Below are positions 1 to 64,000 of a stretch of DNA of 64,000 nt, piece after piece (the stretch's first letter is position 1; each line of letters opens with the position of its first letter). The notes below the pieces were generated by a model, which searched no databases, was not told where the DNA came from, and saw nothing but the letters and a program-made list of their open reading frames with translations. The DNA is from Candidatus Propionivibrio dominans. GTDB lineage: Bacteria > Pseudomonadota > Gammaproteobacteria > Burkholderiales > Rhodocyclaceae. The position numbers and the translations under genes were made by a program. The stretch spans positions 1 to 64,000 of the forward strand of contig JADJNC010000067.1 in the NCBI GenBank assembly GCA_016709335.1, written 5' to 3'.

Positions 1-626
1 ATCCTCCAAGGCTAAATACTCGTAATCGACCGATAGTGAACCAGTACCGTGAGGGAAAGGCGAAAAGAACCCCGGGAGGGGAGTGAAATAGATCCTGAAA
101 CCGCATGCATACAAACAGTGGGAGCCCCTTCGTGGGGTGACTGCGTACCTTTTGTATAATGGGTCAGCGACTTACGTTCAGTAGCGAGCTTAACCGAATA
201 GGGGAGGCGTGGGGAAACCGAGTCTGATAAGGGCGATTAGTTGCTGGGCGTGGACCCGAAACCAAGTGATCTATCCATGGCCAGGATGAAGGTGCGGTAA
301 CACGCACTGGAGGTCCGAACCCACTAATGTTGAAAAATTAGGGGATGAGCTGTGGATAGGGGTGAAAGGCTAAACAAACTTGGAAATAGCTGGTTCTCTC
401 CGAAAACTATTTAGGTAGTGCCTCACGTATCACCTTCGGGGGGTAGAGCACTGTATGGCTAGGGGTCATCGCGACTTACCAAACCATTGCAAACTCCGAA
501 TACCGAAGAGTGCGAGCGTGGGAGACAGACATCGGGTGCTAACGTCCGGTGTCGAGAGGGAAACAACCCAGACCGCCGATTAAGGTCCCCAAGACATAGT
601 TAAGTGGGAAACGAGGTGGGAAGGCT

Positions 627-691
<65 letters not shown>

Positions 692-745
692 GAGTCGTCC
701 TGCGCGGAAGATGTAACGGGCTCAAACTATGCACCGAAATCGCGG

Positions 746-812
746 TCAGGACAGAAGACAGATGACAGAAGACAGATTTCAGACGACAGAAGACGGAAGA
801 CAGAGGACAGAT
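746..812 (+). repeat. Left arm of IVS: nine tandem heptads GACAGAN
   Basis: From 750 to 812 the sequence reads as nine consecutive heptads (GACAGAA, GACAGAT and variants; the fifth is TTCAGAC). The run ends directly before the ATG at 813. It is the inverted counterpart of 1217-1284, so the transcript can fold into a long imperfect stem. Confidence 0.9.
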
Positions 813-1182
813 ATGAACGAACCCACCATACGGGATGTAGAAGATTTGACGGTCTATGGAAAAGCGTATGCCGTTTCATTGGAAATACATCGTGCCAGTT
901 TGGCGTTCCCCAAAATTGAACAATATGCGTTGGCTGACCAAATGCGTCGAGCCAGCAAGAGCGTATGCGAATTTGGCGGAAGGCTTTGGCAAACAAAGCA
1001 TCTCAAAACCGGAATTCAAGCGCTATGTACTGATGGCGATGGGTTCGGCCGATGAAATGCGCGTATGGGTAAGATACAGTCAGGATTTAGGTTACATCTC
1101 GGGCAAACAAGCCGATGTTTGGCGTAATGAATACCAGACCATCGCGAAAATGCTCAATGGCCTGCATGCCAAATGGGGATAA
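813..1182 (+). pseudogene. IVS-encoded four-helix-bundle protein (S23 family), frameshifted
   Basis: The family comprises small four-helix-bundle proteins encoded in 23S IVSs; their role is not established. The N-terminal half reads in one frame from the ATG at 813 (MNEPTIRDVEDLTVYGKAY to RRASKSV). The C-terminal half continues in another frame from about 967 (ANLAEGFGK, GSADEMRVWVRYSQDLGYI). The family core AxSxxANIAEG would be restored as ASKSVCANLAEG if two bases were added at 966-969, in a short GC alternation, so a 2-base deletion is the simplest explanation. With the repair the protein would be about 123-124 aa, normal for the family. As read, no full-length product is made. A sequencing error cannot be excluded. 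Confidence 0.85.
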
Positions 1183-1216
1183 CCAGAAATTCATGCACTG
1201 CACGGTAGTTTGTTTT

Positions 1217-1284
1217 ATCTGTCCTCTGTCTTCCGTCCTCTGTCCTCTGAACTGTCCTCAGTCCTCTGTCTTCTGTCCTCTGAC
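1217..1284 (-). repeat. Right arm of IVS: inverted GACAGAN heptads
   Basis: The reverse complement of this segment gives the same heptads as 746-812. The innermost roughly 20 bases match exactly in inverted orientation (GACGGAAGACAGAGGACAG in both arms), with more mismatches outward. Together the arms form a stem of roughly 66 base pairs around the IVS ORF. Confidence 0.88.
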
Positions 1285-1912
1285 GGTAGGAGAGCGTTCT
1301 GTAGGCCGTTGAAGGTGTCTGGTAACGGATGCTGGAGGTATCAGAAGTGCGAATGCTGACATGAGTAGCGATAAAGGGCGTGAAAAGCGCCCTCGCCGAA
1401 AGCAAGGTTTCCTGTCCAACGCTAATCGGGACAGGGTGAGTCGGCCCCTAAGGCGAGGCAGAAATGCGTAGTCGATGGGAAGCGGGTTAATAGTCCTGTA
1501 CCTCTTTGTAATGCGATGGGGGACGGAGAAGGTTAGGTCAGCCGGGTGTTGGACGTCCCGGTTCAAGCGTGTGGAGTCGTGCCTGGTAGGCAAATCCGCC
1601 GGGCTCAGAGGAGGCGTGATAACGAGTGGTCTTGTACCGCGAAGTGATTGATACCCTGCTTCCAAGAAAAGCCTCTAAGCTTCAGTTATGAAGAGACCGT
1701 ACCGCAAACCGACACAGGTGGGCAGGATGAGAATTCTAAGGCGCTTGAGAGAACTCAGGAGAAGGAACTCGGCAAATTAGCACCGTAACTTCGGGATAAG
1801 GTGCGCCCTGGTAGATTGAAGGCCCTCGCGGCTGGAGGTCGAAAGGGTTGCAGTGAAATGGTGGCTGCGACTGTTTAATAAAACACAGCACTCTGCAAAC
1901 ACGAAAGTGGAC

Positions 1913-1947
<35 letters not shown>

Positions 1948-1971
1948 TAAGTGATGGGGTGCAAGCTCTTG

Positions 1972-2065
<94 letters not shown>

Positions 2066-2135
2066 CGATGGCCACACTGTCTCCTCCTGAGACTCAGCGA
2101 AGTTGAAATGTTTGTGAAGATGCAATCTCCCCGCG

Positions 2136-2170
<35 letters not shown>

Positions 2171-2323
2171 CTTTGCATTGGACTTTGAACCGGTCTGTAG
2201 GATAGGTGGGAGGCTTTGAAGCGTGGACGCTAGTTCGCGTGGAGCCAACCTTGAAATACCACCCTGGTTTGTTTGAGGTTCTAACCATGGCCCGTGAATC
2301 CGGGTCTGGGACCGTGCATGGTA

Positions 2324-2355
<32 letters not shown>

Positions 2356-2446
2356 CGTAACGGAGGAGTACGAAGGTACGCTAGGTACGGTCGGACATCG
2401 TGCTAATAGTGCAATGGCATAAGCGTGCTTGACTGCGAGACTCCAC

Positions 2447-2527
<81 letters not shown>

Positions 2528-2574
2528 TGGGGATAACAGGCTTATACCGCCCAAGAGTTCATATCGACGGCGGT

Positions 2575-2614
<40 letters not shown>

Positions 2615-2619
2615 TAGCC

Positions 2620-2652
<33 letters not shown>

Positions 2653-3035
2653 TGGTACGTGAGCTGGGTTTAAAACGTCGTGAGACAGTTTGGTCCCTAT
2701 CTGCCGTGGGCGCTGGAAATTTGAAGGGACCTGCTCCTAGTACGAGAGGACCGGAGTGGACGAACCTCTGGTGTACCGGTTATGACGCCAGTCGTATCGC
2801 CGGGTAGCTAAGTTCGGAAGAGATAAACGCTGAAAGCATCTAAGCGTGAAACTCGCCTTAAGATAAGATTTCCCTGGGGACTCGATCCCCCTGAAGGGTC
2901 GTCGAAGACCACGACGTTGATAGGCTGGGTGTGGAAGCGCAGTAATGCGTTAAGCTAACCAGTACTAATTGCCCGTGCGGCTTGATCCTATAACCTTAAG
3001 CAGCAACTCACCGTTATAAACAATCACAACCCAAT

Positions 3036-3068
3036 CAGAAGACAGAGGACAGAGGACAGAAGACAGAT
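3036..3068 (+). repeat. Heptad repeat (GACAGAR) in the 23S-5S spacer
   Basis: Four tandem heptads of the same family as the IVS arms lie about 50 bases after the 23S 3' end, in the same orientation as the left IVS arm. No matching inverted arm is visible before the 5S gene, so this may be half of a degraded element. Confidence 0.85.
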
Positions 3069-3158
3069 TAAAACCTGATTCTTCCCTTCGGTCATCCACC
3101 TTCTCCCACCTTCTCCATTTTGCACGACGTGTCCAACGGCACGGCGTGATCCCCGTTA

Positions 3159-3276
3159 TGCTTGGCGGCCATAGCACTTTGGACCCACCCCTTCCCATCT
3201 CGAACAGGACCGTGAAACGAAGTCGCGCCGATGATAGTGCATACTACGTGTGCGAAAGTAGGTCACCGCCAGGCTC
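3159..3276 (+). rRNA. rrf: 5S ribosomal RNA
   Basis: The segment starts tgcttggcggcc and ends caccgccaggct, the pairing 5' and 3' termini typical of 5S rRNA. It contains the conserved ctcgaacaggaccgtgaaac and cgccgatgatagtg blocks. At about 118 nt it has normal length. It follows the 23S gene by about 170 bases and precedes a strong hairpin. Confidence 0.95.
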
Positions 3277-3289
3277 CCCAAAAACACAA

Positions 3290-3317
3290 GCCCTCAACGC
3301 CATACAGCGTTGAGGGC
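3290..3317 (+). terminator. rRNA operon intrinsic-type terminator hairpin
   Basis: A perfect 11-bp stem (gccctcaacgc pairing with gcgttgagggc) with a six-base loop begins about 14 bases after the 5S gene. It is followed by a T-containing but not pure T tract (ttcgtgcttt). Its place right after 5S fits the end of the rRNA operon. Confidence 0.85.
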
Positions 3318-3391
3318 TTCGTGCTTTGTAGCGCAGGTAATGCCATCCCCGGTCAATTCTGTCAGAATGCCGCAGTTGAATCGGAGATTGT

Positions 3392-4137
3392 ATGACTGAA
3401 AACAATGTTCCTGCCTTTGCTCGTCTGACGTTCGATTCGCTTTTCAGAGCGATAAAGCGTGGCTGGGAAATGTTTTGATTACCCGGCCACTGAGTGTCAC
3501 TTACGCGATGATTTTCGCGCTTATCGGCATACTGATTCTTTTCGGAATTGAACGAGCCAGCTTCGCGCCTATGATTTTCCCGCTGGCGGGGGGGTTCATG
3601 CTGGTTGGTCCGGTGCTGCTCTCGGGGTTTTTCGCGATGGCGGATCGCATCGCGCGCAAGGAAACCTGTACATTTTCGGATATCGTCAGTGGATTTTCCC
3701 GCACATCACCTGAAATGCTGGTTATCGCGTTCGTGTGTACGCTGCTGTTCATGATTTGGGTCACCGATGTCGCAGCACTCTATGGTTTTACTGTCGGGCG
3801 CGTCCCGGCGTCGCTTCTGATGCTTTTTTCTCCTTCGGAAAGTATCCTTTCTTTCCTGCTTTGGAGTTCACTGCTCGGTGCTGTTCTGGCATTCGTTATT
3901 TTTTCGATTTCAGCTTTCTCGGTACCTCTTCTTTACTATCGTCGGGCCGGACTTGTTCAGGCGGTATTTTTGAGTGTCACCGCCGTATTTGCCAATCTTG
4001 TACCCTGCCTGTTGTGGGCAATCATTCTGTCGGTGACCATCATCGCCAGCATTCTGATCTTCCCGCTCTTCCTGCTGACTTTTCCCGTGCTCGCTTTTGC
4101 CAGTCATACCCTGTATCGGGAGCTTTTCCCCGAATAG
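3392..4137 (+). pseudogene. DUF2189-like integral membrane protein with apparent frameshift
   Basis: An ATG at 3392 preceded by ggag opens a 28-codon reading frame ending LFRAIKRGWEMF then TGA (3476). A second frame (TTG at 3475 to 4137, 220 aa) starts ITRPLSVTYAMIFALIG. Joined, they resemble DUF2189 membrane proteins, where an RAGW-type amphipathic segment leads into the first membrane helix. One extra T in the TTTT run at 3473-3476 would fuse the frames as MFLITRPL. The 220-aa part has about six hydrophobic segments and the family-like motif PLAGGFMLVGPVLLSGFF. The cause could be a real 1-base deletion, a homopolymer error, or initiation at TTG 3475. The function of the family is unknown. 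Confidence 0.65.
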
Positions 4138-4173
4138 TCAGTCTGAAAAGTGTGTCTCATTCGGAGTTTCGTC

Positions 4174-4725
4174 ATGTCGCAAAACAATCGAGAGTCGGCA
4201 ACGCTGGGTGGCGGCTGCTTCTGGTGTCTGGAGGCCGTATTTGAACAGGTGACCGGGGTTGAGTCGGTCGTCTCGGGTTACTGTGGCGGGCAAACCGACA
4301 ATCCCTCGTATCGATCGGTTTGCGAAGGCCATAGCGGACATGCCGAGGTGGTGCGCGTCACATTCGACCCTGACCGGATCAGCTATAGGGACCTGCTCGA
4401 AATATTCTTCGTGATTCACGATCCGACCACGCTCAACCGGCAGGGAAATGATATCGGCACCCAGTATCGTTCCGTTATTTTCTATCATTCTGCTGCACAG
4501 AAAGAAACAGCCAACGCGCTGATCAACGCGCTGGAAAAGGAAAAACTCCTGGACAAGCCGGTGGTAACCGAAGTGCGCCCTGAAGAACGCTTCTTCGTTG
4601 CGGAGGAGTATCACCAGCACTATTTCAGCAACAATCCCGATCAGGGCTACTGTCAGATGGTCGTCGCGCCAAAGCTTGCCAAGTTTCGCAAAAACTTCAG
4701 TTCACGGATCAGAACGCAATCGTGA
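4174..4725 (+). CDS. msrA: Peptide-methionine (S)-S-oxide reductase MsrA
   Basis: MsrA reduces methionine-S-sulfoxide in proteins, using thioredoxin. The protein (183 aa) has the GGGCFWC signature at residues 12-18, with catalytic Cys15. It also has the GHSGHAEVV and EYHQHYF segments that shape the active site. The ATG at 4174 was chosen because the family starts about 10 residues before GCFWC and a ggag lies upstream; the open frame extends further 5' to 4150 without homology. It sits just downstream of the DUF2189 gene and 40 bases before an MBL hydrolase, probably in one transcript. Confidence 0.95.
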   Translation: MSQNNRESATLGGGCFWCLEAVFEQVTGVESVVSGYCGGQTDNPSYRSVCEGHSGHAEVVRVTFDPDRISYRDLLEIFFVIHDPTTLNRQGNDIGTQYRSVIFYHSAAQKETANALINALEKEKLLDKPVVTEVRPEERFFVAEEYHQHYFSNNPDQGYCQMVVAPKLAKFRKNFSSRIRTQS

Positions 4726-4765
4726 CCAGACCGTACCTTTAGGAAGCTTCACTTTCGGAGTATCA

Positions 4766-5710
4766 ATGCGCAAGCTGATTCGTTACGAACACGGCATTTT
4801 TGCCATCGATGCGGACTATGTGCGTCCGCAACTGGCGGCTATTCACCTGATTGTAGAAAACGGCCGGGCAGCATTCATTGACACCGGCTGCAACAACTCA
4901 TTGCCGAATGTCATGGCTGCACTCGATGAAATCGGTCTTGCGCCGGGGAACATCGACTACGTCATCCCGACTCACATTCATCTCGATCATGCGGGTGGTG
5001 CGGGCGCGATGATGCAAACCTTCCCCAATGCACGGCTGGTCGTCCATCCGCGAGGCGCACGGCACATGGCCGACCCGACCCGGCTGATCGAGGGTGCGGC
5101 AGCCGTCTATGGCCTGGAGGAGGTGCGCCGCTTGTACGGCGAGGTGCTGCCGATCGATGCCCACCGGATTATCGAGGCGACGCATGGCCTGAAAGTCGAT
5201 CTGGCCGGACGACAACTTTGTTGCCTCGATACGCCAGGGCACGCCAGGCATCACATTGCGGTGGTCGACAACAAGACCGGGCACATCTTTACCGGGGATA
5301 TTTTCGGGCTGTCGTACCGGGAGCTCGACACCGAAGGTCGCCAGTTCATTTTCCCGACGACGACACCCGTTCAGTTTGACCCTGTAGCCATGCATGCGTC
5401 GATCGATTTACTCATGAGTTATCAGCCAGACGCAATCTATCTCACACATTTCAGCCAGATCCGGGATACCGCTGCAAAAGCCCTTGAACTGCACCGGCTG
5501 GTTGACGCTCACGTCGCCATTGCCCGGCGCGAGAAAAACGCAGGAGCGGATCGGCATGCCAGAATACGTGAGGGACTTGAGCAACTGCTTCTGAACGAAA
5601 CCAGGCGCTTTGGCTGCCGACTACCGGCCTCCGGGATTCTGGAGATTTTTGACGGCGATCTCGAACTGAACGCTCAGGGACTCGGTGTGTGGGTTGATAC
5701 CGAGCAGTAG
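4766..5710 (+). CDS. Metallo-beta-lactamase-fold hydrolase
   Basis: The 314-aa protein has the MBL-fold metal motif HIHLDHAGG at about residues 73-81 (THxHxDH class) and later zinc ligands in DTPGHARHH and FTGDIFG. Such proteins hydrolyse thioesters, lactones or other esters, and the substrate cannot be told from sequence. The ATG at 4766 has cggag five bases upstream; the open frame continues upstream inside msrA but without family similarity. The C-terminal 80 residues are helical (LELHRLVDAHVAIARREKN) and may contribute to dimerisation or substrate choice. It is convergent with tcdA, 7 bases away. Confidence 0.88.
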   Translation: MRKLIRYEHGIFAIDADYVRPQLAAIHLIVENGRAAFIDTGCNNSLPNVMAALDEIGLAPGNIDYVIPTHIHLDHAGGAGAMMQTFPNARLVVHPRGARHMADPTRLIEGAAAVYGLEEVRRLYGEVLPIDAHRIIEATHGLKVDLAGRQLCCLDTPGHARHHIAVVDNKTGHIFTGDIFGLSYRELDTEGRQFIFPTTTPVQFDPVAMHASIDLLMSYQPDAIYLTHFSQIRDTAAKALELHRLVDAHVAIARREKNAGADRHARIREGLEQLLLNETRRFGCRLPASGILEIFDGDLELNAQGLGVWVDTEQ

Positions 5711-5717
5711 ATGTTGC

Positions 5718-6524
5718 TCAGAATGCGTACATTTCGTTTCTTTCGATTGCCAGATGCTTCAGGACTTCGCTCGCAGCGAACAGCCCGAAAGTTGCCGTGA
5801 CGCATACCGAAGAGCCAAAGCCGGCGCAGTTGAGACCGGTCAGAACCGGCGGGTCATCGCAGACAGCGGCATTTTCCGGATAGCGCAACGCTTCGCTGGA
5901 AAATACTGCCGGAACGCCGAATTTCTTTTTTGGCTCGCGGGTAAAACCGTATTCCTTGCGCAGCAGCGAGCGCACCCTCGACAGCAGCGGATCCTGAACG
6001 GTGCGCGCCAGATCGGCGATTTCGATGCGCGTCGGGTCGATCTGTCCTCCGGCACCACCGGCCGTGATCAGTGGTAAGCCGCGAGCTTGGCACCAGGCGA
6101 TCATTGCGGCCTTGGTACGCACCTGATCGATGGCATCGATCACGTAGTCGTAGTCCTTGTCGAGCATCTGATCCAGATTATCCGATGCAACGAAATCCTC
6201 GATCCTGGTAACCCGGCAAGCCGGATTGATCGCCAGAATGCGTTCAGCCATGGCATCCGTCTTGGCTTTTCCAAACACATCGCCAAGCGCCTGGATCTGC
6301 CGATTGACGTTCGATTCGGCGACCATGTCAAGATCGATCAGCGTGATCCGGCCGATGGCCGAACGGGCCAGAGCTTCCGCTGCCCATGAACCAACGCCGC
6401 CGATGCCGACAACACAAACATGCGCCGCCTGAAAGCGCGCCAGCGCATCGGCGCCGTAGAGCCTTTGAACACCGCCGAAACGCCGCGCCGGATCGGCCGC
6501 GTGATCACCTGAGGGTTCGCTCAT
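5718..6524 (-). CDS. tcdA: tRNA threonylcarbamoyladenosine dehydratase TcdA (CsdL)
   Basis: This E1-like ThiF/MoeB-fold ATPase converts t6A37 of tRNAs into cyclic ct6A. The 268 aa match the E. coli length. The nucleotide-binding GIGGVGSWAAEALARSAIG lies near residues 36-54, followed by LIDLDMVAESNVNRQ and the DAIDQVRTKAAMIAWC and TAGGAGGQIDPTRI blocks. The start at 6524 matches homologues; a longer open frame to 6710 overlaps the HD-GYP gene and is not supported. The start shares ATGA (6521-6524) with the stop of the upstream HD-GYP gene, so translation may be coupled. Confidence 0.93.
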   Translation of the reverse strand: MSEPSGDHAADPARRFGGVQRLYGADALARFQAAHVCVVGIGGVGSWAAEALARSAIGRITLIDLDMVAESNVNRQIQALGDVFGKAKTDAMAERILAINPACRVTRIEDFVASDNLDQMLDKDYDYVIDAIDQVRTKAAMIAWCQARGLPLITAGGAGGQIDPTRIEIADLARTVQDPLLSRVRSLLRKEYGFTREPKKKFGVPAVFSSEALRYPENAAVCDDPPVLTGLNCAGFGSSVCVTATFGLFAASEVLKHLAIERNEMYAF

Positions 6525-7603
6525 CGGGCCTCTAGCGAACGGCGGATGACCTGATTGAAGGGCTCGATCCACTCTGGAGCAAACTGATTGTCGCAGGCAT
6601 TGATCTCGGCGATGGCACGCAACAAGGAGCGGTTCCTGCCACGATTGACATGCTTCAGCATCACCGCTTCGAAGGCGTCCACAATCGCCAGGATTTTTGC
6701 CCCTGCGCAAATCTCCTTCGCCTTGATGCCCAGGGGGTAACCCTCGCCATCCGGCATTTCATGGTGCTGTGCCACCATTTCGGCGGCTACGCCCCAGCCG
6801 TCCATGCGTGAGAGGATTCCGGCGGCGTAACCGGGATGGGCGTGAAGAATCAGCTTTTCGTCTGCTGTCATGCGCTCCAGCTTCAACCATACCGACTCAG
6901 GAAGAAACATCATGCCGATGTCGTGCATATAAACGGCGGCCTCCAGTTGCATCGGATCAACCGTCTTGCCCATCATTTGATTGGCTTCCATGGCCAGGCG
7001 AAGCAAACGCAGGGTGCGTCCCTTGAACAGGGGGGAACGTGCCTCAAGCTGCTCGGCCAGCGTACGGAAGAAACGAAGATCGTCTGCCGCCTGCGATTTG
7101 GACTTGCTGGAAATTGATGAGGCGCGACCGCGTAAACTTTTCGAGACTTCGGCGGCGGGCCGGAATCCGGTGACGGCTTCGATCAACCCGCAGGCACACT
7201 CGTCCATATCGGGTGCGCTCGCCAGCGCAAGTTTTTCCAGCCCCTGCACCAGAGCCAGCAGGCGCAGGCTATCGAGAGATTTACCCGAGAACAGCCCGGC
7301 AACCGCCAATTCCAGCCGGTCGATAGCCAGCAGAAGGGCTTCGGCAATGAATTCGCTGAAAGCGATTTCGTCGCTACGAAAACGCGCAAGAACCGACTAG
7401 ACCGGATGCACAATGGCTACCGCCAGATCGACTTTGCATAGTGCTGAATCACCCTTGATATTGTGTATTGTGCGGAAAAGGCTGCTGATGACTTCGCGCT
7501 CTTCTGGCGTGCTCTTCAGACGGGCGATATCGCGTTCAATGCTTGGCGCCAGATCGCGCAGTGATTCAATAAACTCTTCGAGAGCCAGTTTGTCCAGAAT
7601 CAC
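6521..7603 (-). pseudogene. Hpt / HD-GYP domain protein interrupted by an in-frame TAG
   Basis: An N-terminal Hpt-like domain (residues 1-68, phospho-acceptor His47 in HNIKGD) runs into TAG at 7397-7399. The same frame continues without a break through SVLARFRSDEI to a domain with MHDIG, HAHPGYA and HHEMPDGEGYP, ending at 6521. That last motif is the HD-GYP signature of c-di-GMP phosphodiesterases. One base change (CAG or GAG to TAG) explains the gap. The GTG at 7603 has no clear ribosome site. An ATG at 7629 (MDIRSIIAP) has agagg upstream but is one base out of frame, so a second lesion is possible. Re-initiation downstream, for example at 7309, could make the HD-GYP part alone. Confidence 0.75.
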
Positions 7604-7797
7604 GGGGCAATGATCGAGCGAATGTCCATGAAGCCTCTTTGCAGGTTTTTATTGCGGCAGGTTTTATTGCGTCAAGTTTAGCTGAAAGCCGGTACAAGGG
7701 TTAGCACATACCTTTTTCGCCATCACGGCGCGCGTTGAACTGGCCGCAATGGCCTGGCTGGTCTACACTCCACCTTTCCAACTCAGGAGGAAAAAAG

Positions 7798-8142
7798 ATG
7801 TCCATCACCACAACCGACTCCGGTCTGCAGATTGAAGAAATCAAGGTTGGCGACGGCGAGACCGCCAAAACCGGCCAGTTTGTCAGCGTCCACTACACCG
7901 GCTGGCTGACTAATGGCAACAAATTTGATTCGAGCAAGGATCGCGACGAACCCTTCGAGTTCCCGCTCGGCCAGCGCAACGTCATTGCCGGCTGGGACGA
8001 AGGCGTGCAGGGCATGCGCGTCGGTGGCGTACGCAAGCTGACCATTCCGCCACAACTCGGCTACGGCGCCCGCGGTGCCGGTGGCGTGATTCCGCCCAAT
8101 GCCACCCTGGTGTTCGAAGTTGAACTGCTCGACATCAATTGA
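7798..8142 (+). CDS. FKBP-type peptidyl-prolyl cis-trans isomerase
   Basis: This single-domain FKBP of 114 aa speeds prolyl isomerisation in folding proteins. Family motifs are VSVHYTGWLTNGNKFDSS, VIAGWDEGVQGMRVGG, IPPQLGYGARG and VIPPNATLVFEVELL, the last typical of the compact periplasm-free FKBPs. No signal peptide is seen, so it is probably cytoplasmic. The ATG at 7798 follows a strong aggagg seven bases upstream. The next gene begins three bases after the stop, suggesting co-translation. Confidence 0.96.
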   Translation: MSITTTDSGLQIEEIKVGDGETAKTGQFVSVHYTGWLTNGNKFDSSKDRDEPFEFPLGQRNVIAGWDEGVQGMRVGGVRKLTIPPQLGYGARGAGGVIPPNATLVFEVELLDIN

Positions 8143-8145
8143 TCG

Positions 8146-9153
8146 ATGGCCACTACGACCCGAAAAACATTGGGTTTGCCAGGCCAGGCCAGACCTGAAG
8201 AACGTGTGGCCGACCCGGGTCGCAGGCCAGTACGTGGTGGCAGGTCGAACATTAAACGCAACGCGGCTACCGAGGACGCAATCAGCACATCAACGCTCGT
8301 AAAAAACCAGCCGCAACAAAAGCCGCGTGGCACGCCCTCACGTGCTCCCGTCGTAGCGAAGACCAGGCCACTTGCCCGTCCATTGTCTTCGCCGGCAATC
8401 ACATCAACGCTCGGCAAGCCGCCACAGAGCGGTGTGCGCATCTCCAAACTGATGGCCGAACGCGGCCTGTGCTCACGGCGCGAGGCAGATTCCTACATCG
8501 AACGTGGCTGGGTTTTCGTTGATGGTGAGCGCATCACCGAACTCGGCACGCGCGCCGATCCCTCGGCAGCAATCAAGCTGGACAAGGGTGCACGCGCGGC
8601 GCAACAACAGCAGATGACCATCCTGCTGCACAAGCCGGTCGGCTATGTCTCAGGGCAGCCGGAACCGGGCTTCACGCCGGCCGTTACGCTGGTGCTGCCG
8701 GAAAATCAATACTGCACCCCCGATACACCGCGCTTCCATGCCTCACACCTGAAAGGGCTGGCGCCGGCCGGGCGTCTCGATATCGACTCCACCGGCCTGC
8801 TCGTGCTGACGCAGGATGGCCGGGTAGCGCGCCAGTTGATCGGCGAAAACACCAGCGTCGACAAGGAATATCTGGTGCGTGTCGAAGGCCGCCTCGACGC
8901 CAGGGGACTGGCCCTGCTGAATCACGGACTCAGTCTCGACGACAGGAAGCTCAAGCCGGCCAGGGTCGAATGGCTCAACGAGGACCAGCTTCGCTTTGTC
9001 CTCAACGAAGGGCGCAAGCGGCAGATCCGCCGCATGTGCGAGTTGGTCGGCCTGCGCGCGGTCGGGCTCAAGCGGGTGCGCATCGGCAAGGTCAAGCTGG
9101 GGGATTTGCCGCTCGGGCAGTGGCGGTTTTTGCGCGATGACGAGTCGTTCTAG
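8146..9153 (+). CDS. rluF: 23S rRNA pseudouridine synthase, RluF/RsuA family
   Basis: The RluF family makes pseudouridine at 23S positions 2604/2605. An S4 RNA-binding domain starts near residue 97 ([22 protein letters not shown]). The catalytic domain has HKPVGYVSG and the Asp motif [15 protein letters not shown], then [17 protein letters not shown]. The first 90 residues are basic and low in complexity and are not part of the family core. The ATG at 8146 keeps this extension; a later start such as a codon near residue 95 is possible. RluF is preferred to RluB/RluE because of the overall length and [12 protein letters not shown] spacing, with moderate certainty. The 3' end overlaps the convergent M23 gene by four bases. 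Confidence 0.85.
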
Positions 9154-10013
9154 CGAAGGCGCCTGCTCGCCGCAATGAACAACTCCGGATCGACCATCAC
9201 ACCATTGAGTACCACGCTCCAGTGCAGGTGCGGGCCGCTGGCGCGTCCGGTCATTCCGGAAAGTCCGATGCGCTGACCCCGGGCGACTGCATCGCCGGCC
9301 TGCACGTCGATGCGGTCAAGGTGGCAGTACATGCTGATCAGCCCGTTGCCGTGATCGACGAACACCGTATTCCCGTTGAAGAAATAGTCATCGACCGCCA
9401 GCACCCTGCCCTGCGCGCTGGCCTTGATCGGCGTGCCACGCGGCACGGCGACGTCGAGGCCGGAATGCGGCGAGCGCGGCTCGCCATTGAAGATTCGGCG
9501 CAGGCCGAAGCGGCTGGCCAGCCGCCCTTCGGCAGGCAGCAGGAAGTTGATCCCGATGTCGTCCGCATCGCGCCAGTGCCGCTTCAACTCCTGGATGATG
9601 GCGATCTCGCTGACGGCGCGCGCCTCGTCGGCCGGCGAGAGGTTCACCTTGCTCGAGTCCTTCAGCGTGATGCGTTGTTCGGGGTAGTTTTTGGCACTGA
9701 CCACGAATGGCAGGATTTTCTCTTCGCCCCCGACATTGACGCGCAGTTGATGGCTACCGGGCGGCAGATCAAGCGCGAGGCCAAGCAAGGCGACCCACTG
9801 TCCGTCTTCGCTCGTCACCAGAACGCGCTGCTCGCCGAACCAGGCGCGAGGGGGGCTGGGGCTGGCGCTGCCCGAAACGGCGCCCAGTCTGATCAGCGCG
9901 ATGCCGCCGGGAACGCTCGACGCTCTCGGCAGGGCGAGGACGATGCCCGGCAAAGCGAGAAACAACAAGGCCGCCGCCAGCCGCCGGGAGGTAATCCATG
10001 CAAAGCAGATCAT
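9150..10013 (-). CDS. M23-family peptidoglycan endopeptidase, exported
   Basis: M23 proteins cleave peptidoglycan peptides or act as amidase activators outside the inner membrane. The 287-aa protein begins with a signal-like segment ([21 protein letters not shown]). Near residues 60-115 there is a beta-rich region ([18 protein letters not shown]). The C-terminal M23 domain shows [15 protein letters not shown] (metal ligands His and Asp), [16 protein letters not shown] and GPHLHWSV with the HLH ligand, so it looks active. The ATG at 10013 begins the signal peptide; an upstream start at 10061 would weaken it. It lies 17 bases after the YpfJ-type gene, probably in one operon. Confidence 0.9.
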
Positions 10014-10030
10014 CGGGTGGGATTCCTGCC

Positions 10031-10900
10031 TTACAGCGATGCGGCCTTGAAGGTGTCGCACTGGCGCAGATCGCCGCTGTCCATGCCGCGCTTGAACCAG
10101 CGCATGCGTTGCTCGGAGGTGCCGTGGGTGAAGGATTCAGGAACGATGCGGCCTTGCGATTGCTGTTGCAGCCGATCGTCGCCGATGGCCGAAGCGGCGG
10201 TCAGTGCCTGCCCGATCTCGCCGGGTTCGATGATGTGCTTGGCCGCATCGGCACGGTTTCCCCATACCCCGGCCAAACAGTCGGCCTGCAATTCAAGGCG
10301 TACCGATAGATCATTCGCCCTGGCCTTGCTGGCGCCCTGCTGTGCCTGATGCACCTTGTCTGAAATGCCAAGCAGGTTCTGTACGTGGTGGCCGACTTCG
10401 TGGGCGATCACGTAGGCCTGCGCGAACTCCCCCGGCGCGCGGAAGCGATCCTTGAGATCACGGTAGAAGGAGAGGTCGATATACACTTTTTGATCGCCGG
10501 GGCAATAAAACGGCCCCATCGCTGACTGCCCGGTTCCGCAGGCCGTTGGCGTTGCCCCGCTGAAGAGTACCAGCTTCGGCTCCTGGTAGCGCGAGCCACC
10601 TTCCTGGAAAACCTGCGTCCACGTGGTTTCGGTACTGGCCAGTATCTTCGAAACAAAGCGTCCCATCTCGTCGTTGGCGGGCGGCTTGTGTGCACTCACT
10701 TGCGGCGGCGACTGGCCTTGAATGTTCGAGGCGAGGCCAAGTATTACCGAGGGATCGATGCCGAAAAAATAGCTGGCGGCGATGGCGACGACAATGGTGC
10801 CGATCCCCAGGCCACCGCGCCCGATGCCGCCCATGCCACCACCACCCGAGCCGCGCCGGTCTTCAACATTATCGCTTTCATTCTGGTCATCGAGTCGCAT
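10031..10900 (-). CDS. ypfJ: Neutral zinc metallopeptidase, YpfJ family
   Basis: The 289-aa protein has an N-terminal glycine-rich cytoplasmic tail (RGSGGGGMGGIGRGGLG), one membrane helix (IGTIVVAIAASYFFG), and a periplasmic domain with the zinc motif AHEVGHHVQNLLG. This is the zinc metallopeptidase PF04228 family (E. coli YpfJ), whose substrate is unknown. Four cysteines (ACGTG, FYCPGD, ADCLAG, QCDT) may form disulfides. An aagga lies eight bases before the ATG at 10900. Confidence 0.93.
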   Translation of the reverse strand: MRLDDQNESDNVEDRRGSGGGGMGGIGRGGLGIGTIVVAIAASYFFGIDPSVILGLASNIQGQSPPQVSAHKPPANDEMGRFVSKILASTETTWTQVFQEGGSRYQEPKLVLFSGATPTACGTGQSAMGPFYCPGDQKVYIDLSFYRDLKDRFRAPGEFAQAYVIAHEVGHHVQNLLGISDKVHQAQQGASKARANDLSVRLELQADCLAGVWGNRADAAKHIIEPGEIGQALTAASAIGDDRLQQQSQGRIVPESFTHGTSEQRMRWFKRGMDSGDLRQCDTFKAASL

Positions 10901-10938
10901 GAGTCATCCTTTTCCGTGATGCCGGGTGGCAAATGCTA

Positions 10939-11268
10939 TCAGCCGCTTTTGCGGGAATTATTCATTGCCCTGGCCGGGTCGCCATCCCGCTCCGGCTCCG
11001 GCACAACCAATGCCGCGCGCGCCTGCTTCTGTTCCAGGCGCTGGTTCTTGCTGCCGTCAAAGAACGTGTAACGCCCATAGAGTTCGCAGCCTTTCATGCC
11101 GGGATCGCACGGCAGGTTGTTCACCTTGCCGCAGGATCCATTCACTTCATGCGGGCAACCCCATCCACCGCCGGCCATTTGCGCCTCACTGGTCTGAAAA
11201 CGAAAAGACGTATTCTCCGCTGCATGCGCGCTGGCTTCAAGCCCGATTGCCAACAACACCGATTGCAA
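10939..11268 (-). CDS. Small secreted cysteine-containing protein, unrecognised
   Basis: The frame encodes a hydrophobic leader (SVLLAIGLEASAHA, likely cleaved after AHA) and a roughly 95-aa mature part. Four cysteines occur in GWGCPHEVNGSCGKVNN and LPCDPGMKGCELYGRY, followed by a charged tail. I do not recognise the family; the spacing suggests two disulfides. No ATG fits. TTG at 11268 is given, but GTG at 11304 or 11259 is possible, and the 11304 start would add basic residues before the hydrophobic core. It is divergent from the hydrolase gene at 11299 and lies 38 bases upstream of ypfJ. Confidence 0.6.
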   Translation of the reverse strand: MQSVLLAIGLEASAHAAENTSFRFQTSEAQMAGGGWGCPHEVNGSCGKVNNLPCDPGMKGCELYGRYTFFDGSKNQRLEQKQARAALVVPEPERDGDPARAMNNSRKSG

Positions 11269-11298
11269 AGACCGCGAATGAGTTAATCTACCCGGCAA

Positions 11299-12570
11299 AT
11301 GCACAAACCAGCCGCCAAAACCCAGCTCAAGCACTTGCGCACCTCGGACCTCCGTGGCCTGGCCCAACTGGCGACGCAGGCCACCGTGGGCGTGACGCGG
11401 ATCGTCGAAGGCGTGCACCAGTCGATCTGGAACACCCTCGGCGTACCCGGCGGCAAGACACCGGGGCAAACCGGCGGCATCACCGGTCTGGTCTACCGAA
11501 GCATCGATAGCGTTACGCAATTGCTCGGCAAAGGCGTGGACTCGCTGCTGGTCAGGCTGCAACCCCGGCTTGAATCGGCCGCGCAGTCCGAAGCCGCAAC
11601 ACCCCAGCGCGAAGCGGTTCTGGCCGCACTCAATGGCGTGATGGGCGACCGCTTGCTCGCCAACAAAAACCCCTTCGCCATCCCGATGACGCTGCGCTAT
11701 CAGGGTGAAGTATTGAACTGGCAGGCGCTGCCCCCGATGCCCGAGGCCACCGGAAAGGTTCTGCTGCTGATTCACGGCCTGTGCATGAACGACTTGCAGT
11801 GGCGCGCAGAGCACCGCGGGCAGCTCGTCGACCATGGCGCAACCCTGGCCTCGACGCTGGGTTACACCCCCGTCTATCTGCGCTACAACTCGGGTTTGCA
11901 CACCTCGCAGAATGGGCGCGAATTGTCAGCCCTTTTGCAGGAACTGGCCAGACACTGGCCGCTGCCCATAGAAGAACTCACCGTGGTGGCGCACAGCATG
12001 GGCGGCTTGCTGATCCGCAGCGCTGTCCACTACGCCAGACAGGACAGCCTGCACTGGCCGCAGCATCTGAAAAACATTGTGTTCCTGGGCGTGCCGCACC
12101 ATGGCTCACCACTGGAACGGGCCGGCAACCAGGTAGACGCCCTCCTCGGCACCACCCCCTACACCTCGCCTTTCGCCAGGCTCGGCAAGCTGCGCAGCGC
12201 CGGCATTACCGACCTGCGCCATGGCAATGTACTGGACGAAGACTGGCAGGGCCATGATCGCTTTCACAGCAAATCCGACACCCGTCAGCCGCTGCCCCTG
12301 CCCGAGGGTGTGGCCTGCTACACCGTAGCGGCGACTACCGCCGCCAGGCGCAGCAAACTGGCCGAGCGTCTGATCGGTGACGGACTGGTGCCGCTGCACA
12401 GCGCACTCGGACAGCATCACGACGCGCGGCGAAGCCTGATCTTTGCGCAAGCATCGCAAAGGATATTCTTTCGCATGAACCACCTGGCGTTGCTGAGCAG
12501 CCCCGAGGTGACCCGGAAGATGGTGAACTGGCTGACGCCGGTAGAATCGGCTGCAACCCCTGACGGCTAG
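11299..12570 (+). CDS. Alpha/beta hydrolase, lipase/PGAP1-like
   Basis: The 423-aa protein has a roughly 130-residue helical N-terminal part and an alpha/beta-hydrolase domain. The domain begins KVLLLIHGLCMND (oxyanion loop), carries the nucleophile motif VVAHSMGGLLIRS and continues FLGVPHHGSPLERAGN. The late IGDGLVPLHSALG and FRMNHLALLSSPEV probably hold the acid and the catalytic His (NHLALL). Proteins of this build are esterases or lipases. No signal peptide is seen; the N-terminal segment resembles lipase-associated regions of polyhydroxyalkanoate producers, which is only a suggestion. Confidence 0.85.
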   Translation: MHKPAAKTQLKHLRTSDLRGLAQLATQATVGVTRIVEGVHQSIWNTLGVPGGKTPGQTGGITGLVYRSIDSVTQLLGKGVDSLLVRLQPRLESAAQSEAATPQREAVLAALNGVMGDRLLANKNPFAIPMTLRYQGEVLNWQALPPMPEATGKVLLLIHGLCMNDLQWRAEHRGQLVDHGATLASTLGYTPVYLRYNSGLHTSQNGRELSALLQELARHWPLPIEELTVVAHSMGGLLIRSAVHYARQDSLHWPQHLKNIVFLGVPHHGSPLERAGNQVDALLGTTPYTSPFARLGKLRSAGITDLRHGNVLDEDWQGHDRFHSKSDTRQPLPLPEGVACYTVAATTAARRSKLAERLIGDGLVPLHSALGQHHDARRSLIFAQASQRIFFRMNHLALLSSPEVTRKMVNWLTPVESAATPDG

Positions 12571-12594
12571 GGAGCCGCCGATCAAGTCTCAATA

Positions 12595-12665
12595 CGTCAT
12601 TCCGGCGGAAGCCGGAATCCAGAAAAATCAAGGCACTGGACACCGGCTTCCGCCGGTGTGACGGC
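12595..12665. repeat. Paired REP-like palindromes (ATTCCGGCnnnnGCCGGAAT family)
   Basis: Two palindromes, one around attccggcggaagccggaat and one around acaccggcttccgccggtgt, flank a short spacer. The outer ends cgtcat and tgacgg are inverted. The same design recurs near 18976, 20003, 23106 and 34570, always between genes. Confidence 0.85.
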
Positions 12666-12708
12666 TTATTCAGCGTTTCCCTAAACGTGTCTCCGCAAAG
12701 GAACCCGT

Positions 12709-12756
12709 ATGCAAATATCAGCCCAACCCTCTGGCGCCACCGAATGCTCGCAGTGA
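12709..12756 (+). pseudogene. Remnant of a DHCW-cupin gene start
   Basis: A 15-codon frame (MQISAQPSGATECSQ, then TGA) with its upstream bases matches the first 58 bases around the start of the intact cupin gene at 14234. From 12696 to 12711 the identity to 14221-14236 is 16 of 16; over the next 42 bases it is 33 of 42. Beyond TGA the similarity stops at a repeat. This looks like a decayed partial duplicate left on the far side of the Fic/HTH module. Confidence 0.75.
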
Positions 12757-12762
12757 CATATC

Positions 12763-12819
12763 GTAGGTCGGATTAGCGCAGCGCCCCCCAAGGGGATTTC
12801 CTACGGGGCATAACCCGAC
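12763..12819. repeat. GTAGGTCGG...CCCGAC palindromic repeat
   Basis: The segment opens gtaggtcggattagcgcagc and closes cataacccgac, so the ends pair (gtcgg with cccgac). Copies of this family lie at 14104-14216, 28260-28347 and 33383-33413, all intergenic. A copy on each side brackets the mobile mystery A/B pair. Confidence 0.85.
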
Positions 12820-12924
12820 GGCAGTGTAGGCCGCATCCGATGCAAGTCCGTGCTGAAGAAGCTACCCAATAGTCCGGCCAAGCAATAATATTTGCAGTTT
12901 GATGCAAAATCACATTGTTTATTA

Positions 12925-12973
12925 TTGCTCTATAGTACAATATATAGAATATTACTATTGCACTATAGAGCAA
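12925..12973. promoter_or_regulatory. Inverted repeat operator before mobile mystery protein A
   Basis: Two 17-base arms (12925-12941 and 12957-12973) are inverted with one mismatch, centred on an AT-rich 15-base spacer (TTGCTCTATAGTACAAT against ATTGCACTATAGAGCAA). The right arm ends four bases before the ATG at 12978, so a bound protein would block initiation or transcription. The HTH protein encoded just downstream is the likely ligand, giving autoregulation; this is inferred from position. Confidence 0.7.
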
Positions 12974-12977
12974 CTTT

Positions 12978-13445
12978 ATGAAACAAAACTTTTCTGAACT
13001 CAAGCGCCGCCAACTCGATGCCGTCCTTGACCGATGGCGTAGCGCCGACTTGCCGCAACGTCCACCTTCGGGCTGGATCAAGGCCATCCGTGAAGGCCTC
13101 GGGATGACGGCGACACATCTTGCCGGTCGTCTGGGTGTCACCACTTCAACCGTCACTCGTCTGGAGACCTCCGAGGCCGATGACACCATCAGCCTGGGCA
13201 CCTTGCGCCGGGTCGCCGAGGCCTTGGAATGTGAAGTCCGCTATGCGCTGGTGCCAAAGCAATCGCTTGAAGACACCCTGAAAGCGCGCGCCCTTGCGAT
13301 GGCACTTCGGCAGATGGCCCCCATTTCCCACAGCATGGCGCTGGAAGCACAAGCCACCTCGGCCGAGGCCAAAGAGGCGCAGGCCCTCGCCCTCGCCGAA
13401 GCCCTGCGCTCCGGTTCGCCGCGCAAGCTCTGGAAGAATGGCTGA
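12978..13445 (+). CDS. Mobile mystery protein A (XRE-type HTH regulator)
   Basis: The 155-aa protein matches the mobile mystery protein A pattern: LKRRQLDAVLDRW, then GWIKAIREGLGMTATHLAGRLGVTTSTVTRLE (helix-turn-helix, about residues 38-67), LGTLRRVAEALECEVRYALVP, and a helical tail. This family is always paired with protein B, a Fic-fold protein, and is thought to be the antitoxin or repressor partner. The gene follows a 17-bp inverted repeat and ends 11 bases before the Fic gene, which fits an autoregulated two-gene operon. Confidence 0.9.
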   Translation: MKQNFSELKRRQLDAVLDRWRSADLPQRPPSGWIKAIREGLGMTATHLAGRLGVTTSTVTRLETSEADDTISLGTLRRVAEALECEVRYALVPKQSLEDTLKARALAMALRQMAPISHSMALEAQATSAEAKEAQALALAEALRSGSPRKLWKNG

Positions 13446-13456
13446 GCCTCCTGGCT

Positions 13457-14035
13457 ATGCACATTGACTATCCTCCAGGCGCCACCCCGCTCGATGCCGA
13501 CGAACTCGCCAGCCTGATTCCCGGCCACATCACCACGCAGGGCGAGTTGAACGAATGGGAGCACGCCAACATCGTTCAAGGGGATCAGTGGGCACGCAAA
13601 CAACGCAAGGAAATCCTTAACGACACCTTCGTCCGTCAGTTGCACAAACAAATGTTTGGCGAAACCTGGCGCTGGGCCGGCGAATTTCGCAAGTCCAACA
13701 AGAACATCGGCATCGACTGGCCGAAGATTTCTGTCGAGCTGCGCAAACTGCTGGACGACGTTCACTACCAGATCGAACACGCCAGTTGTCCTCCCGACGA
13801 AATCGCTGTCCGATTCCATCATCGGCTGGTCGCCATCCACCCCTTCCCCAACGGCAATGGTCGCCATGCACGCTTGATGGCCGACCTGCTCGTCGAGCGC
13901 CTGGGCCAGCCCCGTTTCACCTGGGGCAGCCGCAGTCTGGTCGATGCAGGCGAAACGCGGCAGGCGTATATCGCTGCCCTGCAAGCCGCCGATGCCCGCG
14001 ATTACGCACCCCTACTCGCCTTTGCCCGAAGCTGA
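13457..14035 (+). CDS. Mobile mystery protein B (Fic-domain protein)
   Basis: The 192-aa protein opens with the family block GATPLDADELASLIPGHI and holds a Fic core HPFPNGNGRHARL at residues 128-140. Fic enzymes transfer AMP or other nucleotide moieties to target proteins. The standard motif is HxFx(D/E)GNGRxxR; here the acidic Mg-binding residue is Asn132, so metal binding and activity may differ. No inhibitory (S/T)xxxE(G/N) helix is evident in the protein. Its HTH partner gene lies upstream, and repeats flank the pair. Confidence 0.9.
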   Translation: MHIDYPPGATPLDADELASLIPGHITTQGELNEWEHANIVQGDQWARKQRKEILNDTFVRQLHKQMFGETWRWAGEFRKSNKNIGIDWPKISVELRKLLDDVHYQIEHASCPPDEIAVRFHHRLVAIHPFPNGNGRHARLMADLLVERLGQPRFTWGSRSLVDAGETRQAYIAALQAADARDYAPLLAFARS

Positions 14036-14103
14036 CCCGATGACCAACGAGTGCGTCGAATTGGCAAGCGTTGCTGATGTTCTGCGGGTACAGGTGACAC
14101 AGC

Positions 14104-14216
14104 GTAGGTCGGGTTAGCGCAGCGTCCCCCAGGAGGATTTGCTTCGCAGCATAACCCGACAATCGTCGGATGCGGCATACACTAACGTCGGGTTACGCTG
14201 CGCTAACCCGACCTAC
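14104..14216. repeat. Composite GTAGGTCGGGTTAGCG palindromic repeats
   Basis: One unit runs from 14104 to 14160 (gtaggtcgggttagcgcagc to cataacccgac). A second compact palindrome follows at 14187-14216 (gtcgggttacgctgcgctaa, then cccgacctac). The first unit is similar in its whole length to 12763-12819 on the other side of the mobile mystery pair. Confidence 0.88.
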
Positions 14217-14233
14217 TACTCAAAGGAACCCGT

Positions 14234-14563
14234 ATGAAAATTTCAGAACTACCCTTTGGCACCACCGACTGGTCGCAGGTTGAAGCCACCGAGCACCAAG
14301 GTGAAAGCGGGCTGGCTTACTGGCGTACCCGGCAATTTGGCGATATCCGGGTACGCATGGTCGAGTACACGCCGGGTTATCTCGCCGATCACTGGTGCGT
14401 CAAAGGCCACATCCTGCTGTGCATCGAGGGCGAACTCATCACTGAACTCGAAGACGGCCGAAAATTCACACTGACACCGGGAATGAGCTACCAGGTCGCG
14501 GATAACGCGGAACCTCATCGTTCCTCGACGGCACTTGGAGCCAGGCTCTTCATCGTCGATTGA
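14234..14563 (+). CDS. DHCW-motif cupin-fold protein
   Basis: The 109-aa single-domain cupin has the DHWC variant of the family motif (YLADHWCVKGHILLCIEGEL) and the second cupin motif around LTPGMSYQVADNAEPHRSST. Its biochemical role is not known. The start is fixed by homology of the MKISELPFGTTDW opening and by the ribosome-site-like aaagga upstream. Its first bases are duplicated at 12696-12756. Confidence 0.9.
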   Translation: MKISELPFGTTDWSQVEATEHQGESGLAYWRTRQFGDIRVRMVEYTPGYLADHWCVKGHILLCIEGELITELEDGRKFTLTPGMSYQVADNAEPHRSSTALGARLFIVD

Positions 14564-14762
14564 GAAAATTCACAGTGTCGGCAACACTTTTGGAGTGACC
14601 CACCCGCCATGTTTTTCATACCGGGGTATCCATACAAATGCGGTAGCGCTTCTACGACCTTGGTTTCCGGCGTGCATATAGGCTCCATAATTCTCGCGCA
14701 GTTGCAATTATCATGATGCAATGTCGAGGGAATGACTCTCTTGTGAACCAGACGAATTTTCC

Positions 14763-16226
14763 ATGAAACAATCAAACGCAAAGATCGTCAGCTTTGTCAG
14801 GACGGTTGAAGCCTCGTCAGCCGGGGCAGAAATCTGGTCAGGCGACGATGCGGATTGGGCAACCCGCCTCGCCACCCAGGAGTTGGGAGAGGCCGCGCCC
14901 GTCGAGCGCTTTATCGATACCCGGGCACGCATCGCCTGGCAGCGTATCTCCGATCGTCGCCCGGAGCTGGAGAGAGCACTGGAAAAACGCGACCTGGGCA
15001 CGCTTTTCGGTTGGGCGATCATTTTGCTCGCCCTGATTGCCGGAATCCTCACCGATCAGATCGGCGATTCCAGGCAAGTCAATCTCCTGGCGCTACCGTT
15101 CGTCGCGATCATTGTCTGGAACCTGGCAATCTATGCCTGGCTTCTCCTCCTGCGACCCATCCTGGGACTTTTCGGCTTCAAAGGCGGCATACGGCGCTGG
15201 TTGGAGAGCAGACTTTCCGGATATCCGAATACCGGCATTGAACAGCAGATCGCTGAGAAGATTTCACTGAGCGTGCGTTGTCAGGCAGACTGGGCCAGGC
15301 TGTCCCTGCCGGCTACCAGTGCGCGGGTCGCGCGGGTGCTCCATCTGGCGGCGGCCATGTTCGTTTTCGGGTTGATCGTGGCGATCTATTCGCGCGGGTT
15401 TTACACCGAATATCGTGTTGGCTGGGAAAGTACGCTGCTGGACGCGTCCGATATCAGCGCGGCCCTGGCCACATTTTTCAACTGGATGCCAATCACTTTT
15501 GGCCTTGCCGCACCGGACCCATCGACGGTCGAACAGATGCGCTTCTCGGCAGGCGGTGGCCTGATCGGCGCCCGTCCCTGGCTTCATCTCCTGGCGTTCC
15601 TGGCCATTGCTCTGGTAATTCTGCCGCGCCTTGCCCTGGTCGCCTTCGCCTCCTTTCGGCTGAGGATGTTCGAACGTCGGTTCCCGATCGACCTGACACG
15701 CGGCTACTTCCAGAAACTGGCGGCAAGGTACGCCAGGAAGCCCAGGGAGGTTGTCGCCATTCCCTATGCCAAAGCGCTTCTCCCCGAGTCGGCTATCGTG
15801 CTCAATCAAGTCGTGCAGGACGTTTTTGGCACACCAGGCACCGTCAGAATTCTCGATACGGTTCAGTTTGGCGGGGAGGACGACATGCCGGTGCTTGCCT
15901 CAAAAAACCAGGATTCGATCCATCTTGCGCTGTTCGATCTGGCTTCGACCCCGGAAAGCGAGAATCACGGCGTCTTCCTCAAGGCGCTGAAACGTGAGGT
16001 GCCGTCCGGACATTCGGTAATTTCCCTCGTTGATAGCCGCGAATTCAAAGCGCGCTTCGGCAGCACAGGAGACCGGCTGGAACAGCGGACGAAGCTCTGG
16101 CGCCGCTTTCTGGAGGACTGCGCTGTGCCTTGCGTCATCGGCGATCTTGCCGAGGTGGGTAGCGATGAGTTGCGCCGGAACTTCGAGTCGGCATTGGCCG
16201 AAGCAGGCGGAGGTCGCCATGAGTAG
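14763..16226 (+). CDS. DUF2868 membrane protein
   Basis: The 487-aa protein has DUF2868 features: an N-terminal soluble part with ARIAWQRISDRRPELERAL, a hairpin of two helices at about residues 80-130, further membrane segments near 195-220 and 275-300, and a long C-terminal soluble domain (KSRTV-type region, DMPVLASKNQDSIHLALFDL). DUF2868 proteins are always next to a DUF3482 GTPase. Here the two genes overlap by eight bases (16219-16226). Their shared role is unknown; a membrane-coupled GTPase system is the plain inference. Confidence 0.85.
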   Translation: MKQSNAKIVSFVRTVEASSAGAEIWSGDDADWATRLATQELGEAAPVERFIDTRARIAWQRISDRRPELERALEKRDLGTLFGWAIILLALIAGILTDQIGDSRQVNLLALPFVAIIVWNLAIYAWLLLLRPILGLFGFKGGIRRWLESRLSGYPNTGIEQQIAEKISLSVRCQADWARLSLPATSARVARVLHLAAAMFVFGLIVAIYSRGFYTEYRVGWESTLLDASDISAALATFFNWMPITFGLAAPDPSTVEQMRFSAGGGLIGARPWLHLLAFLAIALVILPRLALVAFASFRLRMFERRFPIDLTRGYFQKLAARYARKPREVVAIPYAKALLPESAIVLNQVVQDVFGTPGTVRILDTVQFGGEDDMPVLASKNQDSIHLALFDLASTPESENHGVFLKALKREVPSGHSVISLVDSREFKARFGSTGDRLEQRTKLWRRFLEDCAVPCVIGDLAEVGSDELRRNFESALAEAGGGRHE

Positions 16227-17694
16227 CGAGAACCTCTCGATCAACCTGAGCCTCGTCTCGCATACCAACGTCGGCAAGACCACGCTGGCCCGTACCCTTC
16301 TTAAACAGGATATCGGCGAGATCGGAGACAGGCCGCATGTGACGGCGTTGTCCGAGCCTCACGTGCTGATACGCGATAGCCAGTCTGCTTCACTCACCCT
16401 CTGGGATACCCCTGGCTTCGGCGATAGCGTCCGGCTTGCCAAGCGCCTGAGCCAGCGCGGGAACCCGATCGGCTGGTTCCTTTCGGAGGTTTGGGATCGC
16501 TGGATGTCCAGACCCCTGTGGTCAAGCCAACAGGCCATGAAGAATGTGAAGGAACAGGCCGATGTGGTCCTCTATCTGGTCAATGCCTCGGAGTCGCCAT
16601 CGGCCGTCGCCTATGTCGAGGCGGAGATGCAAATCCTTTCATGGGTCGAAAAGCCGGTCCTGGTGCTGCTGAACCAGATGGGGAGGCCGCGCCCGAAGGA
16701 CGTCGAGGAAAAGGATCAGGCCGCGTGGCGCCATTATATGGAGCGCTTCCCCATCGTTTTCGGCATCCTGCCGATGGATGCATTTGCTCGCTGCTGGATT
16801 CAGGAAATAGCCCTCTTCGAGATGATCGGCAGAGCGATACCGGACTCCAGGAAGGCCGCATTCGAAGGACTTCAGATGTACTGGGCCGCCGAACGGATCA
16901 AAGACTACCGGCTGTCGGTTGCCGCCATCGGTAAATTCCTTGCCGCTTTGGCATCAGACAGCGAGCACTTCGAGAGCGATGGGCTAAGCGGCAAGCTCAA
17001 GGCGATGGCGCGCAAGCTCGGACGGTCTGACCAAAAGGATGTGCCGCCCGCGGCGAGGGCGATGGAGCGACTGGCAGAACGTGCCGCTGTCTCGATGAAG
17101 TCGCTGACCGATCAGCTCATCGAACTGAACGGTCTCAAGGGTGAGGCGGCCAGGGAGATTCTCAACCGCGTTCAACAGGATCTTTCGATCGACGAGGAGA
17201 TCAACGAAGGCAGCGCTGCGGTGGTTGGCGCCGTAGTGTCGGGAGCGATTTCCGGTTTGGCTGCCGACCTGATGGCAGGGGGACTCACCCTGGGTGCCGG
17301 AGCGATCGCCGGGGCAGTGCTCGGAGGGCTTGGGTTTGCCGGCGTGGCCAAGGGCTATAACCAGATCACTGGCAAGGACGGCACGGTCGTGCGCTGGAAT
17401 CAGGAATCAATCGAGCGATTCTTCTCCGACACCTTGCTCCTCTACCTTGCGGTCGCACATTTCGGCCGCGGCCGCGGCGAGTGGAGCCGGTCCGAGCATC
17501 CGGAGCACTGGCGTTCCGAGGTACAGCGAGTGCTTGAGGGGGGTTCGGCCGATCTCCCCAAGCTTGCCCAAGGCGGGGCGGAGCATGATCGTCGCCACCT
17601 GGAGGAAGCGTTTGAACGATGCGCGGGTTGGGCAATCGAGCGGGTACTACGCAATCTGTATCCCGACTCGAAGCTGCCAAAGATGGGTTTGTGA
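16219..17694 (+). CDS. DUF3482 GTPase
   Basis: The 491-aa protein starts with a G domain: SHTNVGKTTL (P-loop, residues 14-23), LWDTPGFGD (G3) and LVLLNQMG (G4-like). The usual first Gly of the P-loop is Ser14, and the G4 NKxD is changed to NQMG. The middle is helical. The C-terminal third has a glycine-zipper hydrophobic stretch (AVVSGAISGLAADLMAGG, then GAIAGAVLGGLGFAG) that probably enters or touches the membrane. It pairs with the overlapping DUF2868 gene. Confidence 0.85.
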   Translation: MSSENLSINLSLVSHTNVGKTTLARTLLKQDIGEIGDRPHVTALSEPHVLIRDSQSASLTLWDTPGFGDSVRLAKRLSQRGNPIGWFLSEVWDRWMSRPLWSSQQAMKNVKEQADVVLYLVNASESPSAVAYVEAEMQILSWVEKPVLVLLNQMGRPRPKDVEEKDQAAWRHYMERFPIVFGILPMDAFARCWIQEIALFEMIGRAIPDSRKAAFEGLQMYWAAERIKDYRLSVAAIGKFLAALASDSEHFESDGLSGKLKAMARKLGRSDQKDVPPAARAMERLAERAAVSMKSLTDQLIELNGLKGEAAREILNRVQQDLSIDEEINEGSAAVVGAVVSGAISGLAADLMAGGLTLGAGAIAGAVLGGLGFAGVAKGYNQITGKDGTVVRWNQESIERFFSDTLLLYLAVAHFGRGRGEWSRSEHPEHWRSEVQRVLEGGSADLPKLAQGGAEHDRRHLEEAFERCAGWAIERVLRNLYPDSKLPKMGL

Positions 17695-17783
17695 TTGAAG
17701 TTGAACAACGAATGGAGGCAGCGAATGGCACCCAGGATTGCGGCCTACTTCAGGCATTACCCTCTTTATTACACTCTTTCAAG

Positions 17784-18836
17784 CTAATTACCCCTTTTCT
17801 GCCAAAGTGCACCCGGACCACGACCGATGCAATCGACCGTTTGACCTTTCCGGGTAGTCAACACTCGCCGGATCATGTCGCGGCTTACTCCCGGGCAGGC
17901 ACGCTCCAGGTCGGTCAAGGAAAACGTGCTCGTCATTTTGCTGATCGCTTCCAGCACCAGTTGGGTTTTCGAGCCGCGTGGCTCCGAAGTCTCCCCAACG
18001 CGTTCGACAAATTCCCGATACGCTGTCTTGAAAATGAACAGGACGTATTTGATGTATAGCCATGGATCATGCTTGCCTTCGTGCCAGCCCTGCGAGCTTT
18101 GCGCCAGGGTTTCGTAGTAACGATCCTTGTGCTGCTCAACCAGGCGTTCCAGGCTGATGTAGCGACCGACCTCGATGCCCAGTTGGTAACTCTGTAACAG
18201 CCAGAGCAGACGGGAGACTCGGCCATTGCCATCGCGGAACGGATGGATGCACAAGAAATCGAGATTGAACGCTGCCAGCGCGATCAGCGGCGGCACCCAG
18301 CGGTCTTCCAGGCAGGCTTGCCAATCGCCACCCAACTGCGTCATGGCTGCTGGCGTTTCCTTAGCGGGTACGGTGCAAAAACGTACTCGTCCCCTGCCAT
18401 CGGGATAACGCTCGATAATGTCGCTGTCCTTCTCCTTGTACAGACCTGCATCCCAGATCTGTCCGCGTGTCATGGCATGCAGCCGCTGGATGGTTTCGTT
18501 GGAGACTGGGATGTGCTGCGCATCCTGGTGGATCAATGTCAGGGCATCGCGGTAGCCACGCACCTCTTCCTCGTCACGATCACGGAACAGGGGCTCAGGT
18601 GACACCAGCACATCGCGCACCCGGGAAGATTCGACGGACACACCCTCAATACGGTTCGAGGAGACCGCACTTTCGATCAGCGCATGCTCGCGCAGGGCCT
18701 TGAGGCGCTGAGGAGACTGCCGGGTATAGAGCTCCTGCTTGCCGTGAAATTCACCCAGGTCCGAAAGGTACCAAGCCGTGGCTGGGTGAATGGCGTAGTT
18801 GCCATTTGTGAATCGCTTCAAGGTTGATATGTTCAT
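17784..18836 (-). CDS. Fic family protein with N-terminal inhibitory helix
   Basis: The 350-aa protein carries SSNRIEG at residues 59-65, the (S/T)xxxE(G/N) inhibitory motif of class II Fic proteins, and the complete core HPFRDGNGRVSR from residue 198. The C-terminal 60 residues (TFSLTDLERACPGVSRDMIRRVLTT) look like a winged helix that may bind DNA or a partner. AMP transfer is the usual activity. It is a self-regulated Fic protein, unlike the protein at 13457, which lacks that helix. It is convergent with the GTPase gene. Confidence 0.93.
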   Translation of the reverse strand: MNISTLKRFTNGNYAIHPATAWYLSDLGEFHGKQELYTRQSPQRLKALREHALIESAVSSNRIEGVSVESSRVRDVLVSPEPLFRDRDEEEVRGYRDALTLIHQDAQHIPVSNETIQRLHAMTRGQIWDAGLYKEKDSDIIERYPDGRGRVRFCTVPAKETPAAMTQLGGDWQACLEDRWVPPLIALAAFNLDFLCIHPFRDGNGRVSRLLWLLQSYQLGIEVGRYISLERLVEQHKDRYYETLAQSSQGWHEGKHDPWLYIKYVLFIFKTAYREFVERVGETSEPRGSKTQLVLEAISKMTSTFSLTDLERACPGVSRDMIRRVLTTRKGQTVDCIGRGPGALWQKRGN

Positions 18837-18975
18837 AATTTATGACACTAATGCCGAAGATTTCTTGGTCTCATCTGGATGTTCCAGCCGGAATGGGTAA
18901 GCGTAAACTCCAGATTTCACCAAGGTTAAATGTCTTTGACTCCGACGGCAGATGAATGGATATCAGAGGAAGGTA

Positions 18976-19005
18976 CTGGATTCCGGCTTGCGCCGGAATG
19001 ACGGC
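18976..19005. repeat. REP-like palindrome
   Basis: The palindrome attccggcttgcgccggaat with the outer ctgg and gacggc belongs to the family described at 12595. It lies in the roughly 300-base gap between the Fic gene and a hydrolase gene. Confidence 0.8.
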
Positions 19006-19045
19006 TTAGGAGGTGACAGCTTGGGAGGTGACGGCTTGGGAGGTG
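19006..19045. repeat. 15-bp tandem repeat next to a REP palindrome
   Basis: Two full and one partial copy of ttgggaggtgacggc follow the palindrome directly. The repeat unit includes gacggc, the outer end of the palindrome, so the array may have grown from that end. No gene was seen in the rest of the gap. Confidence 0.75.
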
Positions 19046-19135
19046 TTTATCCATTGATTCACAGCCTCTGGGAAGATGCTCATTCTGCCTGCCTCCTGGG
19101 CCGATGCGGCTTTGGGTTGGTGACCGGCAGCCAGA

Positions 19136-19924
19136 TCATTCCTTCGGCTTGATGATCCACGCTGCGATCAGGTCAACAGTTTCTTTCTCCACGCCGACGA
19201 AGCCGTGGTGGTGCATGGCTTCGCAGGGGTCACCGCTGGCGCCCGAGCCGCCGCTGACGAAGACGGTCTTCCTGACTGGCGCATTTTTCAGATCGTCGGC
19301 GATGTTCTTCGCCTCATGCGGACGGCAGGCCCAGCAGGCATCGCTCTCGTTGTGCACGACCAGCGTCGGCACGCGGATTTTTTCGAGAGCCTGCTTCGGT
19401 ACCGCGCCAGGAACCTTGTAGGCCACGATCGAGGACGTCAGCACGACGCCCGAAACGAGATTTTCGCTGTCCTGAATCGCCGCGGCGGCGGCCGAAATCG
19501 TTCCCATGCTGGTACCGATCACCCAAATCGGGAGCGGGCTTTTGCGCCTGATCTCCCTGAAAATCGCCACATTGTCTGCGCCGTGTTTTTCTCCCGTCCG
19601 CACGCCGCCGAGCGCGAGGTCGATGCCGTCCGTCGGGCGGCCGACCATGACGACATTGAAGGGGAAACCGGCCCAGTGCTTGCCGGTGCGGATCAGGAAG
19701 TTGCCGCTGCCCGGCCAGCCGTCTGCGCCGATCTTGCCGTACCCCCCGGCTCCGCCCGAAAAGAGCACGAGGGTGGCCAGTGCCTCGTTGCGCCAGTAAG
19801 TATAGATCGGTACGCTGACGCCCTCGCGCGTGGCGACCCGCTGCTCGTCGCCGATGCCGACCTCCTGCGCATGTAGCAGGCCACAGCAGGCCAGGGCAAA
19901 GAGAACGGCAAGGGTTCGAATCAT
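19136..19924 (-). CDS. Exported alpha/beta-hydrolase-fold protein
   Basis: A signal peptide (MIRTLAVLFALACCGLLHAQE) leads into a 240-residue hydrolase-like domain. Signs are TLVLFSGGAGGYG near the oxyanion position, IGTSMGTISAAAAA as the nucleophile elbow (Ser in GTSMG), VPTLVVHNESDACWAC for the acid, and HHHGFVGVEKETVDLI for the His. The substrate is unknown. The start at 19924 was chosen for the signal peptide; the frame extends to 20140 through REP-like DNA, which is not coding. Confidence 0.82.
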   Translation of the reverse strand: MIRTLAVLFALACCGLLHAQEVGIGDEQRVATREGVSVPIYTYWRNEALATLVLFSGGAGGYGKIGADGWPGSGNFLIRTGKHWAGFPFNVVMVGRPTDGIDLALGGVRTGEKHGADNVAIFREIRRKSPLPIWVIGTSMGTISAAAAAIQDSENLVSGVVLTSSIVAYKVPGAVPKQALEKIRVPTLVVHNESDACWACRPHEAKNIADDLKNAPVRKTVFVSGGSGASGDPCEAMHHHGFVGVEKETVDLIAAWIIKPKE

Positions 19925-20002
19925 TGTTGACCTATTAATCAGAGGCAGTGAATTAATGGATATGCACCTTCCAAACCGTGGCCCGAGGCCAGGCTTCGCG
20001 CT

Positions 20003-20121
20003 CATTCCGGCGCACCCCAAGGTATTTCCTTCGGTGCACAAGCCGGAATCCATTACCTTCCTGCGATATTCATAAAAGCAATTAGATAAACGAACTGGAC
20101 CCCGGCTTCTACCGGGGTGAC
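20003..20121. repeat. REP-like palindrome pair
   Basis: The segment has attccggcgcaccccaagg, then tgcacaagccggaat, and further on ccccggcttctaccggggtgacgg. It is the same family as 12595 and 23106 and fills most of the 220-base gap between the hydrolase gene and arsC. Confidence 0.78.
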
Positions 20122-20146
20122 GGAAATGATGATTGTTCACAGACGC

Positions 20147-20512
20147 TCAGTCTTCGTGCTCGAGCAGCTCCAGCACCTTCTCCGGTGGGCGCCCGATCAC
20201 TGCCCTGGCGCCGCAGACCACGATCGGTCGCTCGATCAGGATCGGGTGCGCGACGAGCGCCTCAAGACACTGTTCGTCGCTCAGTGTCTGGCCGGCGTAG
20301 TTTTCTTTGAACACCGGCTCGCCACGGCGCACCAGTTCGTTCGCCTTCATGCCGAGCTTCTTGAGCAGGCCGCGCAGTTCTTCCTGGCTCGGCGGCGTCT
20401 TCAGGTAGTCGATCACCTCGGCGTTGAGGCCCCGGGCGGCGATCAGTTCGCAGGCTGAACGGCTCTTCGAGCAGCGGGGGTTGTGATAGATCACGATGGC
20501 AGTATTGTTCAT
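20147..20512 (-). CDS. arsC: Arsenate reductase (glutaredoxin-dependent) ArsC
   Basis: ArsC reduces arsenate to arsenite with glutathione and glutaredoxin. The 121-aa protein has the redox motif YHNPRCSKSR (Cys14), then YLKTPPSQEELRGLLKKLGM and HPILIERPIVV, with Arg residues that bind arsenate. No arsB, arsR or acr3 is beside it, so this may be a housekeeping ArsC-family protein. The stop of the next gene upstream, the CBS protein, is 16 bases away on the same strand. Confidence 0.93.
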   Translation of the reverse strand: MNNTAIVIYHNPRCSKSRSACELIAARGLNAEVIDYLKTPPSQEELRGLLKKLGMKANELVRRGEPVFKENYAGQTLSDEQCLEALVAHPILIERPIVVCGARAVIGRPPEKVLELLEHED

Positions 20513-20528
20513 CGAGTGTCCTTAAAAA

Positions 20529-21176
20529 TCAGCGCCAGATGCTGAGCGGCGGATCGGTGACGATGGCGCGCATGATGTCGCTGTGCGATACGAAGCCGAC
20601 CAGAGTTCCGGCGTCGTTGACGATGGGCACGCCCTCCACGTCGCGATCAAGCATCACGCGCGCAATGCGCCGGATGTCGGTCACCGGACTGGCGGCAACG
20701 ACCGGTGTCGTCATCACGTCGCTAACCCGCCTGGCCAGCACATCGCGCACCTGGCCGTCGTCGACATTGAGCGTGGTCAGCAGATCGCGCTCACTGACGA
20801 TGCCGATCAGGCGCTGCCCGCTGTCCAGCACCGGCGCCTGATGGATCTGGTGTTCGACCAGAACGCGCCAGGCACGCGCCACGTCGTCGTCGGCATTCAC
20901 CGTGACGAGTTGTCGCTGCATGATCTGGTTGGCGTGGTAGAGCGGCCCGCGTTCAATGTTTTGCGGCAGCATGGCCTTGTAGGCCTCGACGGCTTGCCCA
21001 CCCAGGGCGCTGGCTTCTGTTGCGCCCGAATCGGTCGGTAGGACGACTTCCTCGATTTGATCGCCGATGCGGCGTGCGGCAATAACCGGGCCGCGCCGCA
21101 CTACCGGCGATATCCGGGGGAGATTTTCGAGTGTGCCTTGATAAATCGGGCCACTGGTACCGTAGATTGCAAACAT
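20529..21176 (-). CDS. Tandem CBS-domain protein
   Basis: A 90-residue N-terminal region is followed by two CBS domains (ANQIMQRQLVTVNADDDVARAW to IGIVSERDLLTTL, and VSDVMTTPVVAASPVTDIRR to VGFVSHSDIMRAIV). CBS pairs bind adenosine nucleotides and usually regulate a partner. The partner is unknown. The N-terminal region (PIYQGTLENLPRISPVVRR) is also seen in proteins annotated simply as CBS-domain proteins. It is probably co-transcribed with arsC. Confidence 0.88.
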   Translation of the reverse strand: MFAIYGTSGPIYQGTLENLPRISPVVRRGPVIAARRIGDQIEEVVLPTDSGATEASALGGQAVEAYKAMLPQNIERGPLYHANQIMQRQLVTVNADDDVARAWRVLVEHQIHQAPVLDSGQRLIGIVSERDLLTTLNVDDGQVRDVLARRVSDVMTTPVVAASPVTDIRRIARVMLDRDVEGVPIVNDAGTLVGFVSHSDIMRAIVTDPPLSIWR

Positions 21177-21414
21177 TGACTTTCCTCCTGCCGACTATCT
21201 TACACCGACCCATGCGACGCCTCGCGTTGCGCTCAGAGGCTGCCAAGCCTGGCCTAGGGCCACGGTAAAGAAATGAGTTAGCGGAAGAACAAATTTACCG
21301 TAGTTTCATTTGGCCTGAGGCCTTGATTTCGACCCTGATTTGACTCAGTCTTGGCATTCGTGGTCGCCGGGCCGGCAAGTATGGGTAGCGCGACCGGCTC
21401 AAGCATGGAAAACG

Positions 21415-22050
21415 ATGGCTGACAAAACCGAAACTGTCATTCTGATTCACGGGCTGTGGATGCGCGGCCAGGTCATGCTGCCGCAGCAGCACTGGCTGCG
21501 TGCCGAAGGTTTCGCCGCACAACGATTTACATATCCCTCCTGGCGAGACGGCCTGGCCGACAACGTCCGCCTGCTCTCCCGCTTCGTCAATCAAACGCAG
21601 GGCAGCGTCATCCATCTGGTCGCGCACAGCCTTGGCGGCCTGATCACGCTCAGGTTGCTGGCTCAGGAACCCGATCCGCGTATCGGCCGCGTCGTCCTGC
21701 TCGGTACGCCTTATGCCGGTTGTCATTGCGGCGCCACGCTGGCGGCAACGCCTGGTCTGGCGCGACTGGTCGGACGAACTTTCGATGACTGGTTCGGGCT
21801 GCCACGCCCCGTTCTGCCCCCGGCAACGGAGGTCGGCATCATTGCCGGCACCCGTCGCCTGGGTATCGGGCGCATGATCCCCGGACTGCCGCGCCCCAAC
21901 GATGGCTGCATTGCCGTGGACGAAACACGTCTGGCCACGGCAAGCGACAGCATCGCGCTGAACGTCAGCCATTCCGGCATGCTCGTTTCGCGCGCCTGCA
22001 CCGGGCAGATCGCCAGTTTTCTCAAGACGGGAAAGTTCATTCATGCTTAG
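21415..22050 (+). CDS. Alpha/beta hydrolase (small lipase-like)
   Basis: The 211-aa protein has TVILIHGLWMRG (oxyanion loop), VIHLVAHSLGGLITL (nucleophile Ser in AHSLGG), LLGTPYAGCHCG and the C-terminal NVSHSGMLVS with the likely catalytic His. No signal peptide is seen. The ATG at 21415 fits the fold start; the open frame reaches back to 21340 without support. Its stop overlaps the next start by eight bases, pointing to a shared operon with the lipoprotein peptidase. Confidence 0.87.
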   Translation: MADKTETVILIHGLWMRGQVMLPQQHWLRAEGFAAQRFTYPSWRDGLADNVRLLSRFVNQTQGSVIHLVAHSLGGLITLRLLAQEPDPRIGRVVLLGTPYAGCHCGATLAATPGLARLVGRTFDDWFGLPRPVLPPATEVGIIAGTRRLGIGRMIPGLPRPNDGCIAVDETRLATASDSIALNVSHSGMLVSRACTGQIASFLKTGKFIHA

Positions 22051-23104
22051 GGCTATTCTTGCGGCCACCCTGTGCCTGCTCGTTGGCGGTTGCACAACGA
22101 TCAGCTATTACGCCCAGTCGGTCGAGGGTCATCTGCGGCTAATGGCCAGGACGCGAGCGATACCCGACGTGGTGAACCATGCCGACACCGATCCGGCGTT
22201 GCGCAAGCAGCTTGAGCGGGTCAGCGCAATACGCGAATTCGCCAGTCGCCAACTCGACCTGCCGGATAACCAGAACTATCGCTCCTACGCCGACCTCGGG
22301 CGCCCCTACGTGGTCTGGAATGTCTACGCTGCGCCGGAGTTCTCGCTTGAGTTGCAGCAGTGGTGCATGCTGTTCGTCGGCTGCGTCAATTATCGCGGCT
22401 ACTTCGACCAGAACGACGCCGCCCACTACGCCGGCGAGCTGATTGCTGCGGGCACCGAAACCCATGTCAGCGGCGTTCCTGCCTATACCACCCTTGGCTA
22501 CTTCAACGATCCGGTGCTCAACACCTTCCTGCGCTACGGCGACCAGGAAGTCGCCCGCATCGTCTTCCATGAACTTGCGCATCAGATTGTTTACGTCAAT
22601 GGCGACACGGCGTTCAACGAATCGTTTGCCGTCAGCGTCGAGATTGAAGGCGTTCGGCGCTGGCTGACTGAAACGGCGACACCGGAAAGGTTGCGCGAAT
22701 TCGAGAAAAGGCAGGAGCGCAAGGAACAGTTCCATCAGTTGGTGGCACAGACTCGCGACCAGTTACGCACCCTCTATGCCTCATCGCTGGCACCCGATGC
22801 CATGCGAGCCGCCAAGACAGAAGTGATAGCGCAAATGAAGCAAAGCTACGCCGACCTGAAAGCAAGCTGGGGCGGCTATGCAGGATACGACCCGTGGTTC
22901 AGCCAGCCCATGAACAACGCCACCCTGGGTTCGATCAGCCTGTACACGAAATGGGTTCCGGCATTTCAAGCCCTGCTTGAACAGGAGGGAGGCGATCTGC
23001 CGCGCTTTTACCTGCGCGTGGCGGCGCTCGCCGATCTGTCGAAGGAGGAACGGGTCATCGCGCTCGACATGCTCCAGTCGAGCCGCCTGGCCTCTGCAGA
23101 ATAA
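22043..23104 (+). CDS. Lipoprotein aminopeptidase-like protein, COG4324
   Basis: A lipobox (CLLVGGCTT, Cys17) marks a membrane-anchored protein of 353 aa. It carries the zinc motif VFHELAHQIVYV with a downstream Glu in FNESFAV, as in gluzincins. COG4324 is called predicted aminopeptidase; the substrate is not known. It overlaps the upstream hydrolase gene by eight bases. Confidence 0.88.
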   Translation: MLRAILAATLCLLVGGCTTISYYAQSVEGHLRLMARTRAIPDVVNHADTDPALRKQLERVSAIREFASRQLDLPDNQNYRSYADLGRPYVVWNVYAAPEFSLELQQWCMLFVGCVNYRGYFDQNDAAHYAGELIAAGTETHVSGVPAYTTLGYFNDPVLNTFLRYGDQEVARIVFHELAHQIVYVNGDTAFNESFAVSVEIEGVRRWLTETATPERLREFEKRQERKEQFHQLVAQTRDQLRTLYASSLAPDAMRAAKTEVIAQMKQSYADLKASWGGYAGYDPWFSQPMNNATLGSISLYTKWVPAFQALLEQEGGDLPRFYLRVAALADLSKEERVIALDMLQSSRLASAE

Positions 23105-23105
23105 A

Positions 23106-23222
23106 CCGTCACACCGGCGCACCCCAGGGGTGTTTCCTTCGGGGCAGAAGCCGGTGTCCATTACCTTGACTTGTCTGGCTCTGCATTCCCTACGGTCAGA
23201 TTCCGGCTTTCGCCGGAATGAC
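23106..23222. repeat. REP-like palindromes
   Basis: An outer pair (cgtcacaccggcgcacccca and gaagccggtg) and a compact palindrome attccggctttcgccggaat with tgacg ends fill most of the gap before kefF. This is the family seen at 12595. Confidence 0.8.
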
Positions 23223-23272
23223 GTTTTGACTCTTGTTCAGCGACTCCCGCGATTGTGCGATATTCTTCGCGG

Positions 23273-23842
23273 ATGATTTTGATTATCCACGCCCATCCGT
23301 ATCCGCAACATTCTCGCGCCGGACGCGCCTTGCTTGAGGCGGTGCGCGATCTGCCCGATCTCGAAGTGCGTTCGCTCTACGATCTTTATCCCGATTTTGA
23401 TATTGATGTCGCTGCGGAGCAAGCCGCACTGGTGCGCGCCGACCTCGTGGTCTGGCTGCACCCGATCTACTGGTACAGCGTGCCTGCGATGCTGAAGCAC
23501 TGGTTTGACGTGGTGCATCTGCGCGACTGGGCGTACGGCGAAGGGGGCGACAAGCTACGCGGCAAACACTGCCTCTGGGTGACAACAAGCGGCGGGGAAA
23601 CGTCTTCCTTTTCCGAGACCGGCGTCCATCAATTGCCTTTTGCGGCATTCGAGGCACCGCTTCGGCAAACGGCATTATTCTGCGGCATGGTGTGGGAAAC
23701 GCCCATCGTGCTGCATGGCGCGCATGTCATCACGGAAGATGAAATCGGTGCGGCGGCACTAGCCTTTCGCGAACGGCTGGCCACGTGGCGCCCAACCCCC
23801 CTCGCAAGCAGCGAAGCCAATCCGGAGGCCAGGCGATGTTGA
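23273..23842 (+). CDS. kefF: KefF-type NAD(P)H oxidoreductase, Kef antiporter ancillary protein
   Basis: This is a flavodoxin-fold quinone reductase that activates the KefC antiporter. The 189-aa protein has MILIIHAHPYPQHSRAG, LHPIYWYSVPAMLKHWFD and LWVTTSGGETSS, typical of the KefF/KefG/YheR group. The ATG at 23273 is preferred; GTG at 23255 is an alternative six codons upstream. It overlaps the kefC-like gene by seven bases, matching the E. coli kefF-kefC arrangement. Confidence 0.9.
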   Translation: MILIIHAHPYPQHSRAGRALLEAVRDLPDLEVRSLYDLYPDFDIDVAAEQAALVRADLVVWLHPIYWYSVPAMLKHWFDVVHLRDWAYGEGGDKLRGKHCLWVTTSGGETSSFSETGVHQLPFAAFEAPLRQTALFCGMVWETPIVLHGAHVITEDEIGAAALAFRERLATWRPTPLASSEANPEARRC

Positions 23843-25647
23843 CTGATGCACTGATCTATCTTGCCGCTGCGGTCATTTTCGTGCCCATCGCGCAGCGTTT
23901 CAAACTGGGCGCGGTGCTGGGCTACCTGATTGCCGGTGCCGCCATCGGGCCGTGGGGCCTGCGCTTTGTTTCCGATGTCGAGTCGATCATGCACTTCTCC
24001 GAATTCGGCGTCGTGCTGATGCTGTTCGTGATCGGGCTGGAGCTTGAACCCCGGCGCCTGATCGAAATGCGCAAAAGTGTTTTCGGCGGCGGCGCGCTGC
24101 AAGTGGGGCTGACCGGCCTGGCGCTCGCGCTGGCCGCCGGAGCGGCAGGCCTCGGCTGGAAAGCCGCGCTGGTTGTGGGTCTGGCGCTGGCGCTCTCGTC
24201 GACCGCGATTGCCATAGCCACGATGAACGAGCGCAACTTTCTGCCGACCCCAACCGGCCAATCAAGCTTTGCGCTGCTGCTCTTCCAGGATATTGCGGCC
24301 ATTCCCCTGCTCGCCGTCATTCCGCTTCTGGGTGCGGCGTTAGTCGCAAGCGGTGGGGCCGGTGCCGAAGAGCCGGGCTGGATGGCGGCGGCAAAAGCCA
24401 TTGCGGCGGTCGTTGCCGTGATTATCATCGGCCTCTATCTGACACGGCCGCTGCTGCGGCTGGTGGCCCGAACCAATCTGCGCGAAGTCTTTACCGCGTT
24501 TGCCCTGTTGCTGGTGATCGGCATCGCGCAGATCATGTCGCTGGTTGGCCTTTCGATGGGCCTCGGCGCGTTTCTCGCGGGCGTTTTGCTGGCCAGCTCC
24601 GAATATCGTCACGCGCTGGAAACGGACATCGAGCCCTTCAAAGGCCTACTCCTGGGGCTTTTCTTTATCTCGGTGGGCATGGCCATCGATTTCGGGCTGC
24701 TGGTCAGTCAGCCGGCGATGCTGGTCATGCTGTTGCTGGGTTTTCTTGCTCTCAAGCTGGCCACGCTGTGGCTTACTGCACGCCTCATCGGCGTGACTTC
24801 CCGCCAGCGCTGGTTGTTTGCCATTCTGCTTTCGCAAGGCGGTGAATTCGGCTTTGTGGTGTTTGCTGCCGCGCGCACGGTGGGGGTGTTATCGAGCGAG
24901 TGGGCGGCCCTGCTCAACATGACCATCGCGCTCTCGATGGCCACCACGCCACTGTTACTGCTGCTGCACGATTGGTGGATGGCGCACGTCGAATGCGCCA
25001 GTGGGGAAAGGACCAAAGCCGACGAAATCGATGAAAAAGAGGCGCGCGTGATCATCGCCGGTTTCGGGCGTTTCGGGCAGATCATCGGCCGCCTGCTGTT
25101 TGCCAACGGCATCAATGCGGTGGTGCTCGATCACGACCCGGATCAGATCGAGATGCTGCGCAAGTTCGGCTACAAGGTTTTTTATGGCGACGCCGCGCGC
25201 ATCGATCTGTTGCACGCTGCCGGCGCCGCCCAGGCCACGCTGATTGTCAATGCGATTGACGATATCGAGGACAATCTGCTGCTGACCGATATCGTGAAAG
25301 AAAATTTCCCCAAGCTGAAAATGATCGCCCGGGCGCGCAATGTGACGCACTTTATCGAGCTGCGGGCGCGCGGTGTCGAGATCATCGAGCGGGAATCCTT
25401 TGAAGCCGCTCTCAAGGCCGGACGGCATACCCTTGAAATGTTGGGTTTTGAACGTTTCAGGGCGCGTGACATGGCCAATATTTTCCGGCGCCATAACATC
25501 AACGCCATGGAATCGCTGATCCCGGTCTTCAAGGATGAAGCGAGTCGAGTCTCGGCGGTCAAGATAGGCCGCGATGAGCTCGACGCCCTGTTTGCCCGCG
25601 ACCGCGAGCAATTCGAGTCCGAGCATTCGTCGAAGGGTTGGCATTGA
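23836..25647 (+). CDS. kefC: Glutathione-gated K+/H+ antiporter KefC/KefB-type (CPA2)
   Basis: The 603-aa protein has an N-terminal CPA2 exchanger domain of about 12 membrane segments (LGAVLGYLIAGAAIGP, VLMLFVIGLELEPRRL, ALALSSTAIAIATM). The HALETDIEPFKGLLLGLFF segment is typical of Kef. A C-terminal RCK/KTN NAD-binding domain begins VIIAGFGRFGQIIGRLL near residue 405. Kef systems are held shut by glutathione and open on electrophile adducts. gshA and gshB lie further along in this window. Confidence 0.92.
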   Translation: MLTDALIYLAAAVIFVPIAQRFKLGAVLGYLIAGAAIGPWGLRFVSDVESIMHFSEFGVVLMLFVIGLELEPRRLIEMRKSVFGGGALQVGLTGLALALAAGAAGLGWKAALVVGLALALSSTAIAIATMNERNFLPTPTGQSSFALLLFQDIAAIPLLAVIPLLGAALVASGGAGAEEPGWMAAAKAIAAVVAVIIIGLYLTRPLLRLVARTNLREVFTAFALLLVIGIAQIMSLVGLSMGLGAFLAGVLLASSEYRHALETDIEPFKGLLLGLFFISVGMAIDFGLLVSQPAMLVMLLLGFLALKLATLWLTARLIGVTSRQRWLFAILLSQGGEFGFVVFAAARTVGVLSSEWAALLNMTIALSMATTPLLLLLHDWWMAHVECASGERTKADEIDEKEARVIIAGFGRFGQIIGRLLFANGINAVVLDHDPDQIEMLRKFGYKVFYGDAARIDLLHAAGAAQATLIVNAIDDIEDNLLLTDIVKENFPKLKMIARARNVTHFIELRARGVEIIERESFEAALKAGRHTLEMLGFERFRARDMANIFRRHNINAMESLIPVFKDEASRVSAVKIGRDELDALFARDREQFESEHSSKGWH

Positions 25648-25701
25648 TCTGCGGGCGACGTTTGGCGAGTTGGTAGTCAGTCGTGCGAATGGGAAAGGAA
25701 A

Positions 25702-25749
25702 ACCATCACCACCAAGCCACCAAGAGCACTAAGATTCACCAAGAAAACC
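25702..25749. repeat. CACCAAG short-period repeat, left arm type
   Basis: The block reads accatcaccaccaagccacc, then aagagcactaagattcacca and agaaaacc, with several imperfect CACCAAG units. It is the same family as the elements at 53829 and 55185. Only a weak inverted counterpart (gcctggtggttcg near 25960) is present. Confidence 0.7.
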
Positions 25750-25761
25750 AATAAGCCTAGA

Positions 25762-25928
25762 AACCGCAGTTGAGCGCGACAAATTGGCCGCACCACCAGG
25801 TCGGGGTGAGGGTTTGGCCCTCACCCCGACCCTCTCCCGCAGGGAGAGGGGGTTTGCACCCTTCGCCCTGCGGGAGAAGGGCCGGGGATGAGGGCCTACG
25901 ATATTGGCATTACGCTCAACTGCGTTTT
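25762..25928. repeat. Nested palindromic element with 15-bp inverted ends
   Basis: The ends aaccgcagttgagcg (25762) and cgctcaactgcgtttt (25913) are inverted with one mismatch. Inside, ccctcaccccgaccctctcc and matching ggagaggg and gggagaagggc segments form further hairpins. No ORF is present. The element looks like a miniature repeat insertion between kefC and the acyltransferase gene. Confidence 0.75.
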
Positions 25929-25989
25929 TTAGGATAAGTTAATTTAACGATGCTGTTCGCCTGGTGGTTCGTTTTAACTGCGAGGTCTG

Positions 25990-26544
25990 CTACCTGAAGC
26001 GGATGTCGCCGGCTTTTTCGGGATAGCGGCCGGTCTTGTCGGCGTAGTAGGAGCGGAACAGGTCGAGATCGGTTTCCTCGCTTCCGCTGAGGTTTATCCA
26101 GCGGTCGACGCCGATACGCCTGTTGCCGTAGTCGATGAAGCCCAGCCCGACCGGCACGCCGGTCGCCAGCGCCAGTTGGTAGAAGCCGGTTTTCCAGTGC
26201 TCGCTTCTTGAACGCGTCCCTTCCGGCGTGATGCAGATGCAGAAGCTCTCGCTTTGCGCAAAGATGTCAATCAGTTGCCTGATCATTCCCGTGCTCTCGC
26301 GCCGGTTGATCGGCACGCCGCCGAGCCAGATGAAAAACCCCTTCAGCGGCCAGCGAAAGAGCGAGTCCTTGCCCGCCCAGTTGAGGATCATCCGATGCCT
26401 GGCCTTGCACAGTACACCGAGCGGAAAGTCCCAGTTCGAGGTGTGCGGATAGACCAGCACCACCGACTTCGGCCCCGGCGGCGGAACGAACACGGTACGC
26501 CAGCCGATCAGCCGGAGGATGAGGGTTGCCAGTCGGCTGATCAA
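25990..26544 (-). CDS. PlsC-like acyltransferase
   Basis: The 184-aa protein has the acyltransferase box VYPHTSNWDFPLGV (HX4D) and ITPEGTRSRSEHWKTGFY (PEGTR). These are the catalytic and acyl-acceptor motifs of the 1-acylglycerol-3-phosphate acyltransferase superfamily. Length and lack of strong membrane helices suggest a small peripheral enzyme. It lies 12 bases after the ABC-F gene on the same strand. Confidence 0.87.
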   Translation of the reverse strand: MISRLATLILRLIGWRTVFVPPPGPKSVVLVYPHTSNWDFPLGVLCKARHRMILNWAGKDSLFRWPLKGFFIWLGGVPINRRESTGMIRQLIDIFAQSESFCICITPEGTRSRSEHWKTGFYQLALATGVPVGLGFIDYGNRRIGVDRWINLSGSEETDLDLFRSYYADKTGRYPEKAGDIRFR

Positions 26545-26556
26545 GTTCGCGGTGCC

Positions 26557-28179
26557 TCAGTCAATACCCTGACTGGCCAGGTACTCTTCGTAGTTGCCGA
26601 GGTAGTTGACCACCGTTCCGTCGATGCGGATTTCGAGAACCCGTGTGGCCAGCGAGGAAACGAACTCGCGGTCGTGCGAGGCAAAAACCAGCGTCCCCTT
26701 GAACTTCTCCAGCGCCGTGTTGAGCGATTCGATCGACTCCATGTCGAGGTGATTGGTCGGCTCGTCCAGCACCAGCACGTTGCATTTCATCAGCATCAGC
26801 TTGCCGAAGATCATGCGCCCCTGTTCGCCGCCGGAGATGACTTTCACCGCCTTGCGCACGTCGTCACCGGAGAACAGCAATCGGCCGAGTGTGCCGCGAA
26901 TCAGCGTTTCAACCTCGTCGCCTTCGCTGGCGGTGGCGCGGGCGTAGCCGGCAATCCAGTCGGTGAGGTTGGTGTCGCTCTTGAAATCGTCGGCGTGATC
27001 CTGCGCGTAGTAGCCGCGACGCGCTTTCTCCGTCCATTTGATGCTGCCGTACTGCGGCTGCAACTCGCCCATCAGCAGTTTGAGGAAGGTCGATTTGCCG
27101 ACGCCGTTTTCACCGATGATCGCGACGCGGTCGCCGGCGTTGAGCGTGAAATCGAAGTTGTTGAAAATCTTCCGCTCGCCGGCAGCATAAGCGAAGGTCA
27201 GGTTTTCAATCTCGACCGCCTGGCGGTGCAGCTTTTCCTTGTCATCGAAATCAAAACGAATCCATGGATATTGCCGTGATGAAGGTTTGATGTCTTCCGG
27301 TCGCAGCTTGTCGATCAGTTTCACACGCGAGGTCGCCTGCTTGGCCTTCGACTTGTTGGCCGAGAAGCGGCGCACGAAATCCTGCAGGTCGGCGATGCGC
27401 TCTTTGGCCTTGGCGTTGGCATTGGCCTGCCGCGCGCGGGCCTGCGACGAGGCCTCCATGAAGTCGTCGTAGGTGCCCGGATAAACGGTGATCTTGCCGT
27501 AGTCCAGATCGGCCATGTGCGTGCACACCTGATTCAGGAAGTGGCGATCATGCGAGATGATGATCATCGTGCTGTTGCGCTCGTTGAGAACGTTTTCCAG
27601 CCAGCGGATGGTGGCGATGTCGAGGTTGTTGGTCGGCTCGTCGAGCAGCAGGATGTCGGGGTTGGCGAACAGCGCCTGAATCAGCAGAACGCGCAGTTTC
27701 CAGCCCGGCGCCACTTCGCTCATCGGGCCAAGGTGCTGTGCGGAGGGGATGCCGACGCCGAGCAGCAACTCGCCGGCGCGCGATTCGGCGGTATAGCCGC
27801 CGTACTCGGCAAACCGGCTTTCCAGCTCGGCGGCGTGCAGGTAATCGGCTTCACTGGCGTCCGGATTGGCGTAGATCGCATCCTTCTCCTGCATGCAGGA
27901 CCACATTTCCTCATGCCCCATCATCACCACGTCGATCACACGCTGATCTTCAAAGGCAAACTGATCCTGGCGCAGGTAGGCCATGCGCTCATGGGTGTCT
28001 TTCGAGACGTTGCCGGCCGTCGGCTCGAGTTCGCCGTCGAGGATTTTCATGAAGGTCGACTTGCCGGAGCCGTTGGCACCGATCAGGCCGTACCGATAGC
28101 CCTCGCCGAATTTGACCGAAACGTTTTCAAAAAGGGGCTTGGCCCCGAACTGCATGGTGATGTTGGAGACGACGAGCAC
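26557..28179 (-). CDS. ybiT: ABC-F ATPase, YbiT-type
   Basis: ABC-F proteins are soluble, work at the ribosome and do not transport. The 540-aa protein has two ATPase domains: GANGSGKS (about residue 35), a degenerate first signature EVAPGWKLR as in Ybi[12 protein letters not shown], then [17 protein letters not shown] and [11 protein letters not shown]. The linker around residues 245-310 ([26 protein letters not shown], stated in part) matches the P-site interaction motif region of the family. The upstream gap carries a palindromic repeat. Confidence 0.93.
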
Positions 28180-28259
28180 TCAGAAACCTCGGGAAAGTCA
28201 TTGATTTGAAAGGCCGGTATTGTAACCGAGGGAGAGGGTGAGCGCTTGGTTCCAAACAG

Positions 28260-28347
28260 GTAGGTCGGGTTAGCGGTTTTATCGCGTAACCCGACACGGG
28301 TGTCTGCCCGGGAAGATGTCGGGTTACGCTACGCTAACCCGACCTAC
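28260..28347. repeat. GTAGGTCGGGTTAGCG palindromic repeat
   Basis: The block runs from gtaggtcgggttagcggttt, through a middle section, to gtcgggttacgctacgctaa and cccgacctac. The ends are fully inverted. Same family as 12763, 14104 and 33383. It fills the divergent gap between the ABC-F gene and ahpC, just ahead of the OxyR-like site. Confidence 0.88.
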
Positions 28348-28367
28348 GAGACTCCAAGGATTCATTG

Positions 28368-28433
28368 ATAGCCATAGCCTATATAATAAATTTAAACAAT
28401 CAATTGGATAAATGCACGTCACGCCTCTAACAT
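28368..28433 (+). promoter_or_regulatory. OxyR-like site and promoter of ahpC
   Basis: ATAG-N7-CTAT (28368-28382) is a perfect half of the OxyR pattern. After seven bases the second half is weaker (attt-N7-caat, to 28404). A -35-like TTGGAT at 28404 and a -10-like TAACAT at 28428 are 18 bases apart directly downstream, the usual geometry for OxyR activation. A TATAAT at 28382 overlaps the site and could be another promoter. ahpC is a classic OxyR target; binding is inferred. Confidence 0.5.
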
Positions 28434-28481
28434 TCACTCGCTGCTTTACTTTATCAACCCGTAACACAAGGAGAAATCACC

Positions 28482-29048
28482 ATGCAATCGTTGATCAATA
28501 CAGAAATCCTGCCTTTCAAGGCTACCGCTTACCACAATGGCAAGTTTGTCCCGGTGTCCGATGCCGACCTGCGCGGCAAATGGTCGGTCGTATTCTTCTA
28601 CCCGGCCGACTTCACGTTTGTCTGCCCGACCGAACTGGGAGATGTCGCCGACGAGTACGCCGACTTCAAGAAAATGGGTGTTGAGGTGTATTCGGTTTCG
28701 ACCGACACGCACTTCACGCACAAGGCCTGGCACGACGCGTCGGATACGATCAAGAAGATCCAGTATCCGATGATCGGCGACCCGACCGGCACCATCACCC
28801 GCAACTTCGGCGTGATGATCGAGGAGGAAGGTCTGGCCTTGCGCGGCACTTTCGTCATCAATCCGGAAGGCGTGATCAAGGTCTGTGAAATTCACGACCT
28901 CGGCATCGGGCGTGACGCCAAGGAACTGAAGCGCAAGATCCAGGCTGCCCAGTACGTCGCCACGCATCCGGGCGAAGTCTGCCCGGCCAAGTGGACGCCG
29001 GGCGATGCCACGCTGGCCCCGTCGCTCGATCTGGTCGGAAAGATTTAA
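28482..29048 (+). CDS. ahpC: Alkyl hydroperoxide reductase subunit C (peroxiredoxin)
   Basis: AhpC reduces H2O2 and organic peroxides and peroxynitrite. This 188-aa typical 2-Cys peroxiredoxin has the peroxidatic Cys48 in [11 protein letters not shown] and the resolving Cys167 in GEVCPAKW. The ATG at 28482 has aaggag upstream (acaaggagaaatcacc). ahpF follows after a hairpin. A putative OxyR site lies upstream. Confidence 0.97.
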
Positions 29049-29057
29049 GACCGGCAG

Positions 29058-29089
29058 TCAACCATGGAGGGCGCGCCCTTCGTGGTTGA
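29058..29089 (+). promoter_or_regulatory. Hairpin between ahpC and ahpF
   Basis: The ends tcaaccat and gtggttga pair, and the stem continues through gagggc/gcccttc with two wobble pairs, giving about 14 bp around a four-base loop. No T tract follows, so it is more likely an mRNA-stabilising or attenuating structure that sets more AhpC than AhpF. Confidence 0.6.
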
Positions 29090-29117
29090 TCCAGCAATTG
29101 CAATTGGGAGAATAAAA

Positions 29118-30677
29118 ATGCTCGACGCCACCATCAAGACCCAGCTCAAGGCCTATCTTGAGCGACTTCAGCAACCGATCGAACTCGTCGCTTCAATCGA
29201 CGACAGCGCCCAGGCGCAGGAAATGCGCGCTCTGCTCGACGACATCGCCCTGCTTTCCGACAAGGTCAGCGTGCGCAACGATGGCGTCGACAAGCGGAAA
29301 CCCTCATTTGCCGTGACTCGCCCCGGCACAGCGGCGCGCATCGGCTTTGCCGGGATTCCGATGGGGCATGAATTCACCTCGCTGGTGCTGGCGCTGTTAC
29401 AGACCGGTGGCCACCCGCCAAAGATCGAGGCCGAACTGATCGAGCAGATTCGCGCCATTCCGGGCACCTTCCATTTCGAAACCTTCATTTCGCTGTCCTG
29501 CCACAACTGTCCCGACGTGGTGCAGGCGCTCAATCTGATGTCCGTGCTCAACCCCGGCATCAGCCACACCATGATCGACGGCGCGCTGTATCAGGACGAA
29601 GTGAACGAGCGAAAGATCATGGCTGTGCCGACTATCTATCTGAACGGCGAGCCGTTCGGGCAGGGACGCATGACGCTCGAAGAGATCATCGCCAAAATCG
29701 ACACCGGCGCCATTGCGCGTGAAGCCGAGAAAATTGCGGCCAAGGACACTTTCGACGTACTCATAGTCGGCGGCGGCCCGGCCGGTGCGGCAGCGGCAAT
29801 CTACGCGGCGCGCAAGGGCGTGCGTACCGGCGTGGTCGCCGAACGCTTCGGTGGCCAGGTGCTCGACACCATGGCGATCGAGAATTTCATCTCGGTCACC
29901 GAAACCGACGGCCCGAAGCTTGCCGCCGGGCTGGAGCAACACGTTCGCGCATACGAGGTCGACATCATGAACCTGCAACGTGCCGAGGCGCTTATGCAGG
30001 GCGAGGATGGCCTCAAGGAGGTGCGGCTGGCCAGCGGCGCGGTGCTGAAAAGCAGGTCGGTGATCATTTCCACCGGCGCGCGCTGGCGTGAAATGAACGT
30101 GCCCGGCGAGAAGGAATACCGCGGTCGCGGCGTGGCCTATTGCCCGCATTGCGACGGCCCGCTGTTCAAGGGCAAGCGCGTTGCCGTGATCGGCGGCGGC
30201 AACTCGGGAGTCGAAGCGGCGATCGACCTCGCCGGAGTCGTCGCGCACGTTACCCTGATCGAATTCGACAAGGTTCTGCGCGCCGACGCGGTGTTGCAGA
30301 AAAAACTCTTCAGCCTGTCCAACGTGACGGTCATCACCAACGCGCTGACTACCGAAGCGACGGGCAATGGCGAAAAGGTGAATGGCCTCATTTACAAGGA
30401 CCGGGCCAGCAACGAGCTTCACACCCTGGCGCTCGAAGGCATCTTCGTGCAGATCGGCCTGCTTCCGAATACCGACTGGCTCAAGGGAACGATTGCCCTC
30501 TCGCCGCGCGGCGAGATTGAAGTCGATGCACGCGGCCAGACCTCGCTGCCCGGCGTCTTTGCCGCCGGTGACTGCACAACGGTACCCTACAAGCAGATCA
30601 TCATCGCCCTGGGCGAAGGCGCCAAGGCCTCACTCGGCGCCTTCGATCATCTGATCCGCAGCTCGGCGCCGGCCTGA
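29118..30677 (+). CDS. ahpF: Alkyl hydroperoxide reductase subunit F
   Basis: AhpF is the NADH-dependent flavoprotein that recycles AhpC. The 519-aa protein has the N-terminal glutaredoxin-like domain with Cys128-His-Asn-Cys131 and a thioredoxin-reductase-like part. FAD binding is at [21 protein letters not shown], the redox centre is [13 protein letters not shown] binding is at [19 protein letters not shown], and the C-terminal GVFAAGDCT completes the FAD site. The ATG at 29118 follows gggag. Confidence 0.97.
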
Positions 30678-30708
30678 CGAAACGGGGTATCTGGCGGCGC
30701 TGTCCGTA

Positions 30709-31038
30709 TCAACCAAAAATCGTGACTGTCAGGCGTTCAAGGTAGCCGAGACTCTCCCACCAGATCACCCCGTTGTCGCGCAAGCGCTTGCCGGATTCGG
30801 TCAAGGTAAGTTTCCGGGCACCGAACTCGGTGGCGCCGCTATCGACAAGAAAGTCACCGTTCATGAGGTACATGGCGATCCCTGGCTGCACCTGCATGCC
30901 ATCGAGCAGCCAGCGGGTGCCATAGCCATCGTCGCTGCCCCTCAGCATCAGCATGGGCCGATAGGTACCCATGTGGCGCAGCACGTCAAGCGTCTGCGCG
31001 CGGCAGGGGATCAGGCTTGTTGGTGAGTAGGTGTCCAT
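30709..31038 (-). CDS. Conserved-looking small protein of unknown function
   Basis: The 109-aa frame (MDTYSPTSLIPCRAQTLDVL to RLTVTIFG) has a natural amino-acid mix and codon use like its neighbours, with no signal peptide or known motif. It may be real because it fills the gap between ahpF and the SPFH gene convergently with ahpF. I do not recognise the family. Confidence 0.6.
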   Translation of the reverse strand: MDTYSPTSLIPCRAQTLDVLRHMGTYRPMLMLRGSDDGYGTRWLLDGMQVQPGIAMYLMNGDFLVDSGATEFGARKLTLTESGKRLRDNGVIWWESLGYLERLTVTIFG

Positions 31039-31194
31039 GATTCGTCCAATTATGAACCTTTCTGGAGGCTCGCAGTTCAGGGTTTGATCGCTTCGCAGCC
31101 GGCAGTCAGCAATGAACAGATACGTAGCTCATACGCTCTTGCTGTATGCTATTGCACTTCAGATCGTGCAACAAAATCAGAAGGGAGCAACAAA

Positions 31195-32067
31195 ATGAGT
31201 GACCAGGCAATCATGGAAAAGGAAGCGCACTACATCTCCGGCTGGCTGGCGCTGTTGTTGTGGCTGCTGGCCCTGGCCGGCGCCGTCTGGCTTTTTCTTG
31301 GCAGCGTACTGCGCCACGGCGAACCGCCTGTGCTGGCGGTTCTCGGCATCCTGCTGCTCGGCTTTCTGGCCAAGGGATTTGTCATCCTGCAGCCCAACAT
31401 TGCCGGCGTGCTGATCTTCTTCGGTCGCTATTCCGGCACCATCCGCGAGGGCGGCTTCTTCTGGTACAACCCCTTCAGCAAGCGGCAGAATATCTCGCTG
31501 CGCGTGGTCAATCTCAACACCCCGACACTCAAGGTCAACGACATGGCCGGCAACCCGATCGAGGTTGCTGCCGTCATTGCCTGGCGCGTGAACGACACCG
31601 CCAAGGCCAGCTTCGAGGTGGATAACTACGCCAGCTTCCTGGCCATCCAGGGCGAATCGGCGATTCGAGCGGTGACCAGCACGCGCTTCTATGATGGCGA
31701 CCAGCACGGGCGCAATTCATTGCGCGGCGATCTGGTGGCCGTGGCGCAGATGCTCTCTGAAACAATCCAGTCGCACGTCGAGCTGGCCGGGCTGGAGATC
31801 ATCGAAGCCAAGATCACCCACCTCGCCTACGCGCCGGAAATCGCCTCGGCGATGCTGCGCCGGCAGCAGGCGGCAGCGGTCATCGCGGCTCGTCAGCTCA
31901 TTGTCGAAGGTGCCGTCGGCATGGTAAAAATGGCACTGGACAAGTTGCAGGCGGAGGGGGTGGTGACGCTATCCGATGCCGACCGGGTGCATCTGACCAG
32001 CAATCTGCTGACCGTTCTGGTATCGGAGTCGGAAACACAGCCGGTGCTGTCGGTGTCGCGTTCCTGA
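31195..32067 (+). CDS. SPFH/Band 7 membrane protein
   Basis: Two membrane helices near residues 15-60 (GWLALLLWLLALAGAVWLFL and VLAVLGILLLGFLAKGFVIL) precede an SPFH domain (GVLIFFGRYSGTIREGGFFW, NLNTPTLKVNDMAGNPIEV, RAVTSTRFYD). A coiled helical C-terminal part follows (EIIEAKITHLAYAPEIASAM). SPFH proteins make membrane scaffolds; which complex is not clear. The ATG at 31195 has aagggag upstream; the frame to 31084 is not supported. Confidence 0.9.
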   Translation: MSDQAIMEKEAHYISGWLALLLWLLALAGAVWLFLGSVLRHGEPPVLAVLGILLLGFLAKGFVILQPNIAGVLIFFGRYSGTIREGGFFWYNPFSKRQNISLRVVNLNTPTLKVNDMAGNPIEVAAVIAWRVNDTAKASFEVDNYASFLAIQGESAIRAVTSTRFYDGDQHGRNSLRGDLVAVAQMLSETIQSHVELAGLEIIEAKITHLAYAPEIASAMLRRQQAAAVIAARQLIVEGAVGMVKMALDKLQAEGVVTLSDADRVHLTSNLLTVLVSESETQPVLSVSRS

Positions 32068-32337
32068 GACAAAGTCCGCCGTGGTCTGCGCCAGTCTTTA
32101 TCTTACCCGCCCCCTTGTTCAGCGTGAGCGTTGGCTCCCTCCCTGAAAAGGGGAGGCCGGGAGGGGTTGCTATGGTGCTTTCATCGCTCATCAGTGTCGT
32201 AACTCGCCATCAGCGTCAGACTGCCCATCCAGACGAGCAAACCCTTGTTGCAGCCGCTAACCTGTATCATGTGACACCCTGCCGCTCTGGCGGCAACTCC
32301 GGCGTAGTCAAATCCTGCTCGCCTCTGAGGAATCAAA

Positions 32338-33354
32338 GTGCCCGCAAATTTGACCGAACTCCTGGCGGCTGCCCTTACCGCGCGTCGTTCCCTGCTTGAT
32401 CAACTTCACGCTGAACAGACCAGCGCCTACCGACTGTTTCATGGCAGCGTCGAAGGCGAAGCCGGGTTGAGTGTTGATCGCTACGGTGATGCACTGCTGG
32501 TGCAGAGCTTTCATCGCCCGCTGGCGCCTGATCGACTGGCGGCGATTGAAGCCTTTTACACCGACGTATTTCCCGGCTTGCCGGTGTTCTACAACGAGCG
32601 CAGCCAGGCCAACTCGCGAATTGCCAATACGCTGCCACCCGAGCAGATTGGCGCAGCACACGTGCGTCGCCAGTTTCAGGAAATGGGCGTCAATTACCGC
32701 TTCCAGGTGCGCCACGCCGGGCAGGATCCTTGGCTTTTCCTCGATCTGCGTGCCGGGCGACGGCGGGTGATGCAGGAAATCGCCGGCAAATCGCTGCTCA
32801 ATCTTTTCGCCTACACCTGCGGCGTCGGCATTGCCGCCGCCAAAGCCGGTGCGCGGCATGTGGTGAATGTGGATTTTTCCGAAGCCAGCCTTTCCATAGG
32901 CAAGGAGAATGCGCGTCTCAACGCATTGCCGATCCGCCTGCGCTTCGTTAAAAGCGACGTCTTCGCCGCCCTGCGCCAGCTTTCCGGGCAAGGGCAGGCG
33001 GAGCGGGTACGCGGCAAACGAATGCCGCCCTTCCCCAGGCTGGAGACGCACTCGTTCGATGTCGTTTTTCTCGATCCGCCGCGCTATGCCAAAAGCCCGT
33101 TTGGCGTTGTCGATCTGGTCAATGACTACGCCGCGCTGTTCAAGCCGGCGCTGTTGTGCACGGCCGAAGGCGGCACACTGATCTGTTGCAACAATGTCGC
33201 TGAAGTCTCGCGCGCAGCCTGGCTGGACCTGCTCGAACGCAGTGCGCGCAAGGCCGGGCGGGTTATTCGCGAAGTCGAGTGGATTGCTCCCGAGGCTGAT
33301 TTTCCCAGCCTCGACGGGCAAGCGCCGCTGAAGATGGCGTTGTTGCGGGTTTGA
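32338..33354 (+). CDS. Class I SAM-dependent rRNA methyltransferase, RlmI/RlmK-like
   Basis: The 338-aa protein carries LLNLFAYTCGVGIAAAKAGA (motif I), VVFLDPPRYAKSPFG (motif IV, DPPRF-like) and the N-terminal LSVDRYGDALLVQ segment of the RlmI/RlmK group. Such enzymes make m5C or m7G in 23S rRNA. Target position is not predicted. The GTG at 32338 is used because the frame has no earlier start. Confidence 0.87.
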   Translation: MPANLTELLAAALTARRSLLDQLHAEQTSAYRLFHGSVEGEAGLSVDRYGDALLVQSFHRPLAPDRLAAIEAFYTDVFPGLPVFYNERSQANSRIANTLPPEQIGAAHVRRQFQEMGVNYRFQVRHAGQDPWLFLDLRAGRRRVMQEIAGKSLLNLFAYTCGVGIAAAKAGARHVVNVDFSEASLSIGKENARLNALPIRLRFVKSDVFAALRQLSGQGQAERVRGKRMPPFPRLETHSFDVVFLDPPRYAKSPFGVVDLVNDYAALFKPALLCTAEGGTLICCNNVAEVSRAAWLDLLERSARKAGRVIREVEWIAPEADFPSLDGQAPLKMALLRV

Positions 33355-33382
33355 CGTGCCTTACTTGTTTAATAGCAGCCAG

Positions 33383-33413
33383 TGTCGGGTTTTGCTACGC
33401 TAACCCGACCTAC
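33383..33413. repeat. Partial GTCGGGTTNNGCTACGC palindrome
   Basis: The unit tgtcgggttttgctacgctaacccgacctac is a single half-length copy of the family at 12763, 14104 and 28260. Confidence 0.8.
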
Positions 33414-33482
33414 GATCAACGAATTGCGGCAAGATGAGGGCCAGAACAATCCCTCTGACTTGATGAAAAACCTTACGAATAC

Positions 33483-34319
33483 ATGAAAACCCCGAAAAGA
33501 CTCGCCGCACTGGTTGAAGAAGGCCTCGTCGATGAGGTGATTGGCCAACTGATGAGCGGCAAGGAAGCCACCGTCTATGTCGTGCGCTGTGGCGAAGCCA
33601 TTCGCTGCGCGAAGGTTTACAAGGAAGCCAATCAGCGCAGCTTCCGCAAGAACGCCTCCTACCAGGAAGGCCGCAAGGTAAAAAACAGCCGGCAGGCGCG
33701 CGCCATGGAGAAAGGCAGCCGCTATGGGCGCCAGATGCAGGAAGAGGTCTGGCAGAGTGCCGAGGTCGATGCCCTGTATCGCTTGTCCGCTGCCGGGGTG
33801 CGGGTGCCGCAGCCACATCTCTGCTTCGCCGGGGTTTTGCTGATGGATCTGGTGCTCGACGCCGAGGGCCATGCGGCACCGCGCCTCAACGATGTCGAAC
33901 TCAGCGAAGAACTGGCGCTGGAGTTTCACGCCCTGCTGGTCAATCAGGTGGTGCGGATGCTTTGCGCCGGCATCATTCACGGCGACCTTTCCGAATACAA
34001 CATCCTGGTCGGCGAAGGCGGACCGGTGATCATCGATGTGCCGCAAGCCATCGATGCGGCGGGCAACAGCAACGCCGCCGAAATGTTCGAGCGTGACGTG
34101 CTCAATCTGCGCACCTACTTCAGCGCCTTCGCCCCGTCGCTCAAGAACACCCAGTATGGCAAGGAAATCTGGGCGCACTACGAAAGCGGTTTGCTCACCC
34201 CGGACCTGCCCTTGACTGGCCAGGTCGTCCTCGACGAACGACTCGCCGACGTGGACGCCGTTCTGTTGCAGGTTGAGCTGGCCATCAGGGAAAATGAAAT
34301 CCGGCGCATGTGTCAGTGA
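33483..34319 (+). CDS. RIO-family serine protein kinase (PA4780-like)
   Basis: The 278-aa protein has the RIO-kinase core: LMSGKEATVYVVRCG for nucleotide binding, the catalytic HGDLSEYNILV and metal-binding IIDVPQAIDA. Bacterial RIO-type kinases of the PA4780 group phosphorylate Ser/Thr, and the targets are poorly known. A basic stretch (RSFRKNASYQEGRKVKNSRQ) may contact RNA or ribosomes. No regulatory domain is seen. Confidence 0.92.
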   Translation: MKTPKRLAALVEEGLVDEVIGQLMSGKEATVYVVRCGEAIRCAKVYKEANQRSFRKNASYQEGRKVKNSRQARAMEKGSRYGRQMQEEVWQSAEVDALYRLSAAGVRVPQPHLCFAGVLLMDLVLDAEGHAAPRLNDVELSEELALEFHALLVNQVVRMLCAGIIHGDLSEYNILVGEGGPVIIDVPQAIDAAGNSNAAEMFERDVLNLRTYFSAFAPSLKNTQYGKEIWAHYESGLLTPDLPLTGQVVLDERLADVDAVLLQVELAIRENEIRRMCQ

Positions 34320-34838
34320 GCTGCATTCGTACTCATCATCCCCATTTCAGGGCTGATCAGCGCCAATCCAGGGAACGCCTATCGGTTACTATTGATGCTG
34401 GGGTGCCTCCGATGTGCCTGGCGATTGCAAAACATCAAGTGTTTCTTCAACGCACATGGCCGGGGGGGTCGTATCATGTATCGTCATCGCCATGACCAGC
34501 GAACGGGTATGCTCAAGGCGATTGCATGAATGCCTTTGGAATCGCAAGTGGTTGAATGAAATACCATATCGTCATTCCGGCGAACGCCGGAATCCAGGTG
34601 TTTTGAGCACCAACTGGGTCCCGGCTTTCGCCGGGACGACGGTATCTGGATAAGAAAGGCTCTTCAGAGCTACGAAAAAATGACCGATGCATGCGTGCGA
34701 TTGCGCTGCCCGTATTCCCGAGCCGTTTGGCCTAAATTGTCTTCTGCGCTACGATGAATTACTGCGCTGTCCAGATGTCAAACTTTTGCTTCTTCAGGCG
34801 ATGGTTTCAGCCGTGCTAAAGCGTCAAGAAATCCAAAA
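34320..34838. other. Intergenic gap with REP-like pair
   Basis: A 519-base gap contains only a palindrome pair at 34570-34641 (cgtcattccggcgaacgccg, then cccggctttcgccggg). Short frames of 60-80 codons occur but have no ribosome site or protein-like character. No RNA gene is evident. Confidence 0.7.
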
Positions 34839-36101
34839 ATGAAAATCAATCTGCAGCGAACAATTACCTCACTGACCAACGCCCTCGATTTTGTCGGTAC
34901 CGACGAATATCACCACGGAAAGCGCGTGGCGCTGATGGCGGTGGCGATTGCCAATGAAATGAACTGGTCGCAGCCACGCTGCGAAAGGATGCTTTACGCC
35001 GGGATGCTGCATGACTGCGGCGTCTCGCGTACCAAAGAGCACCGCGCCCTCACCGAAACCCTCGAATGGGAGGGAGCGCAGCAGCACTGTCGGCGTGGTG
35101 CCGATTTTCTGGCGGCTTGCCCGCCGCTGGCCGGCTTCTCGTCGATCGTTCTCTGGCATCACACGCGCTGGGAAAGACTTCTGCTCGAAGATCTCGACGA
35201 CGATCTGCGTCTTGAAACCAATCTGGTATTTCTCGCCGACCGTGCCGACGTTCTTCTCGCGCCCTATTTCATCGGCCCGGTGCTGAAGAACGAAATCCTC
35301 TGGGAATACCCCGGGATCATCGAACGTATCGCCGGTCTTGGCGGCACCTTGTTCGCACCAGTCCTGGTCGAGGCTTTCCGCCGCGCCGCTGCTCGCGAAT
35401 CGTTCTGGCTGGCCATGGATCCAAGCTATATCGAAGACCAGATCGAGGAGCATCTTAACCGTGGCCAGCCGGTCGAACTCGGCACTGCCGATACACTCGC
35501 CATCGCCGGAATGTTCGCGCACACCGTTGATGCCAAGAGTTCCTACACGCTTGAGCATTCGACCCGTGTGGCCCGCATAGCGCGTCATCTGGCCCAGGCC
35601 TCCGGCATTCGCGGCGAACATCTTGACCAGGTCGAAATCGCCGGCCTGCTGCATGACATCGGCAAACTGCGCGTACCGGAGGAAATCATTGACAAGCCGG
35701 GCACTCTGACACGCGAGGAGCGGGCTTTTGTCATGCGTCACAGCTATGACACCGGTCACATTCTGAGGAAAGTATTCCCTGGGCAGCCGATTGCCGACTG
35801 GGCCTCGATGCATCACGAAAACCTGCTCGGCACCGGATACCCTTTCCATAGCCAGGCCTCGGAGATCCCGCTTGAAGCCCGCCTTATCTCCGTTGCCGAC
35901 ATTTTCCAGGCGCTTTCGCAGGAACGGCCATACCGTGGCCATATAGCCAAAAGCGAAGTGATGTCACGCCTTGACAGCCTGAGTGCGCAGGGGCGCATCG
36001 ACCCGGAGATGGTCAAGCTGCTGCACAGCCAGCTTGATCGCTGCTATGCGCTGGCAGTGGACCCGGATGAGCAGTCACCACGAGCAACAGCCTGTGGATG
36101 A
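34839..36101 (+). CDS. HD-GYP domain protein with two HD modules
   Basis: The 420-aa protein has an N-terminal HD module (YHHGKRVALMAVAIANEM, MLHDCGVS, VLWHHTRWE) and a second with LEHSTRVARIARHLA, LLHDIGKLRVPEE and HHENLLGTGYP. The GYP signature is kept, so c-di-GMP hydrolysis is likely. The start ATG at 34839 directly follows the open frame of no other gene. Nothing on operon partners is clear; the PhzF gene is convergent. Confidence 0.9.
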   Translation: MKINLQRTITSLTNALDFVGTDEYHHGKRVALMAVAIANEMNWSQPRCERMLYAGMLHDCGVSRTKEHRALTETLEWEGAQQHCRRGADFLAACPPLAGFSSIVLWHHTRWERLLLEDLDDDLRLETNLVFLADRADVLLAPYFIGPVLKNEILWEYPGIIERIAGLGGTLFAPVLVEAFRRAAARESFWLAMDPSYIEDQIEEHLNRGQPVELGTADTLAIAGMFAHTVDAKSSYTLEHSTRVARIARHLAQASGIRGEHLDQVEIAGLLHDIGKLRVPEEIIDKPGTLTREERAFVMRHSYDTGHILRKVFPGQPIADWASMHHENLLGTGYPFHSQASEIPLEARLISVADIFQALSQERPYRGHIAKSEVMSRLDSLSAQGRIDPEMVKLLHSQLDRCYALAVDPDEQSPRATACG

Positions 36102-36104
36102 AGA

Positions 36105-36893
36105 CTAATCGGGCAAGGTCATTGTTGCCACCAGTACGGTGACGGCGGAGCCTGAAAGCAATACCCGGTCGGACTTGACCTCGCACAGCAGGTCGCCTCC
36201 GCGTCTGGAAACCTGCCGGGCCGCCAGTGAATTCTTTTCCAGCCGCTTTGCCCAGTAGGGCGCCAGTTGGCAATGCGCCGAACCGGTCACCGGATCTTCA
36301 GGGATGCCATAATTCGGTGCAAAAAAGCGGCTGACAAAATCGACGTCGCTACCCGCCGCGGTGACAATCACGCCGCGCCGGTCAAGCCGGCCGAGCAGGG
36401 CGTGATCGGGGGTAATCGCGCGGACGGCATCCTCGCTGTCGAAAACGGCGATGTAATCATCCGCCGCCAGTACCTCGAGCGGACGCTGTCCGAGGCCTTC
36501 GACCAGGGCTTCCGGTGCAAGGCAGGCAAGCGGCGGCTGCGCAGGAAAGTCCATTTCCAGCAGGCCACCCCGGCGCCTGACGGTCAGCTCGCCACTGAGC
36601 GTTTCGAAGACGATGGTCGGGTTTGGATAGCCCAGAATCTCGAACAGCACATGCGCCGCCGCGAGGGTGGCGTGTCCGCACAGATCGACCTCCCTGACCG
36701 GCGTAAACCAGCGCAACCGGAAGCCCTTGGCCGATGGCACGAAGAAGGCCGTTTCCGACAGGTTGTTCTCTTCGGCAATGGCCTGCATGAGGCTGTCCTC
36801 CGGCCAACTGGCGAGCGGGCAAACTGCCGCCGGGTTCCCGGCGAAAGCGCGGGTGGCGAAGGCGTCAACCTGATATTGCCTGATGCTGTACAA
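36105..36893 (-). CDS. PhzF-family isomerase/epimerase-like protein
   Basis: The 262-aa protein begins YQVDAFATRAFAGNPAAVCP, the PhzF opening, with the catalytic Glu in EENNLSETAFFV and then EVDLCGHATLAAAHVL and EDPVTGSAHCQLAPYW in the second half. PhzF folds resemble diaminopimelate epimerase; the substrate is unknown. No phenazine genes are near. Confidence 0.92.
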   Translation of the reverse strand: MYSIRQYQVDAFATRAFAGNPAAVCPLASWPEDSLMQAIAEENNLSETAFFVPSAKGFRLRWFTPVREVDLCGHATLAAAHVLFEILGYPNPTIVFETLSGELTVRRRGGLLEMDFPAQPPLACLAPEALVEGLGQRPLEVLAADDYIAVFDSEDAVRAITPDHALLGRLDRRGVIVTAAGSDVDFVSRFFAPNYGIPEDPVTGSAHCQLAPYWAKRLEKNSLAARQVSRRGGDLLCEVKSDRVLLSGSAVTVLVATMTLPD

Positions 36894-37009
36894 GGGCGGG
36901 CTCCTTCAAGAAAACTGCCGGCATAACAGCCGAGGGTCAGTTTGACTCCGTCTGCCGGCGGATAGCGTAGGCCTGCAGATGCGAATAGGCGAGCCGGAGC
37001 ATCGGGGCT

Positions 37010-37867
37010 TCAACCCCCTTTCGCCTGCCCGCGAGCAAGCATGTCGCCAAGAATGTGATCGGCTTCGGTCGGCCCACCGCGTTCGATATCGCGCAGCATC
37101 GAGGCCATCAGACTCGATCCGCTATCGGTCAACTGCTTGCGATAAGCGGCCAGTTGCGCTTCAGCCACGGCGTGAGCGCTGGCTTCGGCAACCCTGGCAC
37201 ATTCGGCAAGCAGGCCGGTAATGAAGGCCTGGCCTGCCACCGTGTTCAGGATGTTGCCGATACTGGCGCGAAACAGGCAGGTTGAACCGGCCAGAGTAGA
37301 CAAGAAAACGAACTTGTCCCACATCGCCTGTTCGATGTTGTCGGAGAGTGTAAAGTCGAACCCTGATGAAGCGAGCAACTGCGCCAGTGGCTGCAGCCAT
37401 TGCGAAGGCTGCGGCACAAGCGAGCCGGTAAAGAACTTGTGCAGCTTGAAGTGGTGTTTTATTTCTCCGCCCGGTGTCAGCATGACCGATATGAACGCCA
37501 CGCCACCCAGTACGCGCTGCGAACCGAAGCGGGACACCAGGGTGTCGATATGCAAAACCCCATTCAACAAGGGCAGGATGACGCTCTGTTCGCCAACGGC
37601 CGGCGCGATCGCCTCAATCGACGATTCAAGATCATAGGCCTTGCAGGAGAGCATGATCACGTCAAAAGAAGCTCTCAGCTCTTCCCTGGTCAACACTTTG
37701 GGAGTGATCTGCAGGTCGCCGGCAGGACTGGAAACCTTCAGCCCGTTTTCGCGTAACTGCGCGGCCCTGGCCGGACGCACCAGGAAGGTGACATCGCCGC
37801 CTGCAGCGTGAATTCTGGCTCCGAAATACCCGCCAATTCCGCCCGCTCCCAAAACAAGAATACGCAT
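37010..37867 (-). CDS. panE: 2-dehydropantoate 2-reductase, PanE/ApbA family
   Basis: The protein (285 aa) has the NADP-binding GAGGIGGYFGARIHAAG at its N-terminus, MLSCKAYDLESSIEAIAP, NGVLHIDTLV and the C-terminal catalytic helix region (DNIEQAMWDKFVFLST). PanE makes pantoate for coenzyme A, but several paralogs of this family act on other keto acids, so the symbol is given with caution. The start at 37867 gives the canonical dinucleotide site; the frame runs on to 37990 without support. Confidence 0.85.
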   Translation of the reverse strand: MRILVLGAGGIGGYFGARIHAAGGDVTFLVRPARAAQLRENGLKVSSPAGDLQITPKVLTREELRASFDVIMLSCKAYDLESSIEAIAPAVGEQSVILPLLNGVLHIDTLVSRFGSQRVLGGVAFISVMLTPGGEIKHHFKLHKFFTGSLVPQPSQWLQPLAQLLASSGFDFTLSDNIEQAMWDKFVFLSTLAGSTCLFRASIGNILNTVAGQAFITGLLAECARVAEASAHAVAEAQLAAYRKQLTDSGSSLMASMLRDIERGGPTEADHILGDMLARGQAKGG

Positions 37868-38082
37868 CAAAGTTCTCCCAAGAATCGTAAATATGAAAGA
37901 GCGGTACTTTACTCCATCTGGGTGTCTTCTACGCAGGCTGGCGCTGGGAAAAGGGGTGTCAGTGGGTGTTGATTTTTGTTTACTGGGCACGAAACGCGTT
38001 CCAACACCCCCTGCATCGCACGAATAACGCTTCGCTTTTCAAGCGTATACTCCAGTCTCCTGTGATCCTCCCCACCCACAAC

Positions 38083-39357
38083 ATGTCTGCAACGCTTTCC
38101 CTGTCACCCCCCTCCGACTATGAGGTTGCCACCCTCGGCCAGATCTTCACGCCGCCGGTTATTGTCGATTGCATGTGCACGCTGGTACGCAATAGTGGCC
38201 GGGTGCTCGAACCGGCCTGTGGTGATGGTGCTTTTCTCCGGCATTTCCCCGGTGCGCTGGGGATCGAGATCGACCCCCGGCATACACCTCCGGGCGCTGA
38301 AGTGATGAATTTCTTCGAACTGGCGGAGGATGAGCTTTTCGCCACGATCATCGGCAATCCGCCCTACGTGCGCTATCAGGATATTTCACCGGGGACGCGG
38401 CGACTGGCCAGAGGCAGTGTGCTCGACAAGCGATCCAACCTCTATCTGTTCTTCATCGAGAAGTGCCTTCGCCATCTGGAGACGAGCGGCGAACTGATCT
38501 TCATTACGCCGCGCGACCTGCTCAAATCGACTTCGGCCGTACCGCTCAACCGCATTCTGTTTGCCGAGGGAACGATCACCGATTTCATCGATCTGGGCGA
38601 TTCTCATCTGTTCGACGGCGCGACGCCGAATTGCGCGATCTGGCGCTTCGAGCGCGGCAATCACTCACGGCGCACGCGTTACGCCACTCTTGGCCAGGCT
38701 GACGGAGCGGCCGGTCTGCAGCGTTTGTCGTGGGAGGATCGCCGCTTCATGGAAAGCGGCGGCCACCTGTTGTTCACCCGGCACGAGTATCCGCTTTGTC
38801 TTGCCGACCTAGCCTTCGTCAAGGTTGGCGCGGTGTCGGCGGCTGACGATCTTTACACCAGTGACGAGTTCGGCAATCGCGACTTTGTCTGTTCATCAAC
38901 GGTGGCCGATGGCAAGACGCGTCGCATGATCTGGTGCGAGCCCGGTGAGCCACCGCCGCCGGTGCTGGTGCCGCACAAGGAGCGCCTGATTGCGCGCCGC
39001 ATCCGCAACTATGACGAGTTCAACTGGTGGCAGTGGGGGCGCGGCTATTACCAGTCGGCGCAGCCGCGTATTTACGTGAATGGCAAGACGCGCCGCGCGC
39101 AGCCGTTCTTTGTGCATGATTGCCCGAATTACGACGGCTCCGTTCTCGCCATTTTCCCCCGAGACCCGATGCTCGATGTGCATGTACTGGCCGAGGCCCT
39201 GAATGGCGTCGACTGGGCCGATCTCGGCTTTGTCTGCGACGGACGCTTTCTGTTCACCCAGCGCAGTCTGGAGCAGTCGCCGCTGCCCGATTCCTTCCAT
39301 GCGTTCCTGCCGCAGGCCGGTGTAACATGGTGGGACAAACTCAGAAAACTGTTCTGA
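38083..39357 (+). CDS. Eco57I/N6-adenine-type DNA methyltransferase without partner
   Basis: The 424-aa protein has motif I VLEPACGDGAF (residues 41-51) and motif IV GNPPYVRYQ (residues 91-99), the gamma-class N6-adenine signature. The middle and C-terminal parts likely hold a target-recognition region. No restriction endonuclease or specificity gene is nearby, so it is an orphan candidate. The ATG at 38083 is in a family-like position; the frame reaches 37966 without support. Confidence 0.88.
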   Translation: MSATLSLSPPSDYEVATLGQIFTPPVIVDCMCTLVRNSGRVLEPACGDGAFLRHFPGALGIEIDPRHTPPGAEVMNFFELAEDELFATIIGNPPYVRYQDISPGTRRLARGSVLDKRSNLYLFFIEKCLRHLETSGELIFITPRDLLKSTSAVPLNRILFAEGTITDFIDLGDSHLFDGATPNCAIWRFERGNHSRRTRYATLGQADGAAGLQRLSWEDRRFMESGGHLLFTRHEYPLCLADLAFVKVGAVSAADDLYTSDEFGNRDFVCSSTVADGKTRRMIWCEPGEPPPPVLVPHKERLIARRIRNYDEFNWWQWGRGYYQSAQPRIYVNGKTRRAQPFFVHDCPNYDGSVLAIFPRDPMLDVHVLAEALNGVDWADLGFVCDGRFLFTQRSLEQSPLPDSFHAFLPQAGVTWWDKLRKLF

Positions 39358-39398
39358 AACTTAAAGATCATGCTGCACGGCCTGATCGGAGACAAGTC

Positions 39399-40694
39399 AT
39401 GGTTCCTCAACTGAAAACCGCGCTCACCGGCCCGCTGCTGGCTCTTGAGGCGAAGTTTCTCGATGCCACCCCGGATATTGAACGCTGGCTGCGTGGCCAA
39501 TGGCAGGAGCACACGCCGCCGTTCTACGGTTCGGTCGATCTGCGCAACTCCGGCTTCACACTGGCGCCGGTCGATATGAATCTCTTCCCCGGTGGTTTCA
39601 ATAACCTGAATTCAGCTTTTCTGCCGCTCTGCGTGCAGGCCGCGATGACGGCCATCGAAAAAATCTGCCCGAGCGCGAAGAGCCTGTTGCTGATTCCCGA
39701 AAACCACACGCGCAACCTCTTCTACCTGCAGAATGTGGCCCAACTGGTGAGCATCCTGCGCCTGACGGGTCTCAACGTCCGTCTTGGCTCGCTGCTGCCG
39801 GAGATCGACAAACCAACGCCGGTCGAGCTGCCAAACGGCAAGACGCTGCTGCTCGAACCGCTGCTGCGCAGCCAGTACCGCCTTGGCGTCGAGGGCTTTG
39901 ATCCGTGCGCGATCCTGCTCAACAACGATCTGTCGGCCGGCATTCCGGAAATTCTGCAGAATCTCGAAGAGCAGTTCGTGCTGCCGCCGCTACATGCTGG
40001 CTGGGCGGTACGGCGCAAATCCAACCACTTTGCCGCCTACGACGAAGTGGCGAGTGAATTTGCCAGTCTGGTGGGTATCGACCCGTGGCAGATCAACCCT
40101 TACTTCGCGGTATGCGACAGCGTCAATTTCCACGAACGGCAGGGCGAGGAGTGCCTGGCGTCGAATGTGCATGCGGTGCTCGGCATGATCCGCGAGAAAT
40201 ACCGGGAATACGGTATCAAGGAGACGCCCTATGTGGTGGTCAAGGCCGATGCCGGAACGTACGGCATGGGCGTGATGACGGTCAAGGATGCTTCCGAAGT
40301 CACCGGCCTCAACCGCAAGCAACGCAACAAGATGTCGGTCATCAAGGAGGGCATGAGCGTCTCGCAGGTGATCATTCAGGAGGGCGTACATACCCACGAG
40401 CGCGTCGGCAAGGGCGAAAAGGCGGGTGTCGCCGAGCCGGTGGTATATATGATCGACCGCTTTGTCATCGGCGGTTTCTACCGCGTGCACTCCGGACGCG
40501 GCAAGGATGAAAACCTCAACGCGCCGGGAATGCACTTCGAGCCGCTGGCCTTTGAAACCAGTTGCTCGCTGCCCGACCATGGCCAGAACCCCGATGCTGC
40601 GCCGAACCGTTTTTACGCCTATGGCGTGGTTGCGCGCCTGGCACAGCTTGCCGCCTCGCTGGAACTGGAACGCACGGCGCCGGTGCAAGCTTAG
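39399..40694 (+). CDS. gshA: Glutamate-cysteine ligase, betaproteobacterial type
   Basis: This makes gamma-glutamylcysteine in the first step of glutathione synthesis. The 431-aa protein has the family core GFTLAPVDMNLFPGGFNNLN, ENHTRNLFYLQNVAQL, RRKSNHFAAYDEV, and VKADAGTYGMGVMTV. The ATG at 39399 is the homology-supported start; the long frame into the methyltransferase gene is not used. gshB follows in the same direction. Confidence 0.93.
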   Translation: MVPQLKTALTGPLLALEAKFLDATPDIERWLRGQWQEHTPPFYGSVDLRNSGFTLAPVDMNLFPGGFNNLNSAFLPLCVQAAMTAIEKICPSAKSLLLIPENHTRNLFYLQNVAQLVSILRLTGLNVRLGSLLPEIDKPTPVELPNGKTLLLEPLLRSQYRLGVEGFDPCAILLNNDLSAGIPEILQNLEEQFVLPPLHAGWAVRRKSNHFAAYDEVASEFASLVGIDPWQINPYFAVCDSVNFHERQGEECLASNVHAVLGMIREKYREYGIKETPYVVVKADAGTYGMGVMTVKDASEVTGLNRKQRNKMSVIKEGMSVSQVIIQEGVHTHERVGKGEKAGVAEPVVYMIDRFVIGGFYRVHSGRGKDENLNAPGMHFEPLAFETSCSLPDHGQNPDAAPNRFYAYGVVARLAQLAASLELERTAPVQA

Positions 40695-40780
40695 GGATGT
40701 TGAGATTGATTCAAGTCTTGGTGCTTCGCCTTTTCTCGCCAACCGAATACCCGCTTTGACACTCGTCAGGAGTTGATGAC

Positions 40781-41749
40781 ATGCGCTTCGCTTTCGTTCT
40801 CGATCCGCTCGATTCGCTGAAGGCCTACAAGGATTCGAGCGTGGCCATGATGCGTGCGGCGCAGGCGGCCGGTCATGCCGTGTGGGCGATTCAGCAGTCG
40901 GCCATTCATTGGTCGGCGCTACACGGCGTGTGCGCCGAAGCGGTGCATCTGGAACTGCTCGTAGACGATGCCGAGTGGTTCGTCGAAATTGACCGCCATG
41001 TCGTTCCGCTGCGCGATTTCGCCGCCGTGGTGATGCGCAAGGATCCACCCTTCGACTTCGAGTACATTACCAGCACCTGGCTGCTCGCCCGCGCCGAAGC
41101 CGAAGGCGGGCGAATTTTCAACCGGCCGCAGGCGCTGCGCGATCACTCCGAGAAGCTCGCCGTCGCCGAATTTCCACAGTTCGCCGTGCCGACGCTGGTG
41201 GCGCGCGAATCCACCCTGATCCATGGCTTCATCGACATGCAGCGCGATGTCATTCTCAAGCCGCTTGACGGCATGGGCGGCAGCCAGATTTTCCGTGTCC
41301 GCCACGACGATCCGAACCGCAACGTCATCGTCGAGACCTTGATGCAGGACCGGCTGACGCATGATGGAACACGCACGATCATGGCGCAACGCTATATCCC
41401 CGAGATCGTCGACGGGGACAAGCGTATTCTGATCGTTGGCGGTGAAGTCGTTCCGTTTTGTCTGGCACGCATCCCGAGGACGGGAGAGACACGCGGCAAT
41501 CTGGCCGCCGGAGGAACCGGTGTGGCGCGCGAGCTGAGCGCCCACGATCGCGAAATCGCCGGCGCACTGGCACCGGTTCTGGCAGCGCGGGGACTGCTGC
41601 TGGTCGGTATCGACGTGATCGGCGACTGGCTCACCGAAATCAACGTCACCAGCCCGACGTGCATGGTCGAAATCTGCGAACAGACGGGTTTTGACGCTGC
41701 CGCTTTGTTCATTGCCGCGCTGGAGCGTGAATGCCCGCTGCCCGTCTAG
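40781..41749 (+). CDS. gshB: Glutathione synthase
   Basis: The ATP-grasp enzyme adds glycine to gamma-glutamylcysteine. The 322-aa protein starts MRFAFVLDPLDSLKAYKDSS and has MRKDPPFDFEYITSTWLL, ILKPLDGMGGSQIFRV and MAQRYIPEIVDGDKRILIV. NVTSPTCMVEICEQTG closes the active site. It overlaps apbE by 19 bases. Confidence 0.97.
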   Translation: MRFAFVLDPLDSLKAYKDSSVAMMRAAQAAGHAVWAIQQSAIHWSALHGVCAEAVHLELLVDDAEWFVEIDRHVVPLRDFAAVVMRKDPPFDFEYITSTWLLARAEAEGGRIFNRPQALRDHSEKLAVAEFPQFAVPTLVARESTLIHGFIDMQRDVILKPLDGMGGSQIFRVRHDDPNRNVIVETLMQDRLTHDGTRTIMAQRYIPEIVDGDKRILIVGGEVVPFCLARIPRTGETRGNLAAGGTGVARELSAHDREIAGALAPVLAARGLLLVGIDVIGDWLTEINVTSPTCMVEICEQTGFDAAALFIAALERECPLPV

Positions 41750-42768
41750 TTTTTCTGGCCGCCCTGGTATTTTGTCTGGTGGCCTGCGCCAAGGCACCAC
41801 TGCACCATCAGGAGTCCTTCGTTTTCGGCACCCGTGTCGAAGTGCTGATCGCCGGCCTCGACGAAGCGCAGGCGCGTCCGGCGGCGGCGGCCGTGTTGCG
41901 CGAATTCGACCGCCTGCATCGTACCTACCACGCCTGGCAGGCGTCAGAGCTGAGCACGCTTAACGAGGCCATCGCCGCCGGCAGAACGCTGGAAGTTACA
42001 CCGGAGATGGCCGCCCTGATCGCCGACGCACAGCGCATTGCGGCGGACGGCGAACAGCTTTTCGACCCCGGCATCGGTGGCCTGATCCGCCTGTGGGGCT
42101 TTCAGTCGGATGAATTCAAGGCCGCCCTGCCCGATCCCGAGTTGCTCGCCAGGTGGCGTGCGGCGCATCCCGGCATTGCCGACCTGCAACCTGATGGTTT
42201 GCGCGTGAGCAGCCGCAACCGGGCAGTGGCGCTCGATTTCGGCGGTTATCTCAAGGGGGTCGCACTTGACCGGGCGGCGGACATCCTGCGTTCGCAGGGT
42301 GTAAATAATGCATTGATCAACATTGGCGGCAACGTCCTGGCGCTCGGAACGAAGAACGGCGAGCGCTGGCGCGTCGGCATCCAGCATCCACGCCAGCCGG
42401 GACCGCTGGCTACGCTTCAACTCAACGACGGCGAAGCCATTGGCACATCCGGCGACTACCAGCGCTACTTTGAAGTCGACGGCAGGCGCTACTGCCACCT
42501 GCTCGATCCGCGCACCGGCGCGCCGGCCATGCACACGCAGTCGTTGACCGTGTTGATTACGCCGCGCCCGGCGGCTGGCACGCTCTCCGATGCGGCGTCC
42601 AAGCCACTCTTCATCGCCGGTTCCGACTGGCCAGCGCTGGCGAAAAAACTGGCCATCGACCAGGTGTTGCGTGTTGATGCCGAGGGGCGACTGCAGGTCA
42701 GCTCCGCCCTGCATCGCCGCCTTGAATTCGTCGGTGAACAGACAAAAAAGCTGGAAATAATTCCCTGA
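41731..42768 (+). CDS. apbE: FAD:protein FMN transferase, lipoprotein
   Basis: ApbE attaches FMN to Thr in partner flavoproteins such as NqrB/C or RnfG. A lipobox FCLVACAKA (Cys15) places it in the periplasm. The 345-aa protein has HQESFVFGTRVEV, DPGIGGLIRLWGF, ALDFGGYLKGVALDRA, INIGGNVLALG and CHLLDPRTGAPA with the metal site. Partner flavoproteins are not in the window. Confidence 0.93.
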   Translation: MPAARLVFLAALVFCLVACAKAPLHHQESFVFGTRVEVLIAGLDEAQARPAAAAVLREFDRLHRTYHAWQASELSTLNEAIAAGRTLEVTPEMAALIADAQRIAADGEQLFDPGIGGLIRLWGFQSDEFKAALPDPELLARWRAAHPGIADLQPDGLRVSSRNRAVALDFGGYLKGVALDRAADILRSQGVNNALINIGGNVLALGTKNGERWRVGIQHPRQPGPLATLQLNDGEAIGTSGDYQRYFEVDGRRYCHLLDPRTGAPAMHTQSLTVLITPRPAAGTLSDAASKPLFIAGSDWPALAKKLAIDQVLRVDAEGRLQVSSALHRRLEFVGEQTKKLEIIP

Positions 42769-42836
42769 GGCAGTTCCGGCCCTTCCGAAAACCACGGAAT
42801 CACTTAGAATGCTGGCTGATCTCACAGGAACGCGCG

Positions 42837-43226
42837 ATGATTGGCATTCTCCTGATAACGCATGGCACGTTTGGCGAAAGCCTGATTCAGAACGTATGCC
42901 ACGTTCTCAACAAACGTCCTCCATTGATCGGCCAGATCGGCGTCGCCGCACAGGACGACCCGCTGGACATGCTGCCTGTCGCCCGCTTGCGTTTGCAGGA
43001 GGTTGATGATGGCGACGGGGTGTTGATCATGACCGACATGCTTGGTGCCACACCGTCCAATCTCGGCTTGAAGCTGCTGGTACCGGGTCGGGTCGAGGGT
43101 GTTGCCGGAGCCAGCCTGCCGATGCTGCTGCGCGTCCTGACCTATCGCAAGAGCAGTATGGAGGTACTGTTGCAGAAAGCCATCAGCGGTGGCCGCGATG
43201 GTGTCATTTACATGCCCCTACTTTAG
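42837..43226 (+). CDS. PTS EIIA component, mannose/fructose (ManX) family
   Basis: The 129-aa protein has the phospho-acceptor His9 in ILLITHGTFGESL and the family segment IMTDMLGATPSNLGLKLL. No EIIB, EIIC or EIID gene is next to it, so it probably acts in regulation. It begins the IIA-HPr-EI run downstream of apbE. Confidence 0.92.
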   Translation: MIGILLITHGTFGESLIQNVCHVLNKRPPLIGQIGVAAQDDPLDMLPVARLRLQEVDDGDGVLIMTDMLGATPSNLGLKLLVPGRVEGVAGASLPMLLRVLTYRKSSMEVLLQKAISGGRDGVIYMPLL

Positions 43227-43250
43227 TCGATAGATTGACAGGATATCCTG

Positions 43251-43520
43251 ATGGCACGTGCTGAAACGGAAATTACCAACAAACTGGGCTTGCATGCGCG
43301 CGCTTCGGCCAAACTGACGCAGTTGGCCGGCAGCTTCGATTCCGAAGTCTGGCTGGAAAAGGGGACGCGCCGGATCAACGCCAAAAGCATCATGGGGGTG
43401 ATGATGCTGGCAGCCGGCAAGGGCTCGACGATTGCCATCGAAACCCTCGGCAGCGATGAGCAGGCGGCACTCGAATCCCTCCTCAACCTGATCGCTGACA
43501 AATTCGGCGAAGGAGAATAA
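43251..43520 (+). CDS. ptsH: Phosphocarrier protein HPr
   Basis: The 89-aa protein shows the active His16 in KLGLHARASAKL and Ser46 in INAKSIMGVMML, the site of HPr kinase in bacteria that have it. hprK is not in this window. ptsI follows after seven bases. Confidence 0.96.
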   Translation: MARAETEITNKLGLHARASAKLTQLAGSFDSEVWLEKGTRRINAKSIMGVMMLAAGKGSTIAIETLGSDEQAALESLLNLIADKFGEGE

Positions 43521-43527
43521 GCAAACC

Positions 43528-45270
43528 ATGAGCTTCACTCTGCACGGTCTCGCCGTCTCGAGCGGCATCGCCATTGGCCAGGCGCACCTGATCTCGCAGG
43601 CGACGCTTGAGGTCTCGCATCTGGTCATTGCGCAACGCATGGTGGAGAAGGAAGTCGCCCGTTTCGAAACGGCGCTGGCGCGGGTCCGCAACGAGTTCGG
43701 GGTGATCAGGAATGGACTGGGCAAGGCACCGACCGATATCGGCGCCTTCATTGACCTGCATCTGTTGATCCTGTCCGACCCGGAGTTATCCGAGGTACCA
43801 AAACACATCATTCGTGAGCGGCGTTGTAACGCTGAATGGGCGATCGTGCAGCAAATGGAACTTCTGGTCGCCCAGTTCGAGAAGATCGAAGACACTTATT
43901 TGCGCGAGCGCAGCTACGACGTGCGACAGGTCGTCGAACGCGTCGTCCGCGAACTGGTTGGTCGACCGGGCCATGCGACTGCCAAGGCCGCCAAGGGAGT
44001 CAAGGGAGAAAACCTGATTGTCGTTGCCCATGATCTTTCTCCGTCCGACGTCATGGCCTTCAAGGACCAGAATTTCGCCTCGTTTGTTACCGATGTAGGC
44101 GGTTCCACCTCGCACACCGCGATCCTGGCGCGCGGTATGGCTATTCCTGCCGTGCTCGGTCTGCACAACGCCCGTCAATTGATTCGCGACAAGGAAACGC
44201 TGATTGTTGACGGCACGCGCGGCGTGGTGATCGTCAACCCCGATGCGCGCATCCTTGAGGAATACGAGCTCAAGAAATGTCAGATCGAGATCGAGCGCTC
44301 GAAGCTCAAGCTGCTGAAAACCACGCGCTCGACAACACTCGACCGGGTCAAAATCGACCTGCTGGCCAATATCGAAGAGCCGAGCGACGTCACGGTGGCT
44401 CTGGAAAGCGGTGCCGAGGGAGTCGGTCTGTTCCGTACCGAGTTCATCTTTCTCGGTCGCGGCGACATGCCGAGCGAGGACGAGCAGTTCGAGGCTTATC
44501 GCAAGGTCGTCAAAGGCATGCAGGGACGACCGGTAACGATCCGAACCTTCGACCTCGGCAACGACAAGAACATTCATTCGGACGACGCGATCGGTGAGCG
44601 TAAGCGTGACAACCCGGCGCTCGGCCTGCGCTCGATTCGTCTCTCGCTGGCCGAGCCAAAGACGTTCCAGTCGCAGTTGCGCGCCATTCTGCGGGTCTCC
44701 AAGCTGGGCAAGGTCAAGATCCTAATCCCGATGCTGTCGCACGCGCATCAGATCGACCAGACACTGGCAGCGCTGGAACAGGCAAAATCCAGCCTGCGCG
44801 GGGAAAAGATTTCTTTCGACGAAAATATCGAAATTGGCGGGATGATCGAGGTTCCGGCGGCGGCACTGGCGGTCGGCATCTTCCTGCGCCGCATGAATTT
44901 TCTTTCGATCGGCACCAATGACCTGATCCAGTACACGCTGGCCATTGACCGTAGCGATGAGCAGGTTTCGTACCTCTACGATCCGCTGCACCCCGCCGTA
45001 CTGATGCTGCTGGCACACGTCATCAGCACCGCCGAAAAAGTCAATATTCCGGTTTCGATGTGCGGCGAACTGGCAGGCGACCCTAAGCTGACCCGCCTGC
45101 TGCTGGGCATGGGGTTGCGCCAGTTTTCGATGCATCCGGCGCAGATCCCCGCAGTCAAGCAGAAAGTGAAGCAGAGCGATATTTCAGAAGTCATTCCGAT
45201 CGTACGCCGCATACTGCGTCTCGAGGAGTCAGCGAAGATCCAGGAACAGATTGAACGGCTCAATGCCTGA
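43528..45270 (+). CDS. ptsI: PTS enzyme I (phosphoenolpyruvate-protein phosphotransferase)
   Basis: EI passes phosphate from PEP to HPr. The 580-aa protein has the phospho-His in GGSTSHTAILARGMAIPAV, then the PEP domain with GVGLFRTEFIFL, NDKNIHSDDAIGERKRDNPA and FLSIGTNDLIQYTLAIDRSD. CGELAGDPKLTRLLLGMG is the C-terminal signature. No GAF domain is present at the N-terminus, so it is EI rather than the EINtr form. Confidence 0.97.
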   Translation: MSFTLHGLAVSSGIAIGQAHLISQATLEVSHLVIAQRMVEKEVARFETALARVRNEFGVIRNGLGKAPTDIGAFIDLHLLILSDPELSEVPKHIIRERRCNAEWAIVQQMELLVAQFEKIEDTYLRERSYDVRQVVERVVRELVGRPGHATAKAAKGVKGENLIVVAHDLSPSDVMAFKDQNFASFVTDVGGSTSHTAILARGMAIPAVLGLHNARQLIRDKETLIVDGTRGVVIVNPDARILEEYELKKCQIEIERSKLKLLKTTRSTTLDRVKIDLLANIEEPSDVTVALESGAEGVGLFRTEFIFLGRGDMPSEDEQFEAYRKVVKGMQGRPVTIRTFDLGNDKNIHSDDAIGERKRDNPALGLRSIRLSLAEPKTFQSQLRAILRVSKLGKVKILIPMLSHAHQIDQTLAALEQAKSSLRGEKISFDENIEIGGMIEVPAAALAVGIFLRRMNFLSIGTNDLIQYTLAIDRSDEQVSYLYDPLHPAVLMLLAHVISTAEKVNIPVSMCGELAGDPKLTRLLLGMGLRQFSMHPAQIPAVKQKVKQSDISEVIPIVRRILRLEESAKIQEQIERLNA

Positions 45271-45370
45271 GTCCGGCGTACACGCCGCGAATGCTCACGC
45301 TGGGCATGGGGCCAGCCCGGTCCGTTTTTTCAGACCGATAGCTTAATTTTTATCTTCCGTATTGATAACG

Positions 45371-46498
45371 ATGTCACAAGAAAATTCAGTCGGAGTCGTT
45401 GTTCCACAACGCGTCCGTTTCAATGAGCCGATGCGGCTCAAGAGTGGCGCCTTGCTGCCCGGTTTCGATCTCGCCTTCGAAACCTACGGCACGCTCAACA
45501 GCGCACGCTCGAATGCCGTGCTGGTGTGTCACGCTCTTTCCGGTGGTCATCACGTTGCCGGTGTGTACGCCGGTGAGCCGAGGAACGTCGGCTGGTGGGA
45601 TAACCTGGTCGGACCGGGCAAGCCACTTGATACCAACAAGTTCTTTGTTGTCGCGGTCAACAATCTCGGGGGCTGCTACGGTTCGACCGGCCCGATATCA
45701 GTCAATCCGGAAACCGGCAAGCGCTACGGTGCCGATTTCCCGATGGTCACGGTCGAGGACTGGGTGGCGGCACACGCCCGGCTTGCCGACCACCTCGGTA
45801 TCGACACCTGGGCTGCCGTCATCGGCGGCAGCCTTGGCGGAATGCAGGCGCTCGAATGGTCGTTGCAGTTTCCGGAGCGCATCCGCCACGCCATGGTGAT
45901 TGCTTCGGCACCCAAGCTTTCGGCGCAGAACATCGCCTTCAACGCGGTGGCCCGGCAGGCCATCCTGTCCGATCCCGATTTTCATGGCGGCCATTACGCC
46001 GAACACGGTGTGGTGCCGCGCAACGGGCTGCGGCTGGCGCGCATGGTCGGACACATCACCTACCTGTCGGACAGCCAGATGGGCGAGAAATTCGGTCGCC
46101 AGTTGCACCACGGCGAACACCAGTTCAGCTATGACGTCGACTTCGAGATCGAATCCTACCTGCGTTATCAGGGCGACAAGTTCGCCAGCTTTTTCGACGC
46201 AAATACCTATCTGATTACGACCAAGGCGCTCGACTATTTCGATCCGGCCTACGCCTACCAGGGCGATCTTGCCGCCGCCCTGGCGCGTGCCACCGCCCGC
46301 TTCTTTGTCGCCAGCTTCTCGACCGACTGGCGCTTTGCACCGGCACGTTCACGCGAGATCGTTTTCGCCCTCCTGCACAACCGGCGCCATGTCGCCTACG
46401 CCGAGATCGATTGCGACGCAGGGCACGACTCCTTTCTGCTGGACGACGCCCACTATCACGCCGTGCTGCGCGCCTATCTGGAGAACATATCGACATGA
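45371..46498 (+). CDS. metX: Homoserine O-acyltransferase MetX
   Basis: MetX acylates homoserine for methionine synthesis, with acetyl or succinyl donors depending on residues that cannot be settled here. The 375-aa protein has [17 protein letters not shown], the nucleophile [14 protein letters not shown], and the late [15 protein letters not shown] with the His. metW overlaps by four bases, the usual proteobacterial pair. Confidence 0.95.
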
Positions 46499-47127
46499 GC
46501 AATGGGAATCCGCACAATCCGCTTACGGCCAAGGAGCGCGAGCGTTTCGACTTTGCCGTCATCGCCAACTGGATTCCGCCGGGTGAGCGCGTACTCGACC
46601 TCGGCTGTGGCGACGGCAAGCTGCTGCGTTATCTGCGCGAAACCAAGGGAGTCATCGGTTACGGAGTCGAGATCGATCACGGCAGCGTACTCGGCTGCAT
46701 CAGCAACGATGTCGATGTGATCCAGATCGACATCGAGGGCGGCCTCTCGGGCTTTGAGGACCAGTCGTTCAATCACGTGATCATTTCCCAGGCGCTGCAG
46801 GCGATGCACGCCACCGAACGCATCCTCGGCGAAATGCTGCGCGTTGCCGAAGAGGCCGTCGTGAGTTTCCCCAATTTTGCCTATCGCGCCAACCGGGCGG
46901 CCATTGCCGAAGGCCACATGCCGGTTTCCGAAGATCTGCCTTACGCCTGGTATGAAACGCCGAACGTACGTTTTTTCACCCTCGCCGATTTTGAGGCACT
47001 GTGCGGCAAGCTGGACATCGAGATCCGCGAGCGGCTGGCATTTGACGAAGCCGGGCAGTTGGTGACCCAGGATCCCAATCTGAACGGCAGTCTGGCCTTC
47101 TACCGCCTCGGCCACCGGCGCGGATGA
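46495..47127 (+). CDS. metW: MetW methionine biosynthesis protein
   Basis: MetW is a methyltransferase-fold partner needed for MetX in many bacteria. The 210-aa protein has [16 protein letters not shown] (SAM site) and [15 protein letters not shown], then [15 protein letters not shown]. Its start shares ATGA (46495-46498) with the stop of metX and its stop shares ATGA (47124-47127) with the next start, so translation is coupled. Confidence 0.95.
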
Positions 47128-48407
47128 GCCGGGCCTTACCGGAGTCCTTGCGCGTCCTGCTGACGCGCAAGATGTTGATCTGCGTGTTTACCGGATTCAG
47201 CTCGGGGCTGCCGCTTTACCTGCTGCTCAACCTGCTGCCCGCCTGGTTGCGCAGCGAGGGGGTCAACCTCAAGACCATAGGCTTCTTTGCGCTGATCCAG
47301 TTTCCCTACACCTGGAAATTTCTCTGGTCGCCCTTTCTCGATCGTTATGCCCTGCCCCTGCTCGGTCGACGGCGGAGCTGGTCGCTGCTCATGCAGATTG
47401 GCCTGCTGCTGTGCATTGGCCTGCTCGGGGGGCTTTCGCCGAGCACCGACATCGTTCCGGTGCTATGGCTCGCGGCGCTGCTCGCCCTTTTCTCGGCCAC
47501 CCAGGACATCGCTCTCGACGCCTACCGGCGCGAGTTGCTGAACGATGTCGAACTGGGTCTGGGCAACGCCGTGCATGTCAATGCCTATCGGTTAGCCGGT
47601 CTGGTGCCGGGTTCGCTGTCGCTGATTCTTGCCGACCTGCTGCCGTGGTCGCAGGTGTTCTGGATCACCGCCGCCTTCATGCTGCCCGGCATGCTCATGA
47701 TCCTGCTGGTCAGCGAACCTGTGGCGGCGCATGCCGCGCCGAAGACCCTCCGCCAGGCGGTGGTCGAGCCTTTCCACGAATTCATGGGGCGCAACGGTGT
47801 GCGTGGTGCGCTGCTGGTGCTGGCCTTCATTTTCCTCTATAAGCTGGGCGACTCGCTGTGCACCGCGCTGGCGACACCCTTTTATCTCGACATGGGTTTC
47901 ACGAAAACCGACATCGGCCTGATCGCCAAACACGCCGGTCTGTGGCCGGCAGTTATCGGCGGTCTGCTCGGTGGCCTGTGGATGGTGCGTCTGGGAATCA
48001 ATCGCGCACTGTGGCTGTTCGGCGTCGTGCAACTCGTGTCCATTCTCGGCTTCGCCTGGCTGGCCTGGCTCGGGCCGCAGACGGCGATCGGCATCGACCA
48101 GCGCCTGGCGCTGGCTGCCGTCATCGGCGTAGAGGCGCTCGGCGTCGGTCTGGGCACCGCCGCTTTTGTCGCCTTCATTGCCCGCTCGACGCACCCGGCC
48201 TACACGGCAACGCAGTTTGCCCTGTTCACCAGCCTGGCCGCCGTTCCGCGCACCTTCATCAATGCCTCGGCCGGCTGGCTGGTGGAAGGTCTGGGCTGGT
48301 TCAATTTCTTCCTGCTGTGCACCGCGCTGGCGGTACCCGGCATGCTCCTCCTTTCGCGCGTGGCGCCATGGAACGCAGCGCCAGAAAAAGGAGCGGAAAG
48401 TGCATGA
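47124..48407 (+). CDS. ampG: AmpG-type MFS muropeptide permease
   Basis: AmpG imports anhydromuropeptides for cell-wall recycling. The 427-aa protein is a 12-helix MFS member with GFSSGLPLYLLLNLLPAWLR, FFALIQFPYTWKFLWSPFLD and LFSATQDIALDAYRRELL, all typical of AmpG. It is shorter than E. coli AmpG (491 aa), which has two extra helices. It overlaps metW and the downstream glycosylase gene. Confidence 0.92.
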   Translation: MSRALPESLRVLLTRKMLICVFTGFSSGLPLYLLLNLLPAWLRSEGVNLKTIGFFALIQFPYTWKFLWSPFLDRYALPLLGRRRSWSLLMQIGLLLCIGLLGGLSPSTDIVPVLWLAALLALFSATQDIALDAYRRELLNDVELGLGNAVHVNAYRLAGLVPGSLSLILADLLPWSQVFWITAAFMLPGMLMILLVSEPVAAHAAPKTLRQAVVEPFHEFMGRNGVRGALLVLAFIFLYKLGDSLCTALATPFYLDMGFTKTDIGLIAKHAGLWPAVIGGLLGGLWMVRLGINRALWLFGVVQLVSILGFAWLAWLGPQTAIGIDQRLALAAVIGVEALGVGLGTAAFVAFIARSTHPAYTATQFALFTSLAAVPRTFINASAGWLVEGLGWFNFFLLCTALAVPGMLLLSRVAPWNAAPEKGAESA

Positions 48408-49131
48408 GATAAACTCGGCGATTGCCGACGCACTGGTCGACGCCGCCCGCGAATTGTCGGCAAGGGTCGAAAGACTGGATTTCGCGGCACCGGTTTCACA
48501 CCGCTACAACCCGCTGGACTACGCCTGGGCGCCGCACGAGCTGTATTTGCGCCGCTACGGAGCCAACCGCAAGAAAGTGGTATTCATCGGCATGAATCCC
48601 GGCCCCTTCGGCATGGTGCAATGCGGCGTTCCCTTCGGCGAGATCGCCGCCGTGCGCGACTGGATGGGAATCGAGGCAAACGTAGAAAAACCGGCACGAG
48701 AGAACCCCAAACGGCCGATCGAGGGCTTCGCCTGTACCCGTTCCGAAGTCAGCGGCCGGCGCTTGTGGGCTTTGTTTCAGCAGCGCTTCGGTACGGTCGA
48801 GGCCTTTTTTGCCGAGCATTTTGTCGCCAACTATTGCCCGCTGGCCTTCTTCGAACACAGCCGGAATCTGACCCCGGACAAACTGCCCGTCGTCGAGGCC
48901 GCCCCGCTCTATGCCGCCTGCGATGATCATCTCAGGCAACTCGTGGCGATACTCAAGCCACAGTGGGTGATCGGAATCGGCGGCTTTGCCGAAGCGCGTG
49001 CCGCGCTGGCTCTGAGCGGGATGAGCATAAGCCTCGGGAAAGTCCTGCATCCCAGCCCGGCGAGTCCGGCGGCCAACCGCGGCTGGGCCGAAGCGGCTAC
49101 CCGGCAATTGACGGCGCTCGGAATCTGGTGA
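48400..49131 (+). CDS. SMUG1-like uracil-DNA glycosylase
   Basis: The 243-aa protein has GMNPGPFGMVQCGVPFGE at residues 64-81 (uracil-binding loop) and VLHPSPASPAANRGW near the C-terminus (His motif). These are the SMUG1 single-strand selective monofunctional glycosylase features. It removes uracil and oxidised pyrimidines from DNA. GTG at 48400, overlapping the ampG stop, has aaggag upstream. Confidence 0.92.
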   Translation: MHEINSAIADALVDAARELSARVERLDFAAPVSHRYNPLDYAWAPHELYLRRYGANRKKVVFIGMNPGPFGMVQCGVPFGEIAAVRDWMGIEANVEKPARENPKRPIEGFACTRSEVSGRRLWALFQQRFGTVEAFFAEHFVANYCPLAFFEHSRNLTPDKLPVVEAAPLYAACDDHLRQLVAILKPQWVIGIGGFAEARAALALSGMSISLGKVLHPSPASPAANRGWAEAATRQLTALGIW

Positions 49132-49266
49132 ATTGTTCAGGCTGAGAACCGCTGTCGAGTACCCGCTTATGCTTGTGCGTTGCACAATGTTGGCGGGATA
49201 ATCATCAAGCTGTCTCAGTTCGGGCAAGTACGGGAATCGGACGTTTCATTAATTTGGATAATGTAC

Positions 49267-49683
49267 ATGGTTAATAAGGTTGCCATTCTGAGATTTCTGA
49301 TAATTGCGCTTCTCTCGGTGGTTTCAGTTACCTCGTACGCTTACGATCACACCCCGAAAAATTGTTGTAATTACCTCGCTAGGCCTAGCGGCATCAAGAT
49401 TCAACCTTTTCTAGAATCCTGCTTTGCAACGGGGGAGACCGCTAGAGGAGCAATTCCCTATTTCGACTGTCAGTCATACGTTCTAGGTGTAATTGATGCC
49501 TCCAGAAACGTAAAATCTTCTGCCTCAAAATCTAGGGGGTTGTGCCTACCTTCCGAAATTACGACCAAGGATGTGATCGATTTGATTTGGGACAAGTACC
49601 CAAACTGGGATGTCCCAGCGCACAGAAAGGCGTCAGCCGTTATTCTTGAGGTACTTGGGGAAAAATACCCATGCAAGAAATAG
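49267..49683 (+). CDS. Rap1a/Tai-like immunity-family protein
   Basis: A signal peptide (ILRFLIIALLSVVSVTSYA) precedes a mature domain with FLESCFATG, DCQSYVLGVIDASRN, GLCLPSEITTKDVIDLIWDK and AVILEVLGEKYPCKK. The Cys and P-C spacing fits the Rap1a/Tai4 fold, whose members protect against type VI amidase effectors. No effector or T6SS gene is nearby, so it is an orphan or a domesticated relative. The DNA is clearly AT-richer than its neighbours, a sign of transfer. Confidence 0.72.
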   Translation: MVNKVAILRFLIIALLSVVSVTSYAYDHTPKNCCNYLARPSGIKIQPFLESCFATGETARGAIPYFDCQSYVLGVIDASRNVKSSASKSRGLCLPSEITTKDVIDLIWDKYPNWDVPAHRKASAVILEVLGEKYPCKK

Positions 49684-49805
49684 CCCGGCGATTCCAACTT
49701 ACGGTGCCAAGAAATTTAAAGGGGCAAAAGAGGGGCAAAAGGGATGCATTGTATATCGCAAAATAAAGAATTCTAAGTGGACCACTTTGGTCGTTCTTTG
49801 GTACG

Positions 49806-50444
49806 TTAGGCCGCACTGTCATGCCTCCGCTTAAGACTCTGAACATGCTCGACGTCCGTCTTGCCGCTGATGGCGAGACGCGCATTCTCGAGCCGTCCCA
49901 CGCAGAACTGAACTCGATTGAGCGACATGACTTCGACGGTCTGTTCGCGAAGGTAATCGATGAGCCCGTAGAGGCTGAACACTCCCTGTGGAACCTCGGT
50001 TTTGAACTCTGCTTCGCCGGTAAAGACGACTACCGATTTGATAGCGTTGTGCGGCAAGAAATTAAGAAGTTCTTGCACCGCACGAACGTGCCGAAAGTTT
50101 TGCAGGATTGGGTTCTGGAACTTGAACTTCACCTTGAATAGGACTTGAGTCCAGTTGGCCTGCTTCTCATTGGCGAAGATCCAGCCCTTGTGGTGCTTTG
50201 TTTCGATGACGAATACACCGAACCTCGAAACGAGGATGTGGTCAATTTGAGTTGTGCCGTCCTTCAGTTGAAGCATGACGTGATTCATCAGGTGATAGTC
50301 GGGAGGACCGAAGTTTGTCCGCGCGACGCGAGACAGCAGCGCTTCGCCACGATTTTGGATAGGGTTCTGGAATGCGGAGGCACGGTAGCGGCCAAGTGCG
50401 AAGCCGACGGCAAGTGCAAGGAGGATGTAGATCAGGGTAGTCAC
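49806..50444 (-). CDS. NERD-domain membrane-anchored protein
   Basis: One membrane helix at the N-terminus (TLIYILLALAVGFALGRY) is followed by a NERD domain (NRGEALLSRV, DHILVSRFGVFVIETKHHKGW, SVVVFTGEAEFKTE). NERD is a nuclease-related fold; whether this one cuts nucleic acid is not known. The rest is a helical tail. It is in the same AT-richer island as the Rap1a-like gene. Confidence 0.87.
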   Translation of the reverse strand: MTTLIYILLALAVGFALGRYRASAFQNPIQNRGEALLSRVARTNFGPPDYHLMNHVMLQLKDGTTQIDHILVSRFGVFVIETKHHKGWIFANEKQANWTQVLFKVKFKFQNPILQNFRHVRAVQELLNFLPHNAIKSVVVFTGEAEFKTEVPQGVFSLYGLIDYLREQTVEVMSLNRVQFCVGRLENARLAISGKTDVEHVQSLKRRHDSAA

Positions 50445-50536
50445 GCTTCTCGTGCGACCTAAAGTTCAAATTGAGGGGCGCGCCGCTTTTGGCGTGACCC
50501 TCTCGAATGCCGATTTAGGGGTTTCCATTGCGGCTA

Positions 50537-50749
50537 TTACTTCGACGGTATGCATGTACCCCTGGTCATTTGAGAACTCAACATGCCCAACGTCTCTTTT
50601 TCTGCACCGTTTTTTTTGGTTAGGTTATAAATGTCGGCCCATTCCTTTCTCATTTGGGTTTCAGCAGACAAACATTCAGAAAGGGTGTTAAACACCAAAT
50701 CGGTTTTCAGCGGAGAGTTCATCACAATGACAACTAATAGCCACTTCAT
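50537..50749 (-). CDS. Small protein of unknown function
   Basis: The 70-aa frame begins MKWLLVVIVMNSPLKTD, which is hydrophobic, and ends GTCIPSK. A good ribosome site (agggag, seven bases before the ATG) makes a real gene likely. The pattern CLSAETQ and the two cysteines are the only visible features. It may be an exported or membrane peptide; I do not recognise it. Confidence 0.55.
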   Translation of the reverse strand: MKWLLVVIVMNSPLKTDLVFNTLSECLSAETQMRKEWADIYNLTKKNGAEKETLGMLSSQMTRGTCIPSK

Positions 50750-50895
50750 TTTTAACTCCCTGTAGTTGTTCGGTGACGGCTGACGTAAAGTCTGCCGCCT
50801 ATTGATGGGATGCTTTCCGTCATGGCGCAAAACACCCCGTCAAATAGGACGTATAAAACAACAATGCTTCGAATTGATCTGAATTCAGTCGTAGG

Positions 50896-52186
50896 CTTAG
50901 TAGGCACTTTCATAAATACGGACACGTAATAACTTGATAATTGCGGCCTCGTATGGCATCTTGATGAATTCCTTCATCGAGGGGGTGCAGATGCCAAGAA
51001 AGAGCCCGTTCCATATCGAGTTGTCACCCGACGAGTCCACCGAGCTGATTCGTCGTGCGACAAAATATACGTTGCCGTATTTCGAGGTTGTTCGAGCCAA
51101 GATGATCCTGATGGCAGCCGACGGTATGGACAACGACCAGATCGCCGTGCGCTTGGACACGCGACGCGAGGTGGTCAGCCAGTGGCGCCAGCGCTTCTTC
51201 GAGGAGCGAATGGCGGGCCTTGAGGAGAGAATGCGCCCGGGACGCCCTCGGGTCTTTCCCCCCAGAGCTCACGGTTGAGATCAAGGCGCTCGCGTGTGAG
51301 TTGCCAGCCACTTTGGGCTTGCCCTTGTCGCGGCTCAGCGTAGCGGATGTGGCGCAACATGCACAGCGCTCGGGCCTGGTGGCGCGCATCAGCGAAAGCA
51401 CGGTCTGGCGTTGGCTGCATGAGGATGCCATCCGCCCCTGGCAACACCGCTGCTGGATCTTTCCGCGAGATCCGCACTTCCAGGCCAAGGCCGGGCGCAT
51501 CCTGGACCTGTACGAGCGGCGCTGGCAAGGACAATCGCTGCGCGAGGACGAGTTCGTCATCTCGACCGACGAAAAGACCAGCATCCAGGCGCGGCTGCGT
51601 ATTCATCCCAGTTTGCCTACCCGACCCAACGAGACGATGCGCGTGGAGCACGAGTACGCGCGTGGTGGTGCCTGGGCGTACTTGGCCGCGTTGGACGTGC
51701 ATCGCGCCAAGGTATTCGGCCGCTGCGAAGCAACCACCGGCATCGCGCCTTTCGAGCGCCTGGTCGATCAGGCCATGAGCCAACCACCCTACGACACGGC
51801 ACGCCGTGTGTTCTGGGTCATGGACAACGGCTCATCGCATCGTGGAGAGGCGTCGGTGCGGCGCCTCACGAAAGCCCATCCAAGAGTGGTTCCGGTCCAC
51901 GGCCCGGTCCACGCGAGTTGGCTCAATCAGATCGAAATCTACTTCTCGATCGTGCAACGCAAGGCGCTGACCCCGAACGACTTCCCTTGCTTGGAGGCCG
52001 TCGCCGAGCGACTGGCCAACTTCGAGCGCTACTTCGAGCACATCGCACATCCATTCGAGTGGAAGTTCACGCGTGCCGATCTTAACGCCTTGATCGCACG
52101 CATGCGCAATCGTTGGGCGCAGAACCAGAACCTCAAGATGGCGGCCTGAAAAATACGTGTGTGAATTTCTGAAACGGACTACTTAG
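50896..52186 (+). mobile_element. IS630-type insertion sequence
   Basis: The left end (cttagtaggcactttcataa from 50896) and the right end read in reverse (ctaagtagtccgtttcagaa) match over about 26 of 35 positions as terminal inverted repeats. TA dinucleotides lie at both edges, as expected for IS630 targets, but the exact TA duplication could not be fixed to the base. The single transposase gene occupies almost all of the interior. Confidence 0.8.
50991..52149 (+). CDS. IS630-family transposase, needs one frameshift
   Basis: Frame one starts at the ATG at 50991 (after gagggggtg) and encodes the HTH region (TRREVVSQWRQRFFEERM) up to RPGRPRVFPP. Frame two continues as ELTVEIKALACELPATLGLP and carries the catalytic core: ISTDEKTSIQARL (DDE first Asp), WVMDNGSSHRG (second) and HASWLNQIEIYF (Glu). 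The shift lies in CCCCCC at 51257-51262, where one C too many, or a programmed +1 shift, separates them. All three DDE residues are present. Confidence 0.85.
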
Positions 52187-52265
52187 TCAAAAAAGTGGCG
52201 CCTGAGGTGGTCTTCGATTCCCTTGCATCTCGAGTTGCTGAGAGCTCCTCGGTTTCTGAAGAGAA

Positions 52266-52553
52266 ATGCCGAAACAGACCAAGGTTCTGCACAGTCCATG
52301 GGATGAACGCAACTGTATCGTTTGTCATGAAGGCTGTCCACCGCAACAGCGCATCCAGATGGCCTTCCAGCCAAGTGACCGGCCAGAAGTACCAAAGGCT
52401 TCAAATTGTTTTTTTGAGATATACAATGCGCTGCTGACCCATTTGATTCTTCTTCGGCGCCTGACGGGCATGGATTTGGCGCCACCTTGCATTGAAATGC
52501 TGCTGGCCTGCAAGTTTGACTCATGCAGAGAGCGGCCTATGAAGCTGTATTAA
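52266..52553 (+). CDS. Possible small protein, unrecognised
   Basis: The 95-aa frame (MPKQTKVLHSPWDERNCIVC onward) has a protein-like composition, a CIVCHEGC cluster and hydrophobic LLTHLILLRRLTG. The upstream gaagagaa is a weak ribosome site. It lies just right of the IS and could be real or the remains of a gene. Confidence 0.35.
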   Translation: MPKQTKVLHSPWDERNCIVCHEGCPPQQRIQMAFQPSDRPEVPKASNCFFEIYNALLTHLILLRRLTGMDLAPPCIEMLLACKFDSCRERPMKLY

Positions 52554-52599
52554 CGATGTGGTAATAAAAAAGCGGATTGCCCGCGTTTCGAATGCCGCC

Positions 52600-53805
52600 T
52601 CATTCCGCCCGCAGCGCTTCAACCGGATCGAGACGTGCCGCCCGCCTGGCGGGCAGGACGCCGGCCAGCAGACCGATGACGATGGCGATGGCTTCGGCAT
52701 ACAGCACGAAGCTGATCGGTGTCTTGACCGGCAGCGCTGGCACCAGCAGATGAATCAGTTGCGCCAGCCCGAAGCCGAGCACCAGGCCAACGAAGCCGCC
52801 GAGTGCGGATAGAGCTACCGCTTCGCCGAGGAACAGGCCGAGGATGGTCTTGCGCGGCGCGCCGAGCGCGACCAGCAAGCCGATCTCGCCGGTGCGCTCG
52901 GTGACGGCGATGGTCATGATGGTGACGATGCCGACGCCGCCGACCAGCAGAGAGATGCTGCCGAGCGCGCCGACCGCCAGGGTGAGGACATCGAGGATAT
53001 TGGACAGCGTGCGCAGCATGTCTTCCTGCGTGGTGATGGTGAAATCCTCGCGACCATGGCGTGCCTTGAGCGTGGCGATGATCGCCTCGCTGATGCGGGC
53101 CGCCGGAATGCCCTCCTCGTACGACAGATCGATCTTCATCATGCCGTCGCGGTTGTAGAGTTCGAGCGCGCGCGCCGTCGGGATGTAGGCCGAGTCGTCG
53201 AGGTCGATGCCAAGGAATTGACCCTTGGCTTCGAGTACGCCGATCACGCGGAATTGCAGGTTGCCTATCGTCAGGCGCGCACCGAGGGCGTTTTCCGCGC
53301 CGAACAGTTCGCTCTTGAGCTTGGCGCCGAGTACCACGAAGGCGCGCGCGCTTTCCGATTCCTCCGGCGGCAGAAACTGCCCGCTGCTGACCTTGACGTT
53401 GTACACCTTGCGCATTTCAGGGGTCACGCCATTGATCGTCGTACGGCGCAGCCGGCCGTTGCCCTTGACTTCGCTATTGCCCCACACCATCGCCGACATG
53501 CCGGTGATGTGCGGCAGGCGTTGCAGCGCGCGCGCGTCGTCGAGCGTCAGCGGGCGAACCGAGGTCGGGATGCCGGTCGGTGCCGGGCCCGAGGTCTTGA
53601 CCTTGCCCGGTGCGATGCTGACCAGATTGGTACCGAACTGCGTGAATTCGGTCAGCACAAAGCGGTGGATGCCCTCGCCAATCGAGGTCAGCAGGATCAC
53701 GGCGGCAATGCCGACGGCGATGCCGAGCAGCGTCAAAAAGCTGCGCAAGCGGTGCGCGGTGATCGCGCGCAGTGCCAGTTGGAGGGAGTCGGCAGGGCGG
53801 ATCAT
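52600..53805 (-). CDS. MacB-type ABC permease, second of two
   Basis: The 401-aa protein has the FtsX/MacB architecture: one N-terminal helix (RSFLTLLGIAVGIAAVILL), a large periplasmic domain, then three C-terminal helices (LGSISLLVGGVGIVTIMTIA, LGLFLGEAVALSALGGFVGL, and the last helix). It lacks an ATPase domain; the ATPase is separate upstream. The start at 53805 gives the canonical N-terminus; the frame to 53898 crosses a repeat. Confidence 0.9.
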   Translation of the reverse strand: MIRPADSLQLALRAITAHRLRSFLTLLGIAVGIAAVILLTSIGEGIHRFVLTEFTQFGTNLVSIAPGKVKTSGPAPTGIPTSVRPLTLDDARALQRLPHITGMSAMVWGNSEVKGNGRLRRTTINGVTPEMRKVYNVKVSSGQFLPPEESESARAFVVLGAKLKSELFGAENALGARLTIGNLQFRVIGVLEAKGQFLGIDLDDSAYIPTARALELYNRDGMMKIDLSYEEGIPAARISEAIIATLKARHGREDFTITTQEDMLRTLSNILDVLTLAVGALGSISLLVGGVGIVTIMTIAVTERTGEIGLLVALGAPRKTILGLFLGEAVALSALGGFVGLVLGFGLAQLIHLLVPALPVKTPISFVLYAEAIAIVIGLLAGVLPARRAARLDPVEALRAE

Positions 53806-53828
53806 GATTGATGGAAAGATGAAAGATC

Positions 53829-53936
53829 CACCACCAAGACACCAAGAACACCAAGATGCACCAAGAAAGACAGGAAAAGCCTTTTCATCGTTTTGCATTT
53901 CTTGGTGAAACTTTGTGTCTTGGTGGCTTGGTGGTT
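53829..53936. repeat. Inverted CACCAAG short-period repeat in operon gap
   Basis: The left arm (53829-53870) repeats CACCAAGA with 0-2 extra bases. The right arm (53898-53936) carries the inverse (cttggtg units) and ends cttggtggttaagca. The element fills the gap between two permease genes. Confidence 0.85.
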
Positions 53937-53948
53937 AAGCATTTGCCC

Positions 53949-55157
53949 TCACCTCTTCGCCAGCGACTGCACCGGATCGAGCCTTGCCGCCTGTCTCGCC
54001 GGCAGCACGCCGAACAGGATGCCGGTGACCAGTGCGGTGCCGAGCCCGGCGAATACGGCCCAGTCGGGCGGGTAGGCGGGGAAGGCCGGGTAGAGCTGGC
54101 GGATCAGTGCTGCGCCGCCTTGCCCGAGCAGATAGCCGAGTACGGCGCCAGCCAGCGAGAGCATCGCCGCTTCGGTGAGGAAGGCGCTGCGAATCGTTGC
54201 GCCGGTGGCGCCGAGCGCCTTGAGCAGGCCGATTTCTGAGGTGCGCTGGGTGACCGAAACGAGCATCACGTTCATCACCAGAATGCCGGCGACAGCCAGA
54301 CTGATCGCTGCAATGCCGGCGACCGCCAGGGTCAGTGTGCTGAGCAGCTTGTCGAAGGTGGCGAGCACGGCATCTTGGGTGATCACCGTGACGTCTTCCT
54401 CGCCCTCGTGGCGCAGCCTGAGGATTTCGCTCACTTGCGCCTTGGCCGCTTCAATCGACTCGCGACCGTTGGCTTCAACCAGGATGCGAAACAGCGTGTT
54501 GCTGTTGAACATCGCCTGTGCCAGCGCGACCGGAACGATGACCAACTCGTCGGTGTTCATCCCCAGCCCTTGGCCGGTCGAGGCCATCACGCCGACCACC
54601 CGGAAGCGCCGGTCGCCGACGCGGATCAACTGGCCGAGCGCGGTCTCGGCACCGAACAACTCGTCGCGGATCTTGGCGCCGATCACCGCTTCGGCGGCGC
54701 CGCGCCGCCAGTCGCCGTCGGGCAGGAAGCGCCCCTGCGCCAGCTTCAGCCGGCGTACCTCGATGAACTGCGCATTGGTTCCGGCGACCATCACTTCGCG
54801 CAGCTTGCCGCCGTAGCTGATCTCCGAGGTACCGATGGCCAGCGGCGCAACGCGATGCACGGCGCTGGCGCGCAGCAGTGCCTGCGCGTCGTCGATGGTC
54901 AGGTCGCGTGGCGTGCTGGTGATGGCGTTGCCGGGGTTGAAGCCACCGGTCTGCGAGCGACCAGGCAGGACGATGACGAGGTTGGTGCCAAGCGATGAAA
55001 ACTGGCTGATCACATAAAGCCGTGCGCCGTCGCCCAGTGCCGTAAGCACCACCACAGCCGCCACGCCAATGGCCATCGCCAGAATCAGCAGCGAGGTACG
55101 CAGCGGATTGCCGGTGGCCGCGTCGCGGGCAAAACGGATCAGGTCGGGGGTACGCAT
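53949..55157 (-). CDS. MacB-type ABC permease, first of two
   Basis: The 402-aa protein has the same architecture as its neighbour at 52600: TSLLILAMAIGVAAVVVLTA, a periplasmic domain (TITSTPRDLTIDDAQALL onward), and three helices (IAAISLAVAGILVMNVMLVS, TEAAMLSLAGAVLGYLLGQG, and VFAGLGTALVTGILFGVLPA). The two permeases are similar but not copies, so a heterodimer is likely. The start at 55157 gives the canonical N-terminus. Confidence 0.9.
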   Translation of the reverse strand: MRTPDLIRFARDAATGNPLRTSLLILAMAIGVAAVVVLTALGDGARLYVISQFSSLGTNLVIVLPGRSQTGGFNPGNAITSTPRDLTIDDAQALLRASAVHRVAPLAIGTSEISYGGKLREVMVAGTNAQFIEVRRLKLAQGRFLPDGDWRRGAAEAVIGAKIRDELFGAETALGQLIRVGDRRFRVVGVMASTGQGLGMNTDELVIVPVALAQAMFNSNTLFRILVEANGRESIEAAKAQVSEILRLRHEGEEDVTVITQDAVLATFDKLLSTLTLAVAGIAAISLAVAGILVMNVMLVSVTQRTSEIGLLKALGATGATIRSAFLTEAAMLSLAGAVLGYLLGQGGAALIRQLYPAFPAYPPDWAVFAGLGTALVTGILFGVLPARQAARLDPVQSLAKR

Positions 55158-55184
55158 GGGCTTAGACGGTGTAGGAAAAAAGCG

Positions 55185-55297
55185 AACCACCAAGGCACCA
55201 AGAGCACCAAGTTACACCAAGAAAGGCAAAGAAAAAAACCTGGTTCTCTCGGGTTTTCTTGGTGCTTCTTGGTGTTCTTGGTGACTTGGTGGTTAAG
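55185..55297. repeat. Inverted CACCAAG short-period repeat in operon gap
   Basis: The left arm at 55185-55232 (aaccaccaaggcaccaagag and more) and right arm at 55253-55297 (ttcttggtgcttcttggtgt and more, ending cttggtggttaagca) are inverted. Its right end is the same as that of the element at 53936. Confidence 0.85.
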
Positions 55298-55301
55298 CAT
55301 T

Positions 55302-55994
55302 TTATTTGTTCTTGATGGTGCTGTCATGTCTCAGCTCGCCATCCTCCATCAGCAACTGCCGGCGGGCGCGGGCGCCCAGGGTGGTGTCGTGGGTGACGAC
55401 AATCAGCGTGACGCCGCGCTGGTTCAGTTCTTCGAGCAGGCGCATGACCTGCTCGCCGGTCGCGCGGTCGAGGTTGCCGGTCGGCTCGTCGGCGAGGATC
55501 ATTGCCGGCTGCATGATCGTGGCGCGGGCAATGGCCACGCGCTGGCGCTGGCCGCCGGAGAGCTGGTCCGGCCGGTGGCTGGCACGATCGGCAAGGCCGT
55601 AGTCCTTGAGCGCCTGTTCGACGCGCTTGGCGCGCTGCGCCGGTTCGATGCCGGCCAGCGTCATCGGCAGGGCGATGTTCTCGGCAGCGGTCAGGCGCGG
55701 CACCAGATGGAAGCTCTGGAAGACGAAACCGATGCGTTCGCTGCGCACGCGTGCCTGCTCTTCGGGCGACAGCGTAGTCACGTCGCGCCCCTCCAGGCGA
55801 TAGATGCCGATGTTCGGGTGGTCGAGCAGGCCGAGCAGATTGAGCAGCGTCGATTTGCCGGAGCCCGACGGCCCCATTACCGCGACATATTCACCGGCAG
55901 CAATGCTCAGATCAAGGTGGCGCAAGGCGTGCACCTCGCTGTCACCGAGATGGAAAATCCGCTCGATGCCGGACAGTTCGATCAGCGCGGGCAT
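55302..55994 (-). CDS. MacB/LolD-type ABC ATPase
   Basis: The 230-aa ATPase has GPSGSGKSTLLNLLG (Walker A), FVFQSFHLVPRLTAAENIALP (Q-loop), LSGGQRQRVAIARA (signature) and ILADEPTGNLD (Walker B). It is of the MacB/LolD/FtsE group and drives the two separate permeases downstream. The ATG at 55994 is used; the frame extends to 56198 through a repeat. Confidence 0.93.
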   Translation of the reverse strand: MPALIELSGIERIFHLGDSEVHALRHLDLSIAAGEYVAVMGPSGSGKSTLLNLLGLLDHPNIGIYRLEGRDVTTLSPEEQARVRSERIGFVFQSFHLVPRLTAAENIALPMTLAGIEPAQRAKRVEQALKDYGLADRASHRPDQLSGGQRQRVAIARATIMQPAMILADEPTGNLDRATGEQVMRLLEELNQRGVTLIVVTHDTTLGARARRQLLMEDGELRHDSTIKNK

Positions 55995-56013
55995 GGGTGA
56001 GACGGCCAAAATC

Positions 56014-56094
56014 CAACGCAAAGGCGCAAAGTTGCAAAGGTGACGCCAAGGGACTTGTTTTCTTTGTGCTGTCTTTGCGGCTTGGCGCCAGGTG
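56014..56094. repeat. Inverted CGCAAAGG short-period repeat in operon gap
   Basis: The left arm reads aacgcaaaggcgcaaagttg and caaagg, and the right arm holds tctttgtgctgtctttgcgg and cttggcgcc, with inverted ends. This is a different sequence from the CACCAAG elements but of the same design and in the same operon. Confidence 0.8.
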
Positions 56095-56109
56095 TTTTTA
56101 TCGGTGTTG

Positions 56110-57264
56110 TCATCGAGCGTTCGTCGCCTCGACGACAAAGGCGGCGCCGGCCTTGACGCCGACGCGCTCAAGCGAGGTGACGACGCGTTCGCCGGCATTG
56201 AGACCTTCCAGCACTTCGGTGAACTCCCAGTTGGCCAGCCCGGTTTTGACCTTGCGTTCTTCGAGCCTGTCGTCGGCCCCGGCCACCAGTACGCGACTGC
56301 CTTCGAGCAGCGCCGAGGTGGGGACGCGTACCACGTCGTCGCGCACGGCGAGGATTACTTCGATGTCTGCGCTGTAACCGACCAGCAGCCTGCCGGGCGC
56401 TTCGGGATTGTCGAAGGTGGCTTCGATGTCAACCGTGCGCGCCTGTTTCTCGACCGCCGAAACATAGGGCGCAACGCGCCTGACCTTGCCGGGAAAGGAT
56501 TGTTTGGGCAGCGCATCGAGGCTGATGCGTACCGGTTGGCCGGTGAGGATCTTCGGCGCGTCGACTTCATCCATCGGCGCCTTGACGTATAGACACGAGT
56601 CGTCGATCAGGTCGATGGCCGGCGGCGTCTGCACGCCGGGCGGCGAAGGCGTTGAGTATTCGCCGATCTCGCCGACGATCTTGGCGATGGTGCCGTCAAA
56701 TGGTGCGTAGAGAATCGTCCGCCCCTGCTCGACGCGGGTGGCGTTGACCTTGGCCTGGAACTGCGCGACATCGGCTTTCGTCGCGTCGCAGCCGGCGCGT
56801 TTGGCCTGCGCCTCGGTACGCGCCGACTCCTCGCGCGAGGTGGAGACAAAGCCCTTTTTACGTAGCTCGCTCTGGCGTTCGGCTTCACGTTCGGCGTTGG
56901 CCGCCTGCGCACAGGCTTCGTTCACCCGTTGCCGTGCAGTGGCTACCTGTGCCATCGCCAGCGTGCTCTGCGCCTGCTGATCGTCGTTCCACAGCTTCAT
57001 CAGCAACTGGCCCTTCTTGACGCGGTCGCCCTCCTTCACCGCCAATACCTCGATGCGGCCGCCGATGATGGTCGACAGCTTGGTGCGCAGGCAGGCTTCA
57101 ATGGTCCCGGCACGGGTGTTGGCGATGCTCGACTCGACCTTGCCGCGATCAATTTCCCTGACGACCACGGCAATCGGCTTCGGTCGACCAATCCACCAGA
57201 AGAGGGTGATGAGGGCGGCAATGACGGCGATGACAATCAGCAGGCGGCGAATCAATGGGGACAT
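56110..57264 (-). CDS. MacA-like periplasmic adaptor
   Basis: The 384-aa protein has an N-terminal helix (LLIVIAVIAALITLFWW), a lipoyl/barrel-sandwich part (GRIEVLAVKEGDRVKKGQLL) and a long coiled-coil hairpin (ATARQRVNEACAQAANAERE). The second lipoyl half is YAPFDGTIAKIVGEIGEY, with beta-barrel domains after it. It should link the MacB-like permeases to an outer-membrane channel; no TolC-type gene is adjacent. It opens the four-gene operon. Confidence 0.92.
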   Translation of the reverse strand: MSPLIRRLLIVIAVIAALITLFWWIGRPKPIAVVVREIDRGKVESSIANTRAGTIEACLRTKLSTIIGGRIEVLAVKEGDRVKKGQLLMKLWNDDQQAQSTLAMAQVATARQRVNEACAQAANAEREAERQSELRKKGFVSTSREESARTEAQAKRAGCDATKADVAQFQAKVNATRVEQGRTILYAPFDGTIAKIVGEIGEYSTPSPPGVQTPPAIDLIDDSCLYVKAPMDEVDAPKILTGQPVRISLDALPKQSFPGKVRRVAPYVSAVEKQARTVDIEATFDNPEAPGRLLVGYSADIEVILAVRDDVVRVPTSALLEGSRVLVAGADDRLEERKVKTGLANWEFTEVLEGLNAGERVVTSLERVGVKAGAAFVVEATNAR

Positions 57265-57499
57265 GGCGGGATATGGGGGCGATTGACAACACGCAAAAGC
57301 AGACATGGTCGGGCAAATCGCCCGGGCTGGCAAGGTCGGTGAGCGTTCGGTGAGCGTTCGGACGAAGCTGCGCCAACGACAGCCCGCGCCAACGTAGTTA
57401 TACAATACGCCAACGCGCCGGGCGGCAACTTCAGGATGATTCCCGGAATTGTCGTACACTGGCAATGATCACAGGATAACTTTCATGAGAGGAAACACC

Positions 57500-58438
57500 A
57501 TGCGCAAGTTACTCGCTGCTCTGCTTCTGTTCTGTTCCTCCCTGGCCTCAGCCAGTGTGCTCAACGTTGAATTCAACTTTTCCCCCTTTGTCGGCGATCC
57601 GCTAAAGTCCGATCGTGTCGAGATCGTGGCCGGCAAGGCGGCGGTATTTATCAACAATGTTCCGGTAGCCGAGCAGGAAATCCAGAAGCGTGAAGTTCCC
57701 GTGCTGTTCGACAATCGTGAAATCGGAAGTGCCGTGTGGGTACCGGCCAGTTCCATGGGGCCGGCGTTACGCAAGGGCAAGAACAGAATCCGCATCGAGT
57801 TTGTTCCCGCCAACGCCAAGGCGCCCTACGATGCGCAACTGCGCTGGGCTACGGTGACCGATCAGGTGACGCGCACGGAGAAAGGGCCGGGCCAGATGAG
57901 CGCGACCAACCAGAGCGATGAAGGCGTAGACAACAGGAAAAAGAACGTCGGCAAGCTCGTCTTCGAGCGCGAGTTTGTCGCCGATTTCGCTGCCGACCTG
58001 CCGTGGCACCATTTCCCGCCGGTTACTGCGCTGACTGACGCCGACAGGCAGGCTCTGGTGGCGCTGGTCGCAGCGCGGGCGGAGGTGTTCAAGCCGGATT
58101 TCGCCAGCGCCTACCAGATACTGAAGGGCGCCAGTACGCCAGGGCTTCAGCTTGACCTGGCCGGGATTCAGAAATCAAAATTACTCGACAAAGGCTATGC
58201 GGCGGGCGTCCGGGTCGCCCCAACCAGCGCCGACAAGCTCGATTTCGTTGTCACCGGCAATCCTGAAGTGGTGGTGCGCAGCAAGACGGGCAACCTTTAT
58301 ACGAGCGACCCCAAAGCCTTCGTACGCATCAAGGGTGACGAAGTGCAAATGGGCCTGGCCATGGTGCTTGGCGTCCTTTTTCCGCCGCAGCTTGTCGCCG
58401 TGCGCGATGCCGCCGGGAAATGGGCGGTGGTTCAATGA
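57500..58438 (+). CDS. Exported protein of unknown function
   Basis: A signal peptide (MRKLLAALLLFCSSLASAS) precedes about 290 residues with no recognised domain. Notable are VLNVEFNFSPFVGDPLKSDR and RKGKNRIRIEFVP (beta-rich), and a C-terminal part starting near GVRVAPTSADKLDF. The start at 57500 has gagagga upstream. It is probably co-transcribed with the GGDEF gene 31 bases downstream and may be its periplasmic partner; this is inference only. Confidence 0.8.
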   Translation: MRKLLAALLLFCSSLASASVLNVEFNFSPFVGDPLKSDRVEIVAGKAAVFINNVPVAEQEIQKREVPVLFDNREIGSAVWVPASSMGPALRKGKNRIRIEFVPANAKAPYDAQLRWATVTDQVTRTEKGPGQMSATNQSDEGVDNRKKNVGKLVFEREFVADFAADLPWHHFPPVTALTDADRQALVALVAARAEVFKPDFASAYQILKGASTPGLQLDLAGIQKSKLLDKGYAAGVRVAPTSADKLDFVVTGNPEVVVRSKTGNLYTSDPKAFVRIKGDEVQMGLAMVLGVLFPPQLVAVRDAAGKWAVVQ

Positions 58439-58469
58439 TGTCGGCCGGTACATTGTTGGCAGAAGAGGA

Positions 58470-60206
58470 ATGACCTTGGAGAGCTTCAGCGGCGGTGCCG
58501 AGCACCAGCAGCTTGATTTCATGCAGCGCGTCGGACGTGTCGGGTATTGGGAGTACGATCCGGCAGCCGAGAGTTTCTGGTTGCCGGCGCTGTCCTTGAA
58601 ACTGCTGGAGTCCATTGCCGACATCCCGGGCCTGCATCCAGGATCGTGGATCGAGGTTCTGCCGGATGGAGAACGCCGGCGTTTCCACAGTGCGCTTGAT
58701 GCGGCGGTCAAGCAGGGCCTGTCGCTGCACCAGGAACTGAGTCTGAAGCACGGCCAGGGGGCAAAAGCCAGTATCTCGGTGCGTGGCGCTCCGCTTGCTG
58801 CCGAAGGTCAGGCCACCCGATACGCCGGCACCTTCCACGACATCAGCAGCGAGAAACGCGCCGAGGAAGAGCGCGAGGATGTCATCAGCCAGTTCAACGC
58901 CCTGCTCGAAAGTCTGCGCGTCGGCGTTACCGTGTTCGATCAGGATCTGCGTCTGATGTTCTGGAACGAGCAGATCTACAACATCCTTGGACTGCCGCGC
59001 GCTGCGGTGTATAAATTCGCAAGCTTCGAGGAACTGATCCGCTACCCGGCCAGGCGTGGCGAGTACGGCCCCGGCGATCCCGAGGAACTGGTTCGCCAGC
59101 GTGTCGCACTCGCGCGCCGTTTCGAGCCGCACCGCTTCGAGCGCCAGGCGCGCGATGGCCGCGTGCTGCTAGTCGAAGGCTACCCCTTTGTTCTGGGCGG
59201 CAATCAATCCGGTTTCGTCACCACCTACACCGATATCACCGAGCAAAAGGGTAACGAAGAAAAACTGCAGCGGCAGAACCACGTGCTGTCGACCATCATC
59301 GAGAATTTTCCCGGAGCCGTCTCGGTGTTCGGCGCCGACCTGCGCCTGGTTGCCAGCAACGATCAGTTCAAGGAATTGCTCGAACTCCCCAACGTCCTGT
59401 TCGACAAGCCGGAGCTTTATTTTGAAGACCTCATACGCTACAACGCGAATCGTGGCGAATACGGCCCTGGCGACCCCGAGCAGCAGGTTGCCGAGATCGT
59501 CGCCCGCGCCCGCAACTTCCAGCCGCACAGCATCGAGCGCGTGCGCCCCAACGGAATGGCGCTGGAGATTCGTGGCATGCCGCTGCCTGACGGAGGTTTC
59601 GTCACCATCTACATCGACATTACCGAGCGCAAGCAGATGGAAGACCAGGTGCATCAAATGGCCTTCTATGACACGCTCACGCGTCTGCCCAACCGCCGTC
59701 TGCTTGATGACCGCCTGAGCCAGAGCATGGCCGCCAGCAAGCGCAGTGCCTGCTATGGCGCACTGATGTTCCTGGATCTGGACAACTTCAAGCCGCTGAA
59801 TGACCTGCACGGGCATGCAGTCGGCGACCTGTTGTTGATCGAGGCGGCGGAGCGGCTTAGAGCCTGTGTGCGTGAGGTAGACACCGTCGCGCGCTTCGGT
59901 GGCGATGAATTTGTGGTGATGATTGGCGATCTGGATGCGGATAAAAACGAATCGATGGCACAGGCCAGGCTCATTGCGGAAAAAATCCGGGTCACCCTGT
60001 CGGCTCCCTATCTGCTGACCATCAGGCATGAGGGCAAGGCGGAGACCAGGGTTGAACATCACTGCACAGCAAGTATCGGCGTGGCCTTGTTCATCAATCA
60101 TGAGGCCAGCCAGGACGACATCCTGAAGTGGGCTGATTCGGCAATGTATGAAGCCAAGGAGGCGGGGCGCAATCTGGTGCGGTTTTATGAAGCAAAGCCG
60201 GCGTGA
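58470..60206 (+). CDS. PAS/PAS_7-GGDEF diguanylate cyclase
   Basis: The 578-aa protein has an N-terminal PAS-like part, two similar PAS_7-type repeats (each with RGEYGPGDPE, near residues 200 and 330) and a C-terminal GGDEF domain. The active motif is RFGGDEFVVMIGD (GGDEF from residue 477). The upstream REVD matches the RxxD inhibitory I-site, five residues before GGDEF. It makes c-di-GMP. No membrane helix is seen, so signals come from inside the cell or through the partner upstream. Confidence 0.92.
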   Translation: MTLESFSGGAEHQQLDFMQRVGRVGYWEYDPAAESFWLPALSLKLLESIADIPGLHPGSWIEVLPDGERRRFHSALDAAVKQGLSLHQELSLKHGQGAKASISVRGAPLAAEGQATRYAGTFHDISSEKRAEEEREDVISQFNALLESLRVGVTVFDQDLRLMFWNEQIYNILGLPRAAVYKFASFEELIRYPARRGEYGPGDPEELVRQRVALARRFEPHRFERQARDGRVLLVEGYPFVLGGNQSGFVTTYTDITEQKGNEEKLQRQNHVLSTIIENFPGAVSVFGADLRLVASNDQFKELLELPNVLFDKPELYFEDLIRYNANRGEYGPGDPEQQVAEIVARARNFQPHSIERVRPNGMALEIRGMPLPDGGFVTIYIDITERKQMEDQVHQMAFYDTLTRLPNRRLLDDRLSQSMAASKRSACYGALMFLDLDNFKPLNDLHGHAVGDLLLIEAAERLRACVREVDTVARFGGDEFVVMIGDLDADKNESMAQARLIAEKIRVTLSAPYLLTIRHEGKAETRVEHHCTASIGVALFINHEASQDDILKWADSAMYEAKEAGRNLVRFYEAKPA

Positions 60207-60339
60207 GTCGAAGCCGTTTTCAAACATGGTAACTCGGGGCAGCGCGATTCCCTGGGCTTGCCCATGGAATACAGGCACCTGGCCGGGGAATCAGGGATAA
60301 TTCGCCTTCCGGCAGTCTGATCAATCGGAGCGTCCTGCA

Positions 60340-61608
60340 GTGACCGTCGAGCACGCCAAACAACTGGTCGATAACGGTGCCAATCCCCGGCTGGCGGGCG
60401 ATATGGAACTGCTGCTGGCGATCAGCCAGGACTTCGTCGGATCTTCGGCAATGAATGAAACACTGGCCAATGCTGTTCGCCAGATCATGGCCTACATGGA
60501 TACCGAGGCGGCTTCCATTTTTCTGCTCGATGACTCGAACGAGAAGCTGACCTGCCTGGCCTGCGCCGGACCGGTCTCCATCGAAGGCCTGACCATCGCG
60601 AAGCATCAGGGCATTGTTGGTCGCGCGCTGGCCAGCAATGCCGTGCAGATGGTGCGCGACGTGTCGGCCGACGGGGACTTCAGCAAAGCCGTCGATGACA
60701 GTACCGGCTTCACCACCCGCTCTATCCTGTGCGCGCCGCTGATGGTCAAGGGGCGCATGCTGGGTGCGCTGGAGGTGATCAACAAGCGCAAGGGCGACGG
60801 GTTGTTCGATGTGGCCGACAAGCGTTTCCTGCAGGTGCTGGCCGGTCTGGTTTCGCTGGCCGTGCACAATGCGCAGATGACCGGGGCGCTGGTCGAGCAG
60901 GAGCGCATGCGCCGTGAACTCGATCTGGCGCGCGAGATTCAGCGCAATCTGCTGCCGGATCAGCCGGCCGCCGACTTCCCGGTGCACGGGCTGAATCTTT
61001 CGGCGCTGGAAGTCTCCGGCGACTTTTACGATTTCTTCACGCTGGCCGACGGGCGCATCGCCTGGGGTCTGGGGGACGTTTCGGGCAAGGGCATGAACGC
61101 CGCCATGCTGATGGCCAAGACGATCAGCCTGTTCCGTTGCCTTGGCAAGACGGTGCACGATCCCGCACACCTGCTGGCCATACTCAACGACGAAATTTCG
61201 GAAACGGCCAGTCGCGGGATGTTCGTCACCATGGCGGCCGGTGTGTTCGATCCGGCGAGCGGAGAAGTCGTTTTTGCCAACGCCGGGCATCAACCGCCGC
61301 TCTACCGGACCCGCACGGGCGCTTACAGCGAGCTTGAAGAATCCTCTCCGCCGCTAGGCATCGTCCCGGGCATGGCGTACACCGAGCAGCGTCTGCAGCT
61401 CGATGGCGGCCGGCTTTATATTTTTACCGATGGCGTGACCGAGGGCTGGGCAGCGGAGGGCAGGATGCTTGAACTTTTCGGCCTGAAAGCGTTGCTCGAC
61501 AAACACTCCCTATTGCCGCCGGCCGATCAACTCGCTCGCGTTGCCGAGGCGCTGGTGCGCCCCGGTGTGCGCCTGCACGACGACCTGACACTGCTGGTGA
61601 TCGGCTGA
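60340..61608 (+). CDS. GAF-PP2C (SpoIIE-type) serine phosphatase
   Basis: The 422-aa protein has a GAF domain (about residues 25-185, with AKHQGIVGRALASNAVQMV) and a PP2C/SpoIIE domain (LEVSGDFYDFFTLADGR, LGDVSGKGMNAAMLMA, FANAGHQPPLY, FTDGVTEGWA). This phosphatase would dephosphorylate the STAS protein encoded downstream. GTG at 60340 is used. Its stop overlaps the next gene start. Confidence 0.93.
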   Translation: MTVEHAKQLVDNGANPRLAGDMELLLAISQDFVGSSAMNETLANAVRQIMAYMDTEAASIFLLDDSNEKLTCLACAGPVSIEGLTIAKHQGIVGRALASNAVQMVRDVSADGDFSKAVDDSTGFTTRSILCAPLMVKGRMLGALEVINKRKGDGLFDVADKRFLQVLAGLVSLAVHNAQMTGALVEQERMRRELDLAREIQRNLLPDQPAADFPVHGLNLSALEVSGDFYDFFTLADGRIAWGLGDVSGKGMNAAMLMAKTISLFRCLGKTVHDPAHLLAILNDEISETASRGMFVTMAAGVFDPASGEVVFANAGHQPPLYRTRTGAYSELEESSPPLGIVPGMAYTEQRLQLDGGRLYIFTDGVTEGWAAEGRMLELFGLKALLDKHSLLPPADQLARVAEALVRPGVRLHDDLTLLVIG

Positions 61609-62039
61609 TGGTTCTGCTGCTCGATCAGAGCTTTCCGGCGAATACCGAGGTGCTTTCCGAGGTGCGTTTGGCCGTGCGCGATGCCTGCCAGCGTGCGCGA
61701 GGAAATGACACAACCGGCGACGAATCCGGCGAGGAATGCAGCGAACAGATGGTGCTGGCGATCAATGAGGCCTGCATGAATATCATCCAGCACGGCTATG
61801 GGTTTGCCGACGGCCAGCAGTTCACGCTGCGCCTGGGCGTTGATGACGGTGTTTTGCTAGCGCTTTTGCTGGATAATGGCATGCCGGCGAGCGACGCGGA
61901 TTTGCGCCCAAGGGAACTCGATGAACTGCGCCCCGGCGGACTGGGAGTGCATTTCATGCGTGAGTTGATGGACAGCGTCGCCTACGTGCAGGCGCCGGAA
62001 GGATTTACCAACTGCCTGCAACTGAGCAAGCGGATTTGA
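61608..62039 (+). CDS. RsbW-like anti-sigma/serine kinase
   Basis: The 143-aa GHKL-fold protein has VLAINEACMNIIQHGYG (N-box), DNGMPASDADL (G1) and RPGGLGVHFMRELMD (G2). Such proteins bind a sigma factor or other target and phosphorylate the STAS antagonist. The start at 61608 overlaps the stop of the phosphatase gene. No sigma factor gene is near. Confidence 0.9.
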   Translation: MVLLLDQSFPANTEVLSEVRLAVRDACQRARGNDTTGDESGEECSEQMVLAINEACMNIIQHGYGFADGQQFTLRLGVDDGVLLALLLDNGMPASDADLRPRELDELRPGGLGVHFMRELMDSVAYVQAPEGFTNCLQLSKRI

Positions 62040-62053
62040 TTAAAGGAAGCCCA

Positions 62054-62386
62054 TTGGATATTCAGATTGAAGACCGGCCCCCTTACAAGGTTGTGCGACT
62101 TTCCGGCGATGTTGACCTGCATTCCTCGCCCAGGGCACGCGAGGCCATCCTCGATTGCCTCAAGCAGAAAGCGCCGCTGCTCGTCGATCTCTCGGCGGTG
62201 AGCTATATGGACAGTTCCGGCGTGTCGAGTCTGGTCGAGGGCTATCAGACAGCCAAAAAACAGGGGCTTGAGTTCGCTCTGGTGGCGGTAGCGCAGTCGG
62301 CGATGAACGTGCTCAAACTTGCACGCCTCGACAAGGTGTTCCCGATCCACGCGTCGCTTGACGAGCGAATGGCGCAGCAGAGATGA
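62054..62386 (+). CDS. STAS-domain anti-sigma factor antagonist
   Basis: The 110-aa protein has the STAS core VVRLSGDVDLHSSPRAREAI and the phospho-acceptor region YMDSSGVSSLVEG with Ser in DSSG. It is the RsbV/SpoIIAA type partner of the kinase upstream. The TTG at 62054 has aaaggaag upstream and is preferred to an earlier TTG at 62036. Confidence 0.9.
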   Translation: MDIQIEDRPPYKVVRLSGDVDLHSSPRAREAILDCLKQKAPLLVDLSAVSYMDSSGVSSLVEGYQTAKKQGLEFALVAVAQSAMNVLKLARLDKVFPIHASLDERMAQQR

Positions 62387-62507
62387 GAATATGCAGACTG
62401 GGTCTGGCCGTACCCGGCGTTTTTTTCTGCGACAGGCCACGGGGGTTTTGCAGCATCTGTACGGCATCTAAAACAATCGATGACGAATCCTGAATTTTAT
62501 TGATCGG

Positions 62508-63311
62508 ATGACATTGAATCCGCTTCTTTCCTTCGTTTCCCAGGTTGGACAGCGCAGCCTGCAATCGGTCAGGGAGGTCGGCTACCACGCCGCCCTGCTG
62601 GCCGAGGCATTTTACTGGCTGCTTTTCGGGCACTGGCGCCGGCAGCCGGTGCGCCTGGGTGCGGTGTTCAAGGAGGCGGTCGGCGTTGGCGTTAATGCCA
62701 TACCCATTGTCGCCCTGGCGTCTTTTGCCACCGGCATGATGCTGGCCATTCAGGGTATTTATACACTGCGCACGTTTGGTGCCGAGGGGCAGGTGGTGCT
62801 CGGCATTGCGCTGTCGGTAACGCGTGAATTCGCGCCGCTGATTACCGGTATTTTCGTCGCCGGGCGTTCCGGTTCGGCGATCGCCGCGCGCATCGGTACC
62901 ATGCAGATTTCGCAGGAGATCGACGCCCTGCGCGTGATCGGCATCAACCCGGTGCGTTATCTGGTGGCGCCGTTGCTCGCCGCCATGCTGCTCACCCTGC
63001 CGGCGCTGACCATCCTCTCCAGCCTGGTCGCGCTGTTCGGTGGGGCGCTGTATTGCGCTGGCGAATTGAGTCTGCCGATTGACATTTTTTTCGCGCGCAC
63101 CTTCGAAGTGCTGGTCGCCGACGACGTGATTCACGGCGTCCTCAAGAGCTTCATCTTCGCCGTGATCGTCACCCTGATCGGCGCCGGGAATGGCTTCAAC
63201 GTCAGTGCCGGCGCCGAGGGTGTCGGGCAGGCAACAACGCGCGCGGTGGTCCTCGGCTGCATCGGCATCATCCTGGCCGACATGGTCTTTACTTTTCTCA
63301 CCAGCCGTTAA
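62508..63311 (+). CDS. MlaE-family ABC permease (phospholipid transport)
   Basis: The 267-aa permease has the MlaE signature regions (GMMLAIQGIYTLRTFGAEG, VAGRSGSAIAARIGTMQISQ, EIDALRVIGINPVRYLV) and five to six membrane segments. It works with an MlaF ATPase and MlaD MCE protein; the ATPase follows but the rest lies outside the window. The permease-before-ATPase order differs from mlaFEDCB in E. coli. Confidence 0.93.
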   Translation: MTLNPLLSFVSQVGQRSLQSVREVGYHAALLAEAFYWLLFGHWRRQPVRLGAVFKEAVGVGVNAIPIVALASFATGMMLAIQGIYTLRTFGAEGQVVLGIALSVTREFAPLITGIFVAGRSGSAIAARIGTMQISQEIDALRVIGINPVRYLVAPLLAAMLLTLPALTILSSLVALFGGALYCAGELSLPIDIFFARTFEVLVADDVIHGVLKSFIFAVIVTLIGAGNGFNVSAGAEGVGQATTRAVVLGCIGIILADMVFTFLTSR

Positions 63312-63326
63312 GCGCTTGCGTATTCC

Positions 63327-64000
63327 ATGAACAGCACCGACCTGGCCATCGACGTCAGCCATCTGGTCACCCACTACGGGAGCCGGAAGATTCTCGACGA
63401 CATCAGCTTCCAGGCGCGTCAGGGCGAAATCATGGTCATCATGGGCGGCAGCGGTTCGGGCAAGAGCACGCTGCTGCGCCATCTGCTCGGCCTGCATCAG
63501 CCGACCTCGGGCAGCATCAGGCTGCTTGGTAAGGACATCACCCAACTGAGTGCCGACGAGATGTACGATCTGCGCAAGAACATGGGCGTGGCCTTTCAGG
63601 GCGGCGCGCTGTTCAACTCGATGACCGTCGGCGAGAACGTCGAGCTGCCGCTGCGCGAACATACCCGGCTCGACGAGAATACCATGCGCATCATGAGCCG
63701 CATGAAGCTGGAGGTGGTGAATCTGGCCGGTTTTGAAAACCTGATGCCATCCGAACTGTCGGGTGGCATGATCAAGCGCGCGGCGCTGGCCCGGGCCATT
63801 GTCATGGATCCGCGCCTGCTGTTTTTCGACGAGCCTTCGGCCGGACTCGACCCGGTGGTTTCGGCCGAACTGGACGAACTGATCCTGATCCTGCGCGATG
63901 CGATGAACATGACGATTGTCGTGGTCACGCACGAGCTGGAGAGTGCCTTCAAGATTGCCGACCGCATCACCGTACTCGATCAGGGGCGCATCCTGATGTC
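63327..64000 (+). CDS. MlaF-family ABC ATPase, truncated by the window
   Basis: The frame from the ATG at 63327 runs to the window end (224 codons). It shows MGGSGSGKSTLLRHLLG (Walker A), AFQGGALFNSMTVGENVELP (Q-loop), LSGGMIKRAALARA (signature) and LLFFDEPSAGLDP (Walker B). These are MlaF-type features, including SGGMxKR. It starts 15 bases after the permease gene. Confidence 0.93.
   Translation, partial: MNSTDLAIDVSHLVTHYGSRKILDDISFQARQGEIMVIMGGSGSGKSTLLRHLLGLHQPTSGSIRLLGKDITQLSADEMYDLRKNMGVAFQGGALFNSMTVGENVELPLREHTRLDENTMRIMSRMKLEVVNLAGFENLMPSELSGGMIKRAALARAIVMDPRLLFFDEPSAGLDPVVSAELDELILILRDAMNMTIVVVTHELESAFKIADRITVLDQGRILM

Follow-up and report, generated by a model that had tools for sequence, protein, structure and literature searches.

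A pair of genes encoding mobile mystery proteins A and B (the A/B pair) has probably inserted at the start of a cupin gene in Candidatus Propionivibrio dominans, with a long, variable target duplication. The pair lies in the window, the 64,000-nucleotide stretch of DNA analysed here (contig JADJNC010000067.1 of assembly GCA_016709335.1). On this explanation the arrival of A/B and the duplication of the cupin start would be one event. By comparison with relatives, the unit is an operon of operator, mobA and mobB; its left end is ragged and here includes the final 15 codons of brxC, a BREX gene, and its right end falls shortly after mobB. Such insertions would have recurred, placing the pair between brxC and pglX in some relatives and at different genes, with duplications of their own, in others; we infer a single mechanism behind these insertions. 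No transposase gene was found in the insert, and the joining step would probably rely on template switching or on repair of a staggered break by the host.

The duplicated cupin start and its empty site

The intact DHCW cupin gene occupies 14234..14563 on the forward strand (NF038084, 186 bits; cut-off 70). Its leader and first 15 codons (14216..14278, forward strand; target copy 2) form a 63-nt direct repeat with a decayed leader and first 15 codons at 12691..12753 on the same strand (target copy 1). The two copies agree at 52/63 positions (83%), against 31/63 at the second-best position within 3 kb upstream, and blastn inside the window aligned the left copy to the cupin start with E 4.5e-13. 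The original prediction had recognized both the decayed start and 16 identical bases on the two sides (CAAAGGAACCCGTATG, 12696-12711 and 14221-14236), and both are real; the end that it gave to the left copy, 12756, is wrong, as the homology stops at 12752/12753 because GTGACATATC is part of a repeat element. Codon changes special to the left copy alter the amino acid in five of five cases (read by hand), as in a dead fragment. An assembly artefact is unlikely, because it would yield identical copies.

Genes of the window match a Rhodocyclaceae MAG and an unclassified proteobacterial MAG (L038, L046). Relatives of the cupin were sought in 28 genomes of the genus, of which G207 is the closest (cupin 94% identical). 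At its locus L132 the cupin begins at 9577, shortly after the end of the esterase frame at 9552, with neither A/B nor palindrome; the corresponding esterase-like gene of the window, the cupin's left neighbor in the empty site, lies at 11299..12570 on the forward strand (PGAP1-like alpha/beta domain of Pfam; 94% amino acid identity in L132). Esterase and cupin are likewise adjacent in L135, and the other 12 relatives have no esterase match beside the cupin. The cupin start is single in all 14 relatives (up to 3 kb upstream searched). The predicted empty site with a single cupin leader is therefore found in L132, giving the single-copy target expected of a long target duplication, and empty-site genomes carrying both cupin copies, which would have counted against the idea, did not appear (second start in 0/14 relatives). 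The leader ahead of the left copy (TAAACGTGTCTCCGC) resembles the empty-site leader in L132, so both copies adjoin native DNA outwards, which is how a target duplication is arranged; 12754-14215 is accordingly read as an insert flanked by two copies of its target. Because the empty site has a single leader and none of the 14 relatives a second start, the cupin duplication fits the arrival scar that had been proposed; the palindromes counted as part of that scar do not. An earlier tandem duplication of the whole cupin was rejected, since the 14 genus genomes yield one match each (13 full-length, one partial) and no second start upstream, evidence that comes from relatives and not from the window's own lineage.

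Across the 63 sites the window copies differ at 11, the left copy and L132 at 16, and the right copy and L132 at 14. With L133 as outgroup, read by hand, three sites unite the window copies against L132, one unites the left copy with L132 and none the right copy with L132; these small numbers suggest that the window copies may have arisen after the split from G207. They also bear on homology-facilitated illegitimate recombination, an unlikely explanation in which a donor fragment already had A/B beside its own copy of the gene end, and would have used homology to join at that gene, with a chance join at its other end, so that the repeat would be donor and recipient copies and not a copied target. 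The copies do differ as those of different species might, by 17% in the window (11/63) and by 15-20% at two other A/B loci (L190 and L201), but the shared sites just given and the 96% identity of the copies at a further locus (L237) speak against it.

Three features of the neighborhood are recorded as side observations. An inverted repeat of the CATTCCGGC type, absent from L132, lies between the esterase and the left cupin copy (12595-12663), and TGACGGCT stands on both of its sides (by eye). A DUF2868 gene, a GTPase-like gene and a second Fic gene (350 aa) occupy 14763-18836, between the cupin and the next conserved genes, which in L133 directly follow the cupin without this stretch. Some DHCW cupin genes in other bacteria (L020, L034, L042, L067 and L072; by eye) have attachment-site (attC)-like ends such as AACGTTAGGC just upstream, and the DHCW cupin may itself travel as an integron cassette.

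REPIN repeats at the junctions

The GTAGGTCGG repeat sits on the inner side of each cupin-start copy. On the right is a complete REPIN, an inverted pair of 113 nt (14104-14216) with 10 nt ahead of it (14094..14216 in all, forward strand); on the left a truncated one (12753..12840, forward strand) consists of the 10-nt GTGACATATC, a long REP and half a spacer, with the second REP missing, and has family copies in G207. A second direct repeat, of 67 nt and 85% identity, pairs 12753-12819 with 14094-14160. The palindrome copy predicted for each side is thus complete only on the right, where two GTAGGTCGG ends stand at 14104 (forward) and 14216 (reverse). The left element has 18 matches in G207, where ten inverted pairs of 61-128 nt were recognized, five of them of 113 nt like the window's right REPIN, which places the repeats among the dispersed inverted REP pairs. 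The portions of PMC3116915 available to us describe REPINs as REP pairs, inverted around a spacer and scattered through the genome; the arrangement here differs in that one complete and one truncated element, of two variants, edge an unrelated insert.

The best match of the left element is L147 (54/57) and that of the right L149 (56/57), while the two match each other at 49/57; on this comparison they are two independent copies, different variants of a dispersed family. The original prediction had treated the palindromes as a matched pair and as part of the moving unit. Each is closer to another dispersed copy than to its partner, and neither the empty site nor any of 28 other A/B loci (L186-L213, within up to 1.5 kb) has one; the empty site was expected to keep one copy. 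Up to 3 kb on either side of the cupin, the window's repeat element is found in 0/14 relatives. The junction REPINs would be dispersed repeats, brought from the donor or added later.

It is very improbable that the REPINs carried A/B as a composite element. They do stand at both junctions with their outer ends inverted, and one of the four Y1-transposase genes (PF01797) of G207 lies on contig C238, which also bears this repeat; against this, the repeats are missing from the other A/B loci as above, the two are not mutual closest copies, the left one is cut, and 11 other REPINs have no long flanking duplication. Insertion of a REPIN as the cause of the 63-bp duplication was rejected on the same 11 elements (found by pattern), none of which has flanking repeats exceeding 13 bp. 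Another REP, near 33413, is aligned through in G207 and so is old.

The A/B operon, its edges and brxC

A profile search of the window places mobile mystery protein A, a helix-turn-helix (HTH) protein, at 12978..13445 (TIGR02612, 152 bits; cut-off 122.6) and mobile mystery protein B, a Fic protein, at 13457..14035 (TIGR02613, 281 bits; cut-off 124.4), both on the forward strand. The two genes belong to the mobile mystery A/B pair, as both proteins exceed the NCBI curated cut-offs and A is upstream of B. MobB has the Fic domain of Pfam (PF02661, 5.6e-13) and the active-site motif HPFPNGNGRHAR, which together mark it as a Fic enzyme; the motif pattern is present in 47 of 56 MobB rows. The position held by Asn in MobB is usually Asp or Glu in the Fic active-site motif. 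The nearest MobB, at 99%, is a protein named Propionivibrio sp. (P0001). Differences from the MobB of L193 concentrate by codon position (12, 8 and 51 of 190 codons), so the gene is under constraint.

In MobA, M-x-L-E-x-Q is invariant in 55/55 rows, a Ser or Thr stands four residues ahead of that Glu in 49/55, and the residue after the Glu is mostly Ala. The Fic antitoxin inhibitory motif is (S/T)xxxE(G/N), which this putative motif resembles, the residue after Glu excepted. Ahead of mobA are three 16-bp palindromes, TTGC-N8-GCAA, on the forward strand (12892-12907, 12925-12940 and 12958-12973), kept in relatives: the same three occur at 33-bp steps ahead of mobA in 17/17 relatives of the clade, and in other clades the 33-bp spacing recurs with different half-sites in many, not all, rows. 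A pattern with a 7-nt centre gave no match; an 8-nt centre fits instead. These palindromes are likely MobA operators. In place, the pair would probably be kept as a toxin-antitoxin-like module, in which MobA may repress the operon through the three spaced palindromes and hold the Fic enzyme MobB in check. The pair is found on chromosomes, plasmids (255 records) and viral contigs (21); the 21 viral contigs (L165-L185) encode MobB relatives at 46-61% identity, several with triple palindromes.

Within the family, 28 of 395 genomes have TIGR02613 matches above the cut-off, at 29 places in all. When the window is aligned to these A/B loci, the longest alignments run from 12842 to 14038 (L193 and L196) or nearly so, and the A/B DNA is therefore estimated to span about 12841 to 14038; these edges fall inside the flanks that the original prediction had named as the boundary. 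At the left edge lies a decayed brxC tail, the last 15 codons and stop (12841..12888, forward strand). These first 48 nt match L224 at 34/48 and eight other loci at 28-33/48, and for all nine, 0 of 5000 shuffles did as well; the preceding 41 nt match L224 at 10/41 and reach 6-12 of 41 across the comparisons. Searching with BrxC by tblastn does not find this short tail. On the right, homology to A/B relatives ends at 14033-14042 in alignments that reach the end of mobB, leaving a stretch of 58 nt (14036..14093) before the REPIN. Comparison of these sequences shows a unit whose end is ragged on the left and lies just past mobB on the right.

The pair stands between an intact brxC and pglX in L222 and L219, and PADLOC recognizes BrxA, BrxB, BrxC and PglX on L222. 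BrxC sequence precedes mobA in 10 of 20 loci searched: two are intact, six are tails (24, 24, 30, 35, 49 and 99 codons) and two are in pieces. In a MobB tree of 53 rows, all 10 rows with brxC tails, the window included, fall in one supported set of 17 (99/99). Among 17 brxC 3' ends in the family (L270, a short fragment, left out; L272 lies inside a gene fragment), pglX follows within 25 nt in five and something else in 12, two of which are A/B, so that the brxC-pglX junction of BREX loci is a variable slot. The survey covered L252-L266, L271, L272 and L279-L289, with gene names taken from reading of translations; by eye, other contents of the slot include an HTH gene (L254), a VapBC-like pair (L260), an Abi-like gene (L258 and L259), a GTPase-like gene (L257) and ATPase-like genes. 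According to the part of PMC8565348 available to us, the pEFER BREX locus, of type I, has brxU as an additional gene in this slot, flanked by brxC and pglX; brxU encodes a type IV restriction enzyme, whereas here the slot is filled by a Fic/HTH pair. We found no literature joining the brxC/pglX slot with Fic genes or BREX with mobile mystery genes, and the portion of the main text of PMC12839542 that was accessible mentions neither 'Fic' nor 'mobile mystery'.

It is decidedly improbable that the cupin site first received an entire BREX island, which later eroded in place, with A/B staying because it resisted loss as an addiction module. Pieces of brxC beside A/B in L232 and L223, part of pglX left in L232 and the 15 brxC codons retained in the window are what erosion would leave; against it, searches with BrxC and PglX found no other BREX remnant in 12001-15000, and in L201 a brxC tail of 35 codons is immediately adjacent to the duplication, so that the unit landing there may have been small.

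Duplications beside other A/B units and parallels in other systems

The explanation that A/B inserted with a long target duplication draws on other A/B units as well. Direct repeats at E<=1e-10 flank five of 27 units, one of them the window; adding L220, an A/B unit met among the controls, gives 6/28 A/B units against 3/443 controls (Fisher p 1.9e-6), or 5/26 (p 1.8e-5) if L204, L205 and L206 are taken as one shared site. The controls are 445 less two A/B units (L220 and L221), and a few others may overlap A/B genes; L211 (without mobA) and L209 (without a right flank) were dropped from the search, as was the repeat of L208 (E 0.006), and L198 was set aside as a repeat array (spacing about 73 bp). 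Wider flanks gave 7/60 loci, again with L198 set aside, against 10/555 controls; the 60 include some loci twice and near-identical viral contigs. The remaining 22 of 28 units have no flanking repeat at this threshold. A/B units elsewhere without such flanks, which had been named as evidence against the original prediction, are thus found for the palindromes in 28/28 cases and for the duplication in 22/28, with 6/28 duplicated.

Copies vary in length, from 63 bp in the window to pieces of 42-139 bp elsewhere, and in the gene concerned: the 3' end of cysM in L190 (139 bp, 84.9%), the 3' end of waaA in L220 (about 70 and 87 bp), the 3' part of a class V aminotransferase gene in L204 (42 and 29 bp) and L205 (45 bp) and, in the wider flanks, the 5' end of an aldo/keto reductase gene in L227 (67 bp, 85%) and the 3' end of an unnamed 82-aa ORF in L237 (99 bp, 96%), a locus of a distant MobB clade. 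In L201 (65 and 30 bp, 80%) a gene 3' end was rejected as the target, which is the start region of an opposite-strand gene with a nucleotidyltransferase domain, and the duplication is directly ahead of the brxC tail. Measured from the last mobB codon, the second copy starts 3-14 nt downstream in five of these seven loci (+3 in L190, +8 in L220, +12 in L227 and L204, +14 in L205), and at +36 in L201 (+6 with a weaker piece) and +59 in L237. The window's second copy starts at +189, beyond the REPIN and the 58-nt stretch. Copies are mostly 77-93% identical (L237 excepted), which may reflect old events or copies from different sources. Several findings weigh against the preferred explanation: the 22 units without such a repeat, the imperfect identity of most copies, the distance of +189 in the window and the DNA that fills it, the brxC tail there that tblastn does not detect, the single site of L204, L205 and L206, and the controls (3/443 and 10/555) that also have long flanking repeats.

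Two of these loci have further features. The genome with the waaA-end duplication (G088) holds two A/B units at different places, L218 and L220; in L198 (G284) the short repeats, possibly a CRISPR array, adjoin the A/B unit. An integron gene cassette as the vehicle of A/B was provisionally set aside on a simple attC-like pattern, which has no match at L186-L215.

A more far-reaching possibility, which we regard as tentative and rather doubtful, is that the A/B operon is itself the minimal mobile unit, inserting repeatedly at gene ends without a transposase, with a long variable duplication and one end near the mobB stop. BREX loci would then be one home from which A/B spreads, and cells with a broken module would perhaps die, only re-inserters surviving. 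Death of cells with a broken module and survival of re-inserters has been argued for restriction-modification (RM) systems.

Insertion with long, variable target duplication is described for RM genes in the portions of PMC3874152, PMC3031569 and PMC1643837 available to us, the first of which cites Nobusato et al. 2000 and Furuta et al. 2010 for it. Judged against those portions, the cases are alike in that a gene unit without a known mobile element is flanked by a direct target duplication, of lengths varying around 100 bp, and the empty site is single-copy; they differ in that the unit here is a Fic-type toxin-antitoxin-like pair, the copies are more decayed and there is a link to BREX. The A/B duplications fit the RM pattern. 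Literature on long target duplication (titles, openings of abstracts and passages, with few subscription papers) yielded nothing on mobile mystery genes, and the accessible literature on 'mobile mystery protein' no account of how the pair moves.

The window's pair has the same two genes in the same order as known mobile mystery pairs (TIGR02612/TIGR02613); here, in addition, the footprint of an insertion and a remnant of the donor neighbor can be made out. With an empty site, both insertion edges, the donor trace (brxC) and recurring long duplications at other genes in hand together, the mode of movement of the mobile mystery pair becomes testable. If the explanation is true, the RM insertion pattern would extend to a Fic-type toxin-antitoxin-like pair. 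Comparable scars, seen next to some of the related pairs of other bacteria, point to one route by which mobile mystery genes spread.
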